Origin: Synoicihabitans lomoniglobus
Lineage (GTDB): Bacteria > Verrucomicrobiota > Verrucomicrobiia > Opitutales > Opitutaceae
Assembly: GCF_029023725.1 (NCBI RefSeq)
Contig: NZ_CP119075.1
Location: 4,087,501-4,151,500, forward strand
Length of the DNA stretch: 64,000 bases
Direction of reading: 5' to 3'
A model generated the notes under the pieces. The model made no database searches, was not told the origin of the DNA, and saw only the letters and a program-made list of their open reading frames with translations. How positions within the stretch are numbered: position 1 is the stretch's first letter; each line of letters begins with the position of its first letter. The position numbers and the translations under genes are program-made. Of this stretch, positions 1 to 64,000 are shown in pieces.

Positions 1-1202
1 CCTTGCAGCGCGATCGCATCCGTGATGCGGGCCTCCGTTTCGATCGGCACGTTTTCAAAATGCGCCCCCGTTTCCGGCGGACCCGGGACGAGACGTTTCA
101 ATTGTCCCGCCCGCACAATGTGCAGCACGCCCTCATGGATGAACATCTGCTCGGTGTTACCTTCGCCCAATCCCCGATCGGTATCAAAAACCGTGATCGG
201 CAGCTGATAGTTCCAATGATGCACCCCCACCAAACCGGAGCCCCAGATGCTGCCCTCATCGTCCTCCACCAGGTCGAAAAACGTATCGTTCTCGAGCCCC
301 GAACGCGTGCTGACCTGGTGCACGATTCCGTGTTCGGGATCGAGGATGGCGATGCCCATTTGCGGGCCCGTCACCGCGAGTTGCCCTGATCGCAAACGCA
401 GCACATTGCGCAACTGGCGTTCCTCGAGTTGGAGCCCCAGGCCATCAAACGCCTCACGCACATCTCCATTCGCGTAGAGATCGTAAATGCCGTTTTCGTT
501 GCCCATGACGGTCACGCGGGCGCCCGCGACGGGCGGCGGATCCGCGAGCACCACCAACCCGCCCAGTCCGGCAATTCGTTCATCGCTCCACCGCAGCACC
601 CACGCTCCGTTCTCCCACGCATACACGCCTTCGCCGGCTCGAAAACAATACAGGCCGTCAGCGGTGGCGACCAAAGGGGAGTTCTTGGCTTCGCTCCACT
701 CGGCGTGGCGCACGGTCTCGCCGTCCCACGAAAAGAACACCTGCGGCGTGCTCGCCCACACCACCCCGTCGTAAATCACCAGGGAGCCACCGACCCCAAA
801 ATCCTTGGGGTCAGCCACGACCCGATCGATCAGCGACTCATAAGCGTAACGCCCGTCCTCCCCGCGCTGGAGTCGGCCGAACACCCCGCTGCTGGACACA
901 TAAATCTCGTCGTCCGCCGTGACCGCTTGATTGAAAATGAAATTCTCCTCGATCGGGAGCTTCGTCCAGGTCTGCCCATCGAAGAGCAACAGCCCGCCGA
1001 ACGTGCCGAAGACCACCCGTCCGTCCGACAACTTTGCGCCGCCGATCGTGTTGATGTGGGCCTCGTAGTCCTCGGAACTGAAATGACGCACGAGCTGCTT
1101 GCCCTCTTGCGACAGTTCAACTCCCGGAGCGTCCTGCGCGCTCCCCCCGAGGACTCCGCCACCTAGCGCAACGATCAATGCAAGGACTCGGCGTAGGCTC
1201 AT
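1..1202 (-). CDS. Two-component-regulator propeller sensor protein, N-terminal part (truncated by window edge)
   Basis: I translated this reading frame directly from the ATG at 1202-1200; it is open through base 1, giving about 400 residues with no stop. The first 22 or so residues form a signal peptide ending near GGSAQ. The rest is a series of short beta-propeller blades with recurring elements such as LSDGRVVFGTFGGLLLFDG and VVEDDEG-like turns (LVEDDEGSIWGSG), as in Reg_prop (two-component regulator propeller) sensor domains. In the Bacteroidota and Verrucomicrobiota such periplasmic propellers usually precede a Y_Y_Y domain and then a histidine kinase, GGDEF or AraC output. The output module lies outside the window, so the class cannot be named. 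The gene reads in the same direction as the MATE gene, 117 nt upstream. Confidence 0.75.
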   Translation of the reverse strand, partial: MSLRRVLALIVALGGGVLGGSAQDAPGVELSQEGKQLVRHFSSEDYEAHINTIGGAKLSDGRVVFGTFGGLLLFDGQTWTKLPIEENFIFNQAVTADDEIYVSSSGVFGRLQRGEDGRYAYESLIDRVVADPKDFGVGGSLVIYDGVVWASTPQVFFSWDGETVRHAEWSEAKNSPLVATADGLYCFRAGEGVYAWENGAWVLRWSDERIAGLGGLVVLADPPPVAGARVTVMGNENGIYDLYANGDVREAFDGLGLQLEERQLRNVLRLRSGQLAVTGPQMGIAILDPEHGIVHQVSTRSGLENDTFFDLVEDDEGSIWGSGLVGVHHWNYQLPITVFDTDRGLGEGNTEQMFIHEGVLHIVRAGQLKRLVPGPPETGAHFENVPIETEARITDAIALQ

Positions 1203-1319
1203 AAACAAGGGAGGCTGGGGACTCACGCGCCACGACCGGGACATGAGGCCGCCACCATGATGGTCCCTTTCCCGCTAATCCAGCTCTTCCTGACCAACAA
1301 CCTCAACTCAACCAAGCAC

Positions 1320-2660
1320 CTACGGCGTGTCTCCCGTTCGCGTCATGCGTAGGAACCGCGCATTCAACGCCACCGCGGCAAAGATCAGCCCGACCGCCAA
1401 GCCCGTCCAGATACCCGTCGGCCCCCAGCCGCTCTTCACGCCCAGTCCGTAGGCAATGGGCAGCGCCAGTCCCCAATACGCCACGGCCGTGATCGCGGTC
1501 GGCACCTTCACGTCGGTGAGTCCCCGCAACGCCGATGCCGCCACGACTTGCGCTCCGTCCGCGAGTTGGAACACCGCCGCCACCACCAGCAACTTGCCCG
1601 CCAGGGCGATGACTTCGCGTTCGCTGACAAAGCCCGACGCCAGCCATTGCCCCTCAAAGGCGAACAGCACCGCAAAGAGGCCCATGACGATCGCCGACAT
1701 CGCCTGCGCCCCCAATCCGATCGGCCGCAACGCGTCCTGCCGCCCTTCGCCCACCGCCCGGCCAACCCGCATGCTCACCGCCATCGACATGCCCAGCGGG
1801 ATCATGAACGTAAACGCCGCGCAACTGATCGCAATCTGGTGCGACGCGAGCGCCGTGGCACCGAGCCAACCCATCATGATGGCGGCCGCCCCAAACGCCG
1901 CCGCTTCAAACACGAGACTGAACGCGATCGGCACACCGACTTTCAGCAATCGCCCAAAGCGTTTCCACTCATAACCCGAAAACCAGTGCGCCGGCCATCC
2001 CGCGCGCAAACCCGGGGCCAGGTTCACAATCCACCACCACAACACCAGCACCCCGATCGAACGCGAAATGAGAGTCGCGACCCCCGCCCCGGTGAGACCC
2101 AGCGCCGGCACTCCGAGATTCCCGTAGATAAAAACCCAGTTCAGGAACACATTGAGCAAGATCCCCAGCACCATCATGACCATCGGTGCCACCGCATGGT
2201 CGTGAGACTCGGCATACTGCTTCTTCACCTGAAACCACAGGGTCGGCACCAGCGAAATCGCAATCAACTGGTAGTAGGGATTCACCAACACCAACACCTC
2301 CGGCGGTTGCCCGAAACGGTGCAGCTGCGTGCCCACCAAAATCATCAACACGGCGCCCAAGGTGCCCGCCACCGTGCCCAGCAACAGCCCGTGCTGCACC
2401 CAACGGGAAACCTCGACCGAGTCATTGGCCCCACGCGCCTGCGACGCCATGATCGTTACGGGAATCATCAAGCCGACCCCCACGATGAAAAACACGCCCC
2501 AGATGCTACCCGCAAACGCCGACGCCGCGAGCGCCTCCTTGCTCACCCGACCGATCATCACGCTGTCGGTGACGCTCATGAGCATCTGGCTCAGCTGCCC
2601 GACGATGATCGGAGTGGCCAACACGAGCGTGCGACGAGCTTCTTGAAGATAGGAGGACAT
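1320..2660 (-). CDS. MATE family efflux transporter
   Basis: A 446-residue integral membrane protein of about 12 helices. It has the family's two-fold repeat and the sequence LSQMLMSVTDSVMIGRVSKE near the N terminus, which matches the first MATE helix pair. Members export cationic drugs or metabolites using a Na+ or H+ gradient; the substrate cannot be read from sequence. The open frame extends 24 codons upstream, but that extension is Arg-rich and not membrane-like, so I chose the ATG at 2660 (MSSYLQEARRTLVLATP). Length fits the family (440-480). It is divergent from the EamA gene, with the promoters in 2661-2814. Confidence 0.9.
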   Translation of the reverse strand: MSSYLQEARRTLVLATPIIVGQLSQMLMSVTDSVMIGRVSKEALAASAFAGSIWGVFFIVGVGLMIPVTIMASQARGANDSVEVSRWVQHGLLLGTVAGTLGAVLMILVGTQLHRFGQPPEVLVLVNPYYQLIAISLVPTLWFQVKKQYAESHDHAVAPMVMMVLGILLNVFLNWVFIYGNLGVPALGLTGAGVATLISRSIGVLVLWWWIVNLAPGLRAGWPAHWFSGYEWKRFGRLLKVGVPIAFSLVFEAAAFGAAAIMMGWLGATALASHQIAISCAAFTFMIPLGMSMAVSMRVGRAVGEGRQDALRPIGLGAQAMSAIVMGLFAVLFAFEGQWLASGFVSEREVIALAGKLLVVAAVFQLADGAQVVAASALRGLTDVKVPTAITAVAYWGLALPIAYGLGVKSGWGPTGIWTGLAVGLIFAAVALNARFLRMTRTGDTP

Positions 2661-2814
2661 GGGATCGAAGGAAACGATGACTGTGCGCCGACGCCCGCCG
2701 GCGTCACGCCACAAAGACGCTAACGGTCGCAAACGTCACCCCCGCAACCGGTTTCCGCCCTCGCTTCGCCGGTAGGCTTGCTGTCCTTTTCGAGACTTCC
2801 CGATAACTTACGCC

Positions 2815-3699
2815 GTGACCGCCCTCGCCTTGTTTCTCGTCTTAACTGCCGCCGTGCTCCACGCCACGTGGAACCTGGCGGCCAAGCGAGTGGGCAGCGG
2901 CCTGCCCTTCGTGTTCGGAGTCGGCGTGATCATGACCGTGATCTACACGCCCATCCTGATCGGTATGGCGGTTTGGCGCGGCGAGGGACTCGGACTCGGC
3001 CCCACGGAACTGGGCGTGATCGCCGTCAGCACCGTGCTCAAGACCGGGTATGCGCTGTATCTGCAGCGCGCCTACCGCAGCGGCGATTTCTCGTTCATCT
3101 ATCCACTGGTGCGCGGTAGTGCGCCCCTGATCGCCACGGCCGGCGCGGTGATTTTCCTCGGCGAGCGCCCCTCATCTCTCGGGCTCATGGGCGGCGCCTT
3201 GATCGTGGTGAGCATATTTTTCCTCAGCAACGGCGAACGCCTCTGGCAACGCTCCGCCGACCCGGCCGCTCCACGCCTCGGACGTGCCTTGGGGAACGCG
3301 CTGATCGCCGGCAGTTTTATCGCCAGTTACACCGTGTGGGACCGCAACGCCGTCGGATTCCACGACGTCAACCCCGTCGTCTTTGACGGGCTCACCAATA
3401 TCGGGCTGACCTTGCTCCTGGCCCCGTTTGCCTGGTCGCGACGGACCGCGGTGCGCGAAATCTGGCGCGTCAATCGACGCGAAATGCTCATCATGGCCAC
3501 GCTGTCGCCCCTCGCCTATGTGCTCGTGCTCACCGCTCTCAGCTTCACCCCGGTCAGCTACGTCGCCCCGGCGCGAGAGTTTAGCATTCTCATCGGCGCC
3601 TACCTCGGGGCGCGGGTTTTTCGAGAGCAGCGCAGCGCCCGACGCCTGTGGTGCGCCCTCGGCATGGTCATCGGGTTGATCGCCCTCGCCGCGACCTAA
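2815..3699 (+). CDS. EamA/DMT family transporter
   Basis: 294 residues forming about ten hydrophobic helices in two EamA repeats. The first repeat starts MTALALFLVLTAAVLHATWN, and the Ala-Thr-Trp-Asn stretch is typical of EamA helix 1. The drug/metabolite transporter superfamily exports small metabolites across the inner membrane; the substrate is unknown. The start codon is GTG at 2815. A TAACTT hexamer sits five bases before it and there is no Shine-Dalgarno sequence, which would fit a leaderless transcript. A possible -35 element, TTGCTG, lies about 18-20 nt further upstream. Confidence 0.88.
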   Translation: MTALALFLVLTAAVLHATWNLAAKRVGSGLPFVFGVGVIMTVIYTPILIGMAVWRGEGLGLGPTELGVIAVSTVLKTGYALYLQRAYRSGDFSFIYPLVRGSAPLIATAGAVIFLGERPSSLGLMGGALIVVSIFFLSNGERLWQRSADPAAPRLGRALGNALIAGSFIASYTVWDRNAVGFHDVNPVVFDGLTNIGLTLLLAPFAWSRRTAVREIWRVNRREMLIMATLSPLAYVLVLTALSFTPVSYVAPAREFSILIGAYLGARVFREQRSARRLWCALGMVIGLIALAAT

Positions 3700-3730
3700 C
3701 GAGATTCGACAAATCGTCGCGGTCCGTGAC

Positions 3731-4162
3731 ATGTTTAAACTCATGAAGACCAAGCGACGCGTCAAAATGTTGATCATCATCGGTCTGCTCGCCGTTGCTT
3801 TCATGTTCTCTCGCGCGCTGCGCTACCGCTCGCGAACCACCCCGACTCGACCGCCCCAGCACCTCACCACCCCGGCACCGACCACCGCGCCCGTCCCGGT
3901 CGAGACCGCTCCCACTCCCGTCGCGACCACGACGGTTCCGCCCCATCCCGATACCCCGGCGCAGCGGGCAATCGAGATTCAAGACGGCCAAACCATCGAT
4001 TTCTCCTCCGGCCGCCCGCGGGTTTCTCAAACCGTGGCTGACCAAGCCGCCATGGACGCCGCTCTCGCCGAGATGGAGGCCGCCACCGCCGGCGTGGTCA
4101 TCTCCGGCGAAGATTTGCCGAACACCTCCCCCGCGCCGCCGACTCCCGCCGGCGACCCGTGA
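3731..4162 (+). CDS. Small membrane-anchored Pro/Thr-rich protein, unknown function
   Basis: 143 residues. A basic N terminus (KTKRRVK) is followed by one transmembrane segment (roughly residues 13-28) and then a Pro/Thr/Ala-rich linker of about 60 residues, giving a type II topology with an exported tail. The end is a short, mildly acidic segment. The nearby ATG at 3743 (MKTKRR) is an equally plausible start. No recognisable domain was found. It lies 31 nt after the EamA gene and 101 nt before the coiled-coil LysM gene, so it may belong with either. The Pro/Thr linker looks like a periplasmic spacer, but function is unknown. Confidence 0.55.
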   Translation: MFKLMKTKRRVKMLIIIGLLAVAFMFSRALRYRSRTTPTRPPQHLTTPAPTTAPVPVETAPTPVATTTVPPHPDTPAQRAIEIQDGQTIDFSSGRPRVSQTVADQAAMDAALAEMEAATAGVVISGEDLPNTSPAPPTPAGDP

Positions 4163-4263
4163 CACCCGAACGTAAAATCCCCGGCAAACATCGGGATTCC
4201 CCCATTCCAGCCCAATTCCCCGCTTTGCATCCCCGTGATCCCCGCCCAAGCTCTCGCATCCAC

Positions 4264-7200
4264 ATGAAAGCTCGATTCTTCCGCACCCTGCTTGGTGCCT
4301 CTCTCGCTCTGTTTGCTTCGTCCGTGCTTTCCGCCGCCACCAGTCCCGCGGCCCTCGCTTCCCTGCGCGACAAAGCCGAGTCCGGCAACGCCATCGCGCA
4401 ATACAACCTCGGGCTGGTCTACGCCGATTCCAGCGAACCGTCCCACGATTTGATCGAAGCTTACGTGTGGCTGTCCCGGGCTTCCACCAACGGAGCTCGC
4501 GGACGGGAACTCGCGCTCGTTCGCTCCCAACTCACCGCCAATCAACTCACCGAAGCACGCCGTCGCCTCGAAACCGCCTTGCCCGCCACGTCGGCCAACA
4601 CGACCTCCACCATCTCGCTGACCACGAGCAGCACCGCGCCGGCCCCCGCATCCGTTCCCACAGCCAACAATCCGTCTCCCTTCACCGCCGTCCCCCTCGA
4701 CGTCGATCCCGACGAATTCAACCGCGTCGACCAGGAACGTCGCCGCCTCGCCGAGGAACTCGCCGCCGCCTGGCGGGAAAACGAAGCCCTCCGCGCCGGC
4801 CAATCCAACAGCGACGCCGAACTGCGCAAACGCGTCGCCATCGCCGAAACCGCCCTCGCCAACCGCGAGGACGATCTTTCCCGCCTCCAATCCGAGTTCA
4901 ACCGCCTGCGCTCCGGCGCCCCCAGCACCGCCGAGCGCGAGCTTCGCGACGAACGCGACCGCCTCGCCGCTGAAGCCAACGCCGCCGCCACCGAGCTCGC
5001 GACCCTGCGCGCCGACAACGCCCGCCTGCGTCAATCCGCCGAACGCCTCGAACAGGAAACCGCCAACGCCCGCGCCACGGCCGAAGCCCTGCCCCAACTC
5101 CGCTCCGAACTCGCCGAGGTGCGACAACTTTCCAACGAACTCACCGCCAACCTCTCCCAGCGACAGGCCGAGGCCACCCGACTTCAAGCCGAGCTCACCG
5201 CCGCCAATCGCCAACTCGAATCCTCGGCCGGCGCGCAAGCCGATCTCACCGCCGCCACCGAACGCATCTCGGCCTTGCTCGCCGAAGTCTCCAACGCCCG
5301 CCGCGAAGCCGATCAAGCTCGGGCCGAGCTCGCCACTCGGGCCGACGCCTTCGCCACCGCCCAGTCCGAACTCGAGTCCACCCGTCAACAACTCGCCGCC
5401 ACCACCGCCGATCTCGCCACCCAGCGGGAAACCAGCAACCAGACCGCCTCCGAACTGGCCGCCACCCAGGCTCGCCTCGCAGAACTCGGCGACACCGAAG
5501 CCGACCTCGGCACCGCCACCAACCGCATCCAGGACCTGCTCGGACAGCTCGCCGATGCCCGCCGCGAGACCAATCGCCTGCAGGCCACCCTCGAAGACCA
5601 GTCGGCCGGCCAAGTCTCCGCCGCAACCGAACTCGAATCCGTTCGCCAACAACTCGCCGCCACCACCACCGATCTCGCGGCCGCCCGCTCCGACGCCGAG
5701 TCCCTCAGCGCGACCAACGCCCAACTCCAAGCCGAACTCGCCACCACCACCGCCCGTGTCGCCGACCATCAGGCTGCCACGCTCCGCATCCAGGAACTCA
5801 CCGCCGCCCTCCAAACCCGCGAATCCGATCTGGCGGAACGCACCACCCGCCTCAGCACCGCGGAAGGTCAGGTGAGCGAACTCTCCGCCGAGCTCGCCAA
5901 CACCCGCGCCAACCTCACCCGCCTCCGCGAGACCGCCGCCGATTCCGGCGACACCGCCGCCGCCCAGGCCGCCCAACTCGCCAGCTTCCGCACCGAACTC
6001 GCCGACGCCCAATCCGCCAACGATCGCCTGCGCGCGGAACTGAGTTCCCTCCAAAGCCGAGGCGCCCAGCGGGACCAAAATCTCGCGGGACTCACCCGGA
6101 GCAACACCGAGCTCACCGCAGAACGCGATGAGTTGCGCGCCCAACTCGCCACCGCCGAGTCCCAGTCCCAAACCCTCGCCGGCGACCTCGCCGATCAACG
6201 CGCCGCCGCCGGGCGTATCCGTCAACTGGAGACCGCACTCGCGGCCGCCGAAGCCAGCCGGACCGAGCTCGCGACTCAACTCGAAGCCGCGCAAACCCAG
6301 GCCAGCAGTCTGGCCACCGATCTCACCGGCGCCCGCCGTCAGCTCGCATCCCAAGACGGCGTGAGTGAACGCATCGCCCAGCTCGAATCCCAACTTTCGA
6401 CCTACGCCACCATGGCGGACCAATTGGTCGCCGCCGAAGCCCAGGCCGAGGAACTCACCGCCGATTTGGCAGCCGCCCGCGCCGCCCAAAGTGACGGTGG
6501 CGACGAACTCGAGCGCGCCCTTCAACAGCGCGAGGCCCTCCGCACCGAGTTGGCTGATCGCGACGAAAGCCTCGCCAACCTTCGCCAGGAACTCGCCTCC
6601 CACCAGGAACAGATCGCGGCCCTCACCGCCTCGCAGCGCGATCTCGGCGACGCCACCGAGCGCGTCTCCACCTTGCTCGGCGAACTGTCCATGGCTCGCG
6701 ACGAGAACCAACGCCTGCAAGCCGCCCTCAACGATCGCGGTGAAGCCTCGGCGCAGCTCGAAGCCAGCCTCCGAGCCTTCGCCACTCAAGAGCGCGACCT
6801 CGAAGCAGCCGAAGCCGCCCTCGCCGCCAGCAACGAAAGCGCCCAAGCCCGCGCCGCCGAAGTCGCTGAACTCCGCCAAGAAGTCAGCTCCCTCCAGTCC
6901 GCTCTCGCCACCGCGCAGGCCGGCACCGTGGACGCCGACGCGCTGGTAAATGCCCGCAGCGAAATCAGCCGACTCCAAACCGAGCTCCAGTCCGCGCGCA
7001 CCAACGCCGGCGAAAATGCCACGGCCCAAGCCGATGAACTGGCCGCGACCAAGACCAAACTTGAGGCCAGCCTGCGCGCCTTTGCCGCGCTGCAACGAGA
7101 ACTGCGCTCCACCCGCTCCGACCTCGCCACCAATGCCGAGGAAGCCGACAGCACCGCATCCACCATCGCCGAGTTGCGCGAGGAGGTCAGCAGTCTCCAG

Positions 7201-7854
7201 TCCGCGCTTGCCGACGCCAAGTTCACCGCCTCCGAAGCTGAAGGCCAGGTCGCGACCCTGAGCGCCGCCCAGTCGAACGCCGACGCCCTGCAAGCGCAAC
7301 TCGCCACCGCGACCACCACGGCCTCCGAACACGAAGCCGAAATCCAAACCCTGCGCGAACAGCTCGAAACCAGTTCCAGCTCCGCCGCCGACCTGCGCGC
7401 CGCCAACGCCGATCTGTCCGCGCAGCTTAACGACACGCAGGCACTCGCCGCCAGTCGCGGCACCGAACTCGACGCCGCTTCCAGCCTCGCGGCCGAGAAC
7501 ACCCGTCTCCGTGAATTCGCCCGCCAGGCTCAGGCGCAGAGCGCTTCGATGGCACAGGAACTCAATGTCCTTCGCACGCGCTTCGCCCTGCAAAGCAGTC
7601 CGGCCGCCCGGCCCGTTGCCGGCCGCTCCGTCCCCGATCGCCCGTCCGGAATCACCGCCAATGCAGACACCACCCCGGCTGCGACCGACGATGCCTCCCG
7701 CAGCCACGTCGTGGCCGCCGGCGACACGCTGTCATCAATTTCCCGCGAATACTACGGCACCACGCTCCGCTGGCGTGACATTCTCAACGCCAATCGCGAC
7801 GTGATCACCGCCTCCAACGCGCTGACCATCGGATCGACCCTGCGCATCCCGTAA
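4264..7854 (+). CDS. Secreted giant coiled-coil protein with Sel1-like N terminus and C-terminal LysM
   Basis: 1196 residues. A signal peptide (residues 1-24, ending VLSAA) is followed by a Sel1/TPR-like segment (LRDKAESGNAIAQYNLGLVY, then a second half-repeat, about 27-85) and a Pro/Thr linker. Residues about 155-1090 are an almost unbroken Ala/Glu/Arg/Gln heptad coiled coil. The end is a LysM domain (about 1148-1196) with the typical VAAGDTLSSISREYYG core that binds peptidoglycan glycan. A frame exists upstream to 4159, but the ATG at 4264 directly precedes the signal peptide. Likely role by inference: a periplasm-spanning structural rod anchored to peptidoglycan. The low-complexity composition creates a full-length antisense open frame that is not a gene. 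Confidence 0.8.
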   Translation: MKARFFRTLLGASLALFASSVLSAATSPAALASLRDKAESGNAIAQYNLGLVYADSSEPSHDLIEAYVWLSRASTNGARGRELALVRSQLTANQLTEARRRLETALPATSANTTSTISLTTSSTAPAPASVPTANNPSPFTAVPLDVDPDEFNRVDQERRRLAEELAAAWRENEALRAGQSNSDAELRKRVAIAETALANREDDLSRLQSEFNRLRSGAPSTAERELRDERDRLAAEANAAATELATLRADNARLRQSAERLEQETANARATAEALPQLRSELAEVRQLSNELTANLSQRQAEATRLQAELTAANRQLESSAGAQADLTAATERISALLAEVSNARREADQARAELATRADAFATAQSELESTRQQLAATTADLATQRETSNQTASELAATQARLAELGDTEADLGTATNRIQDLLGQLADARRETNRLQATLEDQSAGQVSAATELESVRQQLAATTTDLAAARSDAESLSATNAQLQAELATTTARVADHQAATLRIQELTAALQTRESDLAERTTRLSTAEGQVSELSAELANTRANLTRLRETAADSGDTAAAQAAQLASFRTELADAQSANDRLRAELSSLQSRGAQRDQNLAGLTRSNTELTAERDELRAQLATAESQSQTLAGDLADQRAAAGRIRQLETALAAAEASRTELATQLEAAQTQASSLATDLTGARRQLASQDGVSERIAQLESQLSTYATMADQLVAAEAQAEELTADLAAARAAQSDGGDELERALQQREALRTELADRDESLANLRQELASHQEQIAALTASQRDLGDATERVSTLLGELSMARDENQRLQAALNDRGEASAQLEASLRAFATQERDLEAAEAALAASNESAQARAAEVAELRQEVSSLQSALATAQAGTVDADALVNARSEISRLQTELQSARTNAGENATAQADELAATKTKLEASLRAFAALQRELRSTRSDLATNAEEADSTASTIAELREEVSSLQSALADAKFTASEAEGQVATLSAAQSNADALQAQLATATTTASEHEAEIQTLREQLETSSSSAADLRAANADLSAQLNDTQALAASRGTELDAASSLAAENTRLREFARQAQAQSASMAQELNVLRTRFALQSSPAARPVAGRSVPDRPSGITANADTTPAATDDASRSHVVAAGDTLSSISREYYGTTLRWRDILNANRDVITASNALTIGSTLRIP

Positions 7855-7914
7855 CCGATCGGGCGTGCTCGCCGAGTGCGCCCACGTCCTGAGAACCTCC
7901 CCACGCCACCTGAC

Positions 7915-8832
7915 TCAGGCGGCAAACATCGCGATCACGATCGCAAGCGTCACCCCACTCGCCGCCGCGCTGTAAACCACCGCACTGGCGGCGAGGTTTT
8001 CATCTCCGCCCATCTCCTTGGCCATGGTGTAGGACACTGCCGCGGTCGGACACGCCAGACAGATCAAGCCGGCCAGCAGCGCGCCGTCCTCCAGTCCCAG
8101 CCAACGGGCCAATCCGTATCCGATCAATGGCGACAACACCGACTTGTGCAGCGCGGCCAGGCTCGGCAGCCGACGATTGCCGCCGACCGGCACGCGCATG
8201 AGCGCGGCCCCGATGCACAACAAAGCGAGCGGGAGCGCCATCCGCGCCAACGATTGCAGGGTGACCATCACCGCGACGGGGGGAGTCCAGCCCGCCGCAT
8301 TGGCCACCACCCCGGCCACCGACGCGACGATGATGGGGTTGCTCACGATCCCCGTCAGCACCCGCTTCAACATTGCCTCGCCCGACGTCGGTTGACTGGC
8401 CAGCAGCACAATGACGGTGGCGGCGTTGTGCAAAATCAACATCGGGGCAAACGCCAGCATGGTCTGCCCCAACGGCACGCCCGGCACCGTGAGCAACAGT
8501 GGGAGCCCGATGAAGGAGAGATTTCCGCGAAACGCCGCCTGCACAAACGTGCCGCGTGACCCGGGTGCCACCCCCAACCACGGCGCCTCCCACCAGCTCC
8601 AGGCCAGATTGATCAGCGTGGCCCCCGCCATGACGATCAGTAACAACCCAAACCCTTCCGTGCTTTTCTGCGCCGAGACCAACGCGTGAAACACCGCCGC
8701 CGGCAGGCCGACGCGAAAGAGCAACCGGTTGATCACCCCGACCGCATCGACCGGCAACATTCCCACGCGCTGTAGCACCGCCCCCAAGGCGATGATCAAA
8801 AACAACGGGGCAAGCAAATTGATGACATCCAC
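7915..8832 (-). CDS. AEC family transporter (auxin efflux carrier-like permease)
   Basis: 305 residues with about ten transmembrane helices in two halves. It starts MDVINLLAPLFLIIALG, a typical AEC helix 1 with the following Gly-x-x-Leu. The second half contains LICLACPTAAVSYTMAKEMG, matching the conserved P-x-A-x-x-x-x helix break of this family. Bacterial members often export dicarboxylates, amino acids or similar anions (malate or MdcF type); the substrate here is undetermined. It converges with the LysM gene, with 60 nt between them and no convincing terminator. Confidence 0.88.
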   Translation of the reverse strand: MDVINLLAPLFLIIALGAVLQRVGMLPVDAVGVINRLLFRVGLPAAVFHALVSAQKSTEGFGLLLIVMAGATLINLAWSWWEAPWLGVAPGSRGTFVQAAFRGNLSFIGLPLLLTVPGVPLGQTMLAFAPMLILHNAATVIVLLASQPTSGEAMLKRVLTGIVSNPIIVASVAGVVANAAGWTPPVAVMVTLQSLARMALPLALLCIGAALMRVPVGGNRRLPSLAALHKSVLSPLIGYGLARWLGLEDGALLAGLICLACPTAAVSYTMAKEMGGDENLAASAVVYSAAASGVTLAIVIAMFAA

Positions 8833-8900
8833 AGCGCGCGAGTGTCAGGTGCCGCCCCACGTCCGTCTAGGCGTATTTGTAGGTAAAATGGAGTGCCACC

Positions 8901-11489
8901 TCAGGGTGTTTTCATGGCCGGGCCGAAGAAGATCGCATTACCCAGCAGGCGCATCGCCCCGAACCAATAGCCGCGAAAAACCGGGTTGTCGGTCATCGCA
9001 ACCACCCGCCCGGAACCGAGGGGAGCAATGACCACGGCCGCTTGATTGGAGAGACGCGATTGATCCTCCGGTGTGGCATAACCCGCGAGCAACGGATCCG
9101 GCGTATAAACCAGCGGGGTCTGGTAAGGAGACTTCGACGGTTGCATCACCAACTTGCCCGCGCGAAAGAGGGGCAACATGTCCTGCCCCAGGCCATAGGC
9201 CAGCGGGTGCGTCAGGTCAACGGACGCCGCGAAGATGGAACCCGGGATCAATTTCGATCGATTGATCCGCTCCCCCTCACCAAACGGCACGCGCATCGGC
9301 GGTGTCGCCGGTGTCGCTTCGGCCGGATCTTCCACCAAGGTTATCTTCGCCCCGAGTTTATTGATCGCCCACGAAATGGCATCTTCCTCCACGATCAACG
9401 TGCCGCCGGCGCGGGTCCATGCCTTGATGGAATCAGCCGTATCCTCGGACCAACTACCAAACGATCCGTCGACGATGACCATGGCATCGTAACGCGACAG
9501 CTCCGCCCGCTTCACGTCGCCGTGCTCCAGCAGCACGGGCGCCATGTCCCAACGCTGATCAAGGGTGTGCCAGACTTCGCCGGCGTCGTAGGGGCTCACT
9601 CCGTCGCCCACCACAATCGCCACGCGCCCCGCCGTCACGGTGACCAAACTCGGACTGCCGAGATCAGGACCGTCCGGGGTCAGTCCGCGATTGAGCGCCA
9701 TGACCTGCAGGGCGTCCCGGGCCAGAATCTCGTCGATCACCCGCTCGATGGTTTCGGACTTATCCGGCTGACGCGTCACGGGGATGATGATGGCTCCGGG
9801 CGCGACGTCGATCGACTCCGACTGGCCGGCGGGCAGCGCGCGAAACGTTTGGGCCGTGACTTGCGCCACAATTCCCGCCCGCCCGAGTCGGCCCAATGCC
9901 CGCGGCAGATCCATGCCTCGCGGCAACAAAACGTAGGCGAGCACGTCGGCGGTGCGATCTCCGTGCAGCTGGCCCACCGGACGCGGCCCGGGCTCCAGCG
10001 TCCGGCCCCACGCCTTGCTCAAGCCGGTCTCCAACTTGTCGTGCGGCAGATTGAAAGCCCACGGCACGCTCCACGCCGAAATATCGTAGAATGCCGTGTC
10101 ATTAAACTCCGTCCGGTCGGTGAACAGTTCCGCCAGCAACCGGGCCTGCGGCTGATCGGCGGGCACCGCAAACGCCTCGCCCGCCCGATAGGTGCGCTCG
10201 CCCACCGTCACATCACGGGAGAGGGCGCGCACTTCGATTTGGTGACGAGCCAGCAGATCGCGCAGTTCCCAGGCCCGGGCCGGATCGCCGGCGGGATCAA
10301 ACACCCAGCCGCTCACGCCGCGATCGCCGGCAAACGTCGAGGCCGTCGCATAAAACTCCGCTTGATGGGCCAGCAAGTCTTCGCGCAGCGCGACTGCTCC
10401 CTCGAGCGTCGAGAGCGACGCGAGGACTTGGTTGCGGATCGAAAACGGAAAGGTGAGATCGCCAAAGTCGGTCTCCTGCACGTGCCCGCGGGAACTGGCC
10501 TGCTCGTAAAGAATGCCGATGCCGCCGTTGAGATCCGGATAAACCGAACCCTTGCCCACGTAAAAATCGTCGAACCCTTCGGCCGAGTAATAGAACGAGC
10601 CCACGCGATCGAGCGCGTCGGCATGGTGCGCGGCGAGTTTCTCCTGCAGCGCAAAAACTCCGGCGGGTGTCGTCGGGTTGTTGCGCGAGGTTACCCCCGG
10701 TTGAAAGAAGAACGTGCGATCCGTGCCCATCTCGTGATGGTCGTTCATGATATTCGGCTGCCATTGATAAAACCGCGCCACGCGGGCCCGGCTCTCTGGA
10801 TGCACGAGCGGAAACCAGTCGCGGTTGAGATCGAACCAATAGTGGTTGGTGCGGCCGTTGGGCCACGGCTCGCGGTGTTCGCGATGGTTCGGGTCGGCCA
10901 CCAAATGCTTCCCGCGATGCGTGTTGGCCCAGTGCGCAAAACGCGCCAGACCGTCGGGGTTGAACATCGGGTCGAGCAACACGACGACGTCGCGCCGCAC
11001 CGCCTGGGCCGCCTCGCTTTGCGACGCCACCAACCAGTAGGCCACCATGACCGAGGCGTTGGCCCCGGACGATTCGTTGCCATGAATCGAATAGCCCAGA
11101 TTCACCACGGCGGGTCGGGTCGCCGTCGCCCCTCGCTCCAGATGCGCGCGGCGAACGGCCTCCAAATCGGCCATGCGCTCCGGCGCGGCCACCACGAGTT
11201 GCACCAGCGGACGTTGCTCGTGGGTGTGACCGAACACTTCGACCTTGGCGCGTTCCGGGGCCGCCGCGGCGAGCGCGTGCAAATAACCCACGATCTGGTC
11301 GGGACGCAGATGCCAGTCGCCCACCTCGTAGCCGAAAAACTCCGCTGGAGTGGGCACCCGGTCCTCATAGGGACCACCATCGGGCAAGTAATAATCCACC
11401 GGCGCGGCGCGACCGCCGAGTCCCCACCCCGCGCCCACGATGCCCACGACGATCCATCGCCGCATGCCTTGTATCATCAAGTTCAACAT
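8901..11489 (-). CDS. Secreted M14-family zinc carboxypeptidase
   Basis: 862 residues from the chosen ATG. A signal peptide (GIVGAGWGLGGRAAP) precedes an M14 domain at about residues 40-350. The zinc-binding HxxE is visible in LGYSIHGNESSGANAS, followed by FNPDGLARF, the substrate-binding FDLNRDWF stretch and a third metal-ligand candidate in NIMNDHHEMGTDRTFF. The C-terminal half contains a Rossmann-like region (VAIVVGDGVSPYDAGEVWHTL to TLIVEEDAISWAINK), as in large secreted M14 proteins with a glutamine-amidotransferase-like tail. The family removes C-terminal residues from peptides outside the cytoplasm. The frame extends to 11549 (MSASLRKG) and an internal ATG lies at 11465; the exact start is uncertain. 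Confidence 0.85.
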   Translation of the reverse strand: MLNLMIQGMRRWIVVGIVGAGWGLGGRAAPVDYYLPDGGPYEDRVPTPAEFFGYEVGDWHLRPDQIVGYLHALAAAAPERAKVEVFGHTHEQRPLVQLVVAAPERMADLEAVRRAHLERGATATRPAVVNLGYSIHGNESSGANASVMVAYWLVASQSEAAQAVRRDVVVLLDPMFNPDGLARFAHWANTHRGKHLVADPNHREHREPWPNGRTNHYWFDLNRDWFPLVHPESRARVARFYQWQPNIMNDHHEMGTDRTFFFQPGVTSRNNPTTPAGVFALQEKLAAHHADALDRVGSFYYSAEGFDDFYVGKGSVYPDLNGGIGILYEQASSRGHVQETDFGDLTFPFSIRNQVLASLSTLEGAVALREDLLAHQAEFYATASTFAGDRGVSGWVFDPAGDPARAWELRDLLARHQIEVRALSRDVTVGERTYRAGEAFAVPADQPQARLLAELFTDRTEFNDTAFYDISAWSVPWAFNLPHDKLETGLSKAWGRTLEPGPRPVGQLHGDRTADVLAYVLLPRGMDLPRALGRLGRAGIVAQVTAQTFRALPAGQSESIDVAPGAIIIPVTRQPDKSETIERVIDEILARDALQVMALNRGLTPDGPDLGSPSLVTVTAGRVAIVVGDGVSPYDAGEVWHTLDQRWDMAPVLLEHGDVKRAELSRYDAMVIVDGSFGSWSEDTADSIKAWTRAGGTLIVEEDAISWAINKLGAKITLVEDPAEATPATPPMRVPFGEGERINRSKLIPGSIFAASVDLTHPLAYGLGQDMLPLFRAGKLVMQPSKSPYQTPLVYTPDPLLAGYATPEDQSRLSNQAAVVIAPLGSGRVVAMTDNPVFRGYWFGAMRLLGNAIFFGPAMKTP

Positions 11490-11635
11490 GGTGGCCAATC
11501 CTGACACTTTCCGCGCGGGAAGAAAGCCCTTCCGAAGCGATGCACTCATTCTTGCCTATCGTTTGCACCCGGGGCAGCGTGGCGCTCTCTCTCCGCGAGT
11601 AATTTTCCGTCACCAAATTGCTCGGTGCGGCTGCC

Positions 11636-13042
11636 ATGTCCGAAATCACCACTTCTCCCTTTGCATCCGCCAACCAGAACTGGCGAAGCACGTTTTTCGC
11701 CGAACCCGAAACTCGGCATGCGGAGACGTTCAGTCGGGAAATCACTTGGGACAACCTCAACCGGGGCCGCATCATCAATCGGTTCACGATCGTCCTCAGC
11801 ATCCTGCTGATCGCGATCCCCGATCTGCAGTTGTGGCGGAGTGGCGGGTGGACCCACACCCCGGAATTGATCTGGTGGCTCTGGCTGCACATCGCGCTGT
11901 TGTGCGCCACCATCACCATTGAGATCGTGGCCCACGCGCGTCGGCGCGCTCACCCCCGCGAGGTCGTGCCCGGCGACGCAACCTGCCTCCAAGTCTGCTG
12001 CCTCGCCATCATGGCGCTGCTCGTTGTGAGCACGCTCATCCAGCAAAAAATCACCGGGCAGGTCTCCAGCGTCCTACTCGGTATCGGCGTATACGCCTCC
12101 TGCTTTTACACCCGCCCCCGAGTCAGTTTGGGGTTCATCGGCGGCAGTGCGGTCATCCTTATGACGTTGCTGCCTTTCGTGCAGCCCGCCCCCGCCGTTC
12201 TATCCAACCACATTGTGATCATCGGGGTATTTGCGATGATTTTCTGGCTGGCCTCCCGGCTCATCTACTCGCTGCGCGTGCGCGATTTCAGCCACATCCG
12301 GACCATCGCCGAACAAGCCCACTCCCTGGAGCAGGCGAACGACGAACTGCGCCAGGCCCACTCGCTCAAATCAGAACTCGTGGGTATCGCCGTCCACGAC
12401 CTCCGCGACCCCCTCAACGCGATCAGCGGACTGGCTCAGGAGCTTGAACATGAGCTGCCCCCCGGGTCGCCCGCCCGGAATCTGGTCGGCGGCATCGAAC
12501 AATCCGCGCGCCGGATTTCCCACCTCGTGGAAAACCTGCTCACCGAGGCCGAGCGTGAGAGTCGCGGCCTCGAACTCGACCGGCAGCTCACCGAGCTCAA
12601 CCCGATCGCCGATGACATCGTCGACGACTACTCCTGGCTCGCCGGCACCAAACACCTCAAGCTCTTCAACGATATCGAGGGTGAACAATCCGTGTTTGCC
12701 CAGGTCGATCCCCGCAAATTCCGTCAGCTCCTGGAGAATCTGGTGAGCAACGCCGTCAAATACTCTTCGCCCGGCGGGGTGATCCGCATTGTCATGTCCC
12801 CGTTGCCGCCCCATGGCGTGCACCTCGAAGTTCACGACAGCGGCGCCGGTCTGCTGCCGGAAGATCACGACCGCATCTTCGGCAAATTTGCGCGTCTCTC
12901 CGCGAGCCCCACGCAGGGTGAAGGCACCACCGGCCTCGGCCTTGCCATCGTCAAAACCATCGCCGAAGCCCACGGCGGTCGCGTGTGGGCCGAAAGTCCG
13001 GGTCGCCATCAAGGCTCCACCTTTTTCGTCGAGCTGCCATGA
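11636..13042 (+). CDS. Membrane sensor histidine kinase
   Basis: 468 residues. The N-terminal 60 residues are cytoplasmic, followed by about six transmembrane helices (residues 55-210) with no large periplasmic domain. Next come a short coiled coil, HisKA (His254 in AVHDLRDPLNAISGLAQE) and HATPase_c with the N box (LLENLVSNAVKYSSPGG), G1 box (DSGAGLLPEDHDRIF) and G2 box (GTTGLGLAIVKTIAEAHGG). It lacks a receiver domain and no response regulator is adjacent, so its partner is unknown. A TTG start at 11618 is possible; I prefer the ATG. The stop overlaps the start of the cyclophilin gene as ATGA, which implies translational coupling. Confidence 0.9.
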   Translation: MSEITTSPFASANQNWRSTFFAEPETRHAETFSREITWDNLNRGRIINRFTIVLSILLIAIPDLQLWRSGGWTHTPELIWWLWLHIALLCATITIEIVAHARRRAHPREVVPGDATCLQVCCLAIMALLVVSTLIQQKITGQVSSVLLGIGVYASCFYTRPRVSLGFIGGSAVILMTLLPFVQPAPAVLSNHIVIIGVFAMIFWLASRLIYSLRVRDFSHIRTIAEQAHSLEQANDELRQAHSLKSELVGIAVHDLRDPLNAISGLAQELEHELPPGSPARNLVGGIEQSARRISHLVENLLTEAERESRGLELDRQLTELNPIADDIVDDYSWLAGTKHLKLFNDIEGEQSVFAQVDPRKFRQLLENLVSNAVKYSSPGGVIRIVMSPLPPHGVHLEVHDSGAGLLPEDHDRIFGKFARLSASPTQGEGTTGLGLAIVKTIAEAHGGRVWAESPGRHQGSTFFVELP

Positions 13043-14100
13043 TCCGGGCACTGCGATCGACCTTCCTACTCCTCGGCGTTTTCACGCTGACCACCACCAG
13101 AGCCGAACTACCCGACGGGCTCTATGCCGTGATCAGCACCTCGCGAGGCGAGCTCACCGCGCGGCTGGATTTCGAAACCGCTCCCTTGACCGTGACCAGC
13201 TTCGTCGGCCTCGCCGAAGGCACGCTCGGTCCGGCCCCCGGCCACCCGTTTTTCGATGGCCTCACATTCCATCGGGTCGTGCCTGGATTTGTCATTCAAG
13301 GAGGCGATCCGCTCGGCACCGGCGAGGGTGGCCCCGGTTATGAATTCCCCGATGAGTTTCGCCCGGAGCTGCGCCATGACCGCGTCGGCACGCTATCGAT
13401 GGCCAACGAAGGACCCGACACCAACGGCTCGCAGTTTTTCATCACACTCACCGAACTCAACCGGCTCAACTACTTGCACAGCGTGTTTGGCGAAGTGATC
13501 GCCGGTCTCGACGTGCTGCCGCGTATCGCCGCCGGGGACGAGATGACGGTGCGCATCCGGCGCATCGGTCCGGCCGCGCAAGCCTTCGTGGCGGACCGCA
13601 CCACCTTCGCGGATCGGCAACGCCGCGCGCCACCCCTCCGCGTATCCTTCTTCGAAACCGCCCCGGGCATCCTGCCGACCAACTGGACGTGGGACATCAC
13701 CCTTCGCCAAAAATTGGAAAACCTGCACCGCTTCACCGGGGCTCGTCTCTACGTGCGTCTCCACGCGACCAGTCCGGCCGACTGGCGTCCCCATGACACG
13801 ACGGCGATCGACCGGTTTGCCTTCCGGGCCCAGCTTGATCCCGACGCAATCGTGGCGTTCTACTTCGCTGACAGCGGTCTCTGGCAGTTGAAATTCGGCT
13901 CCGCCAGCGCCGCCCGATTCACTTCCACCGACGACCATCTCCCGACAAAAATCGTGCGCCTGCTTGCCGACTGTGCCGACGAAGCGGATGAAACGCTCGT
14001 GTCGCTCTACGGCGACGAGGTCCCAGTCGGCCGCCACGCCAAGGTCAACGTGGACACCGTCATCGACCACCTGATCACGATCATCGCACCGCAACCGTGA
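13039..14100 (+). CDS. Secreted cyclophilin-type peptidyl-prolyl isomerase with extra C-terminal domain
   Basis: 353 residues. A signal peptide (residues 1-20, TLTTTRAEL) is followed by a cyclophilin domain at about 25-180 with the catalytic FHRVVPGFVIQGGDP, the MANEGPDTNGSQFFIT block and the closing HSVFGEVIAGLDVL. The usual Trp of the CsA-binding site is replaced in LNRLNYLHSVFG. Residues about 190-353 form a second domain I cannot assign. It would catalyse proline cis-trans isomerisation in the periplasm. The ATG at 13039 overlaps the kinase stop by four bases, which fixes the start, and an FKBP-type isomerase follows 56 nt downstream. Confidence 0.9.
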   Translation: MIRALRSTFLLLGVFTLTTTRAELPDGLYAVISTSRGELTARLDFETAPLTVTSFVGLAEGTLGPAPGHPFFDGLTFHRVVPGFVIQGGDPLGTGEGGPGYEFPDEFRPELRHDRVGTLSMANEGPDTNGSQFFITLTELNRLNYLHSVFGEVIAGLDVLPRIAAGDEMTVRIRRIGPAAQAFVADRTTFADRQRRAPPLRVSFFETAPGILPTNWTWDITLRQKLENLHRFTGARLYVRLHATSPADWRPHDTTAIDRFAFRAQLDPDAIVAFYFADSGLWQLKFGSASAARFTSTDDHLPTKIVRLLADCADEADETLVSLYGDEVPVGRHAKVNVDTVIDHLITIIAPQP

Positions 14101-14156
14101 CGAAGCGCGTGAGGGTTTGATTTTACGGAGCGGGTGCGGCAGGTTGATCGATTCTT

Positions 14157-14693
14157 ATGCGCGCTCTCCGCCCTCTTCTCATTCCGGCATTGTTCGGGCT
14201 TATCCTGCTCGGCATCGCGCTGGTCACTCGTTCGGGTAAACTCGCCCGCGAAAACCCCGGCGTGCCGATCAACAGCGCCATGCGTGAGGCGATGCACATG
14301 ATGGTTTTGCCGCCTGCCGATGAGGCGCTGGTGAATCAGCGCTATCCGCAAACCGAAATCACTTCCTCCGGCTTGCGCTATATCGTCACCGCCCCGGGCG
14401 ACGGCGTGACCCACCCGCAACGCGGTGAAAAAGTCGCGGTCCATTATCGCGGCAACTTTCTCGACGGCACTTATCTCGACGACAGCTACAAACGCAACGG
14501 ACCCTACATTTTTCCCGCAGGCGTCGCCAGTGTCATCCCTGGTTGGGACGAAGCGGTGATGGATATGTCCAAGGGCGAAAAACGCACCCTCATCATCCCC
14601 TACTGGCTCGCCTACGGAGAAAAGGGCGTCAAAGGCCACATCCCCGAAAAAACCACCCTCATCTTCGAAATCGAGTTGGTCGACGTGTTCTGA
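14157..14693 (+). CDS. FKBP-type peptidyl-prolyl isomerase, membrane-anchored
   Basis: 178 residues. An N-terminal hydrophobic segment (LLIPALFGLILLGIALV) acts as an uncleaved anchor or signal peptide, followed by an FKBP_C domain at about residues 75-178. The active-site elements are intact: VAVHYRGNFLDGTYLDDSY, VIPGWDEAVMDMSKGEK and IPYWLAYGEKG, then a final beta-strand IFEIELVDVF. It is predicted to act on periplasmic proteins. It follows the cyclophilin gene in the same direction and may form one operon with it and the sensor kinase. Confidence 0.9.
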   Translation: MRALRPLLIPALFGLILLGIALVTRSGKLARENPGVPINSAMREAMHMMVLPPADEALVNQRYPQTEITSSGLRYIVTAPGDGVTHPQRGEKVAVHYRGNFLDGTYLDDSYKRNGPYIFPAGVASVIPGWDEAVMDMSKGEKRTLIIPYWLAYGEKGVKGHIPEKTTLIFEIELVDVF

Positions 14694-14709
14694 GAGCCAC
14701 CCATTCGGC

Positions 14710-15651
14710 TCAGAGACCGAGATACGAACCGTGTTGGTCCAACCACGCTTCGGCTTCCTGCCACCGCGGACAGACCTGGGCGACCGCCGCCCAGAATCGC
14801 TTGGAATGATTCATCTCCTTAAGATGCATCAACTCGTGATAAATCACGTAATCGCTGACCCACGGCGGTGACAAAATCAGCCGCCAGTTGAGGGAGATCA
14901 CTCCCGCCTCCGTGCATGAGCCCCAGCGCGATCGCTGGTTGCGCACGGACACCCGTTTCACGGCCATCTGCGTGACCGCCCCCAACTCCCACGTGCGGGC
15001 GGGCAACTCGATTTTCGCCCGGCGTTGAAACGCCGCCTCGATGGTCGGCCGCAGGTCGCCGTCGAACCGCGGCACCCTAAAAACGTCCGCGCCCACGCTG
15101 ACTTTCAAATGCGGTGACGTCGCCGCCTGCCGAATCTCGGTCCACTTCCCGCGCCACAATACCGGCGTGCCGATCCGCCAGTGGGTCGCCTGACGCGGCT
15201 TGGTCCGATGGCGTTCCCGCGCTCGCGCCAGCCAATCCGCATGCTCTGCGACAAACGCCCGGGCCGCCCGCTCCGTGCCACGCGCCGGAATCGTCGCCAC
15301 GGGCACACCGTCGCGCCGCAAGGTCAGGCGGTAGTGTTTGGCCCGCAGGTTGCGCTCGAAAATCACTTCCGCTTCCGCCGGGGCGGGTTCCTGATCCAGC
15401 TCCCATTTCGGTCCGGCGGTGGTGACCGGGATCGCGGGCTCCGGAACCTCCCGGGACGGCTCCACCTCGCGCGCCGGTGCTTCGGCCAACGACGGTTCCG
15501 CTACCTCGGTGAGGTCAAATAAATCGGGCTGGAAAATGGCGCGTTCGATGTCCCGTGAGTAAATGCCGCGGATAACGCAATGCCAGCGCCGAGTGCCGGC
15601 GGAACCAGGTTTCCCCGCAACCGCCCCACTCCCGAGCCTCCCGCAACCCAT
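14710..15651 (-). CDS. YgjP-like (M48/DUF45 type) metallopeptidase-domain protein
   Basis: 313 residues. The C-terminal 190 residues match the YgjP/DUF45 family: an N-terminal lobe (RHTRTKP region), RVSVRNQRSRWGSCTEAG with the conserved RWGSC, and the zinc motif HELMH in IYHELMHLKEMNHSKRFW. Family members are cytoplasmic proteins with a SprT-like zinc centre and a poorly known role. The first 80 residues are acidic and Pro-rich. The only in-frame ATG lies within the palindromic core of the repeat unit at 15638-15683, preceded by GGGTGA as a weak ribosome site; no other ATG, GTG or TTG exists before residue 30. The first 25 residues look repeat-derived. Confidence 0.8.
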   Translation of the reverse strand: MGCGRLGSGAVAGKPGSAGTRRWHCVIRGIYSRDIERAIFQPDLFDLTEVAEPSLAEAPAREVEPSREVPEPAIPVTTAGPKWELDQEPAPAEAEVIFERNLRAKHYRLTLRRDGVPVATIPARGTERAARAFVAEHADWLARARERHRTKPRQATHWRIGTPVLWRGKWTEIRQAATSPHLKVSVGADVFRVPRFDGDLRPTIEAAFQRRAKIELPARTWELGAVTQMAVKRVSVRNQRSRWGSCTEAGVISLNWRLILSPPWVSDYVIYHELMHLKEMNHSKRFWAAVAQVCPRWQEAEAWLDQHGSYLGL

Positions 15652-15683
15652 TTGTCACCCAATAGGTGACAAACTTGCGGGAG
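15638..15683. repeat. Long hairpin, copy 1 (most perfect)
   Basis: Outer arms CTCCCGCAA (15638-15646) and TTGCGGGAG (15675-15683) pair perfectly. Inner arms TTTGTCACC (15651-15659) and GGTGACAAA (15665-15673) also pair perfectly around a five-base loop. This makes an 18-bp stem with one asymmetric internal loop (4 versus 1 nt). The start codon of the YgjP-like gene, read leftward, is at 15651-15649. Confidence 0.85.
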
Positions 15684-15810
15684 CTGATCTCCTGCTGGAT
15701 TTTGCCGACTATTCTTCGAGCGACTCGACGGACCAGCTGTAGGGGCCACGGTCCGCGCTTTCCACGAGAGTGCGCCGAGCCAGCCCAGTCCGCCACCATC
15801 GGCCCCGAGC

Positions 15811-15856
15811 CTCCCGCAACCCGTTTGTCACCTATTAGGTGACAAACTAGCTGAAG
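15811..15856. repeat. Long hairpin, copy 2 (outer arm decayed)
   Basis: The inner arms TTTGTCACC (15824-15832) and GGTGACAAA (15838-15846) remain perfect. The right outer arm has changed to TAGCTGAAG, so only the inner nine base pairs are stable. Confidence 0.75.
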
Positions 15857-15983
15857 CTGATCTCCTGTTGGATTTTGCCGACTATCCTTCGAGCGATTCG
15901 GCGGACCAGCTGTAGGGACCACGGTCCGTGCTTTTCTTGAGAGTCCGCCGAGCCAGCCCAGTCCGACTCCATCCGCCCCGAGC

Positions 15984-16028
15984 CTCCGCAAGCCATTTGT
16001 CAACTATTAGGTGACAAACTTGCGGGAG
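15984..16028. repeat. Long hairpin, copy 3, just downstream of the phosphoesterase stop codon
   Basis: This copy lies 28 nt beyond the stop codon of the phosphoesterase gene (read leftward) and could serve as its 3' hairpin. The left inner arm carries one change (TTTGTCAAC, 15996-16004) against GGTGACAAA (16010-16018), and the left outer arm has lost one C. There is no U-tract on the minus strand, so it is not a classical intrinsic terminator. Confidence 0.7.
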
Positions 16029-16055
16029 CTGATCTCCTGCTGGATATTTTGCCGA

Positions 16056-16511
16056 CTATTTTTCGAGCGACTCGACGGACCAGCTGTAGGGGCCGCGGTC
16101 CGTGCTCTCGTCGAGTGTGAGCCACGCAAAGCTGGGCGGTCCGTCGTAGCGCGGAGAACTGGCGGAGCCGGGGTTGAGCCATCGCACGCCCAACATGTCG
16201 GTCTCGTCACGCGGGACGTGGGTGTGACCGTGGAGGACCGCCGTCACGCCTCGCGGCGCGCGGTCGAGCGGAATGTGTTCGAGGTGAAACGTGTGGCCGG
16301 CGCGCTCCATGCGACGGTGGAGCGGCCACGTGGGCCAGCTGTCACAATTACCCGCGACGGTCCACAGCGGTATGTCCAGGAGTTCGAGTTCCACCAGCGT
16401 GTCAGGATCGCACACGTCGCCAAGATGCCAGATTTCGTCGGCGTCAGCGAGCCGTCCGGGCAGCATCGGCGGCATATGGTCGTGGGTATCGGATATAACC
16501 GCGATGCGCAT
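16056..16511 (-). CDS. YfcE/MJ0936-type metallophosphoesterase
   Basis: 151 residues, the usual size of this calcineurin-like phosphodiesterase subfamily. All metal motifs are present in order: SDTHDH (residues 7-12), HLGDVCD, AGNCDSW, HGHTHVP and NPGSASSPR. The family hydrolyses phosphodiesters with two divalent metals in the cytoplasm; the natural substrate is unknown. It lies 76 nt after yebC in the same direction. Its last 20 or so codons and downstream hairpin are the source of the 173-bp tandem repeats. Confidence 0.9.
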   Translation of the reverse strand: MRIAVISDTHDHMPPMLPGRLADADEIWHLGDVCDPDTLVELELLDIPLWTVAGNCDSWPTWPLHRRMERAGHTFHLEHIPLDRAPRGVTAVLHGHTHVPRDETDMLGVRWLNPGSASSPRYDGPPSFAWLTLDESTDRGPYSWSVESLEK

Positions 16512-16587
16512 GGCTCACTAAGTGCAGGCCGCGTGCCGTTGCGCTCCCTTCGACGAGTGGCAACAGCGTTGCGGCAGCCGCGTCGGT

Positions 16588-17346
16588 TTACTCTTCCGCG
16601 TCGAGTTCGGCAGCGATCTCGGCGGAATACTCTTCGTTGGAGAAGATTTGCTGCACGTCGTCGTTGTTATCCAGCGCGTCGTGGAGCTTGCGCACGGAAC
16701 GGGCGGTGGAGATGTCATCGATCGGGGCCGGCGTGGTCGCGATGTAGGCGAGTTCGGCGCTGGCCGGGGTGATGCCCGCTTCGTCGAGAGCGTGGGACAG
16801 GTGATCGAATTCGGCGATTTCGCAGCGGACTTCGTAGCCGTCGTCACTGGTGATCACGTCGTCGGCGCCGGCTTCGAGAGCGATTTCCATGAGTCCGTCC
16901 TCATCGATGGCGTCCTTGGCAATGAGGAACTGGCCCACGTGGATGAATTGAAACGCGACCGCCCCGGATTGCGCGAGGTTGCCACCGTGTTTGGAGAGAA
17001 TGGACCGCACGTCCTGGGAAGTGCGGGTCTTGTTGTCGGTCGTGCATTTGATCACGAACGCCACGCCGCCCGGCCCGTAGCCCTCATACATGTTGTCCTC
17101 GTAAGAAACGCCCGGCAGTTCGCCGGTGCCCTTTTTGATGGCGCGCTCGACGTTGTCGGACGGCATGTTCTCCGCCTTGGCCTTGAGCACGATCGTGCGC
17201 AGGCGGGTGTTCGCCGCCGGGTCACCGCCGCCGGCTTTGGCGGCGAGAGTGAGGTCGCGGGAAATGCGGCTGAAAATCTTGCCGCGCTTGGCGTCGTTGG
17301 CGCCCTTGGCGCGCTTGATGGTGGACCACTTGCTATGACCTGACAT
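16588..17346 (-). CDS. yebC: YebC/PmpR (TACO1) family regulatory protein
   Basis: 252 residues, the usual length. It starts with the diagnostic MSGHSKWSTIKRAKGANDAK and continues with KIFSRISRDLTLAAKAGGGDP. The middle has the conserved YEGYGPGGVAFVIKCTTDNK, followed by the acidic C-terminal domains. YebC proteins act as DNA-binding regulators or, as shown for TACO1-like members, relieve ribosome stalling at proline tracts. A GAAAGGAAC ribosome-binding site lies about ten bases before the ATG. It sits downstream of yidC and may share its transcript. Confidence 0.95.
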   Translation of the reverse strand: MSGHSKWSTIKRAKGANDAKRGKIFSRISRDLTLAAKAGGGDPAANTRLRTIVLKAKAENMPSDNVERAIKKGTGELPGVSYEDNMYEGYGPGGVAFVIKCTTDNKTRTSQDVRSILSKHGGNLAQSGAVAFQFIHVGQFLIAKDAIDEDGLMEIALEAGADDVITSDDGYEVRCEIAEFDHLSHALDEAGITPASAELAYIATTPAPIDDISTARSVRKLHDALDNNDDVQQIFSNEEYSAEIAAELDAEE

Positions 17347-17412
17347 GGGGATTGTTCCTTTCGAGGTGGCTGGGGACGGGGATACCGGGGAGGAGGACGC
17401 GCGGGTCGCGCG

Positions 17413-19215
17413 TTATTTCTTCTTACGGGCGATTTTCTTCTTGGGATTCCACGCCGAGGATTTCACGGGCTCGGTCGGGTTCACCACCGCACCGTCATCC
17501 TTGGTCGTCTTGTTGACGATGATCTGCTGGGCGATCGTGAAGAGCCCGTTGACCGTGGAGTAAAGCGCGAGGGCCGCGGCGAAGTTGTAACAGATCAACG
17601 TGAAGACGATCGGCATGAACTTCATCATCTGCGCCTGCGCATTGTCGGTTGTCGGCGTCGGCGTGAGTTTCATCTGGTAGATCATGGTCGCGCCCATGAG
17701 TAGCGGCATGATGTTGATCGGAAGGCCAAAGATGCGCGCCACCGTATCGGGAGCCGAAAGATCGGTCACCCAGAGGAAGCCCTGGAAACGCAGCTCGGCC
17801 GTGCCCTGCAACATGGCGAAGAACGCCACGAACAACGGCATCGTAATGAGAATCGGGATACAACCGCCCATGGGGTTGACCTTGTTCTCTTTGAAAATCT
17901 TGAGCGTCGCTTCATTGAGCTTCTGCGGCTGGTCCTTGAACTTTTCGCGCACCTCTTTCATCAGCGGCTGGAGCTTGGCCATCTTCTTGGCCGAGCGAGA
18001 AGCCGCCAGGGTGAAGGGCAAGGTGACGAGCTTGAGGAGCAGCGTCATGAGGATGATCGCCACGCCCCAGTTGCCGATCCAACGCTCGATCGTAACCATC
18101 GTAAGGTTGAGGATCGGGCCGACCACGCCGGAGAGGAAGATCTTCGAGAAAAAGTAAGGGGCAAACTGCATGACCTCCGACTGCTTGTTCTCGAAATCGC
18201 GCAGACGGTCGTATTCCTTCGGACCCACGTAGAGATCGCCGCCCAACGCCGCGACTTGGTCGCCGGCCACGGCGGGAACCGTGTAGTTGAGCACACCGGT
18301 GATGCCCTCGTTGGCGCGGGTGCTGCCCGGGAACGGTGGCAACTCCACGCGGCGCGTCGTCGTGCTGAATCCGGGCGTGTCGCCGGTGTAGACGCTCACG
18401 AAAAACTGGTTCTTCACGGCCGCCCACACCGCTTCGCCCCCCTTGGTGAGCGAGGACTTGGAGGCACCGTCCTTCAACCCGATGGCGGCCAGAAAACCGC
18501 CGCCTTTCAATTCGCCGGGTTTGGTCAGCGTTTCGTCTTCGCCGTCCCACGACATGACGTTGAGGAACTGGCCGTAATCATTGGGCGATACGAGGGACGA
18601 GGTGCCCAGGCTCAAGCCCGCGTTCATCGACGGAGAGCCTTTGCCGGACAAATCGCGCATCGCCGTATCATGGCGGATCAAATACGGATCGGAACCCTCC
18701 GCACCGGTGCCGAGGGAGTAGCGACGAGTGACCTCAAGGCGCCCTTCGAGAACCGCCCGGTAGACCACCTCCGAGTTGGTGGCACTAACGAGCTTGAATG
18801 CCGTCTTGGGACCGATGCCCGGCACGTTGGTGATGGCGAGGATCGGCTCGACACGCGGGTGATTGAAAACAAACGGCAGACTGGAATCGACGGCGTCGGT
18901 GTAATGCTTGAAGGCAACGTCACCAATGGCGCCGCCAAAGTTGGTGAAACTCACGCGCACGAAATCGTTTTCCAAGATCGTGAGGACTTCGTTGGCATTT
19001 TCACCCGCCAACGCGGCGAACTCCGCATCGGCCGGCGAGGACGTCATGGAGGACTCCGTCGGGGCCGCTTGATTCGTCGCCGTCGGCAACGGGGCCTGGA
19101 CCGGGACGACTTCGGGCGCGGGCGGGGCCGGCGGGGCGAAGCGCTGGCCATAGAAAAAGACGCCAAACGCCGCGACGAGCAGCAGGATGCCGATGACAGT
19201 ATTCTTTTTATCCAT
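17413..19215 (-). CDS. yidC: Membrane protein insertase YidC
   Basis: 600 residues, the size of Gram-negative YidC. An N-terminal helix (NTVIGILLLVAAFGVFFYG) is followed by a Pro/Ala linker and a large periplasmic beta-sandwich (about 75-345). The five-helix insertase core includes GNWGVAIILMTLLLKLVTLPF, the cytoplasmic hairpin KMAKLQPLMKEVREKFKDQP and the NPMGGCIPILITMP loop. The hydrophilic-groove Arg is expected in the LLLKLVTLPFTLAASRSAKK region. The C-terminal tail is basic (PKKKIARKKK), which supports ribosome contact. It inserts proteins into the inner membrane, alone or with SecYEG. It is the fourth gene of the rpmH block. Confidence 0.97.
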   Translation of the reverse strand: MDKKNTVIGILLLVAAFGVFFYGQRFAPPAPPAPEVVPVQAPLPTATNQAAPTESSMTSSPADAEFAALAGENANEVLTILENDFVRVSFTNFGGAIGDVAFKHYTDAVDSSLPFVFNHPRVEPILAITNVPGIGPKTAFKLVSATNSEVVYRAVLEGRLEVTRRYSLGTGAEGSDPYLIRHDTAMRDLSGKGSPSMNAGLSLGTSSLVSPNDYGQFLNVMSWDGEDETLTKPGELKGGGFLAAIGLKDGASKSSLTKGGEAVWAAVKNQFFVSVYTGDTPGFSTTTRRVELPPFPGSTRANEGITGVLNYTVPAVAGDQVAALGGDLYVGPKEYDRLRDFENKQSEVMQFAPYFFSKIFLSGVVGPILNLTMVTIERWIGNWGVAIILMTLLLKLVTLPFTLAASRSAKKMAKLQPLMKEVREKFKDQPQKLNEATLKIFKENKVNPMGGCIPILITMPLFVAFFAMLQGTAELRFQGFLWVTDLSAPDTVARIFGLPINIMPLLMGATMIYQMKLTPTPTTDNAQAQMMKFMPIVFTLICYNFAAALALYSTVNGLFTIAQQIIVNKTTKDDGAVVNPTEPVKSSAWNPKKKIARKKK

Positions 19216-19254
19216 GCAGAAAAGGGATCAACAAAACGAGGAGTGGCCGCCGGT

Positions 19255-19587
19255 TCAGCGGGCCGAAAGTGGGGGGCCCACGCGTTCGCACACCGGGCGC
19301 GTCGAACGGACGGGCGGCACCGGATCGAATCCGCCCGGGTGCAGCGGGGTGCATTTGAGTAAACGCCAAATCGCCAAGGCCGTGCCGCGCACCGCGCCAT
19401 GCGTGCGCACCGCGCCGGCCGCGTAATGCGAACAGGTCGGGTGAAAGCGGCAACCGCAGTTGGGTCCAAACACGATCGGCAACACCGGTGAGAGGGTCAG
19501 CTGATACAGACGGATGAGTCCCAGCAGCCCGCGCGCGGGCAGCGCGACGACGGTCTGGACGATTTTGGACTCAATTACAGCGGACAT
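19255..19587 (-). CDS. yidD: Membrane protein insertion efficiency factor YidD
   Basis: About 110 residues from the ATG at 19587, with the signature [14 protein letters not shown], the Cys-rich [13 protein letters not shown], and [15 protein letters not shown]. YidD is a small amphipathic inner-membrane-associated protein that helps YidC-dependent insertion. The ATG overlaps the rnpA stop (TGATG), the normal arrangement for this pair, so I prefer it to the upstream start at 19620. The stop lies 39 nt before yidC. Confidence 0.95.
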
Positions 19588-19964
19588 CAGATGGAACGAG
19601 CGGGAAACAAATCCGCGCAAGCCTTCAGAAACTTCCGTTCGATCTCGGCATACTCAAGCCGATTGAGCGAACGCCGGGCTTGCAGAATCAAATCCATGTC
19701 CATCGGCACGAGGGACTGGTGGTGACGAAACACCTCTCGCAGCCGTCGTTTAGCGCGATTGCGAGCCACCGCGTTGCCCACAGCGGCTTTGGAAGCAACA
19801 AATCCCGCGCGGGGACCCGTCGGCGCGGGGGGCGTGCCTTCGCTCGGCGCAGGGCGGTGGGCCGCCCACAAAACAAAACCGCCGCAATGATAGCGGCGGC
19901 CTGAGGCGCGCACCTTGGCGAATTCCGCGGGCCGTCGCAGGTGCGATTCGGCTCGGAAGCGCAT
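19587..19964 (-). CDS. rnpA: Ribonuclease P protein component
   Basis: 125 residues, basic. The conserved RNR motif is seen in [19 protein letters not shown], preceded by [10 protein letters not shown] and followed by [18 protein letters not shown]. RnpA binds the catalytic M1 RNA and helps remove 5' leaders from tRNA precursors. A Pro-rich insertion ([14 protein letters not shown]) lengthens the loop before the third strand. It lies 34 nt after rpmH. Confidence 0.96.
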
Positions 19965-19998
19965 GGTGCTTCGTTAGTTAAATCGGCTGGCCGAAAAA

Positions 19999-20142
19999 TT
20001 AGCAAGCAGCCACGGTCAGACGCTTGCGGCCTTTGCGGCGGCGGGCGTTAATGACGGCGCGGCCACCGCGGGTGGCCATGCGGGCGCGGAAGCCAATCTT
20101 GCGAAAGCGCTTTTTGCGGTGTGGGCGGAAGGTCGGTTGCAT
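19999..20142 (-). CDS. rpmH: 50S ribosomal protein bL34
   Basis: A 47-residue gene I translated by hand: it starts [20 protein letters not shown], continues with [20 protein letters not shown] and ends RLTVAAC. This matches bL34 throughout, including the TxRPxxxKRxRxxGFRxRMxTxxGRxVlxxRRxKGRxxL pattern. It heads the conserved leftward block rpmH-rnpA-yidD-yidC. A perfect TTGACA at 20198-20193 could be the -35 element, although the matching -10 is weak (CACTTC). No dnaA gene lies upstream within the window. Confidence 0.97.
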
Positions 20143-20239
20143 CGTTGTGAATCGTTAAAAGGGTCGACTGAAGTGCCGGACCACTCCGCCACTGTCAAGG
20201 CGCGTTTGACTCCAAAGTTTCAACGCGTGTGCTGGCGGC

Positions 20240-21610
20240 ATGCGAATCACCCCGTTTTCAGCTCTGCTCGGTGGACTTTTGGTCACGTCGTGCCCGGCGA
20301 CCGAACCGGATTCCCGTCTTGATCCGGACATCGAGTTCATGGTGCGACATATTTCACCCGCCCGCTTGAAAACCGACGTCTACACCCTCGCCGGGTTCCA
20401 CACCCGCCACACTTTGAGTGAAACGGAGAGCGATACGCGCGGCATCGGCGCGGCCCGACGGTGGATAAAGGCGGAATTCAAGAAAATTTCCGCCGACACC
20501 GGAGGCCGCCTGCAGGTCGCTTTTGATCGTTTCCAACAACCACCGACTCCGCCACGCCTCCCGGCCGGAGCCGAGATCGTCAACGTCGTGGCCACCCTGC
20601 CCGGCTCACAGCCGGAATCCGTCAACCGTATCTACGTGGTCAGCGGCCACTACGACTCGCGTTCGCTGGGCATCATGGACACCGCCACCTACGCCCCCGG
20701 GGCGAACGATGACGGCTCCGGCACCGTCGCCGTGCTTGAACTCGCCCGCGCCATGGCTGGACACACCTTCGACGCCACCATCGTCTTCATGGCCGTCGCC
20801 TCCGAGGAACAGGGTCTCAATGGCGCCCGCCACTGGGCCGATACCGCCAAAGCCGCCGACCGCCACATCGCCGGCATGTTCACCAACGACATCATCGGCA
20901 ACACGCTCGACGAAGACGGCAAACGCGATGCTTCCCACGTCCGCCTCTTCGCCAGCGGCGTGCCCACCGACAATCCCATGTCCGCCGAGGTGCTCGCGCA
21001 GATCCGCACCGGCGGCGAAAACGACTTCCCCACCCGCCAGCTCGCCCGCCACATCAAGGAAGTCGGCGAGCGCTACGTCGATGACTTCGAGGTCCGCATT
21101 GTCTACCGTCTTGACCGCTATCTCCGCGGGGGCGACCACGCGCCGTTCGTCGCCGCAGGTTACCCGGCCGTGCGCTTCACCGAGCCCAAGGAATACTTTG
21201 CCCATCAACATCAGGACGTGCGCGTCGAGGACGGCATCCAATTCGGCGACCTGCCCGAATTCGTCGATGCCGACTACGTCGCCCAAGTCGCCCGCGTCAA
21301 CGCCGCCGCCCTCGCCACCCTCGCCCGCGCCCCCGCCGCGCCCACCGGCGTGCAAATAGAAGCGGTCGCCCTGACCAACGATTCCACCCTGCGCTGGGAC
21401 CGTGGACCCGAGCCCGATCTCGCCGGCTACCGCATCGTTTGGCGCGAAACGACGTCCGCGTTCTGGGAGCATCACGCTTGGGCCGGCGATGTGACGCGCT
21501 TCACGATAGCGGATGTTTCCAAGGACAATGTCATCTTCGGTGTGCAAGCCGTCGATGTTGACGGCCACGCCAGCCCGGCCGTTTACCCGACACCATGGCG
21601 CGGGCGGTGA
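20240..21610 (+). CDS. M28-family zinc aminopeptidase lipoprotein with fibronectin-type tail
   Basis: 456 residues. The N terminus is a signal with a lipobox-like VTSC at residues 15-18, so it is probably a lipoprotein. The peptidase domain (about 60-370) shows the co-catalytic zinc ligands: VSGHYDSR, GANDDGSGT, the catalytic SEEQGLNG, the FTNDIIGN region and the late His in AHQHQDVR. GGDHAPFVAAGYPAVRF matches the M28 substrate loop. Residues 375-456 resemble a fibronectin type III fold (LRWDRGPEPDLAGYRIVWR). It likely cleaves N-terminal residues from peptides outside the cytoplasm. It starts 97 nt from rpmH, divergently. Confidence 0.9.
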   Translation: MRITPFSALLGGLLVTSCPATEPDSRLDPDIEFMVRHISPARLKTDVYTLAGFHTRHTLSETESDTRGIGAARRWIKAEFKKISADTGGRLQVAFDRFQQPPTPPRLPAGAEIVNVVATLPGSQPESVNRIYVVSGHYDSRSLGIMDTATYAPGANDDGSGTVAVLELARAMAGHTFDATIVFMAVASEEQGLNGARHWADTAKAADRHIAGMFTNDIIGNTLDEDGKRDASHVRLFASGVPTDNPMSAEVLAQIRTGGENDFPTRQLARHIKEVGERYVDDFEVRIVYRLDRYLRGGDHAPFVAAGYPAVRFTEPKEYFAHQHQDVRVEDGIQFGDLPEFVDADYVAQVARVNAAALATLARAPAAPTGVQIEAVALTNDSTLRWDRGPEPDLAGYRIVWRETTSAFWEHHAWAGDVTRFTIADVSKDNVIFGVQAVDVDGHASPAVYPTPWRGR

Positions 21611-21677
21611 ACGCTTGCGAACCACTTCAGACTTCTTACTTCGAACATCCTCCTTCTTACTCCGCCTCCCCTCTTAA

Positions 21678-22880
21678 ATGAACGACGCCGCGCTCGACGA
21701 ATTTGAAGCCGCCCACGCCGAACCCGGCGAGGTCGGGGTCGTCGTGCCGCAGGACTACGTCTCCGACGAGCCATTCACCTTCGACTGCGGGCGCACGATC
21801 CCGGGTTTCACCATCCGCTACGAAACCTATGGCCGCCTCAACGCCACCGGCACCAACGCGATTCTGGTGTGCCACGCACTGTCCGGTGATCACCACTGCG
21901 CCGGCATTCACCACCTCACCGATCGCAAAGTCGGCTGGTGGAACAACATCATCGGTCCCGGCAAGGCCCTCGACACCAACCATTATTTCGTCGCCTGCGC
22001 CAACGTCATTGGCGGCTGCCAGGGCTCGACCGGACCGCTCTCCACCGACCCCGAGACAGGACGGCCCTACGGCATCAATTTCCCCATTGTCACCATCAAC
22101 GACATGGTGCGCGCCCAGGAACGCTGGTTGCGCGCGCTTGGCGTGACCCAGCTCCACGCCGCCATGGGCGGCTCCATGGGCGGTATGCAAGTGCTGCAAT
22201 TTGGCATCACCTTCCCCGGTTTCGTCAAACGCATGATCGCGATGGCCACCACCGCCCGCGAAAGCGCGCAAGCCATCGCTTTCAACGAAGTCGGCCGCCA
22301 AGCCATCCTCCAGGACCCCGACTGGGCCGACGGCAACTACGCCACCGGCGGCGGCCCCAAAGTCGGCCTCGCGATCGCCCGCATGATGGCGCACATCACC
22401 TATCTCAGCGACGCCTCCATGGCGCGCAAGTTCGGCCGCCGCACCGTCGCCGAACGCCCCCGCTCGGGCGCAGCCGCCGCCACCGTGCCCACCGCCGGAG
22501 CAACCGACACCGAAAGCCACGCCTTTGACGCCCAATTCGAAGTCGAGAGCTACCTGCGATATCAGGGGAAAAGCTTCATCAACCGCTTCGACGCCAACTC
22601 CTATCTCTACATTACGCGCGCCCTCGACCAATTCGACCTCGCCGCAGGATCGGATTCGCTCGAAGCCGCCTTCGCCCCTCTGGAAGCCCGCAGCCTCGTA
22701 GTCGGATTCACCAGCGACTGGTTGTTCACGCCCGAACAAAATCGCGCCATCGCCATGGCTCTGCTGCGCGCCGGCAAAAACGCCAGCTACGCTGAACTCA
22801 CCACGGACCTCGGCCACGACTCGTTCCTGCTCGAATCCCCCCAACTCTACGACCTCGTCCGCGACTTTCTCACCAGTTGA
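21678..22880 (+). CDS. metX: Homoserine O-acetyltransferase (MetX)
   Basis: 400 residues of alpha/beta hydrolase type. The nucleophile is Ser166 in the elbow AAMGGSMGGMQVLQF. The family signatures are NAILVCHALSGDHHCAG, CANVIGGCQGSTGPLS and the late Asp (FTSDWLFTPEQN) and His (LGHDSFLLE) of the triad. The enzyme acylates homoserine as the first committed step of methionine synthesis; acetyl versus succinyl specificity is not settled by sequence alone. There is an Ala/Thr-rich insertion near residues 270-285. metW follows 37 nt downstream, the conserved pairing. Confidence 0.95.
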   Translation: MNDAALDEFEAAHAEPGEVGVVVPQDYVSDEPFTFDCGRTIPGFTIRYETYGRLNATGTNAILVCHALSGDHHCAGIHHLTDRKVGWWNNIIGPGKALDTNHYFVACANVIGGCQGSTGPLSTDPETGRPYGINFPIVTINDMVRAQERWLRALGVTQLHAAMGGSMGGMQVLQFGITFPGFVKRMIAMATTARESAQAIAFNEVGRQAILQDPDWADGNYATGGGPKVGLAIARMMAHITYLSDASMARKFGRRTVAERPRSGAAAATVPTAGATDTESHAFDAQFEVESYLRYQGKSFINRFDANSYLYITRALDQFDLAAGSDSLEAAFAPLEARSLVVGFTSDWLFTPEQNRAIAMALLRAGKNASYAELTTDLGHDSFLLESPQLYDLVRDFLTS

Positions 22881-22917
22881 ACCGCTGATTACTGACCCAC
22901 TCCATCTGAGTTAAACC

Positions 22918-23523
22918 GTGTCCCTTCGCTCTCACAAACGCACCGTTGATCTGCAAGTCATCACCGACTGGGTGACGACCTCCTCGCGCGTGCTCGATCT
23001 CGGCTGCGGCCGCGGCGTATTGCTGCAGGAGCTCGCCCAACAAAAGCGCACGCGTGGCATCGGCGTGGATCTCGAAGTCGATAAAATCTCCGCCTGCGTG
23101 AAGCGCGGACTCTCCGCCTACCAAGGCGACATGATGGCCTTCATGGAATCGTTCGACGACGGTCACTTCGATCACGTCATCTGTTCGCGAACCTTGGAAG
23201 AAGTCGACGAACCCGCCCGGGTCATCGCCGAAGCGCTGCGCGTCGGCCGCAGCTTCACGATCGGCTTTGCCAACCACGGTTTTTGGAAGAACCGCCTCGA
23301 CGCACTCTTCCTCGGCCGCAAACCGCGCAACGACGTTTATCAAACGAGCTGGGGCGAAAGCCGCCCGGCCAACCCGCTCACGATCGCGGACTTCGAGGAT
23401 TTTTGCCGCAACCACGGCTACCGCATCACCAAGCGGGTGCACTTGCGGGGCGATTGGAAAACCCCCAACCGCCTCTTCCCCAACCTCTGCGCCGGCTACG
23501 CCCTCTACGAGCTGACCCACTGA
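22918..23523 (+). CDS. metW: Methionine biosynthesis protein MetW
   Basis: 201 residues with a class I methyltransferase fold. The SAM-site glycine loop is VLDLGCGRGVLLQELA, followed by GVDLEVDKISACVKRGLSAYQGD and the FDHVICSRTLEEVDEP strand typical of MetW. The C-terminal half has FANHGFWKNRLDALFLGRKP. MetW works with MetX to give full acyltransferase activity in several bacteria. The start is GTG at 22918. It forms an operon with metX. Confidence 0.93.
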   Translation: MSLRSHKRTVDLQVITDWVTTSSRVLDLGCGRGVLLQELAQQKRTRGIGVDLEVDKISACVKRGLSAYQGDMMAFMESFDDGHFDHVICSRTLEEVDEPARVIAEALRVGRSFTIGFANHGFWKNRLDALFLGRKPRNDVYQTSWGESRPANPLTIADFEDFCRNHGYRITKRVHLRGDWKTPNRLFPNLCAGYALYELTH

Positions 23524-23557
23524 ACCAGAGGTCAGCAGGGTCCAAGAAATCACCACA

Positions 23558-23585
23558 AGCAGGAGCCACGCTCGCGCGCGATACC
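23558..23585. repeat. REP-family sequence, single copy
   Basis: AGGAGCCACGCTCGCGCGCGAT is closely similar to the AGGAGCGGGCTGGCGCGCGAT arm of the doublet at 42875-42897. This suggests a dispersed REP family in this genome. Confidence 0.5.
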
Positions 23586-23741
23586 CGCAGTGAGTGGTCA
23601 CGAATTGAAAAGTCATCCCGTGCCAATTCAACTCCTTCACGCGGCCTGACTCAATAGCCACCCGTCTTCGCCTCTTTTCAGTTTATACCGGAAAATTCGC
23701 GTTCATCGGCGAAACCTGCGAATGGTTTCCCATGACGAAAG

Positions 23742-23757
23742 CGCCTGCGAGCAGGCG
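23742..23757. repeat. REP-like perfect short hairpin
   Basis: CGCCTGC (23742-23748) and GCAGGCG (23751-23757) pair perfectly around GA. The flanking GGCCTAC resembles the GTAGG-type head of REP elements read on the other strand. Confidence 0.4.
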
Positions 23758-23864
23758 GCCTACACCGGGAGGCATGGTGGCGGAGGCCGCGCGAGAGCTC
23801 GGCGTTCCCAGGAGTCGGACGGCCGTAAACTTACATGCTCACCGGACTTCCCTTGATGGCTTGA

Positions 23865-23911
23865 TGTCGACATCCGACAATAATGGACTTGCTTGTTGTC
23901 GAATGCCGACA
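23865..23911. promoter_or_regulatory. Twin TGTCG-N5-CGACA operator and promoter of padR
   Basis: Two identical-arm inverted repeats, TGTCG-ACATC-CGACA (23865-23879) and TGTCG-AATGC-CGACA (23897-23911), have centres 32 bp apart, about three helical turns. The second lies between a possible -35 (TTGCTT, 23889-23894) and -10 (TATGAC, 23913-23918) with 18-bp spacing. The padR ATG is at 23928. A repressor bound here would block RNA polymerase, so negative autoregulation by PadR is the natural inference. Confidence 0.65.
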
Positions 23912-23927
23912 CTATGACGGAAGCACC

Positions 23928-24269
23928 ATGGCAAATCTTCGGAATGACCTGCTGCAAGGCACCCTCGACCTCTTGATTTTGCAGATCCTCTCCCATGCGA
24001 CGCTGCATGGCTGGGACATCGCCAAACGCATGGCCGTGCTCTCGCAGGACCGCCTCACTTTAAAACAAGGTTCACTCTACCCGGCGCTGCATCGCCTCGA
24101 AGCCAAGGGATGGATCGCGCCGGAATGGGGCGTCTCGGAGGCTGGCCGCAGTGCCAAATTCTACAAACTCACGCGCACCGGTCGCCGTCAGTTGGAAGCC
24201 GAGCGCGCTAATTGGGATGCATTCGTCGTCGCCATGGCCAGCGTGCTCAAAGCGGAGAAAGACGCCTAA
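23928..24269 (+). CDS. PadR family transcriptional repressor
   Basis: 113 residues with a winged-helix PadR domain. LLQGTLDLLILQILSH is the classic first helix, SQDRLTLKQGSLYPALHRLEAKGWIAPEWG carries the recognition helix and wing, and the C-terminal helix (RQLEAERANWDAFVVAMASV) dimerises. The frame runs upstream to 23883, but that extension covers the operator, so the ATG at 23928 is preferred. Its TAA overlaps the permease ATG by one base (TAATG). PadR genes directly before ADOP permeases are common in Acidobacteriota, where they are thought to control the transporter. Confidence 0.92.
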   Translation: MANLRNDLLQGTLDLLILQILSHATLHGWDIAKRMAVLSQDRLTLKQGSLYPALHRLEAKGWIAPEWGVSEAGRSAKFYKLTRTGRRQLEAERANWDAFVVAMASVLKAEKDA

Positions 24270-26920
24270 TGCTGGCCGAACTCTTTGCCTTTCTGCGCAC
24301 CACCTTGCGGCGGTGGTTTCTGCGCGACCGACAGGAGACCGCGTTGCGGGACGAGCTGGCGTTTCATCGCGAACAACTCGTCTCGCAATACCGCGAGGAG
24401 GGCATGACACCGGCGGAGGCCGAACACGCCGCCGCCAAAGAATTCGGCGCGTTCGCCGATGCCTACGTGGAGGAAAGTCGCGACACGTGGCGGCCTTCGT
24501 GGATTCGCGCCGTTGGCCATGATTTACGGTTCGCGACGCGGTCCATGATGCGGTCGCCCAGTTTTTCGTTGTTGGCCGTCGTCACGCTTGCGCTGGGCAT
24601 CGGAGCCTGCACCACGATGTTCAGCGTGATCCAGTCGACGGTGCGTTCGGCGTTGCCGGTCGAGGATCAGGATCGATTGGTCTTCTTTTGGGAGGACAAT
24701 CTCGAGCTCGGGATTGATCAATTCTCCCAGTCGATCCCCAACTTCGTCGACTATCGCGATCGTTTGACGTCGTTTGAATCATTGATCGGCACGAATGGCG
24801 GAAACGTCAGCTTGGCTCTCGAAACCGGGGCGGCCATGCATGCTCGCGCTGTCGCCATCAGCGCTGGTTTCAGCCGGGCGTTCGGCTGGCCTCTGCTCCG
24901 CGGGCGGGATTTTCTGTCGGCCGAGGACGCGCCGGGCGGTCCGGCGGTGGCAATCATCAGCGAGCGCGTCTGGCGGGAACAATTCAACGGACGTGAAAAC
25001 GTGATCGGTGCCACCGTGCTGATCGACCGCGAGCCGCATCAAGTCGTCGGCGTGGTCGGCCGCCAAGCCGACCTGTTGGGTGACACGGATGTCTGGCGAC
25101 CGCTGCGCCCCGATCCCACCCGGGTGTCGCGGGACGATCACTGGGTGACCGTGATCGGAAAACTGAAGACCGGGGTCGCAATCGACCAGGCCGAAGCCGA
25201 AATCGATGCGGTCGCAGCGACGCTGCGTGCTGAGTATCCGGATACGATGAAGGGCTGGGGCGCCCACCTCGAAACTCTGACCGACCAGATCATTCCGCCA
25301 GCGTGGCGAGACAGCCTGAATCTGCTTTTCGCCGCCGTAGGGCTGCTGTTGCTGATCGCCTGCGCCAATGTCGCCAACTTGCTGCTGTCGCGGGCGTTGA
25401 TCCGCGAGAACGAGATCGCAATTCGCATTTCCCTCGGTGCGACGCGGGGCCAGATCGTCCGCCAATTGCTGTGCGAAACGCTCGTGCTCGCCGCCGCAGG
25501 CACCGCGGTGGGACTGTTGTTGACCTATTGGGGCCTCGACGCGCTGCGCACCTTCGCGCCGACCGATTTACCACGCATCGACACCATCGCACTGAGCACG
25601 CCGTCCTTCGTTTTTGCCGCCCTCACCTGCCTGGGCACGACATTGGTCGCGGGTTTGCTGCCTGCTTTGAAAGGAACCGGCGGCAAGCGTCCCCCCGGCC
25701 AAGGCATGGCGGTTAAAACCATTGGCGGCTCGAAGCACCGCAATCGTCTGCGCGACCTCCTCGTGATGATCCAGGTGGCCCTTTCCTTGGCGTTGCTGGT
25801 CGGCGCGGGGCTGCTCATTCGCAGCTTCGGTCAACTGAGCCAGGAGAGTCCCGGTTTCGATGCGGACAACGTGCTGACGTTTTCCATCGGTCTCGACGAG
25901 GCGACGTATGGTGATCCTTCCGCCAAGCAGGCGTTCTATCGTCGGGTCGGCGAGGAGCTGCGCGCCTTGCCCGGCGTGGAGGCAGTCGCCCAGACCAGCG
26001 GCCTGCCTTTTGGCGACGGCGGGACGAGTTTAAATCTTTTCCCGGCCGAGGCGGCCGCCTTGTCACTGGAGGAGTCCGTGCAATCGTCCTGGCGCATCGT
26101 CGATGCCAACTACTTTGCGGTGTTGCGGATTCCGCTGGTCGAAGGCCGCGCGTTTGATGACCGCGACACCAATTGGGATACCCCCGTCATCATGCTCAGC
26201 CGCCGACTGGCGGAACAGTTTTGGCCCGGTGAAAGCGCGTTGGGTAAGCGGGTAAACCCCGGGGGCGGCGACAACCTCTACACCGTGATCGGTGTCGTGG
26301 AAGATATCCGCCTCTATGATTTATCCGGTGTGACCGAGCGACCGCAGATGTATTTCCCGCTCACCCTGTGGGCGGGATGGCGCTACCAGTCCTTTGCCGT
26401 GCGCACCTCGCTCCCGCCGGAATCGTTGGCGTCCTCCGTCCGCGAAACCATGCGACGCATCGACCCGGCCCAGCCAATTTACGCCCTCGACACGTTGGCC
26501 GCCATGGCCCGCCGCGACCTGCGTCTGCCGAATTTGAGCGCTTGGTTGCTGAGTATCTTTGCCGGCGTCGCGCTGCTGTTAGCGACCGTGGGCATCTACG
26601 CGGTCATGAGCACTTCGGTCGCGCAACGCACCCGGGAAATCGGGGTGCGCATGGCGTTGGGCGCCGCCCCCATGACGGTGCATCGCATGATCCTGCGTCA
26701 TGGCATCCAGCTCGTGGGTTCGGGCGTGCTGATCGGCATCGTCCTGTCGGCAGCGGCGGGCAAGGTGCTCGAATCGGTGCTGTTCAACACCACCGCCTTT
26801 GAGATCCCGGTCTTGGGGGCCGCGGCCGCGACCCTGTTGATCACCGCTTTGCTGGCCGTGTTTCAACCTGCGCGACGCGCCACTCGCATCGAGCCCATCG
26901 TGGCGCTGCGTGCGGAGTAA
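24269..26920 (+). CDS. ADOP-type ABC transporter permease (MacB/FtsX fold)
   Basis: 883 residues. A soluble permease-prefix segment (about 1-85, RQETALRDELAFHREQLVSQY) precedes the duplicated arrangement of this family. The first transmembrane helix is FSLLAVVTLALGIGACTTMFSV and is followed by a MacB_PCD periplasmic domain. Three helices (LLLIACANVANLLLSRAL, with the coupling IRISLGATRGQIVRQLL) come next, then a second MacB-like periplasmic domain, and finally three more helices ending IEPIVALRAE. No ATPase gene is adjacent, as usual for this family. Probable role: efflux or mechanotransmission across the envelope; the substrate is unknown. It is translationally coupled to padR. Confidence 0.92.
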   Translation: MLAELFAFLRTTLRRWFLRDRQETALRDELAFHREQLVSQYREEGMTPAEAEHAAAKEFGAFADAYVEESRDTWRPSWIRAVGHDLRFATRSMMRSPSFSLLAVVTLALGIGACTTMFSVIQSTVRSALPVEDQDRLVFFWEDNLELGIDQFSQSIPNFVDYRDRLTSFESLIGTNGGNVSLALETGAAMHARAVAISAGFSRAFGWPLLRGRDFLSAEDAPGGPAVAIISERVWREQFNGRENVIGATVLIDREPHQVVGVVGRQADLLGDTDVWRPLRPDPTRVSRDDHWVTVIGKLKTGVAIDQAEAEIDAVAATLRAEYPDTMKGWGAHLETLTDQIIPPAWRDSLNLLFAAVGLLLLIACANVANLLLSRALIRENEIAIRISLGATRGQIVRQLLCETLVLAAAGTAVGLLLTYWGLDALRTFAPTDLPRIDTIALSTPSFVFAALTCLGTTLVAGLLPALKGTGGKRPPGQGMAVKTIGGSKHRNRLRDLLVMIQVALSLALLVGAGLLIRSFGQLSQESPGFDADNVLTFSIGLDEATYGDPSAKQAFYRRVGEELRALPGVEAVAQTSGLPFGDGGTSLNLFPAEAAALSLEESVQSSWRIVDANYFAVLRIPLVEGRAFDDRDTNWDTPVIMLSRRLAEQFWPGESALGKRVNPGGGDNLYTVIGVVEDIRLYDLSGVTERPQMYFPLTLWAGWRYQSFAVRTSLPPESLASSVRETMRRIDPAQPIYALDTLAAMARRDLRLPNLSAWLLSIFAGVALLLATVGIYAVMSTSVAQRTREIGVRMALGAAPMTVHRMILRHGIQLVGSGVLIGIVLSAAAGKVLESVLFNTTAFEIPVLGAAAATLLITALLAVFQPARRATRIEPIVALRAE

Positions 26921-27138
26921 TTGGCCGAACCACGCTACTTCGCCCCCGGGTCGAGGGACAAGGCCGGTCGACCGGACACCGGCTTGCCTGCCGGGAGGAA
27001 GCGAGATTGCCCGATACGGCCGGGACAATTGTCGGGGGCGTTCAGCTTTTCTTGATCCGGCTCCTTCCTCTCGTAGTTTCAACAAAACCAACGCCTCAGC
27101 AAAGGACCTCCCGCTCACATTATCTTCCAACCACGACC

Positions 27139-27618
27139 ATGGCATTGTTTTGCGAAATACTCCCATCGCATCGTTTCGTTTACGCGATTGGCGATGGCAG
27201 TGTAAACTTCGAGGACCTGATGGCACATTTCGAAGCCCTGGCCGGTGATTCGCGCTATCAGGCCCCCATGGTCAAACTCGTGCGCTATCTAAGCCCCAAC
27301 GTCGTCAATCTCAACGCCACCGAAACGCGCACGCTCGCCCGGCGAAAAAGTAACTTCCAGGAAAAATTTGCGGGGGAGCGGTGCGCCGTGGTGGCACTGA
27401 GCGATTTGGACTTTGGCATCGCGCGATCGCACGAGGGCTACAAGGACAATGACGGCATTGAATTCTACGCCTTTCGAAACGTCCCCGCGGCTTTGCAGTG
27501 GTTGCAGATCGATCCGACCGACGAGGTCTTCGCCACCTGGTTTGAAGAAATCGAGCATCGGATCCAAACCGGCCGGATCGAGTGGCACCATCCGCCCGCC
27601 CCGCCCTCCGATTCCTGA
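27139..27618 (+). CDS. Small STAS/SpoIIAA-like protein, unknown function
   Basis: 159 residues from the ATG at 27139 (MALFCEILPSHRF). The alternating strand-helix pattern, FVYAIGDGSVNFEDLMAHFEAL, PMVKLVRYLSPNVVNLN and RCAVVALSDLDFGIARSHEG, followed by IEFYAFRNVPAALQWLQI, resembles SpoIIAA-like (STAS-like) single-domain proteins. I hold this fold assignment only loosely. It has no signal peptide or membrane segment. The frame extends upstream to 27007, but that part has no protein character. A possible promoter (TTGATC, 16 bp, TAGTTT) lies at about 27052-27079. It follows the ABC permease after 218 nt. Confidence 0.6.
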   Translation: MALFCEILPSHRFVYAIGDGSVNFEDLMAHFEALAGDSRYQAPMVKLVRYLSPNVVNLNATETRTLARRKSNFQEKFAGERCAVVALSDLDFGIARSHEGYKDNDGIEFYAFRNVPAALQWLQIDPTDEVFATWFEEIEHRIQTGRIEWHHPPAPPSDS

Positions 27619-27785
27619 ACCCCGGCAACTGGCGGCGGAGCGGGAGCGTTTCGCCCCTGTAAACTTCCCTTGGAGCCGATTAACCGGCACCTCTGCCGTG
27701 GGTTGTTGGCTTGAACCGAGACCGGGAGTCAGGCCCCATGTTCTCCGATTTCGTTAGTTCCCCTTGCCGCATCCCCCCCCTTCGC

Positions 27786-29468
27786 ATGCCCAAAGCCCGT
27801 TCGTTGTTCGCCCCTTTACTCCTCCTCTGCTTCGCCCTCACGTGCACGGCGGAGATCCCCTGGCTTGATTCCGTCGACGCCGGCCAAGCCGCCGCCGCGA
27901 AACGGGACCTGCCGCTTTACATCGCCGTCAGCGACCCGCTCAACGAACTCGATGGCGCGATGCATCGCCAGACGTTTGCCAACGCCGAAGTCGCGGCGTT
28001 TCTGCAGGCCAATTTTGTCTGCGTGCTCGTCAATCGCGACGCCGCTCCGGGTCTCGCTGCCTACGGTCAACAATGGCTCGCGGCGGATCAAAAAATCGCG
28101 GGCTGGCCACTCAATCTTTGGTTTACTCCCGAGCTCCAACCCATCGAGGGCGCGAGCTACCTGCCACCCACCGAAGAGTGGGGTCGCGAAGGCTTCATGG
28201 TCGTCGCCGGCCGGGTGGCCGAACGCTGGACCGCGGACGCGGGAGCCGTCCGTCGAGGCGCGGAAAATACCCAGCGCCTCATCGCCGACTACCTGCCCTT
28301 TGCCGCTGAACCGGTGGACGACTTGGCGGACGCCCTCCGGCTCGCCGCCGAAGACTGGATCGCCATCGCGCAACCCGAGACCGGCACATTTGGAGACGCG
28401 CCCCATCGCCTGGAACCAGAGTTGATCCGTTTCCTGATCGCCCGCGGCGGCGAAACCCGCGCGGTCGCCCTCGCGGCGTTGCGCACCCGTCTCACCAGCG
28501 CACTGCGCGACCCACTCGACGGCGGATTCTACCGCGCCACCGCCGACGGTGCCGGCGGCATTCCCGTTTTCCAAAAACGCCTCACCGATCAAGCCCGCAT
28601 CGCTTTGGCGTGCCTCGACGCAGCGGCCGTCGATGACGACCCCCTCTTCGCCGCCGGTGCGCGCAGCGCGCTGCAATATGTGATCAACCGCCTCAGTCCG
28701 AGCGACGGCACCTTCTACATCGGCGACGATGCCACCGAGTCGAGCGCGACCGCCGGGCAGACGTGGAGCTGGACCGAACTCGTCGACTTGGTGGGCGAGG
28801 ATTTTGCCGCGCAACTCGGGGCCAAACCGGACGGCAATGTCAATGCCGACGAAGACCTCGAAGGGCTGCACGCCGGACGCAACATCCTGCGCGCCTCCCC
28901 ACTCGCTCTGCCCGCCCGAGCCACCTTCGAGTCCCGCTCGAAACTCATCAGCGCTCGAGCCGCCCGCGCCCAGACTGTGGTCAAAACGATCGCCACCGCC
29001 GGTGCGCACGGCCTCATGTTGCACGCCATGCAACGAGCGGGCGATGAGCTGCAAGATCTCGATTTCGGCGCCTACGCGATTGCCATCCAAGCCACCCTCA
29101 AACGCGACTTCGGCGTCGGCACGGAATTCTTCTCCCGCATCGCGCGGACCGAGATCGCGCCCACCCCCGAAGATTATGTGCTCGTGGCGCTGGGCATGAA
29201 CGACGCCGCCCTCGCTGCCCGCGCCGACCAACTTTTCTTCGACGACGAATTTGCCCTCTACTACGCGACCGCCGACGAAGTGCTGGGCACGCGACCGGTT
29301 TGGTGGCAACCAACCAGCGGTGATTTGCCCGCCCCGTCGGTCTGGCGGCTCCTGCTCGACCACGCCCCCGCGGGTCTCGCCGCCGAGGTGGCCGCCCCGT
29401 TCGACAATCCCGATGTCCCGCCGCCGGGGGCAGTGCTCCTCGCGTTGCAACACACACTCACCGAGTAA
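27786..29468 (+). CDS. Secreted DUF255/thioredoxin-fold protein without CxxC motif
   Basis: 560 residues. A signal peptide (SLFAPLLLLCFALTCTAEIP) precedes a thioredoxin-like domain at about 25-140, then a long alpha-helical (alpha6/alpha6-type) region. The block VAAFLQANFVCVLVNRDAAP, IAGWPLNLWFTP and PIEGASYLPP aligns with the N terminus of the YyaL/SSP411 (DUF255) family. That family normally has CHWCHVM before MERESF. Here the site reads SDPLNELDGAMHRQTF, so both cysteines are gone and redox chemistry is unlikely. The upstream frame to 27711 is not protein-like. It ends 31 nt before the DUF4256 gene. Confidence 0.75.
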   Translation: MPKARSLFAPLLLLCFALTCTAEIPWLDSVDAGQAAAAKRDLPLYIAVSDPLNELDGAMHRQTFANAEVAAFLQANFVCVLVNRDAAPGLAAYGQQWLAADQKIAGWPLNLWFTPELQPIEGASYLPPTEEWGREGFMVVAGRVAERWTADAGAVRRGAENTQRLIADYLPFAAEPVDDLADALRLAAEDWIAIAQPETGTFGDAPHRLEPELIRFLIARGGETRAVALAALRTRLTSALRDPLDGGFYRATADGAGGIPVFQKRLTDQARIALACLDAAAVDDDPLFAAGARSALQYVINRLSPSDGTFYIGDDATESSATAGQTWSWTELVDLVGEDFAAQLGAKPDGNVNADEDLEGLHAGRNILRASPLALPARATFESRSKLISARAARAQTVVKTIATAGAHGLMLHAMQRAGDELQDLDFGAYAIAIQATLKRDFGVGTEFFSRIARTEIAPTPEDYVLVALGMNDAALAARADQLFFDDEFALYYATADEVLGTRPVWWQPTSGDLPAPSVWRLLLDHAPAGLAAEVAAPFDNPDVPPPGAVLLALQHTLTE

Positions 29469-29499
29469 GCGTCCCGCCCGGGTCGGTGCCTCCTCCAGC

Positions 29500-30054
29500 A
29501 TGAAACCGCTCTCCTCCGCTCACCGTGCGACGCTGCTCGCCGCGCTGAAGGATCGTTTTCATCGGCACATGTCGCGCCATGAAGGCATCGTCTGGGCCGA
29601 TGTCGCCGCGCGACTGGAGGCGCAGCCGGACAAACTGTGGTCAATCCATCAGATGGAAACCACCGGCGGCGAACCCGACGTGATCAGCGCGGCCGATACC
29701 GCAGGCGAATACCGATTTGTGGACTGTTCGCCGCAAAGCCCCGCCGGGCGCGTCGGCTACTGCTACGACCGCGAAGCACTCGATTCCCGCAAAGCGCACA
29801 AACCGAAAAACTCCGTCATGGAGGTGGCGACCGCCATGGGCGTAAACTTGCTTTCGGAGACGCAATACCGGGCGCTGCAACGACTCGGGGAATTCGATAC
29901 GAAGTCGTCGAGTTGGATCGAGACTCCGGCCGACATTCGAAAACTCGGCGGTGCGCTGTTCGGCGATCGCCGCTTCGGCCATGTCTTCGTGTATCACAAC
30001 GGCGCTCAATCCTACTACAGTGGGCGGGGGTTTCGCGCGGCGCTGGTGGTTTAG
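29500..30054 (+). CDS. DUF4256 family protein
   Basis: 184 residues from the ATG at 29500. It matches the family core: LKDRFHRHMSRHEGIVW, LWSIHQMETTGGEPDV, YCYDREALDSRKAHKP, MGVNLLSETQYRALQ, the FDTKSSSWIETPADIRKLG block and a final VFVYHNGAQSYYSGRGFRA. No function is established for DUF4256. It is soluble, with no export signal. Because the match covers the whole length, the start is reliable. Confidence 0.88.
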   Translation: MKPLSSAHRATLLAALKDRFHRHMSRHEGIVWADVAARLEAQPDKLWSIHQMETTGGEPDVISAADTAGEYRFVDCSPQSPAGRVGYCYDREALDSRKAHKPKNSVMEVATAMGVNLLSETQYRALQRLGEFDTKSSSWIETPADIRKLGGALFGDRRFGHVFVYHNGAQSYYSGRGFRAALVV

Positions 30055-30252
30055 TTCCCGTCCAGCGGACGCGGGATAATCCGAGCGCAAGCCGCACGAA
30101 GAAATTACGGGTATCAGCGGGACGGATGAAACATCCGCCCGCAACGATCCGTCTATGCCTGCAACTTCCCGTCGATGACCACCTCATTGCCGATCCGGGG
30201 CGGTGCATCCCCCTGCCGCTCGTTTCCTGCGCCCTCCCGGGAAGGCGGAGCC

Positions 30253-31431
30253 GTGAAGTCCCGGCGCGGATCGCTGCTCATCGCGTTGGGTCTGAGCCTC
30301 GGCAGCCCGACCACGTTGATGGTCAACGCCGCCCTGCCCGCCCTGTCCGCCGACGCCCCCCGGGCGCAAGGGGCGTTGGAGCTTCGTCGGATCGAGCTGA
30401 TGCCGCCGCGGGCCACTGTGGAAGCCTACGTGGATGCGTTTTCGACCCGAACCTGGCACATCGGGATCGCCACCCGCGGAGCCGCCATGGGCATGTTCCT
30501 GGGAATCGAATTGCGCCCGGACCTCCAACAGGAACTGTTCGATCCATCGAGCTGGCGACCGGACGAAATCCGGGGTGGTTTCATCGTCACTCCCAGCCCC
30601 CGACTGCTCACGCACATGACGGCGGCGGAACGCGCCGAATGCTATCAACTGCTGGCGCAGTGGCCGGCCAACAAACCCGAACGGTGGCCGTTGGTTGTGC
30701 CCGACGAGGCCGGATTCAATCGGCTGGAGCAGGCGGGCGTTCCCCGCGATCTCGTGCGTCGCGCCCGGGAATTGAGCTTCGCGTTTGCCGGTGGGTTCGC
30801 CCTCAGCGATTTCTCCGTGCTGGCGACGGAATTTCCGGATCGCACGATACTGGCGCACTTCCTCGAGGAGGTTTCGAAAGTGACGACGGTCCTGCCGCGA
30901 CTGAATCTTCAACACGTCCGTTCCCTCTCCGATACGCTGGCCTATTGGACGGTCGATCATCGCAACACCGCCGCGCTGCCTTTGCTCGAAGCCTTGATCG
31001 AGGCAGACACCGGCCGGGGCATCGAGTTGAGTGCCATCCTGCCGGGCACGGTGCGGGTGCTGCTCTTCAATCTTTCGCCCCTCGAAATCCACCGCGACAT
31101 CTCGACGACGAGTTACGTCATGGCAGCCAGCGTCGCCGCGCCCGGATACCGGTTCAGTCGATCCGAGCAGTTCCTGCCGTGGTTTCAGCAAAACTTCCCA
31201 CCCGTGGCCGGACCTCCGAAGTTTGGCGACGTCCTCGTGATGAGCGACGACACGGAATACCCACTGCCCTTCGCCTGCGCGTTCGTGGCCGACGATCTCG
31301 TTTTCACGCGCGATCCGGTGGGGCTCGGCGTGTGGCGATTCATGCGCATCGCCGAACTCGTCGGCCGCAACCCCCACTTTGCCGGACGGACCATTGTCAC
31401 GCATCGGCGCACAGGAGAGTCCCTCCCCTGA
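30253..31431 (+). CDS. Secreted protein, paralogue of the next gene, lacking a Cys/His site
   Basis: 392 residues from the GTG at 30253, which has a purine-rich GGGAAGGCGGAG before it and begins a signal peptide (MKSRRGSLLIALGLSLGSP). An in-frame ATG at 30175 gives a non-signal extension. The body aligns with the following protein in two stretches: TPSPRLLTHMTAAERAECYQ with its counterpart, and the C-terminal KFGDVLVMSDD...AFVADDLVFTRD. At the positions where the next protein has Cys301 and His366, this one has Thr/Ser near residue 287 and Phe (LPFACAFVADD). I know no named family for it. It is probably secreted and non-catalytic if the fold is protease-like. Confidence 0.7.
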   Translation: MKSRRGSLLIALGLSLGSPTTLMVNAALPALSADAPRAQGALELRRIELMPPRATVEAYVDAFSTRTWHIGIATRGAAMGMFLGIELRPDLQQELFDPSSWRPDEIRGGFIVTPSPRLLTHMTAAERAECYQLLAQWPANKPERWPLVVPDEAGFNRLEQAGVPRDLVRRARELSFAFAGGFALSDFSVLATEFPDRTILAHFLEEVSKVTTVLPRLNLQHVRSLSDTLAYWTVDHRNTAALPLLEALIEADTGRGIELSAILPGTVRVLLFNLSPLEIHRDISTTSYVMAASVAAPGYRFSRSEQFLPWFQQNFPPVAGPPKFGDVLVMSDDTEYPLPFACAFVADDLVFTRDPVGLGVWRFMRIAELVGRNPHFAGRTIVTHRRTGESLP

Positions 31432-31441
31432 TCTTGGAGCC

Positions 31442-32716
31442 ATGCCTCTCGAACTTCACATGCATAGGTTTCGCCGGGCGCTCGCGGCGGCGATCATCAT
31501 CGGAAGTGGGGTGACGGGCCCAGCGTTCGCCCAACCCTCCGAGTTGATTCCCCACCCCGACATCGAGGACCGCATCGTCAACGCCGCCCTGGAGCATACC
31601 GGGGCACCCGGTCCCTGGGGCACACTGCGCACCACCCGCCGTCGCCTCGTCGTTCCCGCCGCCACCCTCGCGACCATCAAACTACCTGAGACCGGAGTGT
31701 GGGGATTCTCGGGCGTCACTTGGGCGGAGATCGATGCACAATGGCAACGCGCCCCGCTGACCACCGCCGAACGAAAAATCCTGACCGATCCTGCGATCCG
31801 CCGCGACGATGATCCCTCCGGAATTCTGCTGCTCGATGTCCCTCCCGACCTGCGTTGGTCACTCAGCCCGACCGCACGCACCTTTATCTACGACTGGCTG
31901 GCGACATTTGACATCAATCAAGTCCACGTCTGGCCATTCGTGCTCCCGGCGACCGACGTCATCGAACGGGCGCAACTGTCTCCCCGACTGCGGGACGGAA
32001 TCGATCGTTTGGCCTACGAACGCGCCAACCGCCGATGCCTGGCCGATCCCGATTTGCTGGTGAGTTTGGCGTGGTCGGCGGAAGAGCTCCAAAGCCTCAA
32101 GCGCCTGTTGTGCTACGCCTACACCTTGACCGTCGAGCTCCTGCGCGACAGCGCCGTGGGCCGACCTGACGTGATCGACTACTGGTCGCAGGCCCCGGCC
32201 GATTCTACCCCGACATGGTGGCATGCGCTGGAACGCTCGCCCGAGTTGGAGTCGATCGACATTGCTCATTTTCTGCCGACCCTCCCGCAGTCGCTGCTCA
32301 ACACCTTTCCCGACGGCAAACACTGCCCCATCGACGCCAATTGTTTTTGGATCTCATTGAATTTTTTCCGACGGGAAACCAACGACCTCCTCCTGCCCTA
32401 CGCGCATGACAACGACCAAAGTGCCGAGGAAGCGGCGGCCGAGCTCACCCGCTACTATGATCAAGTCGAGGCGCCGTATCGATTCGGTGATGTCCTGAGT
32501 TTCACGGTGACGACGAACGCGACGACGGAGCTGGCCCACATGGTGGTGTATCTCGCCGACGACATCGTTCTCACCAAAAACGGTGCCGGCCACATGAGCC
32601 CCTTCATTCTGGCGCGCTTGGAGGATGTCGCCCGGGACTACGCGGGAGCGCGCGCGCTCCACGTGCAGGGTCACCGGCCCCGTCCGGGCTCCCCCGCGCT
32701 ACCGGCCCGGCGATGA
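31442..32716 (+). CDS. Secreted protein with papain-like/NlpC-like Cys-His signature, unknown function
   Basis: 424 residues from the ATG at 31442. A GGAG five bases before it and the signal peptide (FRRALAAAIIIGSGVTGPAFAQ) support this start. The C-terminal 140 residues contain Cys301 in DANCFWISLNFFRR, YRFGDVLSFTVTT, His366 in ELAHMVVYLADDIVLTKNG and a later His in GHMSPFILARLED. The order Cys at a helix start, then Gly-Asp strand, then His-x-x-x-Tyr-x-x-Asp, is that of papain-like (NlpC/P60, CHAP) hydrolases. The assignment is by pattern only. It lies 10 nt after its paralogue. Its 3' end overlaps the convergent lipoprotein gene by 18 nt. Confidence 0.7.
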   Translation: MPLELHMHRFRRALAAAIIIGSGVTGPAFAQPSELIPHPDIEDRIVNAALEHTGAPGPWGTLRTTRRRLVVPAATLATIKLPETGVWGFSGVTWAEIDAQWQRAPLTTAERKILTDPAIRRDDDPSGILLLDVPPDLRWSLSPTARTFIYDWLATFDINQVHVWPFVLPATDVIERAQLSPRLRDGIDRLAYERANRRCLADPDLLVSLAWSAEELQSLKRLLCYAYTLTVELLRDSAVGRPDVIDYWSQAPADSTPTWWHALERSPELESIDIAHFLPTLPQSLLNTFPDGKHCPIDANCFWISLNFFRRETNDLLLPYAHDNDQSAEEAAAELTRYYDQVEAPYRFGDVLSFTVTTNATTELAHMVVYLADDIVLTKNGAGHMSPFILARLEDVARDYAGARALHVQGHRPRPGSPALPARR

Positions 32717-34030
32717 TCCCTCGCTGTGCTCGGGCGCGACCGTGGTCCGCCAAGCCATCACCCGACTCATGCGGTCCCACGGTGGATAGGCATGGAAGCC
32801 CCCACTGATGATCACCGGAGGCGCGTCCGCACCATCCAGGTGCGCCGTCGTGAGCGTCATCAAATGGGTGGGCTCGCGCGCCAACACCTGCGGGGTAAAA
32901 TTGAACGCACCATCGTTGATGAACGCCATCAATGCCACGGCCTCGGGACGGCTCCATTCGTTGAACCCACTGCAGGCAACGACATCGAGCGCGCCGTCGC
33001 CATTCAGATCAATCGCGACCGGACTGTAGGCTCCGGGCAAATCGCCGATGCGATGAAACCGGAAGAAACCATCGCCCCGGTTTTCCAACCACTGCACGCC
33101 GTGCCAGGCGCGCGATCCCGGTTCGGCGTAGTCGAAACCATCGCCGTTGCTGTAAAGCACATCGGGCCGGCCGTCACGGTTCATATCCACCAGGCGGATA
33201 CCACTGCTGCCGAAGTCCTCGTTGGTGGAGGCGAAGATCACCTTGCGGGAAAAATCGCCGTGGCCGCGGTTGCTGAACAGGTAAACCTCCTCCCATTGCT
33301 GGGCGACCACCGCGACAATATCCGGGGTGCGATCACCATCCATGTCGGCGATCTCGACATTGATCGCGCCGGACAAACTCAACAAAAGATGGCGATCGAA
33401 CCGTCCATCGCCCCGGTTCTCCATCCAGGTCACTTCGCCCTGATCGTAGCCAAACTGGGCCACCGCCAGGTCCATGCGACCATCACCGTTGAGGTCCGCC
33501 GCCCGCACATCGGTAACGCGGGCGATGTGATCGGCGATGACGCGGGGAGTAAAGGTTTGCGTCCCGTCATTCTCCAGCACCACGACCGAGCCGATGCGGT
33601 CGTTGTTGGGAAACACCTCGCCCATGCACGCCACCACGATGTCGAGGTCGCCATCGCCATCGAGGTCAACCACCGTGGTGTGCACCGGCGCCGGAACAGA
33701 TTCCGCGAGCGTGATTTCCTCAAAACCGCCGGTGGCGGTCGGGCGAATCCAGCTGATGCGATTCTCCCGCGATTCGCATACCAACAAGTCATCTCGGCCA
33801 TCTTGATCGAGATCGCTGGTCAACACGTGGGCGATCCACGGTTTGCCCTCGAGCGCTGCCCCCAACGGCGTCCTGGTCGCGGTTAAACCCACCGTATCCG
33901 TCGGCGGCACCTCAGCCGTGCGCCGCACCGTCGGCGGTTCGCGCCCACAACCCGCCAGCAATATCAGCCAGGCCATCCCGCTCCACGTCAGCGCGACGGA
34001 CTTTTTTCGAAAGATCAAGCGGCTCGACAT
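32699..34030 (-). CDS. FG-GAP/VCBS repeat lipoprotein
   Basis: 443 residues. The signal peptide ends in the lipobox LLAGC (residues about 22-26), so it is lipid-anchored. Residues about 75-400 form a seven-bladed FG-GAP/VCBS propeller with calcium-binding loops such as DLDQDGRDDLL, DLDGDGDLDIV, DLNGDGRMDLA, DMDGDRTPDIV, DMNRDGRPDVL and DLNGDGALDVV. Such propellers mediate binding at the cell surface; no enzymatic residues are seen. I start it at 34030 (MSSRLIF) rather than 34075. Its 3' end overlaps the convergent gene, which leaves no room for a separate terminator. Confidence 0.88.
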   Translation of the reverse strand: MSSRLIFRKKSVALTWSGMAWLILLAGCGREPPTVRRTAEVPPTDTVGLTATRTPLGAALEGKPWIAHVLTSDLDQDGRDDLLVCESRENRISWIRPTATGGFEEITLAESVPAPVHTTVVDLDGDGDLDIVVACMGEVFPNNDRIGSVVVLENDGTQTFTPRVIADHIARVTDVRAADLNGDGRMDLAVAQFGYDQGEVTWMENRGDGRFDRHLLLSLSGAINVEIADMDGDRTPDIVAVVAQQWEEVYLFSNRGHGDFSRKVIFASTNEDFGSSGIRLVDMNRDGRPDVLYSNGDGFDYAEPGSRAWHGVQWLENRGDGFFRFHRIGDLPGAYSPVAIDLNGDGALDVVACSGFNEWSRPEAVALMAFINDGAFNFTPQVLAREPTHLMTLTTAHLDGADAPPVIISGGFHAYPPWDRMSRVMAWRTTVAPEHSEGSSPGR

Positions 34031-34351
34031 CGGGTCGCAGCCATTGCCCGCCGAAGGGAGGGGGTCAATTAGCAACTTGTCCTCGCTAAAACGTTGATGA
34101 GGAGCTACTCAAATACTCATCCGTTAAACACTCTTAATTGCAATTGTGTGGCTATTAATGCGTGTAAATAGCCACTTTTTCTAATTTTCATGAGATATTC
34201 ATACTATCGAATGAGCTATTTTGCGGTTATTTACTCTAACGTATGAATGATCGCAACAGTTGGCGTGACCCGGCACTCACTCTAACTACTCGGCTCGACT
34301 TTCGAAACCCCATCGAGTCTTACCCCTCCCCGCCCCAATCCGTTCCCACTC
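34031..34351. promoter_or_regulatory. AT-rich regulatory region upstream of the tandem LacI genes
   Basis: This 321-bp gap has a strongly AT-rich core (about 34090-34250), in sharp contrast to the rest of the window. It holds a nine-base-pair inverted repeat at 34148-34175 and a partial second copy of the same sequence, GCTATTTTGCGGTTATTTA (about 34212-34230). It also holds repeated TATTCAT/ATGAG words. TTTTGC and TATGAA with 17-bp spacing are possible promoter elements. The region must serve the lipoprotein gene leftward and the LacI pair rightward. Confidence 0.5.
34148..34175. promoter_or_regulatory. Perfect 9-bp inverted repeat (candidate operator), followed by T-run
   Basis: GTGGCTATT (34148-34156) and AATAGCCAC (34167-34175) pair perfectly around a ten-base loop, followed by TTTTT (34176-34180). 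The form is that of a terminator, but no rightward gene lies immediately upstream. An operator or leader hairpin is therefore more likely. Confidence 0.5.
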
Positions 34352-35416
34352 ATGCCCCTTACCCAAGCGCACGCCAAACGGGTGACGATCAAGGACGTTG
34401 CCCGCGAAGCCGGCGTCCATTTCACCACCGTCTCGCTGGCCTTGCGCGACCACGGGAGCATTCCCGAAAGAACGCGCGCTCGTATCCGCACCATCGCCGA
34501 AAATCTCGGCTATCAGAAGAACGCGGTCTTTTCCGCGCTCACCCAGTTTCACGTCAACGGTTCGACCGCCGCCGCGACCCCGCGCATCGCATTTGTGGCC
34601 AATCGCACCTTCAACGATGCGACTTCGTTCCACCCGCATCTACGGTCGTTCTATGACGGGGCCCGGCATCAGGCCGGCGTCCTCGGCTACGAGCTCGAAA
34701 CCATCATCGTCGCCCAGGATCGCCACGACTCCCGCTCGCTCGAACGCTACCTGCGCAGTCACAATATTTCCGGCATCCTCATCGCCAGTTTCGAACCCGG
34801 TTACGATACGCTGTCGTTGAACTGGGACGACTACGCCATTGTGAAGATCGACTCGATGCACATGTCGCCCGAAGCCGTCATCGTGGCCAACGATCACCGG
34901 CAGGACATTCGCACCACCTACCGGCAACTGGCCCGGCGCGGTTATCGCCGCATCGGCCTCGCCGTGGGTCGCGCCGACGAGGAGTCGACCCAGCACCGCT
35001 TCTCCGCCGGTTACCTCATCGAACGCGGGGAGATGATGCCCGGTGACGAGCATAATATTCCGCCGCTGTTGTTTCCCTTCAACCCCACGCGCGAACAAGC
35101 CGTGTCACTCTTACGGAGTTGGGTGAAACACCACCAGCTCGACGCCGTCATTTCCCACCACAGCCACATCGATGAGCTGCTCCACGAGGCCGGTCTGCGC
35201 GTGCCCCGCGACATCGCCTGCGCCTGCCTCTGTATTCGCGATGACAATACGCACCTTACCGGGGTGCGTCCCAACAACTACATGATCGGCGTCAAAGCCG
35301 TCTCGCAACTCGCCACGCAAATCCGCATCGGCGAACGCGGCATCCCTGAATTCTCTCCCCAAACCTATGTCCGCAGTGAATGGCAAGAAGGCAACTCCGC
35401 GCCCGGGGGCAACTAA
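34352..35416 (+). CDS. LacI family transcriptional regulator (first of tandem pair)
   Basis: 354 residues. The LacI helix-turn-helix is at about 10-35 (VTIKDVAREAGVHFTTVSLA), then the hinge region (SIPERTRARIRTIAENLGYQKN). A periplasmic-binding-like sensor domain follows (IAFVANRTF, GILIASFEPGYD, RRGYRRIGLAV). The sensor lacks the classical Asp-rich sugar-site spacing I could recognise, so the effector is unknown. LacI regulators usually control carbohydrate use, but no sugar genes are adjacent. Its last 50 bases overlap the start of the second regulator in another frame. Confidence 0.92.
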   Translation: MPLTQAHAKRVTIKDVAREAGVHFTTVSLALRDHGSIPERTRARIRTIAENLGYQKNAVFSALTQFHVNGSTAAATPRIAFVANRTFNDATSFHPHLRSFYDGARHQAGVLGYELETIIVAQDRHDSRSLERYLRSHNISGILIASFEPGYDTLSLNWDDYAIVKIDSMHMSPEAVIVANDHRQDIRTTYRQLARRGYRRIGLAVGRADEESTQHRFSAGYLIERGEMMPGDEHNIPPLLFPFNPTREQAVSLLRSWVKHHQLDAVISHHSHIDELLHEAGLRVPRDIACACLCIRDDNTHLTGVRPNNYMIGVKAVSQLATQIRIGERGIPEFSPQTYVRSEWQEGNSAPGGN

Positions 35417-36548
35417 GGCCGCCGGCCAACCCGCCGCGCGCAAGCGGAAGCGCGACCGTCCGACGATGGCCGACATCGCCGCCCGCATCGGCGTGCACCC
35501 CACCACCGTCTCGCTCGCCCTGCGCTCGCACCCCAGTATCCCGCTGGCCACGCGCAAACGCGTTTTGGCCGCCAGCGCCGAGATCGGCTATGTGCGCAAC
35601 CCCCTCCTGGATGCGTTTAATTTCCACCGCCTCAACAAACGCGCCACCAAGGACGGCACCACCATCGCATTCGTGGTCGATGCCAACACCTCCCCCTACT
35701 TTTTCGGCCAGGCCTTTCACCCGCTGGTCTACGCCGGAGCCCGCGCCGCCGCCGAGGCGCACCATCACTCGATCGAAGTGTTTCAGGTCGGCGAGCAGGA
35801 CCTCTCCCCCAAACGGCTGAACACCATCATCCATTCCCGCGGCATCACCGGCGTGCTGCTGTCGACGTTTACCCTGCAAACCCAGGCGCTCGAACTCGAC
35901 CTGAACGAACTCGCCGCCGTCAAAATCGAATCCCACCACCTCTGCCCGCACATTGACGTCGTCACCAATGATCAATGTCAGGCGGCCCGCCTCGCCGTGC
36001 GTCGACTGCGCGCTCTGGGTTACCGCCGCATCGGTCTCGCCACGGCCCGCGACGACGAATCGCGGCTCGACGACAATTTCGCCACCGGCGTGATCGTCGA
36101 ACAGGCCGAGATGCCGGAGAGCGAGTGCGTGCCGCCGTTGCATTTCGAACGCACGTCCCTCCCTGAAATCGGCGCCAAGGTAGAGGCGTGGGTCAAGGCC
36201 AACGCCGTGGACGTCCTGATCACCAACTGGAAGGAGTTTCTGGGCGAACCGCACAACGCCCAGGAGGGCTCGTGGACCATTCCTTGCACCAGTTTGCGGG
36301 TCGGCGAGGACATCGCGTTCGCTTCGCTCGATGTTCCCGTAAACCGCCCGGATGTCGCGGGCATTGTCCAGAATCACCGTCTTGTGGGCATGCGGGCCAT
36401 GGAGCAACTTTCCGTGCTGGTGCGCACCTTTCATCGCGGACCGCCCGAGGCCCCGTCGGCCACCTATGTCCCCGGCTTTTGGAAGGATGGGACCACCATT
36501 AAAACCAAGGTCCGCAGCTCCCACCATCCTTTCGCCCTGACCGCTTGA
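35367..36548 (+). CDS. LacI family transcriptional regulator (second of tandem pair)
   Basis: 393 residues. A basic, Ala/Lys-rich N-terminal extension of about 30 residues (ARKRKRDRP) precedes the helix-turn-helix PTMADIAARIGVHPTTVSLA and the hinge helix ATRKRVLAASAEIGYVRNP. The sensor domain includes IAFVVDANTSPYFFG, ITGVLLSTFTLQTQALEL and LRALGYRRIGLATARDDES. It is clearly paralogous to the preceding protein. The start at 35367 lies 50 nt inside the preceding gene. The next in-frame ATG (35466, MADIAAR) would cut into the DNA-binding domain, so the overlap is probably real. Confidence 0.9.
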   Translation: MSAVNGKKATPRPGATKAAGQPAARKRKRDRPTMADIAARIGVHPTTVSLALRSHPSIPLATRKRVLAASAEIGYVRNPLLDAFNFHRLNKRATKDGTTIAFVVDANTSPYFFGQAFHPLVYAGARAAAEAHHHSIEVFQVGEQDLSPKRLNTIIHSRGITGVLLSTFTLQTQALELDLNELAAVKIESHHLCPHIDVVTNDQCQAARLAVRRLRALGYRRIGLATARDDESRLDDNFATGVIVEQAEMPESECVPPLHFERTSLPEIGAKVEAWVKANAVDVLITNWKEFLGEPHNAQEGSWTIPCTSLRVGEDIAFASLDVPVNRPDVAGIVQNHRLVGMRAMEQLSVLVRTFHRGPPEAPSATYVPGFWKDGTTIKTKVRSSHHPFALTA

Positions 36549-36667
36549 TTCGCCGTAGTCTTTCCATTTCGAACGGACGCGGATCGACACCGGTTCAGCA
36601 TAACATCTGGGAGATCTGATCCGTGTTTATCTGGGTTCATGCGTGGACAAAAAAACGAAACCGCCTG

Positions 36668-38083
36668 TCAGCGACGCTCACCAAACCGAGCCGTGAATTC
36701 CTGGCGGGCGTTGCGCAACGCATCGGTGGAATTGGGCGCCGCGGCCAAGCGCTCCAGTGCCACCGCCGCCTCCGCTCGTCGGCCGCCTCGCACGTGGAAC
36801 CGCACCAAAAACTCCAGCAGAGGCGCGAAGTCCGGATCCCGTTCCAACGCGGCCAGCAGCTCCGTCTCCGCCCGCTCCGGCTCGCCCAAGCGAAACCACA
36901 CCGCGACCAGTTCCAGCGCCGCCGTTTGGTTATAGGGATCGAGCGCCACCGCTCGCTCCAACGGCCCGACCGCCTCCGTCAATCGCTCCTGCTGCACCAG
37001 TGCCCGCCCCCATTCATAGTTTAAGCCCGCATCATCGGGACACTGGGCCAGCCCTGCCTCCACCACGCGAAAAACCATGGCCAGATCACGCTGTTCCCGC
37101 GCCAGACGAACCCAATCCTGATAAATCTGGGCGTCATTCGGCGCCGCGACCAGTCCCTGCACATACGCGCGTTCTGCCCCGTCCCAATCTTTCGCCTCCT
37201 GCAAAACCCGCCCCCACTGCTGCCAGTTTGCCGCCACGTCCGGTTCGAGTTCCGCGGCCCGCTCCAGCAGTTCGCGGGACCATGCCGCATCATCCGTGGC
37301 CGCCGCCGCCACCCGCAGACCATACGACGTGAAACAATACGCCAACAACTCCTCCGCCCAGAGATCACGCTCCGCCCGAAACCGGCCGGCCGCCTCCGCC
37401 CGCCGACGCATCTCGGCCGCCCGCTTGGTTTCACCCAACACGTCGTCGACCGTCGCCAACAAACTCAATCCGCCCGCAAACATCGGATGTCGGCCGACCA
37501 CGTCCTCCAGATGTCGCCGCGCGTCCAGCCACCGTTGCTCTTCCACCGCGATGCGCGCCAATCCCAGCAACGCGAACGCATCACCCGGAGCCTCCGCCAA
37601 CACCGATTCATACACCGCCTTGGCCTGCGTTCCCTTGCCTTGTTTGAGCAACACGTCGGCGAGCTTCCGCCGCGCCAAACCATACTCCGGTGCCACGGTC
37701 ACCACGTGCCGCAGGAGCGGCTCACTCTCCGCCAACCGCCCCGCCGTGCCAAGCAACTCACTCCAACCATACGCCCAACGCGGGTCCGTGGCATCACGCT
37801 CGCACAACACCGCATACACCGTTTCCGCCTCGTCAGTAAAACCGTTGGCGTGATACAGTCGCGCCAGTTCCCCCGCCGCTCGTTTCGCGCCTTCACCTCC
37901 CGCCCAGATTTCGCCGATCGCCGCTTCCACCCGCACCGCCAATGCCTCCGGCATCACCGGTTGCACAACGGGCACCGCCGCCCGCCACCCCGTCGCCTGA
38001 CGATACCACATCACCCCGCCCATCACCAACCCTGCGCCGACCAGAACCGCCGCTAATCTGATTCGCCAGGATGCCGTGCGCAT
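36668..38083 (-). CDS. TPR-repeat protein, membrane-anchored
   Basis: 471 residues. An N-terminal transmembrane segment (IRLAAVLVGAGLVMGGVMWY) is followed by about ten tetratricopeptide-like helix pairs from residue 60 to the end. Recurring elements are LGLARIAVEEQRWLDARRHL and LVAVWFRLGEPERAETELL, with PxxxxAxxxL spacing of about 34. TPR arrays are protein-interaction scaffolds. I chose the ATG at 38083 over 38122 because it directly precedes the membrane segment. It is divergent from the CRTAC1-like gene with 97 nt between them, which suggests shared control. Confidence 0.82.
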   Translation of the reverse strand: MRTASWRIRLAAVLVGAGLVMGGVMWYRQATGWRAAVPVVQPVMPEALAVRVEAAIGEIWAGGEGAKRAAGELARLYHANGFTDEAETVYAVLCERDATDPRWAYGWSELLGTAGRLAESEPLLRHVVTVAPEYGLARRKLADVLLKQGKGTQAKAVYESVLAEAPGDAFALLGLARIAVEEQRWLDARRHLEDVVGRHPMFAGGLSLLATVDDVLGETKRAAEMRRRAEAAGRFRAERDLWAEELLAYCFTSYGLRVAAAATDDAAWSRELLERAAELEPDVAANWQQWGRVLQEAKDWDGAERAYVQGLVAAPNDAQIYQDWVRLAREQRDLAMVFRVVEAGLAQCPDDAGLNYEWGRALVQQERLTEAVGPLERAVALDPYNQTAALELVAVWFRLGEPERAETELLAALERDPDFAPLLEFLVRFHVRGGRRAEAAVALERLAAAPNSTDALRNARQEFTARFGERR

Positions 38084-38180
38084 AGACCATCGAAGAACGC
38101 CCACCCTGCGCGCTACCGTCAAACGACAACTGCCCCTCTCCCCGTTTACCCCGACTCTTTCGTTTTAGGTTTTCCCGACC

Positions 38181-41100
38181 ATGTTTCCCCATCGCGCCTG
38201 CCCCCTTTGGAGCGTGCTGTTCGCCGCCATCGCGACCGCGCAATCGCCCGCCGAGTTCGCCGCCACCCCGTTGGCTCCCCGCTCGCGCGCACCCGACGCG
38301 CACGGTCCGATGTTCACCCCGCTCTCCCCGGCTGAGACTGGCATCGACGCGCCCAACGCTTACGACGATCCACTCATGTGGAGTCGGCACTACCGCGAGT
38401 TTTCGATCGGCGCCATCGGCACGGGTCTCGCCGCCGGAGACGTCGATGGTGACGGCCGACCCGACTTGTTCATCGTCAATAAGTGCGGCCCCAACCGCCT
38501 TTACCGCAACCTCGGTGACTTCCGCTTCGAGGACATCACCGCCACCGCCGGAGTGGCCGGTCCCACCGAACCCGAATACTGGCAACAGGGCGCCGCCTTC
38601 GCCGACATCGACAACGACGGCGACCTCGATCTCCACGTCTGCCGGTGGAACGCCCCCAACCTCCTCTACCTCAACGACGGCACCGGCCACTTCACCGAGG
38701 AAGCCGCCGCCCGCGGGCTCGCCGTTACCACCGCCTCCTCGCAAATCCATTTCGCCGACATGGACAATGACGGCGACCTCGACGCCTACCTGCAGACCAA
38801 TCTGCTCAACGGCGAAGCCCGCCCCAACGGCGAACCCGACTTCTTCTTCGCCAACGACGGCACCGGTCACTTCACCGACATCACCGCCGAGATCGGCGTG
38901 AGCGGCGACACCCAGGGCCACTCCGCCACGTGGTGGGACTACGACGGCGACGGCTACCTCGATCTCTACGTCGCCAACGACTTCAAGGATCCCGACACCC
39001 TCTACCACAACGACTACTTCCTCAACGCCGGCCGACCCGACCCCGCTGAACTCAAACGCCGCAGGGACGCCTCGCGAGCGGAGCGACGCCAACGCCTGGC
39101 CGACGGCCTGCCACCGCGCTTCGGACGGCGCCTTGAAAACACCCTGTCCTACGTCGTCCCCCACACCCCGCACTCGTCCATGGGCGCTGACTTCGGCGAC
39201 CTCGACAACGACGGCCGCATGGACCTTGTCATCGCCGACATGGCCGCCACCTCCCGCGAAAAATCGCAACGCGGCATGGCCAGCATTCGCGCCAACATGC
39301 CGGCGATGAACCATCACCCCGGCGTGGCGCCCCAACTCATGCGCAACGCCGTCTACCTCAACCGCCACGACGGTCGCATGCATGAGGTCGCCCACCTCAC
39401 CGGATTGGCCGCCTCGGACTGGACGTGGACCGTGCGTCTGGAAGACTTCGACAACGACGGCCACACCGACGCCTTCTTCACCAACGGCATGGTGCGGGAA
39501 CTGCACAACACCGACATCACCTCCCGTATGCAGCGCTCGGAAAGCATGAGCCAGCGCACCCGCATCATGCGCGCCACGCCCCCGCTCGCGGAAGCCAACC
39601 TCGCCTTCCGCAACCTCGGCGATCTCGCCTTCGCCGACGTATCCAAAGAATGGGGACTTAATCACCTCGGCGTGTCCTTCGGGGCGGTCACCGCCGACTT
39701 CGACGGCGACGGCGACCTCGATCTGGTGTTCTCCAACTACGACGCCCCGGCCACCGTGCTGCGCAACGACAGCGCGACCGGCCATCGTGTCACCATCAGC
39801 CTGCGAGGGGGAAAACTGCGGCAGTCATCGGCCAATGCGGTGGCGACCCTGCTCGACACCGGAACATATAGTCCGGGTATGGGCAGCGCCAACGCGCAGG
39901 GCATCGGCGCCACGGTCACGATCAGGACATCCGTCGGCTCACAGACCCGCACCCTGATCACGCAGCGCGGTTACCTCTCCTCGCAGCAGCCGCTGCTACA
40001 CTTCGGTCTCGGCGACGCGACGACGATCGACTCTCTCACCATCAAGTGGGGCCAGGGCGACCCGGACGTTTATACCAATCTGCCGGTCGATCAGCACTTC
40101 ACGATCACGCAACAAACCCGCCACAGCATGACCATGAGTTACGCGGACGGCCCCACGCTCTTCCACGACTCCGCCCCCGACTTCGGCCTCCAGGTCACCT
40201 CCGTCGAAGACAACACCGCGCCTTTCCCACAAGCGACCGAACTGCCTTTCCGCGTCGACCGCTTCGGACCCGGCGTGGCCGTCGGCGACATCAATGGCGA
40301 CGGCATCGACGACGTGATCGTCGGGGGCACGGTCGGACACCCGGGCGAAGTGCGCAGCTCCATTGCGCCCCGCGAATGGGCGCCGTCCAACTTCACGCTG
40401 TTCAGCGGCACCACCGCCACCGCCGACGCCCAGCCCCTGCTCGTCGAAATCAACGGCGACGGTCATCTCGACTTGCTGCTGCCCCAAACCGGCACCGCCC
40501 GACCCGCCGGCGACCCGGCCTACCAACCGCACGCGTTTCTCAACGATGGTCTCGGCGGCTTCGATCGTGCGTCGGCCGATCTGCTCCCGTCCTTGCCGCT
40601 CAGTGTCGGCGCGGCCGTGGCGGCCGACTTCGATCGCGATGGCCACATGGATGTGTTTCTCGGCGCCCGCCAGATTCCCGGACGCTATCCGCAACCGGCC
40701 GACAGTGCGCTGCTGCTCCATCGGGCGGGTCGCTTCATCAACGCCACTGCCACCCACGCTCCCATGCTCGCCGGCATCGGACTCGTGACTTCCGCGCTCG
40801 CCACCGATGTCGACGACGACGGCTGGCTCGACCTGTTGCTCGCCCGCGATTGGGGCACGGTGGTGTATCTCCACAACGACGCCGGCCAAGGTTTCACCGA
40901 TCAATCCGACGCCGCCGGATTCAGCGCCGCCGGTGCGGGTTGGTGGAACTCGCTCGCCGCCGCCGATTTCAACGGCGACGGCCGCATGGACTACGCCGTC
41001 GGCAATCTCGGTCTCAACACGCCCTACGTCGCTCCCGTCACCATGCTGCATGGCCCCTTCGCCCCCGACGGCACCGACCTGCTGATCGAAACCGTGTCGG

Positions 41101-41903
41101 AAGGCGGACAACTCTACCCCCGTCGTTCGCTCACCGTGCTGGGCGCGCAGATTCCAGCTCTCAAACGACAGTTCCGCCATCACGACGATTACGCCGTCAC
41201 CCCGCTCACCGATATGCTCGACGCAGCCACCTTGGCGGCCGCCACGCGCTTCACCGCCACGGAGCTGCGCAGCGGGGTGTTTTTGAGCCAGGCCGACGGC
41301 ACGCACGAGTTCCGAGCCTTGCCACGCTTCGCGCAGATTGCGCCGACCTACGGACTCGTCACCGCCGACTTCAACGGCGACACCTTCACCGATCTCGCCG
41401 GAGGGCAAAACCTCTACAACGTTCGCCCGGAAACCGGACGCTTTGACGGCGGCCTGGGCTTCATTCTCCACGGTGACGGCCAAGGTGGATTCACTGTCGA
41501 AGAACAGAATCAACCCACCATCCCGCACGACGCCAAGGGCCTCGCCTTGATCGACCTCCACCGTTTTGGTCGGCCGCAACTCTATGTCACCCGCAACAAC
41601 GACAGCACCATGGCGATCAACGCCGGTTATCGGCAAGGCATGGGCGTCCAACTCCTCGGTCCGCCCGCCAACCCCACCGGCGTGGGCACGCGCATCACGG
41701 TCGTCTACGCCGATGATCACCGGACCATGAGCGAAGTCGCGGCCGGCGGCGGCCATCGCAGCCAGTCCACCGCCACGGCGTTCCTGAGCTACGATGCCGA
41801 AACTCCGCCACGCGAGATCATCTTTCGTTGGCCCAACGGCACCTCCAACACCTTGCCTTGGCCCACCGAACCACCCCGCATTCTAAAAGTCCGCATCCCC
41901 TGA
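38181..41903 (+). CDS. Secreted CRTAC1-like protein with two FG-GAP/ASPIC modules
   Basis: 1240 residues. A signal peptide (LWSVLFAAIATAQS) is followed by two complete modules. Module one (about 40-650) has FG-GAP loops DVDGDGRPDLF, DIDNDGDLDLH, DMDNDGDLDAY, DYDGDGYLDLY, DLDNDGRMDLV and DFDGDGDLDLV, ending in an ASPIC/UnbV domain (IGATVTIRTSVGSQTRTL, FGLGDATTIDSLTIKWGQG). Module two (about 650-1240) has DINGDGIDDVIV, DFDRDGHMDVFL, DVDDDGWLDLLL, DFNGDGRMDYAV, DFNGDTFTDLAG and a final ASPIC domain (REIIFRWPNGTSNTLPW). These calcium-binding propellers are secreted or surface proteins; ligand unknown. TAGGTT nine bases before the ATG may be a -10 element. Confidence 0.9.
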   Translation: MFPHRACPLWSVLFAAIATAQSPAEFAATPLAPRSRAPDAHGPMFTPLSPAETGIDAPNAYDDPLMWSRHYREFSIGAIGTGLAAGDVDGDGRPDLFIVNKCGPNRLYRNLGDFRFEDITATAGVAGPTEPEYWQQGAAFADIDNDGDLDLHVCRWNAPNLLYLNDGTGHFTEEAAARGLAVTTASSQIHFADMDNDGDLDAYLQTNLLNGEARPNGEPDFFFANDGTGHFTDITAEIGVSGDTQGHSATWWDYDGDGYLDLYVANDFKDPDTLYHNDYFLNAGRPDPAELKRRRDASRAERRQRLADGLPPRFGRRLENTLSYVVPHTPHSSMGADFGDLDNDGRMDLVIADMAATSREKSQRGMASIRANMPAMNHHPGVAPQLMRNAVYLNRHDGRMHEVAHLTGLAASDWTWTVRLEDFDNDGHTDAFFTNGMVRELHNTDITSRMQRSESMSQRTRIMRATPPLAEANLAFRNLGDLAFADVSKEWGLNHLGVSFGAVTADFDGDGDLDLVFSNYDAPATVLRNDSATGHRVTISLRGGKLRQSSANAVATLLDTGTYSPGMGSANAQGIGATVTIRTSVGSQTRTLITQRGYLSSQQPLLHFGLGDATTIDSLTIKWGQGDPDVYTNLPVDQHFTITQQTRHSMTMSYADGPTLFHDSAPDFGLQVTSVEDNTAPFPQATELPFRVDRFGPGVAVGDINGDGIDDVIVGGTVGHPGEVRSSIAPREWAPSNFTLFSGTTATADAQPLLVEINGDGHLDLLLPQTGTARPAGDPAYQPHAFLNDGLGGFDRASADLLPSLPLSVGAAVAADFDRDGHMDVFLGARQIPGRYPQPADSALLLHRAGRFINATATHAPMLAGIGLVTSALATDVDDDGWLDLLLARDWGTVVYLHNDAGQGFTDQSDAAGFSAAGAGWWNSLAAADFNGDGRMDYAVGNLGLNTPYVAPVTMLHGPFAPDGTDLLIETVSEGGQLYPRRSLTVLGAQIPALKRQFRHHDDYAVTPLTDMLDAATLAAATRFTATELRSGVFLSQADGTHEFRALPRFAQIAPTYGLVTADFNGDTFTDLAGGQNLYNVRPETGRFDGGLGFILHGDGQGGFTVEEQNQPTIPHDAKGLALIDLHRFGRPQLYVTRNNDSTMAINAGYRQGMGVQLLGPPANPTGVGTRITVVYADDHRTMSEVAAGGGHRSQSTATAFLSYDAETPPREIIFRWPNGTSNTLPWPTEPPRILKVRIP

Positions 41904-41938
41904 TGCTCGGATGATGGTAACCACGAAATACACGAACC

Positions 41939-41980
41939 ACACGAAAGAGCTCAGACCGACGGACGGCTTTCGTGTTTTTT
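41939..41980 (+). terminator. Intrinsic terminator after the CRTAC1-like gene
   Basis: ACACGAAAG (41939-41947) pairs with CTTTCGTGT (41967-41975) and runs straight into a T-tract ending at 41980. The sequence resembles the CACGAAATACACGAAAG-type repeats seen downstream of genes in Verrucomicrobiota and Planctomycetota. Confidence 0.75.
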
Positions 41981-42016
41981 GGTTAAAAAAAGCCGCTTAG
42001 GCTCCGCTATCTTTTC

Positions 42017-42754
42017 ATGAAACCCCTCTACCTTGTCGCTGCCATCGCGGTCATTTCCGTGGTCATCAACATCGGTGTGCTACTGCGCCCGAAACCGGTT
42101 GATAAACCGCACCCCGTCGCGGCACCGCCAGCTGCCCCCGCCCCGACCGTGCCCACCGGTCCGCTCAACGCCTACGCGGCGCTCGGCTCCTACGTCGCCG
42201 CCAGCAACCGTATCCCGGACCTCGATTGGAACGATGCCCAATTCAACGCCTTCGCCGCCGGGTTGCGCTCCTGTTACGAAGGCCGACCCGTGCCGTTCAA
42301 TGATGCCGCCGAACGGTTGCGCGAGGAGATCAATACCAAGGTTCAGGCCATCCTCGGCGAAACCGGCACCGGCGACGATCCGCTGGGCCTTTACTTCGCC
42401 AAACTACGGGCCGAGGAAAACGTGCAACGCACCGACTCCGGTCTGCACTACCGACTGACCGAACCAGGTCACGGCGACGCGCCTGCGACCGATGCCACCG
42501 TCCTGATCAGCTACGCCGGACGCCTGCCGACCGGCGAATCGCTCCAAACATTTCAAGCCACGCGGTTGAAAGTAAAGTTGTCCGATGTGCTGCCGGGACT
42601 ACGCGAGGGCATCACGCTCATGCGTCCCGCCGGCAAAGCCCTGCTTTACCTGCCCCCCGACCTATCGTTTGCCAACGGCAACTGGCCGGCCGAAATTCCC
42701 CGCGGTGCCCCGATCATCCTGTTCGTGGAACTTCACTACGTGTCGGCGGAGTGA
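42017..42754 (+). CDS. Degenerate FKBP-type isomerase, membrane-anchored
   Basis: 245 residues. One N-terminal transmembrane segment (LYLVAAIAVISVVINIGVLL) and a Pro-rich linker precede an FKBP_N-like helical region (about 55-130) and an FKBP_C domain (about 140-245). The core VLISYAGRLPTGESL, VLPGLREGITLMRPAGKALLYLPPDL and FVELHYV strands are recognisable. However, the catalytic FDSS-type site reads LQTFQA, VIPGW has become VLPGL, and the LAYG loop is SFANGNW. It is likely a chaperone-like rather than an efficient isomerase. TATCTT lies three bases before the ATG. Confidence 0.8.
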   Translation: MKPLYLVAAIAVISVVINIGVLLRPKPVDKPHPVAAPPAAPAPTVPTGPLNAYAALGSYVAASNRIPDLDWNDAQFNAFAAGLRSCYEGRPVPFNDAAERLREEINTKVQAILGETGTGDDPLGLYFAKLRAEENVQRTDSGLHYRLTEPGHGDAPATDATVLISYAGRLPTGESLQTFQATRLKVKLSDVLPGLREGITLMRPAGKALLYLPPDLSFANGNWPAEIPRGAPIILFVELHYVSAE

Positions 42755-42811
42755 AGCAGGGAAAAGTGGGCCCCGCCCGCGGTGACGTCTACGGCTGAGT
42801 GGGCGTGTTCA

Positions 42812-42897
42812 TCGCGCGCGAGCGCGCTCCTACCCAGGGTTCCGCGCGGGTTCAACGCATGCACGGTGTGGCTTGGTAGGAGCGGGCTGGCGCGCGA
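42812..42897. repeat. REP doublet (inverted pair) between convergent genes
   Basis: The arms TCGCGCGCGAGCGCGCTCC-TACC (42812-42834) and GGTAGGAGCGGGCTGG-CGCGCGA (42875-42897) are inverted copies with two mismatches around a 40-base centre. The GTAGGAGCG...GCGCGCGA form is that of REP elements (BIME/REPIN) in Gram-negative genomes. It sits between convergent genes, the usual location. Confidence 0.75.
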
Positions 42898-42905
42898 TGC
42901 TTCGT

Positions 42906-44696
42906 CTACAATGGCTCCGACAATCCGGGGTAATTGGGCTCAAGGGCGCGCACTTTGGCAAACGTGGCAGTCGCGGCGGCGGTGTCGCCCGTCGCTTCCT
43001 GAGCCAGTCCGAGCGCCATCAGCGTATCCACATCATCGTCGATCCACGCTGCCGCGGCTTCGAGCATCGGCAACGCCTCCGCCGCCGCCCCGCGCGCGAC
43101 CAGCATGGCACCAGTATTGCGCTGGAGGACCCAATCGCCGGGTGCGAGTTGCAGTGATCGCGCCGCCCCCAGGCGCAGGGCGTCGAGCGTCGAGGGACGG
43201 TCGAGCAGAGCCTGCCCCCGCGTCGCCCGTTCGGACCACGCGAAGAGACGCTGCGCGTTGTCAGACTGCCCGGTGAAGGGAGCCCGACCAAACCGACTGA
43301 CCAGTTCGAGCGCGATCATGGTTTGTTCGTGCGCGTTGTAGCCGAGCCGACGCCGCGCTTCGCTCTCCGAAAACGGTGCCCCCTGAAAGCGCGAGACCCA
43401 CCCGCGCTCAACCAGATCGGCACCGATGCGGGGAAAGAGTTCCCGGGCCGCCAGATAGGTGCCGTGAAAATTGAGATGCACGTGCTCGTAAAGCAGATCG
43501 TCGCCGGGAATGCCCTGGGGCGAGGTTCGCGCCAGCGCGGCGGCCAGGTCGACGAGTCCACCTTGCGCGGCAAATTCATTCCCCACCTGGCGCACGATTT
43601 CGTTGAGCGCCCCATCGGCGCGAAACCGCAGCGTATCCAACTCCAGGGCACGCCGCAGCCAGCGGGTCGCGTCCCGCGGATCACTGCGTTGCAAGGCGAG
43701 GCGGCCGAGGCGGAAGGCGAGCTCGGCGTGCTGGTCGTCTATCGCCCAGGCCGCCCGGTAGAGCCGGTCGGCGGTGCGGAGGTCACCGGTGGCGAGCGCG
43801 GCATCGGCCTGCGCATAATGCGTTTCCCATGCTGCGGTATCCGCGGCGGTGAGGTCGGATCGGTGCCGCGGCATGAACGGGGCGAAGTCGCGCTGGTTGG
43901 TGAGCACGGTGCAGAACAGCACGGTCGCCCCCGCCTCCCGCGCGGAGCCACCGATCGCGCGCAGGTTGGCGGCGAAATGCGCGCGCACGGCATCGAGTCG
44001 CGGGTCGGATTCCGCGATCTGCTGCGCGATGAACATTTCCATGCCGCGCCAACTTTCGTCGTCCTCCGGTGATTTATCCACCACCCCACTCAACCATTGG
44101 CCGGTGCGCGAGCGCTGCCAGGTGTCGGCGGCCCTCACGGCCAGCGGGCCGCGCTGGAAACGGGAAAACACACCGGTCGGCCCAAAGGGTCCGATGACCT
44201 CGTTGTGTCCCTCATAGACGATGAAGAGATCGGGATCGAGTCGCGCGGCGTCGGCCGCGATGCCACGGACCACGTGGGAGTTGATCGCCGTGATGGCGGC
44301 ATTGACGACCTCGAATCGAATTTCCGGATACGCCGCGGTCAGCATGGAATCCAACACGCGCGCGAGGGAAAACGACGGCTCGGGATCGCCCATGGCGGCC
44401 GAACTGCCGAGCACGAAGATGCGGTAGGTTTCGGACGCCTTTTCGCGGGGCAGTCGCAGGGGCCAGGGACGACGCACGCGATGCTCGCCGAAGTAAGGCG
44501 CGGTCGCCCAGCGGTTCTCCCGCCATACCGGTTCATCGGTCGCCGTGACGGCCGCCCGTGTGAAATGCGGCGAGTGCCCTACTCCCCCAACGTGCAGACC
44601 GAGTTCGAGCCCGCCTAGTCCCAGCGCCAGCAGTCCCATCGTGGCGATGGCGGCGTAACACAGTTTGCGTGGAGTCGAAAGCGGAGGCCGGGACAT
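42906..44696 (-). CDS. SGNH/GDSL-like hydrolase domain fused to TPR-like repeats
   Basis: 596 residues. One N-terminal membrane segment (AAIATMGLLALGLGGLELGLH) is followed by an SGNH-like domain: block I YRIFVLGSSAAMGDPEPS, then VVNAAITAINSHVV (block II-like), YEGHNEVIGPFG (block III, GxNE-like) and a distant HVHLNFHGTYLAARELF supplying the late His. The Asp-x-x-His of block V appears replaced by HLNFHG. TPR-like helices are embedded at about 270-370 and from 470 to the end. Members esterify or de-esterify envelope glycans, but no substrate is visible here. A GTG start at 44708 is possible. Confidence 0.78.
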   Translation of the reverse strand: MSRPPLSTPRKLCYAAIATMGLLALGLGGLELGLHVGGVGHSPHFTRAAVTATDEPVWRENRWATAPYFGEHRVRRPWPLRLPREKASETYRIFVLGSSAAMGDPEPSFSLARVLDSMLTAAYPEIRFEVVNAAITAINSHVVRGIAADAARLDPDLFIVYEGHNEVIGPFGPTGVFSRFQRGPLAVRAADTWQRSRTGQWLSGVVDKSPEDDESWRGMEMFIAQQIAESDPRLDAVRAHFAANLRAIGGSAREAGATVLFCTVLTNQRDFAPFMPRHRSDLTAADTAAWETHYAQADAALATGDLRTADRLYRAAWAIDDQHAELAFRLGRLALQRSDPRDATRWLRRALELDTLRFRADGALNEIVRQVGNEFAAQGGLVDLAAALARTSPQGIPGDDLLYEHVHLNFHGTYLAARELFPRIGADLVERGWVSRFQGAPFSESEARRRLGYNAHEQTMIALELVSRFGRAPFTGQSDNAQRLFAWSERATRGQALLDRPSTLDALRLGAARSLQLAPGDWVLQRNTGAMLVARGAAAEALPMLEAAAAWIDDDVDTLMALGLAQEATGDTAAATATFAKVRALEPNYPGLSEPL

Positions 44697-44785
44697 GGAA
44701 GGAGTCACGATTCAGGATTCAGCGAACCGGGTCGACACTTGCTTTGCCGGATCGTGGCCCGCCGAGGGCGGTCCGGTCACGAAAA

Positions 44786-44811
44786 GAGGGCGGACCAATT
44801 GGTCCGCCCTC
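44786..44811 (-). terminator. Perfect 26-bp palindrome with T-tract (second terminator hairpin of the TonB receptor gene)
   Basis: The 26-base palindrome GAGGGCGGACCAA/TTGGTCCGCCCTC has no unpaired loop on paper and is followed on the minus strand by TTTT. It lies 57 nt beyond the receptor stop codon. Confidence 0.65.
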
Positions 44812-44828
44812 AGTCATCAAACTACAGT

Positions 44829-44850
44829 CCCGGCCCTCTGCTGGGCCGGG
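44829..44850 (-). terminator. GC-rich hairpin just after the TonB receptor gene
   Basis: CCCGGCCC (44829-44836) pairs perfectly with GGGCCGGG (44843-44850) around six bases, 17 nt beyond the receptor stop. Without a T-tract of its own, it probably works together with the palindrome at 44786-44811. Confidence 0.6.
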
Positions 44851-44867
44851 TCTGATTTTACCCAAAC

Positions 44868-47306
44868 TTAGAACTCCAAGCCCCAAGTCAGACTGAAGCG
44901 CATTTTGGTCGGGATTTCGTAGCGCTTGGTGGCGATCGTCGCGGCGGAGCCGGTGGCCTGCCACCCGAAGAACTCTTCCTGCCGGGTGATGTTTTTCACG
45001 TTGAGCTGCAGGGTCGAATCGTAGTCGAAGAACTTGAAGCTGTAACCGGCGAAGACCTCGGCGCGCAGCGTGCTCGGGTTGAAACGAGCGGCACCGCCGG
45101 GACCATTGTAGTCCTGCAGCGCGCCATCGGCCCGGTGCACGCCGAGCCCCATCCACAAGCCGTCGAAGGTGCCGTCGAGGATGGAGTAGCGGGTGAGGAT
45201 CGAGAACTGGCTGTCGACGTGACCGGAGGTCGACTGACCGATGGTCGCAGTGTTGATCGCCTCGACCACTTCCTGGTCGTTGTTGGCGTAGCTGAACAGG
45301 ATCTGCCAGTTACGGTTGGGCTGGTAGATGAGGTCGAGCTCGTAGCCGGTCGACTCCTGTTTGGCACCGGGGACGTTGTCGCCGAGGAGGTCACCCCGGG
45401 TCTGGCCGGGGAACGCCACGGCGCGCTCGGCCGCGGTCATCGCATCCCAGCGGGAGGTGTTCAAATTTTCGGCGGTGCCATCAACCTGGAACCCACCGGT
45501 CTGGTTGATCTGGTAGAGGCTGACGGTGCCGGAGAGCTTGCCCTCCATGAGCTCGGTTTTGATGCCGATTTCCTGGCCCTTGCCTACCTGCGGCGGCATT
45601 TGCGTGCCGAAGGAATCCTTGGTCGTCTCGGGGAACAGCGAGGAACTGGTCACCGCGTAGATCGAAATCTCATCGGTGATGTCATACATCGCGCCGACCA
45701 TGGGGGAGGTCTTGGATTGGTCGGTCTCGGCGGGCACCGCGGCCTGACCATTGGCCCACTGGAGCAGGTTCAGGTTGGTGCGGTTAACCGAGGCGTTGAT
45801 CTTGAGACGGTTGTCCAGCGCCGCCATCTGCCAGGAGGCAAAGTAGTAGTCGTTGGAGTTGGTCTCGTGCGTGTAACCATTGCCATCGGTGATGGGTTGC
45901 ACGTCGGTGGGCGGCGCGTAGGACGGATTGATCGCGATGCCCTGCTGAATGGGGAATTCGCGCGTCTGCTTGTTCGCGCTGTTGGCCTGCGTGTGGGAGC
46001 GGGAACGGAAGTGTTCGCCCCAGACGTTGGCGCCAAAGGTGAAGGTGTTTTGCACGCTGTCGAAATCGAGTTTGTAGACCCCCGTGACACCGTAGGCGTG
46101 CATGTTGTTGGCCCAGTCGCGGTAGCTGTAACCCATCTGAATGGAGTCATCGGCCGTGCCGGGGAGGTTGTCGGCTCCGAAGAGCCAACCGCCGCCGGCT
46201 TCCCAGGAATCGGCGCCGCCGGAGCCATTGGCATCCCAGCCGTCGCCATCGATTTGCTTGCGGGCGGAGTATTGCAGGTAGGCGGAAAGCACGAGGTTTT
46301 CACCGACGGCCTGGGTGACCTTGCCCCGGTAGAGTTTGGTGTCGAGCGAGCGCATGTTGACGCCGTCGGACCAGTTCCACTCGTAGGAAATCTCCGGGAA
46401 GAACTCCTGCAACGGGATCGAGGTCTGGTTGCCCAAGGCGTTGCCGGCCGCGTCGACCTCACCGGTGGCGAAGTAGCTCAGTCCGTTGGGCTTTTCGCGG
46501 TAGCCGCGCTCGGCGAGAAACTCGATCTGGGTGGTGGGGGTGGGCTGCCAGGCAAGTTGCGCCTGCGTGTATTTGATCGAACCCTCGGAGTGCGCCCGCT
46601 CGTCCTTGGAGGTGGTGTGGGCGGCATTGAAACGCACGCCAAATTTGCCTCCACCGACTTCACCGGAGTAGTTGGCGTCGATGGTGGCGCGGTTCTCCCC
46701 AAAGCTGGCGGCGGTGAGACGCACGTCGGTGAAGTTCTCCGAGAAATCCACCTGCTTGGTGATGTTGTTCATGATGCCACCGGGATAGGCCAGGCCGTAG
46801 AGCGGCGCCGCCGGGCCCTTGATGACCTCGACGCGGGCGAGCCCCTGCGTGTCGATCGGATCGTATTCGCGAAGACCGTCCCGAATGCCCCAGTTTTGGA
46901 TGAAGCCGCGGAAGATGAAGTTGTTGTAGGCCTGCTGAATCGCGTTGGAGGAGCGATGATCGGCCCCTCCATTGACGAGCGACGCGTTGTAGGCCTCCAA
47001 GTCGGTTTGGTTGGTGATGAGCAGATCCTCATAGAGATCCTGCGTGAAGACCTGGATGTTCAGGGGAACGTCCTTGATTGGGGTGTTGGAGCGGGTCGCG
47101 GCGATCGAGTTGGTGGCGCGATAGCCGGAGCCTTTCTCGGACTCGACGGTGAAGGCCGAGAGGGTGACGACGTCCTCGGCATTCTCGTCGGAGTTGGTCG
47201 CGGTTTGAGCCGTGACCGTATTCGCCGTGAGCGCGAGAGCGACTGTCGCCGTGGTGGTCAGCAGCGCTCGGCGTCGAGCGAAGGTTGGGTTTCTTGTGTG
47301 CATCAT
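44868..47306 (-). CDS. TonB-dependent outer-membrane receptor
   Basis: 812 residues from the MM at 47306-47301, which precedes a signal peptide (TTTATVALALTANTVTAQ). The N terminus VVTLSAFTVESEKGSGYRAT has the style of Opitutaceae receptors. The plug domain (about 60-180) contains IKDVPLNIQVFTQDLY, NNFIFRGFIQNWGIRDGL and VEVIKGPAAPLYGLAYPGG. The rest is a 22-strand barrel ending in aromatic RFSLTWGLEF. The FhuE/FpvA-like features (IKGPAA, YPGGIMNN) suggest ferric-siderophore uptake, but no siderophore genes are adjacent. No TonB-interacting N-terminal carboxypeptidase-like domain is present. No Fur box was recognised upstream (47307-47586). Confidence 0.93.
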   Translation of the reverse strand: MMHTRNPTFARRRALLTTTATVALALTANTVTAQTATNSDENAEDVVTLSAFTVESEKGSGYRATNSIAATRSNTPIKDVPLNIQVFTQDLYEDLLITNQTDLEAYNASLVNGGADHRSSNAIQQAYNNFIFRGFIQNWGIRDGLREYDPIDTQGLARVEVIKGPAAPLYGLAYPGGIMNNITKQVDFSENFTDVRLTAASFGENRATIDANYSGEVGGGKFGVRFNAAHTTSKDERAHSEGSIKYTQAQLAWQPTPTTQIEFLAERGYREKPNGLSYFATGEVDAAGNALGNQTSIPLQEFFPEISYEWNWSDGVNMRSLDTKLYRGKVTQAVGENLVLSAYLQYSARKQIDGDGWDANGSGGADSWEAGGGWLFGADNLPGTADDSIQMGYSYRDWANNMHAYGVTGVYKLDFDSVQNTFTFGANVWGEHFRSRSHTQANSANKQTREFPIQQGIAINPSYAPPTDVQPITDGNGYTHETNSNDYYFASWQMAALDNRLKINASVNRTNLNLLQWANGQAAVPAETDQSKTSPMVGAMYDITDEISIYAVTSSSLFPETTKDSFGTQMPPQVGKGQEIGIKTELMEGKLSGTVSLYQINQTGGFQVDGTAENLNTSRWDAMTAAERAVAFPGQTRGDLLGDNVPGAKQESTGYELDLIYQPNRNWQILFSYANNDQEVVEAINTATIGQSTSGHVDSQFSILTRYSILDGTFDGLWMGLGVHRADGALQDYNGPGGAARFNPSTLRAEVFAGYSFKFFDYDSTLQLNVKNITRQEEFFGWQATGSAATIATKRYEIPTKMRFSLTWGLEF

Positions 47307-47610
47307 GGTGTTACGGTTGGAACTGCACTCACACCCGGTGCGACCGATCGGCCGTAGCGAGGCGACTGCAGCAAAGGCTGGGGGGTGGGCTTGGGGAGGG
47401 GGCAACAGGCATCGCGGTCCAAGAGCCTGTGAACTTCTGCAAGAGAGGGTATCCGCGACGGTTCCGGTTTGCGCCCCGGGCTCCCTCTAGCCAATCGCTC
47501 CGAAACTCTGTCGTTAGAGTGTTGAGCGCGGCGCGATCGCCATCTGCAGCCACCCGTTTACCCAACGCCTTGCCCTGTCACCGCAAGTGCGTCTGGATCG
47601 CTTCCCACGC

Positions 47611-49566
47611 ATGGACGAGACCAACCTTATTCCCGATCGCATCGCCACCACGTTGCGGCGTTTCCCGCCGTTTTCCATGCTGCCAGCCGAGTCCATCGAT
47701 GAACTCGCGGACAAAGCCCAGGTGCGGGTTTTGGTCGCGGGCGAAAAGGTGTGGTCGCAGGGCGACCCCCCCGGCACCGAGCTTTACGTGCTGGTGCGTG
47801 GTCGGGTGGAATATCTCATCATCACCGACGGGCAGGCGGAACTCGTCGCCGTGCGGGACGAGGGCGATCTGCTCGGCCTCACGCCGTTGTTGCGCAGTCA
47901 ACCCGCCCGCACCACCGCCAAGGTCGTCGAGGACACCGTGCTCTACGGCCTGCCCTGGCAGCGCTTGCAGCGGCTCCTCGCGGAACACGACGATGCGCGC
48001 CATTATGTGAACCGTCATTTGTTTTGGACGTCACGGCTCGGCGGCGAGACGGAGACGATGCCGGGCCCTGAGGATAATGCCATCAGCGGTCGCGCTAAAA
48101 ACATCCTGCAAGCGCATCTCGCCGGCGGCAAAGTCATCCAACCCCGCGCCATCGAACGCCTGCTGACTTGTTCACCCGACACCCCCATCCGGGATGCCGC
48201 CCGCATCATGGCGCAACGTCGCGTGCCTTCAGTCCTGGTGGTCGACGATGAGCGCCGTCCTCTCGGCATCGTGACCCAGAGCGCCCTGGTCAAACAGGTC
48301 GTGGCGGGGGAAATGCCGCGCGACGCCCCCGTCGAGGGGTTGATGGCAAGCCCGGTCATCACGGTGTCGTCACTGTCCTCCGCGACCGCCGCGATTCTGC
48401 TCATGCTGCGCGAACGCATTGGCCAGGTGTGCGTGACCGAGGACGGCACGACCGACACCGCCGCGCTCGACGTGTTCACCAACAAGGACCTGCTCGCGCA
48501 AAGCGGACACCATCCGGCCGGATTGTTGCGCGAGTTTCGCCACGCCCGCACCGTCGGCCGACTGCGTGAACTGTGCGACGAGGTCGAGGAGTTCACCGAG
48601 AGTTATCTCGATGCCGGGGTGTCGGCCATTTTCCTCGGTCAAATCTGCGCCGAACTCTACGACGAGCTGATCCAGCGGCTGCTGGAAATGGCGGTGGCCG
48701 AGATGACCGCCGCCGGCACCGCCCTGCCGGCCGTGGGATGGGCGTGGTTGTCGGTGGGCAGCGACGGTCGGCGCGAACAAACCCTGCGCACGGACATGGA
48801 CAATGCGTTGGTCTTCGCCGACACCGACGATCCCGCGCAAAACTCCGCCCATCGCACCGTGTTTCTCGATCTGGCCGAACGCGTGGTCACCAAAATGGTC
48901 GAGTGCGGCTTCTCCCGCTGCCAAGGTGGGGTGATGGCGTCGAACCCCCGCTGGTGTCGCACCGCCACCGAATGGAAGGCGGAGATCACCACGATCGGCA
49001 CCAGCACCGAACCCGAGGAACTGTTTCGCGGCATTGTGCTCTACGACCTGCGCTACATCGCGGGCGACGCCGCCCTGGTGCGACCGCTCCGCCAAGCCAT
49101 CATCGACTCCGTGCGCGGCAATGCGTGGCTGCAACGCCGCCTCGCCGAGCTGGTGTGCGAGACCCCGCCGCCCCTCAATTTCTGGGGCAATTTCGTCGTG
49201 GAAAAGAAGGGCGACCGCGCCGGCGAGTTCGACCTCAAGGGACGGGCGCTCGCCCCGCTCCGCGACGCCGCTCGTTTGCTCGCCTTGAAGAACAATCAGC
49301 TGCGCCGCTACTCCACCGGCGGTCGCTGGGAGGATCTGCGCCGCAACGTGCCCAAACTCGCCGAGTTGGCCAAAGTCGCCCGCGAGGCCTACGACGTGTT
49401 GCTTACCTTGCGACTCACCACTGCGATCGCTCGCCACGATTCCGGACGCTTCGTCGACCCCTCCAAACTCACCAAACTGGAGAAGGCCCGACTCGCCCAC
49501 GCCTTCGACGTCGTGCGTCTCGTGCAAACCCACGTGCGCCTGGCCTTCAGCCTGGACAACCGCTGA
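47611..49566 (+). CDS. Cyclic-nucleotide-binding/CBS/DUF294 nucleotidyltransferase-like protein
   Basis: 651 residues. A cNMP-binding domain (about 15-130, RVLVAGEKVWSQGDPPGTEL) is followed by two CBS motifs (about 190-310: TPIRDAARIMAQRRVPSVLV and VEGLMASPVITVSS). Next comes DUF294, a nucleotidyltransferase-like domain (GWAWLSVGSDGRREQTLRTD, with DMDNALVFAD carrying paired Asp), and DUF294_C (NFVVEKKGDRAGEFDLKGRAL, LTKLEKARLAHAFDVV). This is the cytoplasmic GlnD-related signalling architecture; the target is unknown. GTG at 47587 is an alternative start. The stop overlaps the exonuclease ATG (TGATG). Confidence 0.92.
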   Translation: MDETNLIPDRIATTLRRFPPFSMLPAESIDELADKAQVRVLVAGEKVWSQGDPPGTELYVLVRGRVEYLIITDGQAELVAVRDEGDLLGLTPLLRSQPARTTAKVVEDTVLYGLPWQRLQRLLAEHDDARHYVNRHLFWTSRLGGETETMPGPEDNAISGRAKNILQAHLAGGKVIQPRAIERLLTCSPDTPIRDAARIMAQRRVPSVLVVDDERRPLGIVTQSALVKQVVAGEMPRDAPVEGLMASPVITVSSLSSATAAILLMLRERIGQVCVTEDGTTDTAALDVFTNKDLLAQSGHHPAGLLREFRHARTVGRLRELCDEVEEFTESYLDAGVSAIFLGQICAELYDELIQRLLEMAVAEMTAAGTALPAVGWAWLSVGSDGRREQTLRTDMDNALVFADTDDPAQNSAHRTVFLDLAERVVTKMVECGFSRCQGGVMASNPRWCRTATEWKAEITTIGTSTEPEELFRGIVLYDLRYIAGDAALVRPLRQAIIDSVRGNAWLQRRLAELVCETPPPLNFWGNFVVEKKGDRAGEFDLKGRALAPLRDAARLLALKNNQLRRYSTGGRWEDLRRNVPKLAELAKVAREAYDVLLTLRLTTAIARHDSGRFVDPSKLTKLEKARLAHAFDVVRLVQTHVRLAFSLDNR

Positions 49567-50243
49567 TGTGGGACTGGTTGCGCAAATCCGCCTGGCCGCC
49601 CCACGTGGTCGCCTATCGCGAGCAAACCCCCCGTCGCGTCGACCCGAAACGTCCGTGGTCCGAACTGGCTTTCGTCTCGCTCGACGCCGAGACCACGGGG
49701 TTTGATCCCGAAAAGGACCGGCTGCTGAGCATCGGCCTCGTGCCCGTCGCCGACGGCCGCATCGACGTGGCCGGTCGGCGCAACTGGCTCGTGCGCCAGA
49801 CCGACGTGCCCAACAACGAGGCGGTCAAAATTCACGGGATCGCGCCCGGCGAGTCCGCCCTCGGTCAACCCGAGACCGAAGTGCTCACCGAACTGCTCGC
49901 CGCGCTCACCGGCAAGATCATCGTGGGCCATCACATCGGGTTCGACGCCGCCATGATCGGCACCGCCACCCGTCGTGCCTTTGGCTCCCGATTGCGTAAC
50001 CCTTTGTTGGATACCGCGGCGCTCACCAGCCGCCATGTGGACGCCTTCCACAAGACCGGCTACGTCAACCAGAAGCCCCCGGGGCTCGACGAAATCTGCT
50101 CTCACGCCGGACTGCCCATCGTCGGTCGTCACACCGCCACCGGCGACGCCTTCACCACCGCCCAACTCTTCCTCTGGTTGTGCGGCCGCATCCGCGTTCG
50201 CCATGGTCGCGAACTGCGCGCGGGCGACTTGTTCAAAGCCTGA
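49566..50243 (+). CDS. DEDDh 3'-5' exonuclease (DnaQ-like)
   Basis: 225 residues. Exo I is SLDAETTGFDP with Asp40 and Glu42; Exo II is IIVGHHIGFDAAMIGT; Exo III with the catalytic His is GRHTATGDAFTTAQLF. It lacks polymerase-binding regions of the full DnaQ. It follows the DUF294 gene with a one-base overlap, a pairing also known in Proteobacteria (CBS-DUF294 plus epsilon-like exonuclease). This suggests functional connection, possibly turnover of a nucleotide or RNA. The N-terminal WDWLRKSAWPP is typical of that subgroup. Confidence 0.92.
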   Translation: MWDWLRKSAWPPHVVAYREQTPRRVDPKRPWSELAFVSLDAETTGFDPEKDRLLSIGLVPVADGRIDVAGRRNWLVRQTDVPNNEAVKIHGIAPGESALGQPETEVLTELLAALTGKIIVGHHIGFDAAMIGTATRRAFGSRLRNPLLDTAALTSRHVDAFHKTGYVNQKPPGLDEICSHAGLPIVGRHTATGDAFTTAQLFLWLCGRIRVRHGRELRAGDLFKA

Positions 50244-50249
50244 CTCATG

Positions 50250-50283
50250 GCGTGGCGACGGGGGCCCGCCCCCACCGCCACGC
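50250..50283. terminator. Strong two-part hairpin between convergent genes
   Basis: GCGTGGCG (50250-50257) pairs with CGCCACGC (50276-50283), and inside it GGGGGC (50260-50265) pairs with GCCCCC (50268-50273). It lies between the exonuclease stop and the delta-60 gene stop. It could end transcription from both sides, although no long T-tract follows on either strand. Confidence 0.55.
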
Positions 50284-50297
50284 TCTTCCCGGGTTCG

Positions 50298-53200
50298 CTA
50301 GGGTGATACCGTGTAGATCTCGATGAGACCGCGCTGCGGGGCATCGTCCTTGGTCCCCAGCATCACCGTGTAAACGCCCGGTGCGAGGTCGATCAACACA
50401 GCGGCATCCGCACTGCCTTCCGCGAATGCAAAGGCCCCAACCGCCCCGGCGCTCGCAGCCACCGCCGCGGGCGAGGCACCGCCAGCGACGGGCGTTGCCC
50501 AATCATCGTTGCGCGCCAGGACTTGGCCGGTCACATCGCGCACGTCGATCGTCACGTCATCGCTGGCGTCCGCCACTCCCAAGTCGAGCAGGGCCGGTCC
50601 GGCTCCGCGAATAAGCACGCGCTGGGGCGCGGAGCCCTCCACCACAAACCCGACCACAAACGCTTCGGCCCCCGCCCCGATCCGCCCCAAAGTCGACAGG
50701 TTCGAGAGATGATCGGTCACCCGCACGGAACCGAGATCGTAGACCTCGGCCAACACTGTCCCGCCTTCATCCCGACGGTCGGACAGCGCGAGTGTGTAGG
50801 TTCCCGGAGCCAAAACCGGCGTGATCACGGCATCCGCGCTGCCCCCCGGCAGGGCAAACGCTCCTGCCTGCGCAAACAGATTGCGGGTTGCCGACGTGCC
50901 GTTCCACCCCGAGTTGGTCGCGAGAGTCGCCCCGGTGTGATCATGCAGACTCAGCTCCGGATACCGCATCGCCCCTCCGTCGAGAAACGCCACCAAACCG
51001 GGACCAATTCCACGCAACAACAGTTGTCTTGGACTCGTGCCTTCGACGACAAAGCCCACGGTGAGCGTGTCCTCGCCCGTCAGCGCCACGCGGGTCGACA
51101 CATTGGTGAGTCGACTCGTCAACACGTCGATTTCGTCGTCACCCTCGCCGGGATTGCCCGCCCCGGTATCATCACCCGAGACGACCCGGCCTCCGCTCAC
51201 CACAATGCCCTCGCCGCCCGGCAGCCAGTCGCCGAGATCACCGTCAATGACGCCAAACCGACTCGGCAAAGTCGAACCGTAGCCGTAGCCCGACGACCGC
51301 GTGCCCTGGAACAAGCGTTGATACTCGCGCACCGAGCCGGACGCCCACCGCGTGCCCGACGTGATCATGCGGACCCGCAGGTAGTAGTCGCGCCCAACCG
51401 GCAACGCGGCCCCTGACCAACGCCATGTATCATAACTTCCGTTACGGGTGGCCAGACCTCGTTCGATCCATTCCTCGCCATCGAGTGAAACCGCGATCTT
51501 CACCGCCGCCGGGGTCGCCGCCGCTCCGGTTTGCACCCACGTCAATCCACGACCGTCCTCATCCACGAGCAGGGTCTGCCCGAAACTGGAAGCGATGCTG
51601 GTGCGGCCGAGCAGAGAACGGGAGACTTCGCCCAAACGGGTAAAACTGCCGCCCGCGACCAAACGTCCTTCGCGGTCGATGGCCAGGGCGTAGACGGTTC
51701 CATTGGTGCCGGACTCACCCGCCGCATAGAGCGCGCCGTTCAAGTCGAGCGTGGCCACCCGCGGACTCGCCGCACCGTTCACGCTCCCGAAGGCGCCTCC
51801 GATCGTCACGCGTCCATCGGCGCGCACCGCCACGGCGTGAACCGCGCCGTCAATTGTCGGAGCAAATTCCGCGTCCAACGCCCCCGTCGCGGAGACCACC
51901 GCCAGGTGGGTGCGCGCCAGGCCATTGACGGCTGAAAGCTCCCCGGCAACGACCACCCGACCGTCCGGCAGCACCGCCAGCGACTGCACGGCTCCCATCA
52001 CCGTCGGCGTCCAGTCCGGATCCAGCGAGCCATCGCTCCACAACCGGGCCAGCCCTGCTCGCGGCTGGCCATCGACGGTCGTGAAATCGCCTCCGATCAA
52101 GACGCCGCCATTTTGGTCAATGGCGACGGCGCGCACCGCGCCGTCGACCACCGGCGCAAAGTCCGCATCGAGCGAACCGTCCTGTTCCAAACGGGCAATG
52201 CGCGCACGCGTTTGCCCAAACAAGGTGGTGAACGCCCCCGCCACGATCATGCGGTCGTCCGGCGTCCCCACCAACGCATGCACGTCACCATCGGGGGTCG
52301 GCGCATAGTTGCCATCGGGACTGCCGTCGGACTGCACTCGACCGAGCCGTGGGATGGCCAAATCATTCAAGGTGTCGAACGCTCCCCCCACATAGAGCAC
52401 CGCTTCCAAACCGAGGGACTCGAAGTCACCGCCGAGCAGGATCGAGTCATCCGCCAGCTCGATCATCATGTAGACTTCGTCGTCGGGATTGGGGTTGAAA
52501 CGCGCATCAACCGAGCCATCGACGTTCACGCGCGCCACGCCGCGGCGAGCGATGCCATACTCCGCCGCGTCGGGAAAAAACGCGCCGAAATCACCGCGCA
52601 CCAACAGGGCGCCATCCGCCTGCAGCGCGATTTCCCGGACGGTCGCATTGGGCGTCGGGTTAAAATCCAAATCCAGCGAGCCATCGACGTTGAGCCGCGC
52701 GAGATAATAAACATCCGAATCTTCGTCGGCGATGTCGTTGCCGTCGTCATCGGTGTCGCCGTCGCCGTCATCATCGTCGTCCTGAAAGTCGCTCAGGTTG
52801 TCGAAACCGGTAAACGCGCCGGCGACCAGAAGTTTGCCGTCGGCCTGCAGTTCGAGGTCCCACACCGTGCCGTTGGGCGAAGGATCGAAATCCTCGACCA
52901 GCAGTCCTTCCGCCGTCAGCCGGGCCAGTCCATTGCGCACCGTGGAGGTGTCGGAAATCGTCAGGTAGGTGAACTCGCCGCCAATCGAAATTTCCCCGCT
53001 GGGGTGCACCTGGATGGAGCCGACATAACCATTGAGCACCGGCACGAAACTCTTGTCCAATGTTCCATCGGTGTTGAGCCGGGCAAGATAACGCTGGGCG
53101 GTGTCATCATCGGTGGCTTCGTCGCCGTCGTCGTCATCCTCCTCCCCGTCGTCGACGTCGAAGTATTGGAAACTGCCGCCGATGAGGATTTTCCCGTCTT

Positions 53201-56200
53201 CCTGCAATGCGACGGTTGAAATCGACGACTGCGGCACCGCCTTAAACGTGGTGTCCACCGAACCGTCGGGCCAAAGGCGCGCGATGTAATTCTCCTCCAC
53301 GCCATCCACGTCATCAAACGACCCCACGATGATGATGCGACCATCCGGCTGCAGCGCGATTTCAGTCACGGTGGAGTTGGGGTTGGGCCGGAAATCAGGA
53401 TCGAAGGTTCCGTCCACGCGGAGTCGCACCAGGTTGGACCCCGAGGTATTGGCGGTGTTTGTAAAATAGCCCCCGAGCAGGACGGAGCCATCACTCTCGC
53501 GCGCCGCCGACTGCACCCGTCCGGAAAGCGCGCTGAGGTGTGCGTAGTTCGCCCCGGCAAAATCGAGGCCGTCCGCCGCCATCCATGCGACCGGTGAACG
53601 CAGTGTGTCCCAGATGCCACTCGGCACCCGGTCGATCAAGGTGTGGACCGCCCCGTCCGCCCGCAACGCGAACGAGCCGTCAATCGATCCCTGCGCCGTG
53701 AATCGCAGCACGTTTTCCCACGAGCTGCCGGCAAGACCATCGAACCGGCCGCCCGCCAGAATTTGGCCGCTGCGTTGCACCGTCAGCGCCCCGATGTAGC
53801 GATCAGGGTCAACGTCAGCGCGGGTGTTCCACGCGATGTCCACCCCCGACTCCGTTCCGTAAACGACCACCGGCGGTTCGGTGCGCACCGATCGATCATC
53901 GTCGCTGTAAATCGCGCCAAAGGTTCCGAGCACCAGCACACGGCCATCCCTCAGGGTGAGCAACGACTCCACCGAACCGTTGGTTTGCCAGACCGTGCCG
54001 TCATCGCGAGTGCCGTCAGGGTTGAGTCGCAGGAGATAGGCCGCCACGGTTTCCTCCTCCGTATCGAGATCGACGAACCGGGTGAACGCGCCGCCGACCA
54101 GAATATCGCCGTCGGCGAGGACCTGCATCGCCAACACCGAATCGTCAACCGCCGGTCGAAACGCCAGATCGAGCGAGCCGTCCGCATGGAGCCGGGCCAG
54201 CCGCAGCCGATCCGCATCGTCGTTGGTGATATCGTCCTCGTCGTCATCGTCACCTTCTTCGTCGTCGAGCTCGAGCAACGTGAAATCACCGCCGATGAGA
54301 ATATCTCCGTTGTCCTCCACCACGATGGAGCGCACGACCCCGTTGGGCAGCGGTCCGAAATCCTTATCCACTTTTCCATCCACCAGCACCCGGGCAAGTG
54401 CACTGAAGGTTTCCGTGCCCACTCCGGAAAAGCTGCCGCCAATGAGCGTCTTGCCATCGGGCTGACGCGCCATCGCCGCGATCGCGCCGTCCGTGATTGG
54501 TTGCCACGATTCATCCACATATCCCGCCGCCGTGATTCTCGCGAGGTAGGCCTGGCCCACCCCCTCATAGTCGTCGGGCGAGGTGTCGGCATCGTAATCG
54601 GGAGTGAAACCCGTAAAACTACCGCCGACGGTGATGCTGCCGTCATCCTCCAACAACATCGTGCTCACCGGACCATTGGGCTGGGGATCATAGGACTCGT
54701 CCCGCGTGCCATCCGCATTCAACCGTGCCAGGTAGTAATAGTCCTCGTCGTTGAGCGAGATGAAGTTGCCGCCGATGACGATCTTGCCGTCGGCCTGTTC
54801 CACCATCGTTTGCACCGCGCCGTTGATCTCGGGCGCAAAGGATTCATCCAGGACGCCGTCCGCCGAAATCAACGCCAGATTGGTGCGCGTCGCGCCGCCG
54901 AAATTGATGAACGATCCCGCCAGCAGGATGGATCCGTCCGCCCTTTCCAGCGCCTCCACCAACGCCGCCGATGATCCCGGGGAAAACGCCGCTTCGACGC
55001 GGCCGTTCTCGTGCATGCGCACGCCGAACAATCGCGTCACCACCGTGCCCGTGATCGTATCCGACACCGTGGTGAACAGGCCGCCGACGACCACCGCCCC
55101 GTCTTCCTGCAGCGCGATACTCTTGACCGTCGCACTGGGCGTGGCCCCGAAACTCGTATCCACTTCTCCGGCACGGTTCAAGCGGGCCAGACGCGGCGCG
55201 GAGGTCAGGGACTGGGAAACAAACGGCAGAAAGCTGTTGAAATCGCCGCCCACCAAAATTGATCCGGTATGTTCCACCGCCAGCGCCGTGACCCGGGCGC
55301 TGGGACGCGGATGAAAATCGCGATCGCGTCGGCCGTCGGGTCGAACCCGGGCCAGAAAGAGTTGGGTAACATCAAGCAAATCGTCCGCCCCGCGCATGGT
55401 GATGAAATCACCGCCGACCAACAGCGCTCCGTCGACTTCGACGGCGAGCGCGGTGACGAGATTGTCAAAACTCACCGCAAAAGTGGCATCAAAATCGCCG
55501 GCCGCATCGAACCGCGCCAACCGCCCGGCCGCGTGGCCGCCCACGGTCGTGAATGCACCTCCGGCCAGGAAGCCGCCGTCGGTGTTCGCCGCGAGAACCC
55601 GCACTTCGTTGTTAAGCTCCGGTTGAAAGTCATCCACCAGCGAGCCGTCCGCATGCAGCCGCGCCAGATAAGGTCGCGCCACCGCGGCATCGTCCGCCGA
55701 CGTCTGCACCGTGCGGAACGTGCCCCCGACCACCATGGTGCCGTCGGCCAGCACCGCGATCGCGGCCACGGCATCGCGCCCCGCATTTTCCCCGTCGAAC
55801 TGGGCGGCAAAGTCGCGATCCACCACCCCCTCCGGGTTCAAACGTGCCAGGCCGTGACGCTCGATCAACTCGTCGCCGTCGAGGACGTATGCAAAGCCGC
55901 CACCCACCAACAGATTGCCGTCCGCATCCAGAGCCAGCGCCTTGACCGGGCCGGAAAATATGGGGGCAAAGGTGGTATCGATGGAACCGTCGCCGTGAAA
56001 GCGCACCAGTCGCCCCCGGAGAGCGGGCGAACCGACGTTGCCGGGGTGTAAACCCGTAAAGGCTCCGCCCATGATGATCTTGCCATCGGGCTGCACCAGC
56101 ACGGCGTTTACGATGCCATTAAAATTGGGATCGAACGCCTCGGGTTTGGGCGTGACCGCGCCAGCACCGGTCGAAATTAAAAGAGCGACGACGGCACACC

Positions 56201-56237
56201 GGGCCGACCACCGCAGGGACAGGAAAAATCGTTTCAT
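50298..56237 (-). CDS. Giant secreted delta-60 repeat beta-propeller protein with acidic inserts
   Basis: 1979 residues. A signal peptide (CAVVALLISTGAGAVTP) precedes about 30 delta-60 repeats (residues about 35-1500) with the motif QPDGKIIMGGAFTG, then LARLNADGTxDxxFxP, about 52 residues apart. Several repeats carry very acidic insertions, for example DDEEGDDDDEDDITNDD (near 660), EEDDDDGDEATDDD (near 1030) and DDDDDGDGDTDDDGND (near 1160), all between GGxF and YLARLN. Residues about 1650-1979 contain two copies of a module with VGFVVEGTSPRQLLLRGIGPGL and VGFVVEGSAPQRVLIRGAGPAL, typical of Verrucomicrobiota extracellular proteins. It follows the beta-barrel gene by 24 nt. Role unknown, probably surface-exposed. 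Confidence 0.88.
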   Translation of the reverse strand: MKRFFLSLRWSARCAVVALLISTGAGAVTPKPEAFDPNFNGIVNAVLVQPDGKIIMGGAFTGLHPGNVGSPALRGRLVRFHGDGSIDTTFAPIFSGPVKALALDADGNLLVGGGFAYVLDGDELIERHGLARLNPEGVVDRDFAAQFDGENAGRDAVAAIAVLADGTMVVGGTFRTVQTSADDAAVARPYLARLHADGSLVDDFQPELNNEVRVLAANTDGGFLAGGAFTTVGGHAAGRLARFDAAGDFDATFAVSFDNLVTALAVEVDGALLVGGDFITMRGADDLLDVTQLFLARVRPDGRRDRDFHPRPSARVTALAVEHTGSILVGGDFNSFLPFVSQSLTSAPRLARLNRAGEVDTSFGATPSATVKSIALQEDGAVVVGGLFTTVSDTITGTVVTRLFGVRMHENGRVEAAFSPGSSAALVEALERADGSILLAGSFINFGGATRTNLALISADGVLDESFAPEINGAVQTMVEQADGKIVIGGNFISLNDEDYYYLARLNADGTRDESYDPQPNGPVSTMLLEDDGSITVGGSFTGFTPDYDADTSPDDYEGVGQAYLARITAAGYVDESWQPITDGAIAAMARQPDGKTLIGGSFSGVGTETFSALARVLVDGKVDKDFGPLPNGVVRSIVVEDNGDILIGGDFTLLELDDEEGDDDDEDDITNDDADRLRLARLHADGSLDLAFRPAVDDSVLAMQVLADGDILVGGAFTRFVDLDTEEETVAAYLLRLNPDGTRDDGTVWQTNGSVESLLTLRDGRVLVLGTFGAIYSDDDRSVRTEPPVVVYGTESGVDIAWNTRADVDPDRYIGALTVQRSGQILAGGRFDGLAGSSWENVLRFTAQGSIDGSFALRADGAVHTLIDRVPSGIWDTLRSPVAWMAADGLDFAGANYAHLSALSGRVQSAARESDGSVLLGGYFTNTANTSGSNLVRLRVDGTFDPDFRPNPNSTVTEIALQPDGRIIIVGSFDDVDGVEENYIARLWPDGSVDTTFKAVPQSSISTVALQEDGKILIGGSFQYFDVDDGEEDDDDGDEATDDDTAQRYLARLNTDGTLDKSFVPVLNGYVGSIQVHPSGEISIGGEFTYLTISDTSTVRNGLARLTAEGLLVEDFDPSPNGTVWDLELQADGKLLVAGAFTGFDNLSDFQDDDDDGDGDTDDDGNDIADEDSDVYYLARLNVDGSLDLDFNPTPNATVREIALQADGALLVRGDFGAFFPDAAEYGIARRGVARVNVDGSVDARFNPNPDDEVYMMIELADDSILLGGDFESLGLEAVLYVGGAFDTLNDLAIPRLGRVQSDGSPDGNYAPTPDGDVHALVGTPDDRMIVAGAFTTLFGQTRARIARLEQDGSLDADFAPVVDGAVRAVAIDQNGGVLIGGDFTTVDGQPRAGLARLWSDGSLDPDWTPTVMGAVQSLAVLPDGRVVVAGELSAVNGLARTHLAVVSATGALDAEFAPTIDGAVHAVAVRADGRVTIGGAFGSVNGAASPRVATLDLNGALYAAGESGTNGTVYALAIDREGRLVAGGSFTRLGEVSRSLLGRTSIASSFGQTLLVDEDGRGLTWVQTGAAATPAAVKIAVSLDGEEWIERGLATRNGSYDTWRWSGAALPVGRDYYLRVRMITSGTRWASGSVREYQRLFQGTRSSGYGYGSTLPSRFGVIDGDLGDWLPGGEGIVVSGGRVVSGDDTGAGNPGEGDDEIDVLTSRLTNVSTRVALTGEDTLTVGFVVEGTSPRQLLLRGIGPGLVAFLDGGAMRYPELSLHDHTGATLATNSGWNGTSATRNLFAQAGAFALPGGSADAVITPVLAPGTYTLALSDRRDEGGTVLAEVYDLGSVRVTDHLSNLSTLGRIGAGAEAFVVGFVVEGSAPQRVLIRGAGPALLDLGVADASDDVTIDVRDVTGQVLARNDDWATPVAGGASPAAVAASAGAVGAFAFAEGSADAAVLIDLAPGVYTVMLGTKDDAPQRGLIEIYTVSP

Positions 56238-56261
56238 AAGGGTCCGAAAAATGGGGGGATT

Positions 56262-57506
56262 CTAAAACTTCGTGGTAATGCCGATCCGCAGGCCGAGCCC
56301 GCTGGAGATCTCCGCCGCCGCCTCGCGGCCGTCGATTTCAAGACTCAGTTCCTCGTCGAAGTCCTCGTAGTAGGCGCTGGCGAAAAACGAGGTGCGATCG
56401 TTCAGCATCCACTCCGCGTCGACACTGCCGAAGACGCCCGCGAAGGTCTCGGTCTGGGTGTCGCTTTGCTCGCTGATCTCGTCGCTTTGGGTGTCGGCAT
56501 CGATGATCAGCGTTTCCGCATAACGCATCGACAGACCGATGAGCGTGAACGTGCCGCCGCCGCTGACTTTGAGCGAAATATTGTTGATCGGCTCCCACCG
56601 CATCCACGGTCCCGAGCGCAAGGTGAAATACGCGCCGTGCACCTGCCAAAACCCCTCGATCTCCGCGCCGTCGGAGATGGTCTGCACGGTGCGATCCTGC
56701 GGCAGGTTGCCGAGCAGCGTGGAGTCTTCGACCACGTAGGTCGTGGTGATGCCATCTTCGCCGACCAACTCCACCGTCTGGTAGGACGGAGACGTGTAGC
56801 CGAGGGAGACGCCGTCGTCGTCATACTCGATGGTCGGGGCCGGGGCACCGAGCAGGGAGTAGGTGTCGGTCGTGATCACGAGGTCGGCCGTGGTCGTGCC
56901 GCGAAACTTGGCGTTGACGTCGCTCAGTCCCCACCCGCCCAGCCAACCCACCTGCCAGGCCCGCCGGCGCGGCCCCGCCCAGCGCCCGCCCTGCCACAGC
57001 ACCCGCGAGTATTCGAGATCTGGATTCACCGCCTTGCCGCTTTCCGCCTCCACCACGGAGTCGTTGGGCGAGGACGCGTAGGCGTGAAACATGACACCCG
57101 TGCCATCGGCGGTAACCTGCCCCTCGTCGGCGTAGCTCCAGTTGTTGGTGGCCCCGTCGCTCAGGTTGAACGAGTTGGAGGTTTCCCCGCGTTGGTCGAA
57201 TCCCACGTAACCGTCGGCGTAGACGCGGTTGCTCAGGGTGGTGGCGTCATCCTCGTCAAAATCGGTCCGAATCAAGCCGAGGTTGGAAAACTGCACCTTC
57301 GCGTTGCCCAGCAAACGGAGGCTGACGGAAAACTCGTTGTGATACGGTTCGACCAGCAAATGGTCCGGCAATGAACGCGCGTATTTATTGAGGATCTCCT
57401 CGGGTGCCGGCTCTTCCTCCGCGGTTTGCGCAGCGAGTCCAACCGGAAGGCACGAAATCAAAACCGCGCGCAAAAGGGCGGGGCAGCGGAAGCAGGTGTT
57501 CAACAT
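56262..57506 (-). CDS. Putative outer-membrane beta-barrel protein, unknown function
   Basis: 414 residues from the ATG at 57506, which gives a signal peptide (LLRAVLISCLPVGLAAQTA). Upstream starts add non-signal sequence. The body has alternating hydrophobic strands separated by polar turns, such as FSVSLRLLGNAKVQFSNLGLI, NNISLKVSGGGTFTLIGLSM and RTSFFASAYYEDF. It ends LGLRIGITTKF, with the terminal Phe expected by the BAM machinery. The helical TDTQSDEISEQSDTQTETF part is an extracellular loop candidate. I recognise no family. It heads an operon with the delta-60 gene and is divergent from the LytS/LytTR pair. Confidence 0.7.
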   Translation of the reverse strand: MLNTCFRCPALLRAVLISCLPVGLAAQTAEEEPAPEEILNKYARSLPDHLLVEPYHNEFSVSLRLLGNAKVQFSNLGLIRTDFDEDDATTLSNRVYADGYVGFDQRGETSNSFNLSDGATNNWSYADEGQVTADGTGVMFHAYASSPNDSVVEAESGKAVNPDLEYSRVLWQGGRWAGPRRRAWQVGWLGGWGLSDVNAKFRGTTTADLVITTDTYSLLGAPAPTIEYDDDGVSLGYTSPSYQTVELVGEDGITTTYVVEDSTLLGNLPQDRTVQTISDGAEIEGFWQVHGAYFTLRSGPWMRWEPINNISLKVSGGGTFTLIGLSMRYAETLIIDADTQSDEISEQSDTQTETFAGVFGSVDAEWMLNDRTSFFASAYYEDFDEELSLEIDGREAAAEISSGLGLRIGITTKF

Positions 57507-57705
57507 GAGTGCGGAGTATGACCCGCATTTTCCATGAATTCGGGTTATCGCTGGATGAACCCCGGCCAATCCGGGACGGACCCGCCTCAGGCGGGGACGA
57601 ATACATGGTGCTTTGTCACCTCGGAATGAAACCTACAGGCAAAATGGGCGTCCCATCCCGCTCGTCACCTTCCGCCTAAGCGGAACGGGGACGCCTCGAT
57701 TCCTC

Positions 57706-59079
57706 ATGCCTCCTGCTCCCGTTCCCGTTCCCTCTTCCTCGCCGTCGTCCCGCGATGCCGGACGCCGCACGGAATGGAGAATCACGGCGCTGCTCATCGC
57801 GGTGTCACTGGTGGTGGGCATCGCCTTCACCTGGCCATTGTTGCGGTTCATCGATGTCGACGCCGGCGTCGCCGCCACGCTCGTCGCGGTCGGATGGAGT
57901 CCGTGGGCCTTCCTCGCCGTCATCATCATCGCGCTGGCCCGGGTCGCGCCGCTCGACCACGATCGGTGGCGCCGCACCCTGCCCATCCACCTCGCCGCTT
58001 GCGCGACCCTCGCACTGGGCGGATACCTTTCTTCGGACTGGATCCGGGAAACGCGGATTCACAATTGGCCCCGCCTGACCCCGACCCGGCCGGCCAGGAT
58101 GGTTTCGCTCTCGTCGGAAACCGTCTCCCGGCCCCGCACCGAGGTTTCTCCTGCCCCGGCGACGGAGCGCGCCCCGGAGGCATTCGCCTCCGGACCTCGC
58201 GGCGGTCCCTCCTGGCCACCCGAACGGACGGCCACCGGCGAAACGAGGGCGTTTGTCGACGGACGGCACATGCGTTTTTTTAGCGGTGAATTCCCGGAAC
58301 CCGACCCTCAGTCCCTCGCAGTGGTCATGACCATCCGTTCACTCGGCTCGGGTCTGATCGTGCCGTTCTATATCCTCTTACTCGCCGTCGCCCAAGCCAT
58401 GCGCAATCACCGCCGGGCCCTCGACACCGCCCAAGCGGCGGCTGAGTCCACGCACCTGCTGACCCAGGCCCGGCTGCAAGCGCTGCAAAGCCAACTGCAG
58501 CCGCACTTCCTGTTCAACACCCTCAACGCCATCACCAGCTATATTTCCACCGCCCCACGTCAGGCCGAGGAAATGGTCTGCGCGCTCAGCGATCTGCTGC
58601 GCCGTGTATTGACTTTATCACAACAACACGAAGTCACGCTGACGGAGGAGCTCGAACTCGTTGACCTCTACCTGTGCATTCAGCGTCACCGCTTCGGCGA
58701 TCGACTTGATTTCGCCCCGCACATCGACCGTCGACTCCTCGACGCGGCGGTGCCGCCGCTCGTGCTGCAACCGATCGTGGAAAATGCGATCGTGCACGGC
58801 CTCGATCGCGCCACGACTCCCGGCAAGATCGAACTGCGGGCCGAGCAGATCGGTGACCAACTACGCCTCACCCTCATCGACCACCACCGCTCGACCACGA
58901 CGGCCAAAGCCGGTTCGAGCCGACCCGGGGTCGGACTGGCCAATGTGCGCAACCGTCTCGCGACCCTCTACGGCGACGCCGCCAGTCTGCACGCCCAACC
59001 CCGCACCGAAGGGGGCTACTTTACCGAGATCAATTTACCGCTTCATCCCTGCCACGACCCGACATGCGAATCCTCATAG
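57706..59079 (+). CDS. LytS-like sensor histidine kinase (His_kinase family)
   Basis: 457 residues from the ATG at 57706 (an upstream TTG at 57613 is less likely). Two helices (TALLIAVSLVVGIAFTWPLL and AFLAVIIIALARVAPL), a third near 110, and a fourth (SGLIVPFYILLLAVAQAM) flank a periplasmic linker of about 90 residues. The His_kinase core begins ALQSQLQPHFLFNTLNAITS, with the phospho-acceptor His267. HATPase_c follows (LVLQPIVENAIVHGLDRA, PGVGLANVRNRLATLYGD). The stop overlaps the response regulator start by 16 nt, indicating translational coupling. Confidence 0.93.
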   Translation: MPPAPVPVPSSSPSSRDAGRRTEWRITALLIAVSLVVGIAFTWPLLRFIDVDAGVAATLVAVGWSPWAFLAVIIIALARVAPLDHDRWRRTLPIHLAACATLALGGYLSSDWIRETRIHNWPRLTPTRPARMVSLSSETVSRPRTEVSPAPATERAPEAFASGPRGGPSWPPERTATGETRAFVDGRHMRFFSGEFPEPDPQSLAVVMTIRSLGSGLIVPFYILLLAVAQAMRNHRRALDTAQAAAESTHLLTQARLQALQSQLQPHFLFNTLNAITSYISTAPRQAEEMVCALSDLLRRVLTLSQQHEVTLTEELELVDLYLCIQRHRFGDRLDFAPHIDRRLLDAAVPPLVLQPIVENAIVHGLDRATTPGKIELRAEQIGDQLRLTLIDHHRSTTTAKAGSSRPGVGLANVRNRLATLYGDAASLHAQPRTEGGYFTEINLPLHPCHDPTCESS

Positions 59080-59786
59080 CCGACGACGAAGCGCCCGCCC
59101 GGGCGCGACTGCGCGAACTACTCGCCCATGAAAACGATATCGAAATCGTGGGCGAATACGCCAACGGCGACGATGCCATCGACGGCGCTCTCACCGAACG
59201 ACCCGATCTCATTTTTCTCGATATCGAAATGCCCCGCACCAACGGACTCGACGTCCTGCAGGAGATCAGTCGCGTGATGCATCCCCGGGTCATCTTCACC
59301 ACGGCGCACGCCGAATCGGCAGTCGAAGCGTTCAATCTGGAGGCCACGGACTACCTGCTGAAACCGTTTTCCCGCGCCCGCTTCGCCTCCGCCTTGCAAC
59401 GCGCCCGCCGTCACGTCGCCGATGCCGGAGTTGAATCCGATGCGAACAGCGCGACCACCGACCGGCTCCTCATCAAAACCGGCAAGGGTTATCGCGTCGT
59501 GCCCGCCGAAGACATTATTTCGATTCAGGCCGCCGCCAACTACGTCGTGCTGCGCACCGCCGACAGCAAACACATCATGCGGCGCACCCTCAGCCAGTTG
59601 GTGGCGGAGCTTTGTCCCCGCCGCTTCTTCCGCACCTCGCGGTCGACCGTCGCCAATCTCCATCACGTGCGGGAGGTATCCAGCACCGCCTCGGGCCACC
59701 AGATCGTGGTGCTGAGCGATGGCAACGAGCTCCCGCTCACGGTCGGGCTGCGCGAGCTGCAAGCCCGGCTGCGCAATCTCGCCTGA
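59064..59786 (+). CDS. LytTR-family response regulator
   Basis: 240 residues. The receiver domain holds the acidic pocket Asp7/Asp8, the phosphorylation site Asp53 (DLIFLDIEMPRTNG), a conserved Thr (FTTAHAESAVEAF) and Lys in DYLLKPFS. The LytTR DNA-binding domain covers about 135-240 (VPAEDIISIQAAANYVVLRT, RRFFRTSRSTVANLHHVREV). Partner of the preceding kinase. The nearest candidate target by position is the divergent barrel/delta-60 operon. Confidence 0.95.
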   Translation: MRILIADDEAPARARLRELLAHENDIEIVGEYANGDDAIDGALTERPDLIFLDIEMPRTNGLDVLQEISRVMHPRVIFTTAHAESAVEAFNLEATDYLLKPFSRARFASALQRARRHVADAGVESDANSATTDRLLIKTGKGYRVVPAEDIISIQAAANYVVLRTADSKHIMRRTLSQLVAELCPRRFFRTSRSTVANLHHVREVSSTASGHQIVVLSDGNELPLTVGLRELQARLRNLA

Positions 59787-59893
59787 TCCGGCACCGCGTC
59801 GCAGCTGTCGTTCCATGTTTGGGCGACAATTGAGCGCGGAGACCGAGCGGTTTGCATCGCGCCGTCTTTCGCGGGAGCGCATGTTGGGCAGCG

Positions 59894-60613
59894 ATGACCA
59901 CCCGCCCATCCTCACGCGTCATAGTGCTCGTCGGCGATCGCGATGACACCGTCACCGCCCATCCGGCCATCGAACGCTCGCTGCAAGCCGCAGGCGCGAC
60001 GTGGCAGTGGTTGCCCACGACTCAGGTGGGCAACCCCGCCGCGACTCTCCCGGCCGCCGCCGGCGTGTGGTGCGTGCCCGCCAGCCCATATCGCTCCACC
60101 ACCGGCGCGCTTAACGCGATCCAGTTTGCGCGTGAAAACCGCATCCCCTTTCTCGGCACCTGCGGTGGCTTTCAACACCTGTTGCTCGAATGCGCCCGCG
60201 ACCGGTGCGGCGCCGCCGAGAACGCCCACGCCGAGATCGATGGCGAGGCCGAGGACCCGGTGTGCGTGCCATTGAGTTGCAGTCTGCGCGAAGCACTGGG
60301 CACCGTGCGATTCACTCCCGGCAGTCAACTCGCCGCGTTGTTGGGCACTCGCTGCGCCGATGTCGGCTACAATTGCGGCTTCAGCCTGTCTCCCGCCTGG
60401 CAACCAAGGCTGGAAGCGGTCGGTCTCCGATTCACCGGCTTTGATGAAGCCAACGGCGAGATCCGCGCCGGGGAGTTCGCGCCCCATCCGTTCTGCATCG
60501 GCACGCTGTTTCAGCCCGAACGGGCCATATTGCGGGGCGACGTGCATCCCTTGGTCACGGCTTTTGTCGCCGCGACCAAAGAAATCCGAGGGGACAGCGT
60601 TTCGTCGGCGTAA
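59894..60613 (+). CDS. CTP-synthase-like type-1 amidotransferase domain protein
   Basis: 239 residues. It resembles the glutaminase half of CTP synthase: the nucleophile is Cys90 in IPFLGTCGGFQHLLLECAR, and the C-terminal block reads APHPFCIGTLFQPERAIL. In CTP synthase this is HPFFVxTQFHPE, so the catalytic His of the FHPE motif is Gln here. The synthetase half is absent. Glutaminase activity is therefore doubtful. The ATG at 59894 fits better than 59852, whose extension is Arg/Cys-rich. The next gene begins 10 nt after the stop. Confidence 0.8.
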   Translation: MTTRPSSRVIVLVGDRDDTVTAHPAIERSLQAAGATWQWLPTTQVGNPAATLPAAAGVWCVPASPYRSTTGALNAIQFARENRIPFLGTCGGFQHLLLECARDRCGAAENAHAEIDGEAEDPVCVPLSCSLREALGTVRFTPGSQLAALLGTRCADVGYNCGFSLSPAWQPRLEAVGLRFTGFDEANGEIRAGEFAPHPFCIGTLFQPERAILRGDVHPLVTAFVAATKEIRGDSVSSA

Positions 60614-60623
60614 TATGCTGCGT

Positions 60624-60962
60624 ATGAAAACTCTACTAGCGACCCTCCTCACCTTGACCTTGGCCGGCCCGGCCTTCGCCGCGCATCACGAAAACGACGC
60701 CCCCAAGGACGCGTATCCGTTATCCACCTGCGTCGTGTCCGGAGAAAAGCTCGGTGGCATGGGCGAACCCTACGTGCTCCATCACCAGGTCAAAGACCAA
60801 CCCGACCGCGAAGTCCGTCTCTGTTGCGAAATGTGCGTCGGCCGTTTTAACAGCAATCCCGAGCGTTTCCTCGCCAAACTCGATGCGGCGAAAGCCAAGC
60901 AGGACGCCAAAGACACCCCGCGCCCGTCGACCAAGCCCGACCACGCCAAACACACCAACTGA
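60624..60962 (+). CDS. Small secreted YHS/TRASH-like metal-binding protein
   Basis: 112 residues from ATG 60624 (60615 is an alternative in the same frame). A signal peptide (LLATLLTLTLAGPAFAAHH) precedes a domain with Cys in STCVVSGEKLGGMGEP and a CCEMC cluster in VRLCCEMCVGRFNSNPERFL. The arrangement (a Cys about 36 residues before the CxxC) is that of YHS or TRASH-type metal-binding folds. The tail is rich in Lys, Asp and Pro. TAATAT seven bases before the ATG may be the -10 element of a leaderless transcript. Its TGA overlaps the ATG of the next gene (TGATG). The likely role is periplasmic metal capture for the efflux pump. Confidence 0.8.
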   Translation: MKTLLATLLTLTLAGPAFAAHHENDAPKDAYPLSTCVVSGEKLGGMGEPYVLHHQVKDQPDREVRLCCEMCVGRFNSNPERFLAKLDAAKAKQDAKDTPRPSTKPDHAKHTN

Positions 60963-62647
60963 TGAATCCGCCCGTCCGCCCTTCCCTTCCCTTGTTTCTG
61001 GTCGTGACCGTGGTCGCGGTGGCGGCGGGTTATTTCTTCGGTCGGCCGTCGTCTGATGAGTTGGCCGACGCCGGTGCGGCCGCAGCGTCCGGCAGCGAAC
61101 GCACGATCAAGTTCTACCAGAGCCCCATGCACCCATGGATCACGTCCGATCAGCCCGGACGTTGCACGATCTGCGGCATGGCGCTCGTCGCCGTCTACGA
61201 GGGCGATGCGGGTTTCGGGGACGGCGAGACGGTGAAACTCTCCGAATCCACCGCCGCCGTCATCGGTGTCGCCACCGCCGTCGCCCACGAAACCGATCTC
61301 TCCCGCACCTTGCGCGTGAACGGCACGTTTGAAACCGACCACACCCGGCATCGCGTGCTCACCGCCCGCGTGCCCGGCCGCATCGAGACGCTCTCCGTCG
61401 ACCAAGTCGGCCAGATCGTCGCCGCCGGTGACCCCCTCGCCACGCTCTACAGCACCGCGATGTTGACCGCCCAACGGATCTACCTCGAACGGCTGGCCGT
61501 GGGCACGGGCGCGATTTCGGCGTCCGAAATCTCCGCCGCGCGCGAACGCCTGCTCGACCTCGGGGCCACGGATGCCGACATCGAGCGACTGGAGCAAACG
61601 CGTCGGCCCGAAGCCATCGTGACCGTCCGTGCTCCCTTTGCCGGCACGGTCATTTCCCGGGGTGAAAAGGCCTACGCCGGAGCCTACGTGAACGAAGCTG
61701 AATCACTTTTCGAACTCGGCGACCTTTCGACGCTGTGGTTCGTGTTGGACGTCTACGAGAGTGACCTCGATCTGCTGCGCGTGGGCCAGGCCGTGACGGT
61801 CACACCCGCCGGTTCCTCCGGCGATCCGCGCGTGGGCTACATCTCCTTCATCGATCCCAATCTCGATGCCATGACCCGCACCGCCAAGGCCCGCGTCGTC
61901 ATGGCTAATCCCGATGGCTCGTTGCGCCACCGCCAGACCGCGACCGCCCAGGTCACCATTCCGCAGGGCCACGCCCTCACCGTGCCGCGCAGCGCCGTGC
62001 TGTTCACGCGGGCCGAGCCGACCGTATTCGTCGCGCTGCCCGATCAGGCCTACCTGCCGCGCACCGTCACGCTGGGCCGAGCCACCCCCGACAACTTTGA
62101 AATCACCGCGGGCCTGCAACCCGGCGACCGCGTCGTGACGCGCGCCGCGTTGCTTTTGGAAGGACAAGCCCAACTGGCCGCGCCGATGGCCATGGCGGCC
62201 GTCGACGAGATGCCGATGCCCCACGCCGAACCCGCCGCCGACATCGCGGCCCTCGAACCCCTCATCTTCGCCGCCGCCGATGCCGCCGCCGTGTTGGCCA
62301 ACGACGATCTGACCGGCTACATTGAAACGCTGCCCGCCGTTCACGCCGCGTGGTCGGCGTATATGGAAAATGCGCCCGATGCCGCCGACGGTCCCCTCGC
62401 CGAAAAGGTCAACGCCCTCATCGACGGCCCGACCCTCAAGGAAGCGCGTGAACCGTTTGAATTGTTCAGCACCGAAATCGCCGATTTGGCCCGCGCCGCC
62501 GGCCTGCATCACGCCGGGAAAGTCTCCATCTTCCAATGCCCCATGTCACCCGTGCTCGGCACCGGTCGCTGGGTCCAACGCACCGACGAGCTGCGCAATC
62601 CGTTCTACGGCGAGATGATGCTCACCTGCGGCGAAAAATTGGACTGA
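60962..62647 (+). CDS. CusB/CzcB-type RND efflux periplasmic adaptor with heavy-metal-binding domain
   Basis: 561 residues. An N-terminal anchor (LPLFLVVTVVAVAAGYFFG) is followed by a heavy-metal-binding domain (about 42-70) with YQSPMHPWITSDQPGRCTIC and GM. The membrane-fusion protein core (about 90-400) includes the lipoyl half motifs RVPGRIETLSVDQVGQIVAAGDPL and VRAPFAGTVISRGEKAYAGA. The C-terminal 150 residues form a DUF3347-like region with a second metal-type motif FQCPMSPVLGTGRWVQ. It links the inner-membrane RND pump to an outer-membrane channel for Cu+/Ag+ or divalent metals. Confidence 0.93.
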   Translation: MNPPVRPSLPLFLVVTVVAVAAGYFFGRPSSDELADAGAAAASGSERTIKFYQSPMHPWITSDQPGRCTICGMALVAVYEGDAGFGDGETVKLSESTAAVIGVATAVAHETDLSRTLRVNGTFETDHTRHRVLTARVPGRIETLSVDQVGQIVAAGDPLATLYSTAMLTAQRIYLERLAVGTGAISASEISAARERLLDLGATDADIERLEQTRRPEAIVTVRAPFAGTVISRGEKAYAGAYVNEAESLFELGDLSTLWFVLDVYESDLDLLRVGQAVTVTPAGSSGDPRVGYISFIDPNLDAMTRTAKARVVMANPDGSLRHRQTATAQVTIPQGHALTVPRSAVLFTRAEPTVFVALPDQAYLPRTVTLGRATPDNFEITAGLQPGDRVVTRAALLLEGQAQLAAPMAMAAVDEMPMPHAEPAADIAALEPLIFAAADAAAVLANDDLTGYIETLPAVHAAWSAYMENAPDAADGPLAEKVNALIDGPTLKEAREPFELFSTEIADLARAAGLHHAGKVSIFQCPMSPVLGTGRWVQRTDELRNPFYGEMMLTCGEKLD

Positions 62648-62670
62648 GGGTTTCGGACTAGCTTCGCGCC

Positions 62671-64000
62671 ATGATTAACCGCCTCATCCATTGGTCCCTG
62701 CACAACCGCTTTCTGGTGGTAAGTGCGTTCATCGCCGTATGCGCCTGGGGCGTGGTCGCGCTCCAGCGGGTGCCGATCGACGCGATTCCTGATCTCTCGG
62801 AAAACCAAGTCATTGTCTACGCCGATTGGCCCGGTCGATCTCCTCAAGAGGTTGAGGACCAAATCAGCTATCCGCTTTCGGTAAATCTCCAAGGCCTCGC
62901 TGGCGTGCGCACGGTCCGAGCGTCGTCGATGTTCGGGTTCTCGTTTCTCACCGTCATCTTCAACGACGACGTCGAAAACTACTTCGCCCGCACCCGCGTG
63001 CTCGAACGGCTCAACTCCATCGGCGACACGCTCCCGAACGGCGTCACCGCTCGCCTCGGCCCCGATGCCACTGGCCTCGGTTGGATCTATCAATACTACC
63101 TCAACGATCAATCCGGCACGCAGGACCTCGGCTCGTTGCGCACGTTGCAGGATACGTTCATCCGCTACCAACTCGCCGCCGTGCCGGGCGTCGCCGAAGT
63201 CGCCTCCATCGGCGGGCACGTGCAACAGTTCGAGATCGAAGTGTCATCCGCTCGCCTGCGCCAATACGACGCCACCCTCGGCGAAGTGCTCGACGCTGTC
63301 GCCGCCAGCAACCGCAACGTCGGCGGCAAGACCATCGAGGAAAACGGCGCGGAGTTCGTGGTGCGCGGCGTCGGTCTGATCGAGTCGATTGAGGATCTGG
63401 AACTCATCCCCGTGCAGGCCCGCGCAGGCACCCCGCTGCTGCTGCGTGATGTCGCCACCGTGCGCATCGGCGGCGCGTTCCGGCGCGGCGCGCTCGACGT
63501 CAACGGCCGCGAGGTCGTCGGCGGCATTGTCGTCATGCGCTACGGCGAGAACGCGTATCAGGTTATTCAGGACGTCAAGGCTCGCATCGCGGCCTTGGCC
63601 AAAGGATTGCCCGACGGCCTGACCATCGAACCGTTCTATGATCGCAGTTCGCTGATCGAGCGCGCCATCGATACGCTCAAGGGCGCGCTCACCGAGGAAA
63701 TCCTGTTGGTCACGCTCGCCCACATCATCTTCCTGTTTCACTTCCGCAGCATCCTGATCGTCACGCTGCCGCTGCCCGCTTCGATCCTGATCTCGTTCAT
63801 TCTCATGGATCGGTTCGGCATTCCGTCGCACATCATGTCGCTGACCGGTATTGCCATCTCCATCGGCGTGCTGGTCGACGCCGCCATCGTGATGACCGAA
63901 AACGTCATTCGCCATTGTGAACAAGCCCTCGCGGCCAAGCGCGAACCCGACGCCAAACTCACGCCCGCCGAAATCTTCGACCTCACCCTCACGGCCGCCC
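62671..64000 (+). CDS. CusA/CzcA-type heavy-metal RND efflux pump (cut by the right edge)
   Basis: I translated the open frame from the ATG at 62671; it runs 443 codons to the edge without a stop. It starts [19 protein letters not shown] and contains [49 protein letters not shown] and the porter-domain [20 protein letters not shown]. The helices of the first transmembrane bundle appear at the end ([39 protein letters not shown]). These are CzcA/CusA signatures. A full protein is about 1030 residues, so 40 percent is present. TAGCTT lies six bases before the ATG. Proton-driven efflux of metal across both membranes, with the upstream adaptor, is expected. Confidence 0.94.

Follow-up and report, generated by a model that had tools for sequence, protein, structure and literature searches.

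Two adjacent genes in the window, the whole 64,000-nucleotide stretch of Synoicihabitans lomoniglobus DNA that was analysed, probably encode a secreted NlpC/P60-like cysteine hydrolase (P2) and a dedicated pseudoenzyme partner (P1) that would regulate P2 or position its substrate. Judged from the sequences, both belong to an unnamed family of secreted-looking paralogues in Verrucomicrobiota. More broadly, we lean slightly towards a widespread two-subunit extracytoplasmic cysteine hydrolase in Verrucomicrobiota, one subunit of which would have been made dead several times independently by different substitutions (Ile/Phe, Asp, Trp/Ser/Gly/His), the dead paralogue being a working part and not a remnant. 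The features, in order along the window, are as follows.

27783..29468, + strand: DUF255-type protein without CxxC; upstream context, not a required part
29500-30054: DUF4256 protein between the DUF255 gene and P1 (E 3e-81)
30253..31431, + strand: P1, secreted-looking family member lacking the Cys and His (pseudoenzyme); 392 aa, GTG start
30937..31419, + strand: NlpC/P60-like domain of P1 without catalytic Cys and His, residues 229-389, from model and fold comparison
31099..31101, + strand: Ile283 codon of P1, opposite Cys301 in the MAFFT alignment
31270..31272, + strand: Phe340 codon of P1, opposite His366 in the alignments
31442..32716, + strand: P2, secreted-looking intact member (putative cysteine hydrolase); 424 aa
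32168..32692, + strand: predicted NlpC/P60-like catalytic domain of P2, residues 243-417, from model and fold comparison
32342..32344, + strand: Cys301 codon of P2, presumed nucleophile; invariant
32537..32539, + strand: His366 codon of P2, presumed base; invariant
32579..32581, + strand: Asn380 codon of P2, candidate third catalytic residue (Asn in 215 of 216 intact rows)

The two open reading frames lie side by side on the same strand, with 10 bases between the P1 stop and the P2 start, where a preliminary description of this DNA had placed them. Its view of the pair as paralogues is borne out by homology across 358 aa (23% identity, E 3e-12), and both N-termini, judged by eye, look like signal peptides, as it had stated. 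Cys301 and His366 of P2 were found exactly where it had put them, and both are invariant in 19 of 19, and then in 81 of 81, aligned intact-type rows, which excludes a family alignment in which neither residue is conserved. For P1 it had given Ser/Thr and Phe at the site: Phe340 does take the place of His, but the Ser/Thr depends on the alignment, with Ser opposite Cys301 in the profile alignment and Ile283 in the MAFFT alignment, where the preceding Asp is aligned. The only Cys residues of P1 are at positions 130 and 342, and P1 keeps a Gly-Asp motif (Gly325-Asp326), which is placed by a survey of papain-like proteins (PMC10318531) among the features of the cluster of NlpC/P60, CHAP and amidase proteins. 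Across intact rows of the family, the Asp of this motif is present in 217 of 217 and the Gly in 207 of 217.

The model of mature P2 (pLDDT 89.1, pTM 0.87) places C271 (= Cys301) as the first residue of a helix (271-276) and H336 (= His366) in a strand (331-342). Comparison of the modelled C-terminal domain (residues 213-387) with known folds, as the preliminary description had proposed, gave NlpC/P60 hydrolases as the best matches (top match 3h41, Z 8.9, 3.1 Å over 114 residues), with 29 chains at Z >= 8, among them MepS, CwlO, SagA, Spr and the non-catalytic RipD. This predicted match speaks against Cys301 and His366 lying far apart, and the papain-like character proposed for P2 is well supported by the NlpC/P60-like predicted fold and the conserved Cys and His. 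The model of mature P1 (pLDDT 87.6, pTM 0.84) keeps the fold and matches the same class (8tw1, Z 8.1; 4xcm, Z 7.4), with one chain only at Z >= 8. Foldseek searches with the P2 and P1 models returned no match at E 0.001 or better; for P1, 4xcm was matched at E 0.036.

Neither protein had a match in Pfam or NCBIfam at E 10, or in PHROGs or PADLOC, and P2 had none among PDB sequences. The NLPC_P60 profile PF00877 did not match P1 or P2 at E 10 and was listed for none of the 81 aligned members, among which scattered weak Pfam matches were common to no more than three members each. Clavaminate synthase, one weak match of the P2 profile (E 2.6), was set aside as unrelated. Four family members were found in the window's genome (a single contig of 5.93 Mb). 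P2 matches were found in 29 of 273 genomes of the order, and across the phylum a 19-row profile found matches in 31 of 387 genomes. Scanning named contigs for motifs yielded 350 relatives, of which 80 were kept to make, with P2, the 81-row set; these 80 were found with two motifs, one including the Cys, so that lone Cys-less copies could escape. The whole-genome searches used no Cys motif, with only a few candidates per genome scored in the large ones. By their titles, all 80 come from Verrucomicrobiota lineages, save one bin labelled Polynucleobacter, and a search of the 80 loci for a common neighbour found only what looks like lineage synteny. At E 0.001, PF00877 was not found in the window's genome or in seven other searched genomes of its genus. 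Of the relatives as a whole, 2 of 19 had a match, and of the control genomes, 9 of 14 did. Since PF00877 was not found in the genus, the family may supply the NlpC/P60-type activity of these genomes, a suggestion that covers PF00877 only among the families of the class.

Pairs of the window's kind were found in five genomes, two as tandem genes and three as fusions, one of the three in reverse order. In the other tandem genome (G126), P1 precedes P2 as in the window, and the two genes share four bases where P1 stops and P2 starts. Single open frames with strong P1-like scores run from dead half to live half in G080 and from live half to dead half in G602, and in G632 a single open frame has a distant P1-like protein followed by a live half. 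In a 54-row tree one branch (97/95) sets the five dead halves apart, and another (95/78) does so for the five live halves; G632 is a long branch, and its grouping with the Opitutaceae dead clade may be wrong. Within the genus, both halves are present in 3 of 8 genomes and neither in 5 of 8 (two of the five being 69% and 82% complete).

The linkage of dead to live copies holds across several lineages. After 4 of 229 distinct stretches that did not cover the site were dropped, 225 distinct members remained, 217 with Cys and His and 8 without. All 8 degenerate members are either fused to an intact member or have one within 1 kb, versus 13 of the 217 intact members with a family neighbour (Fisher 1.4e-9, which treats related rows as independent; most flanks scanned spanned 1.5-2 kb, some being cut short by the contig end). 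Outside the window's kind, the substitutions differ from case to case: G1036 has Trp in place of Cys, and in G842 (L238, G842:C413) a 3.2 kb contig carries an Asp/Ser and an Asp/Thr copy flanking a live copy divided between two frames, the split being either a sequencing error or a real break. The array was found in no second genome among the 7 of the family of G842. Its dead copies have lost Asn together with Cys and His, and this pattern of loss makes Asn380 the likely third catalytic residue of P2. In one family of genomes, f147, into which G1036 was followed (74 genomes, 34 with matches), 97 members cover the site, 66 with the Cys and 31 without, and three truncated second copies could not be scored. 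The Cys position of the 31 is occupied by Trp (14), Ser (12), Gly (4) or His (1). Each of the 31 is immediately preceded by an intact copy upstream, and 14-170 bases separate the domains. Of the 31, 30 retain His and 28 retain Asn, and because both are mostly kept, some of the Ser forms may not be dead. The same arrangement occurs in G1128 with both Cys intact, the second copy grouping among the Cys-less ones in the tree, and the remaining f147 tandems are live-live. Longer arrays were seen in G1086 (L349, G1086:C107; four copies in a row, live-dead-live-dead) and G1066 (L347, G1066:C17; three copies, live-live-dead), and in G1070 (G1070:C183:7420-8544) the live copy of the pair lies within an 847-codon open frame. 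Overall, the Cys is missing from 38 of the 320 members scored at the site, and 8 of these have lost the His as well; all 38 adjoin or are fused to an intact copy. The 320 comprise sets of 223 and 97 members, each de-duplicated, with G1036 left out as the only cross-set check. The finding of dead copies exclusively next to live ones, or in fusion with them, suggests a single working unit. With Trp, Ser, Gly, His, Asp and hydrophobic residues all filling the Cys position of the partner, selection seems to be for loss of the nucleophile and not for one new residue.

A 59-row tree needs three changes of state, with a single change sufficing in 0 of 200 bootstrap trees, and a quick 83-row tree that includes f147 needs four; the starred (firm) branches alone force two changes in either tree, a change being a gain or a loss. 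P1 is under purifying constraint. When four genomes were compared in six pairs, identities were 0.43-0.48 and dN 0.50-0.59 for the dead half, versus 0.34-0.43 and 0.58-0.76 for the live half. The dead half thus changes more slowly in all six pairs, which are not independent; dS is near saturation, making dN/dS a rough guide only. In f147, similarity is higher between partners than between live copies in 384 of 465 comparisons. The live and dead distance matrices have a correlation of 0.90 (0 of 5000 permutations), in part through shared species history, and in only 17 of 31 pairs do the live copy and its partner have the same single nearest relative. Counts of changed near-invariant positions were 4/27 in the Asp/Ser copy of G842 (the Cys, His, Thr and Asn of the site), 7/21 in its Asp/Thr copy, 2/29 in G1036 (one being the Cys), 7/23 in P1, 8/21 in G602, 8/21 in G126 and 12/25 in G632; the G080 row (11 positions, 0 changes) does not reach the site cleanly and was left out.

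On the reading that we prefer, P2 would be an NlpC/P60-class cysteine hydrolase, either secreted or located in the periplasm. Cys301 would serve as its nucleophile and His366 as its base, and Asn380 would probably be the third residue. Going by the class, its substrate would most likely be peptidoglycan or another wall amide, attacked via Cys301. P1 would be a paralogue that has kept the fold and the N-terminal domain and lost the catalytic residues, and the linkage and fusions point to a live-dead complex in which it may regulate P2 or position the substrate. We infer catalysis, the substrate, physical contact between the two proteins, and an activating or restraining effect of P1 on P2 from these observations. 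The active/inactive couple raised in the preliminary description is well supported by dead copies found only adjoining or fused to live ones, and by a strongly constrained dead half. Counted against this reading are the lack of a Pfam NlpC/P60 profile match, the lack of a Foldseek match at E <= 0.001, the best Z of 8.1 for P1, the retention of His and Asn in f147, the long branch of G632, the lack of a second G842-type array among the 7 genomes of that family, and the nearest-relative agreement in 17 of 31 pairs.

It is unlikely that P1 is instead an independent, non-catalytic wall-binding protein of the RipD kind that merely shares an operon with P2. RipD is described (PMC12067865) as a non-catalytic NlpC/P60 protein that binds peptidoglycan, it is among the fold matches of both P2 and P1, and the strong constraint on P1 would suit such a role, but none of the 38 Cys-less members stands alone, three are fused to a live half, and the halves are co-present or co-absent in the genus. 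A dedicated inhibitor, restraining a dangerous wall hydrolase until its release, would fit the linkage and the constraint, and in the window P1 would be made before P2; against it, no other family member is in view near 204 of the 217 intact members, covalent fusion complicates the idea of a releasable inhibitor, and the existence of both fusion orders lowers the likelihood of a removable one, so that we hold this explanation to be improbable. Decay of tandem duplicates, with adjacency merely reflecting duplication, draws on the commonness of tandem duplication in the family and the existence of live-live neighbours, but it is very improbable in view of the open full-length frames with 43-48% identity between genomes, the slower change of the dead half, the fusions, and the near-complete dead copy of G842, in which three of the four changed near-invariant positions are presumed catalytic residues. 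Activity of P1-type proteins through another nucleophile, for which the Ser of 12 of the 31 f147 partners and papain-like families with Ser replacing Cys reported in a survey (PMC10318531) could be cited, is scarcely credible given Trp, Gly or His in the other f147 partners (14, 4 and 1 of 31) and the lack of both Cys and His at the site in P1.

Measured against known members of the NlpC/P60 class (3h41, MepS/Spr, CwlO, SagA; DUF1460 amidase 4h4j), P2 shares the predicted C-terminal fold with Cys at a helix start and His on a strand, the Gly-Asp motif before strand 1, and a secreted location suggested by the look of its N-terminus; unlike them, it has no Pfam match, carries a conserved N-terminal domain of about 190 residues, has Asn and not His as its likely third residue, and is paired with a Cys-less paralogue. 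P1 resembles RipD (Rv1566c) in having an NlpC/P60 domain that has lost its catalytic residues, and differs in setting: the RipD gene is described (PMC12067865) as adjoining biotin and trehalose genes in most pathogens, and it is not in tandem with, or fused to, a live close paralogue. A likeness of working, not of kinship, is offered by prozyme, described (PMC5201418) as a dead partner that activates the live trypanosome AdoMet decarboxylase; like P1 it is a dead paralogue serving as dedicated partner of a live one, and unlike P1 it belongs to a different enzyme, in a eukaryote, with activation demonstrated. Non-catalytic NlpC/P60 proteins and dead paralogues that activate live ones are thus already known, and the literature searched yielded neither the unnamed family nor its repeated pairing of live with dead copies in tandem or by fusion. 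What the family adds is a Verrucomicrobiota group that no Pfam or NCBIfam model covers, together with a natural series of lone live copies, live-live tandems, live-dead tandems and live-dead fusions in both orders, which allows a direct test of why enzyme families retain dead copies.

The neighbouring genes, DUF255 without CxxC and DUF4256, are as the preliminary description had them. The DUF255 gene adjoins the pair in three genomes of the genus. As an obligatory third member it was rejected: G600 has DUF255 and no family member, G599 has DUF255 with only a lone member on a different contig, and the fused pairs of G080 and G632 have no DUF255 match in the 14-15 kb examined. The DUF255/Thioredox_DsbH-type protein has no CxxC in the aligned stretch at 12 loci (the window, four at 57-66% and seven at 39-43% identity), and the lack of this motif at all 12 points to an older Cys-less subfamily. 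The DUF4256 gene is missing from that place in G126 and G602. An FG-GAP/UnbV-ASPIC protein is encoded 5' of the DUF255 gene in G126 (L181 542-3919) and, by similarity, in G602 (L182 18-2141), and a relative lies in the window at 38181-41903, 5.5 kb downstream of P2. In G126 (L181 8334-10310) and G602 (L182 6575-8152) the gene 3' of the pair is of the DUF294 nucleotidyltransferase type and includes a cyclic-nucleotide-binding domain, and in G600, which has no pair, a DUF294-like gene directly follows the DUF255 gene (L190 3239-4636).
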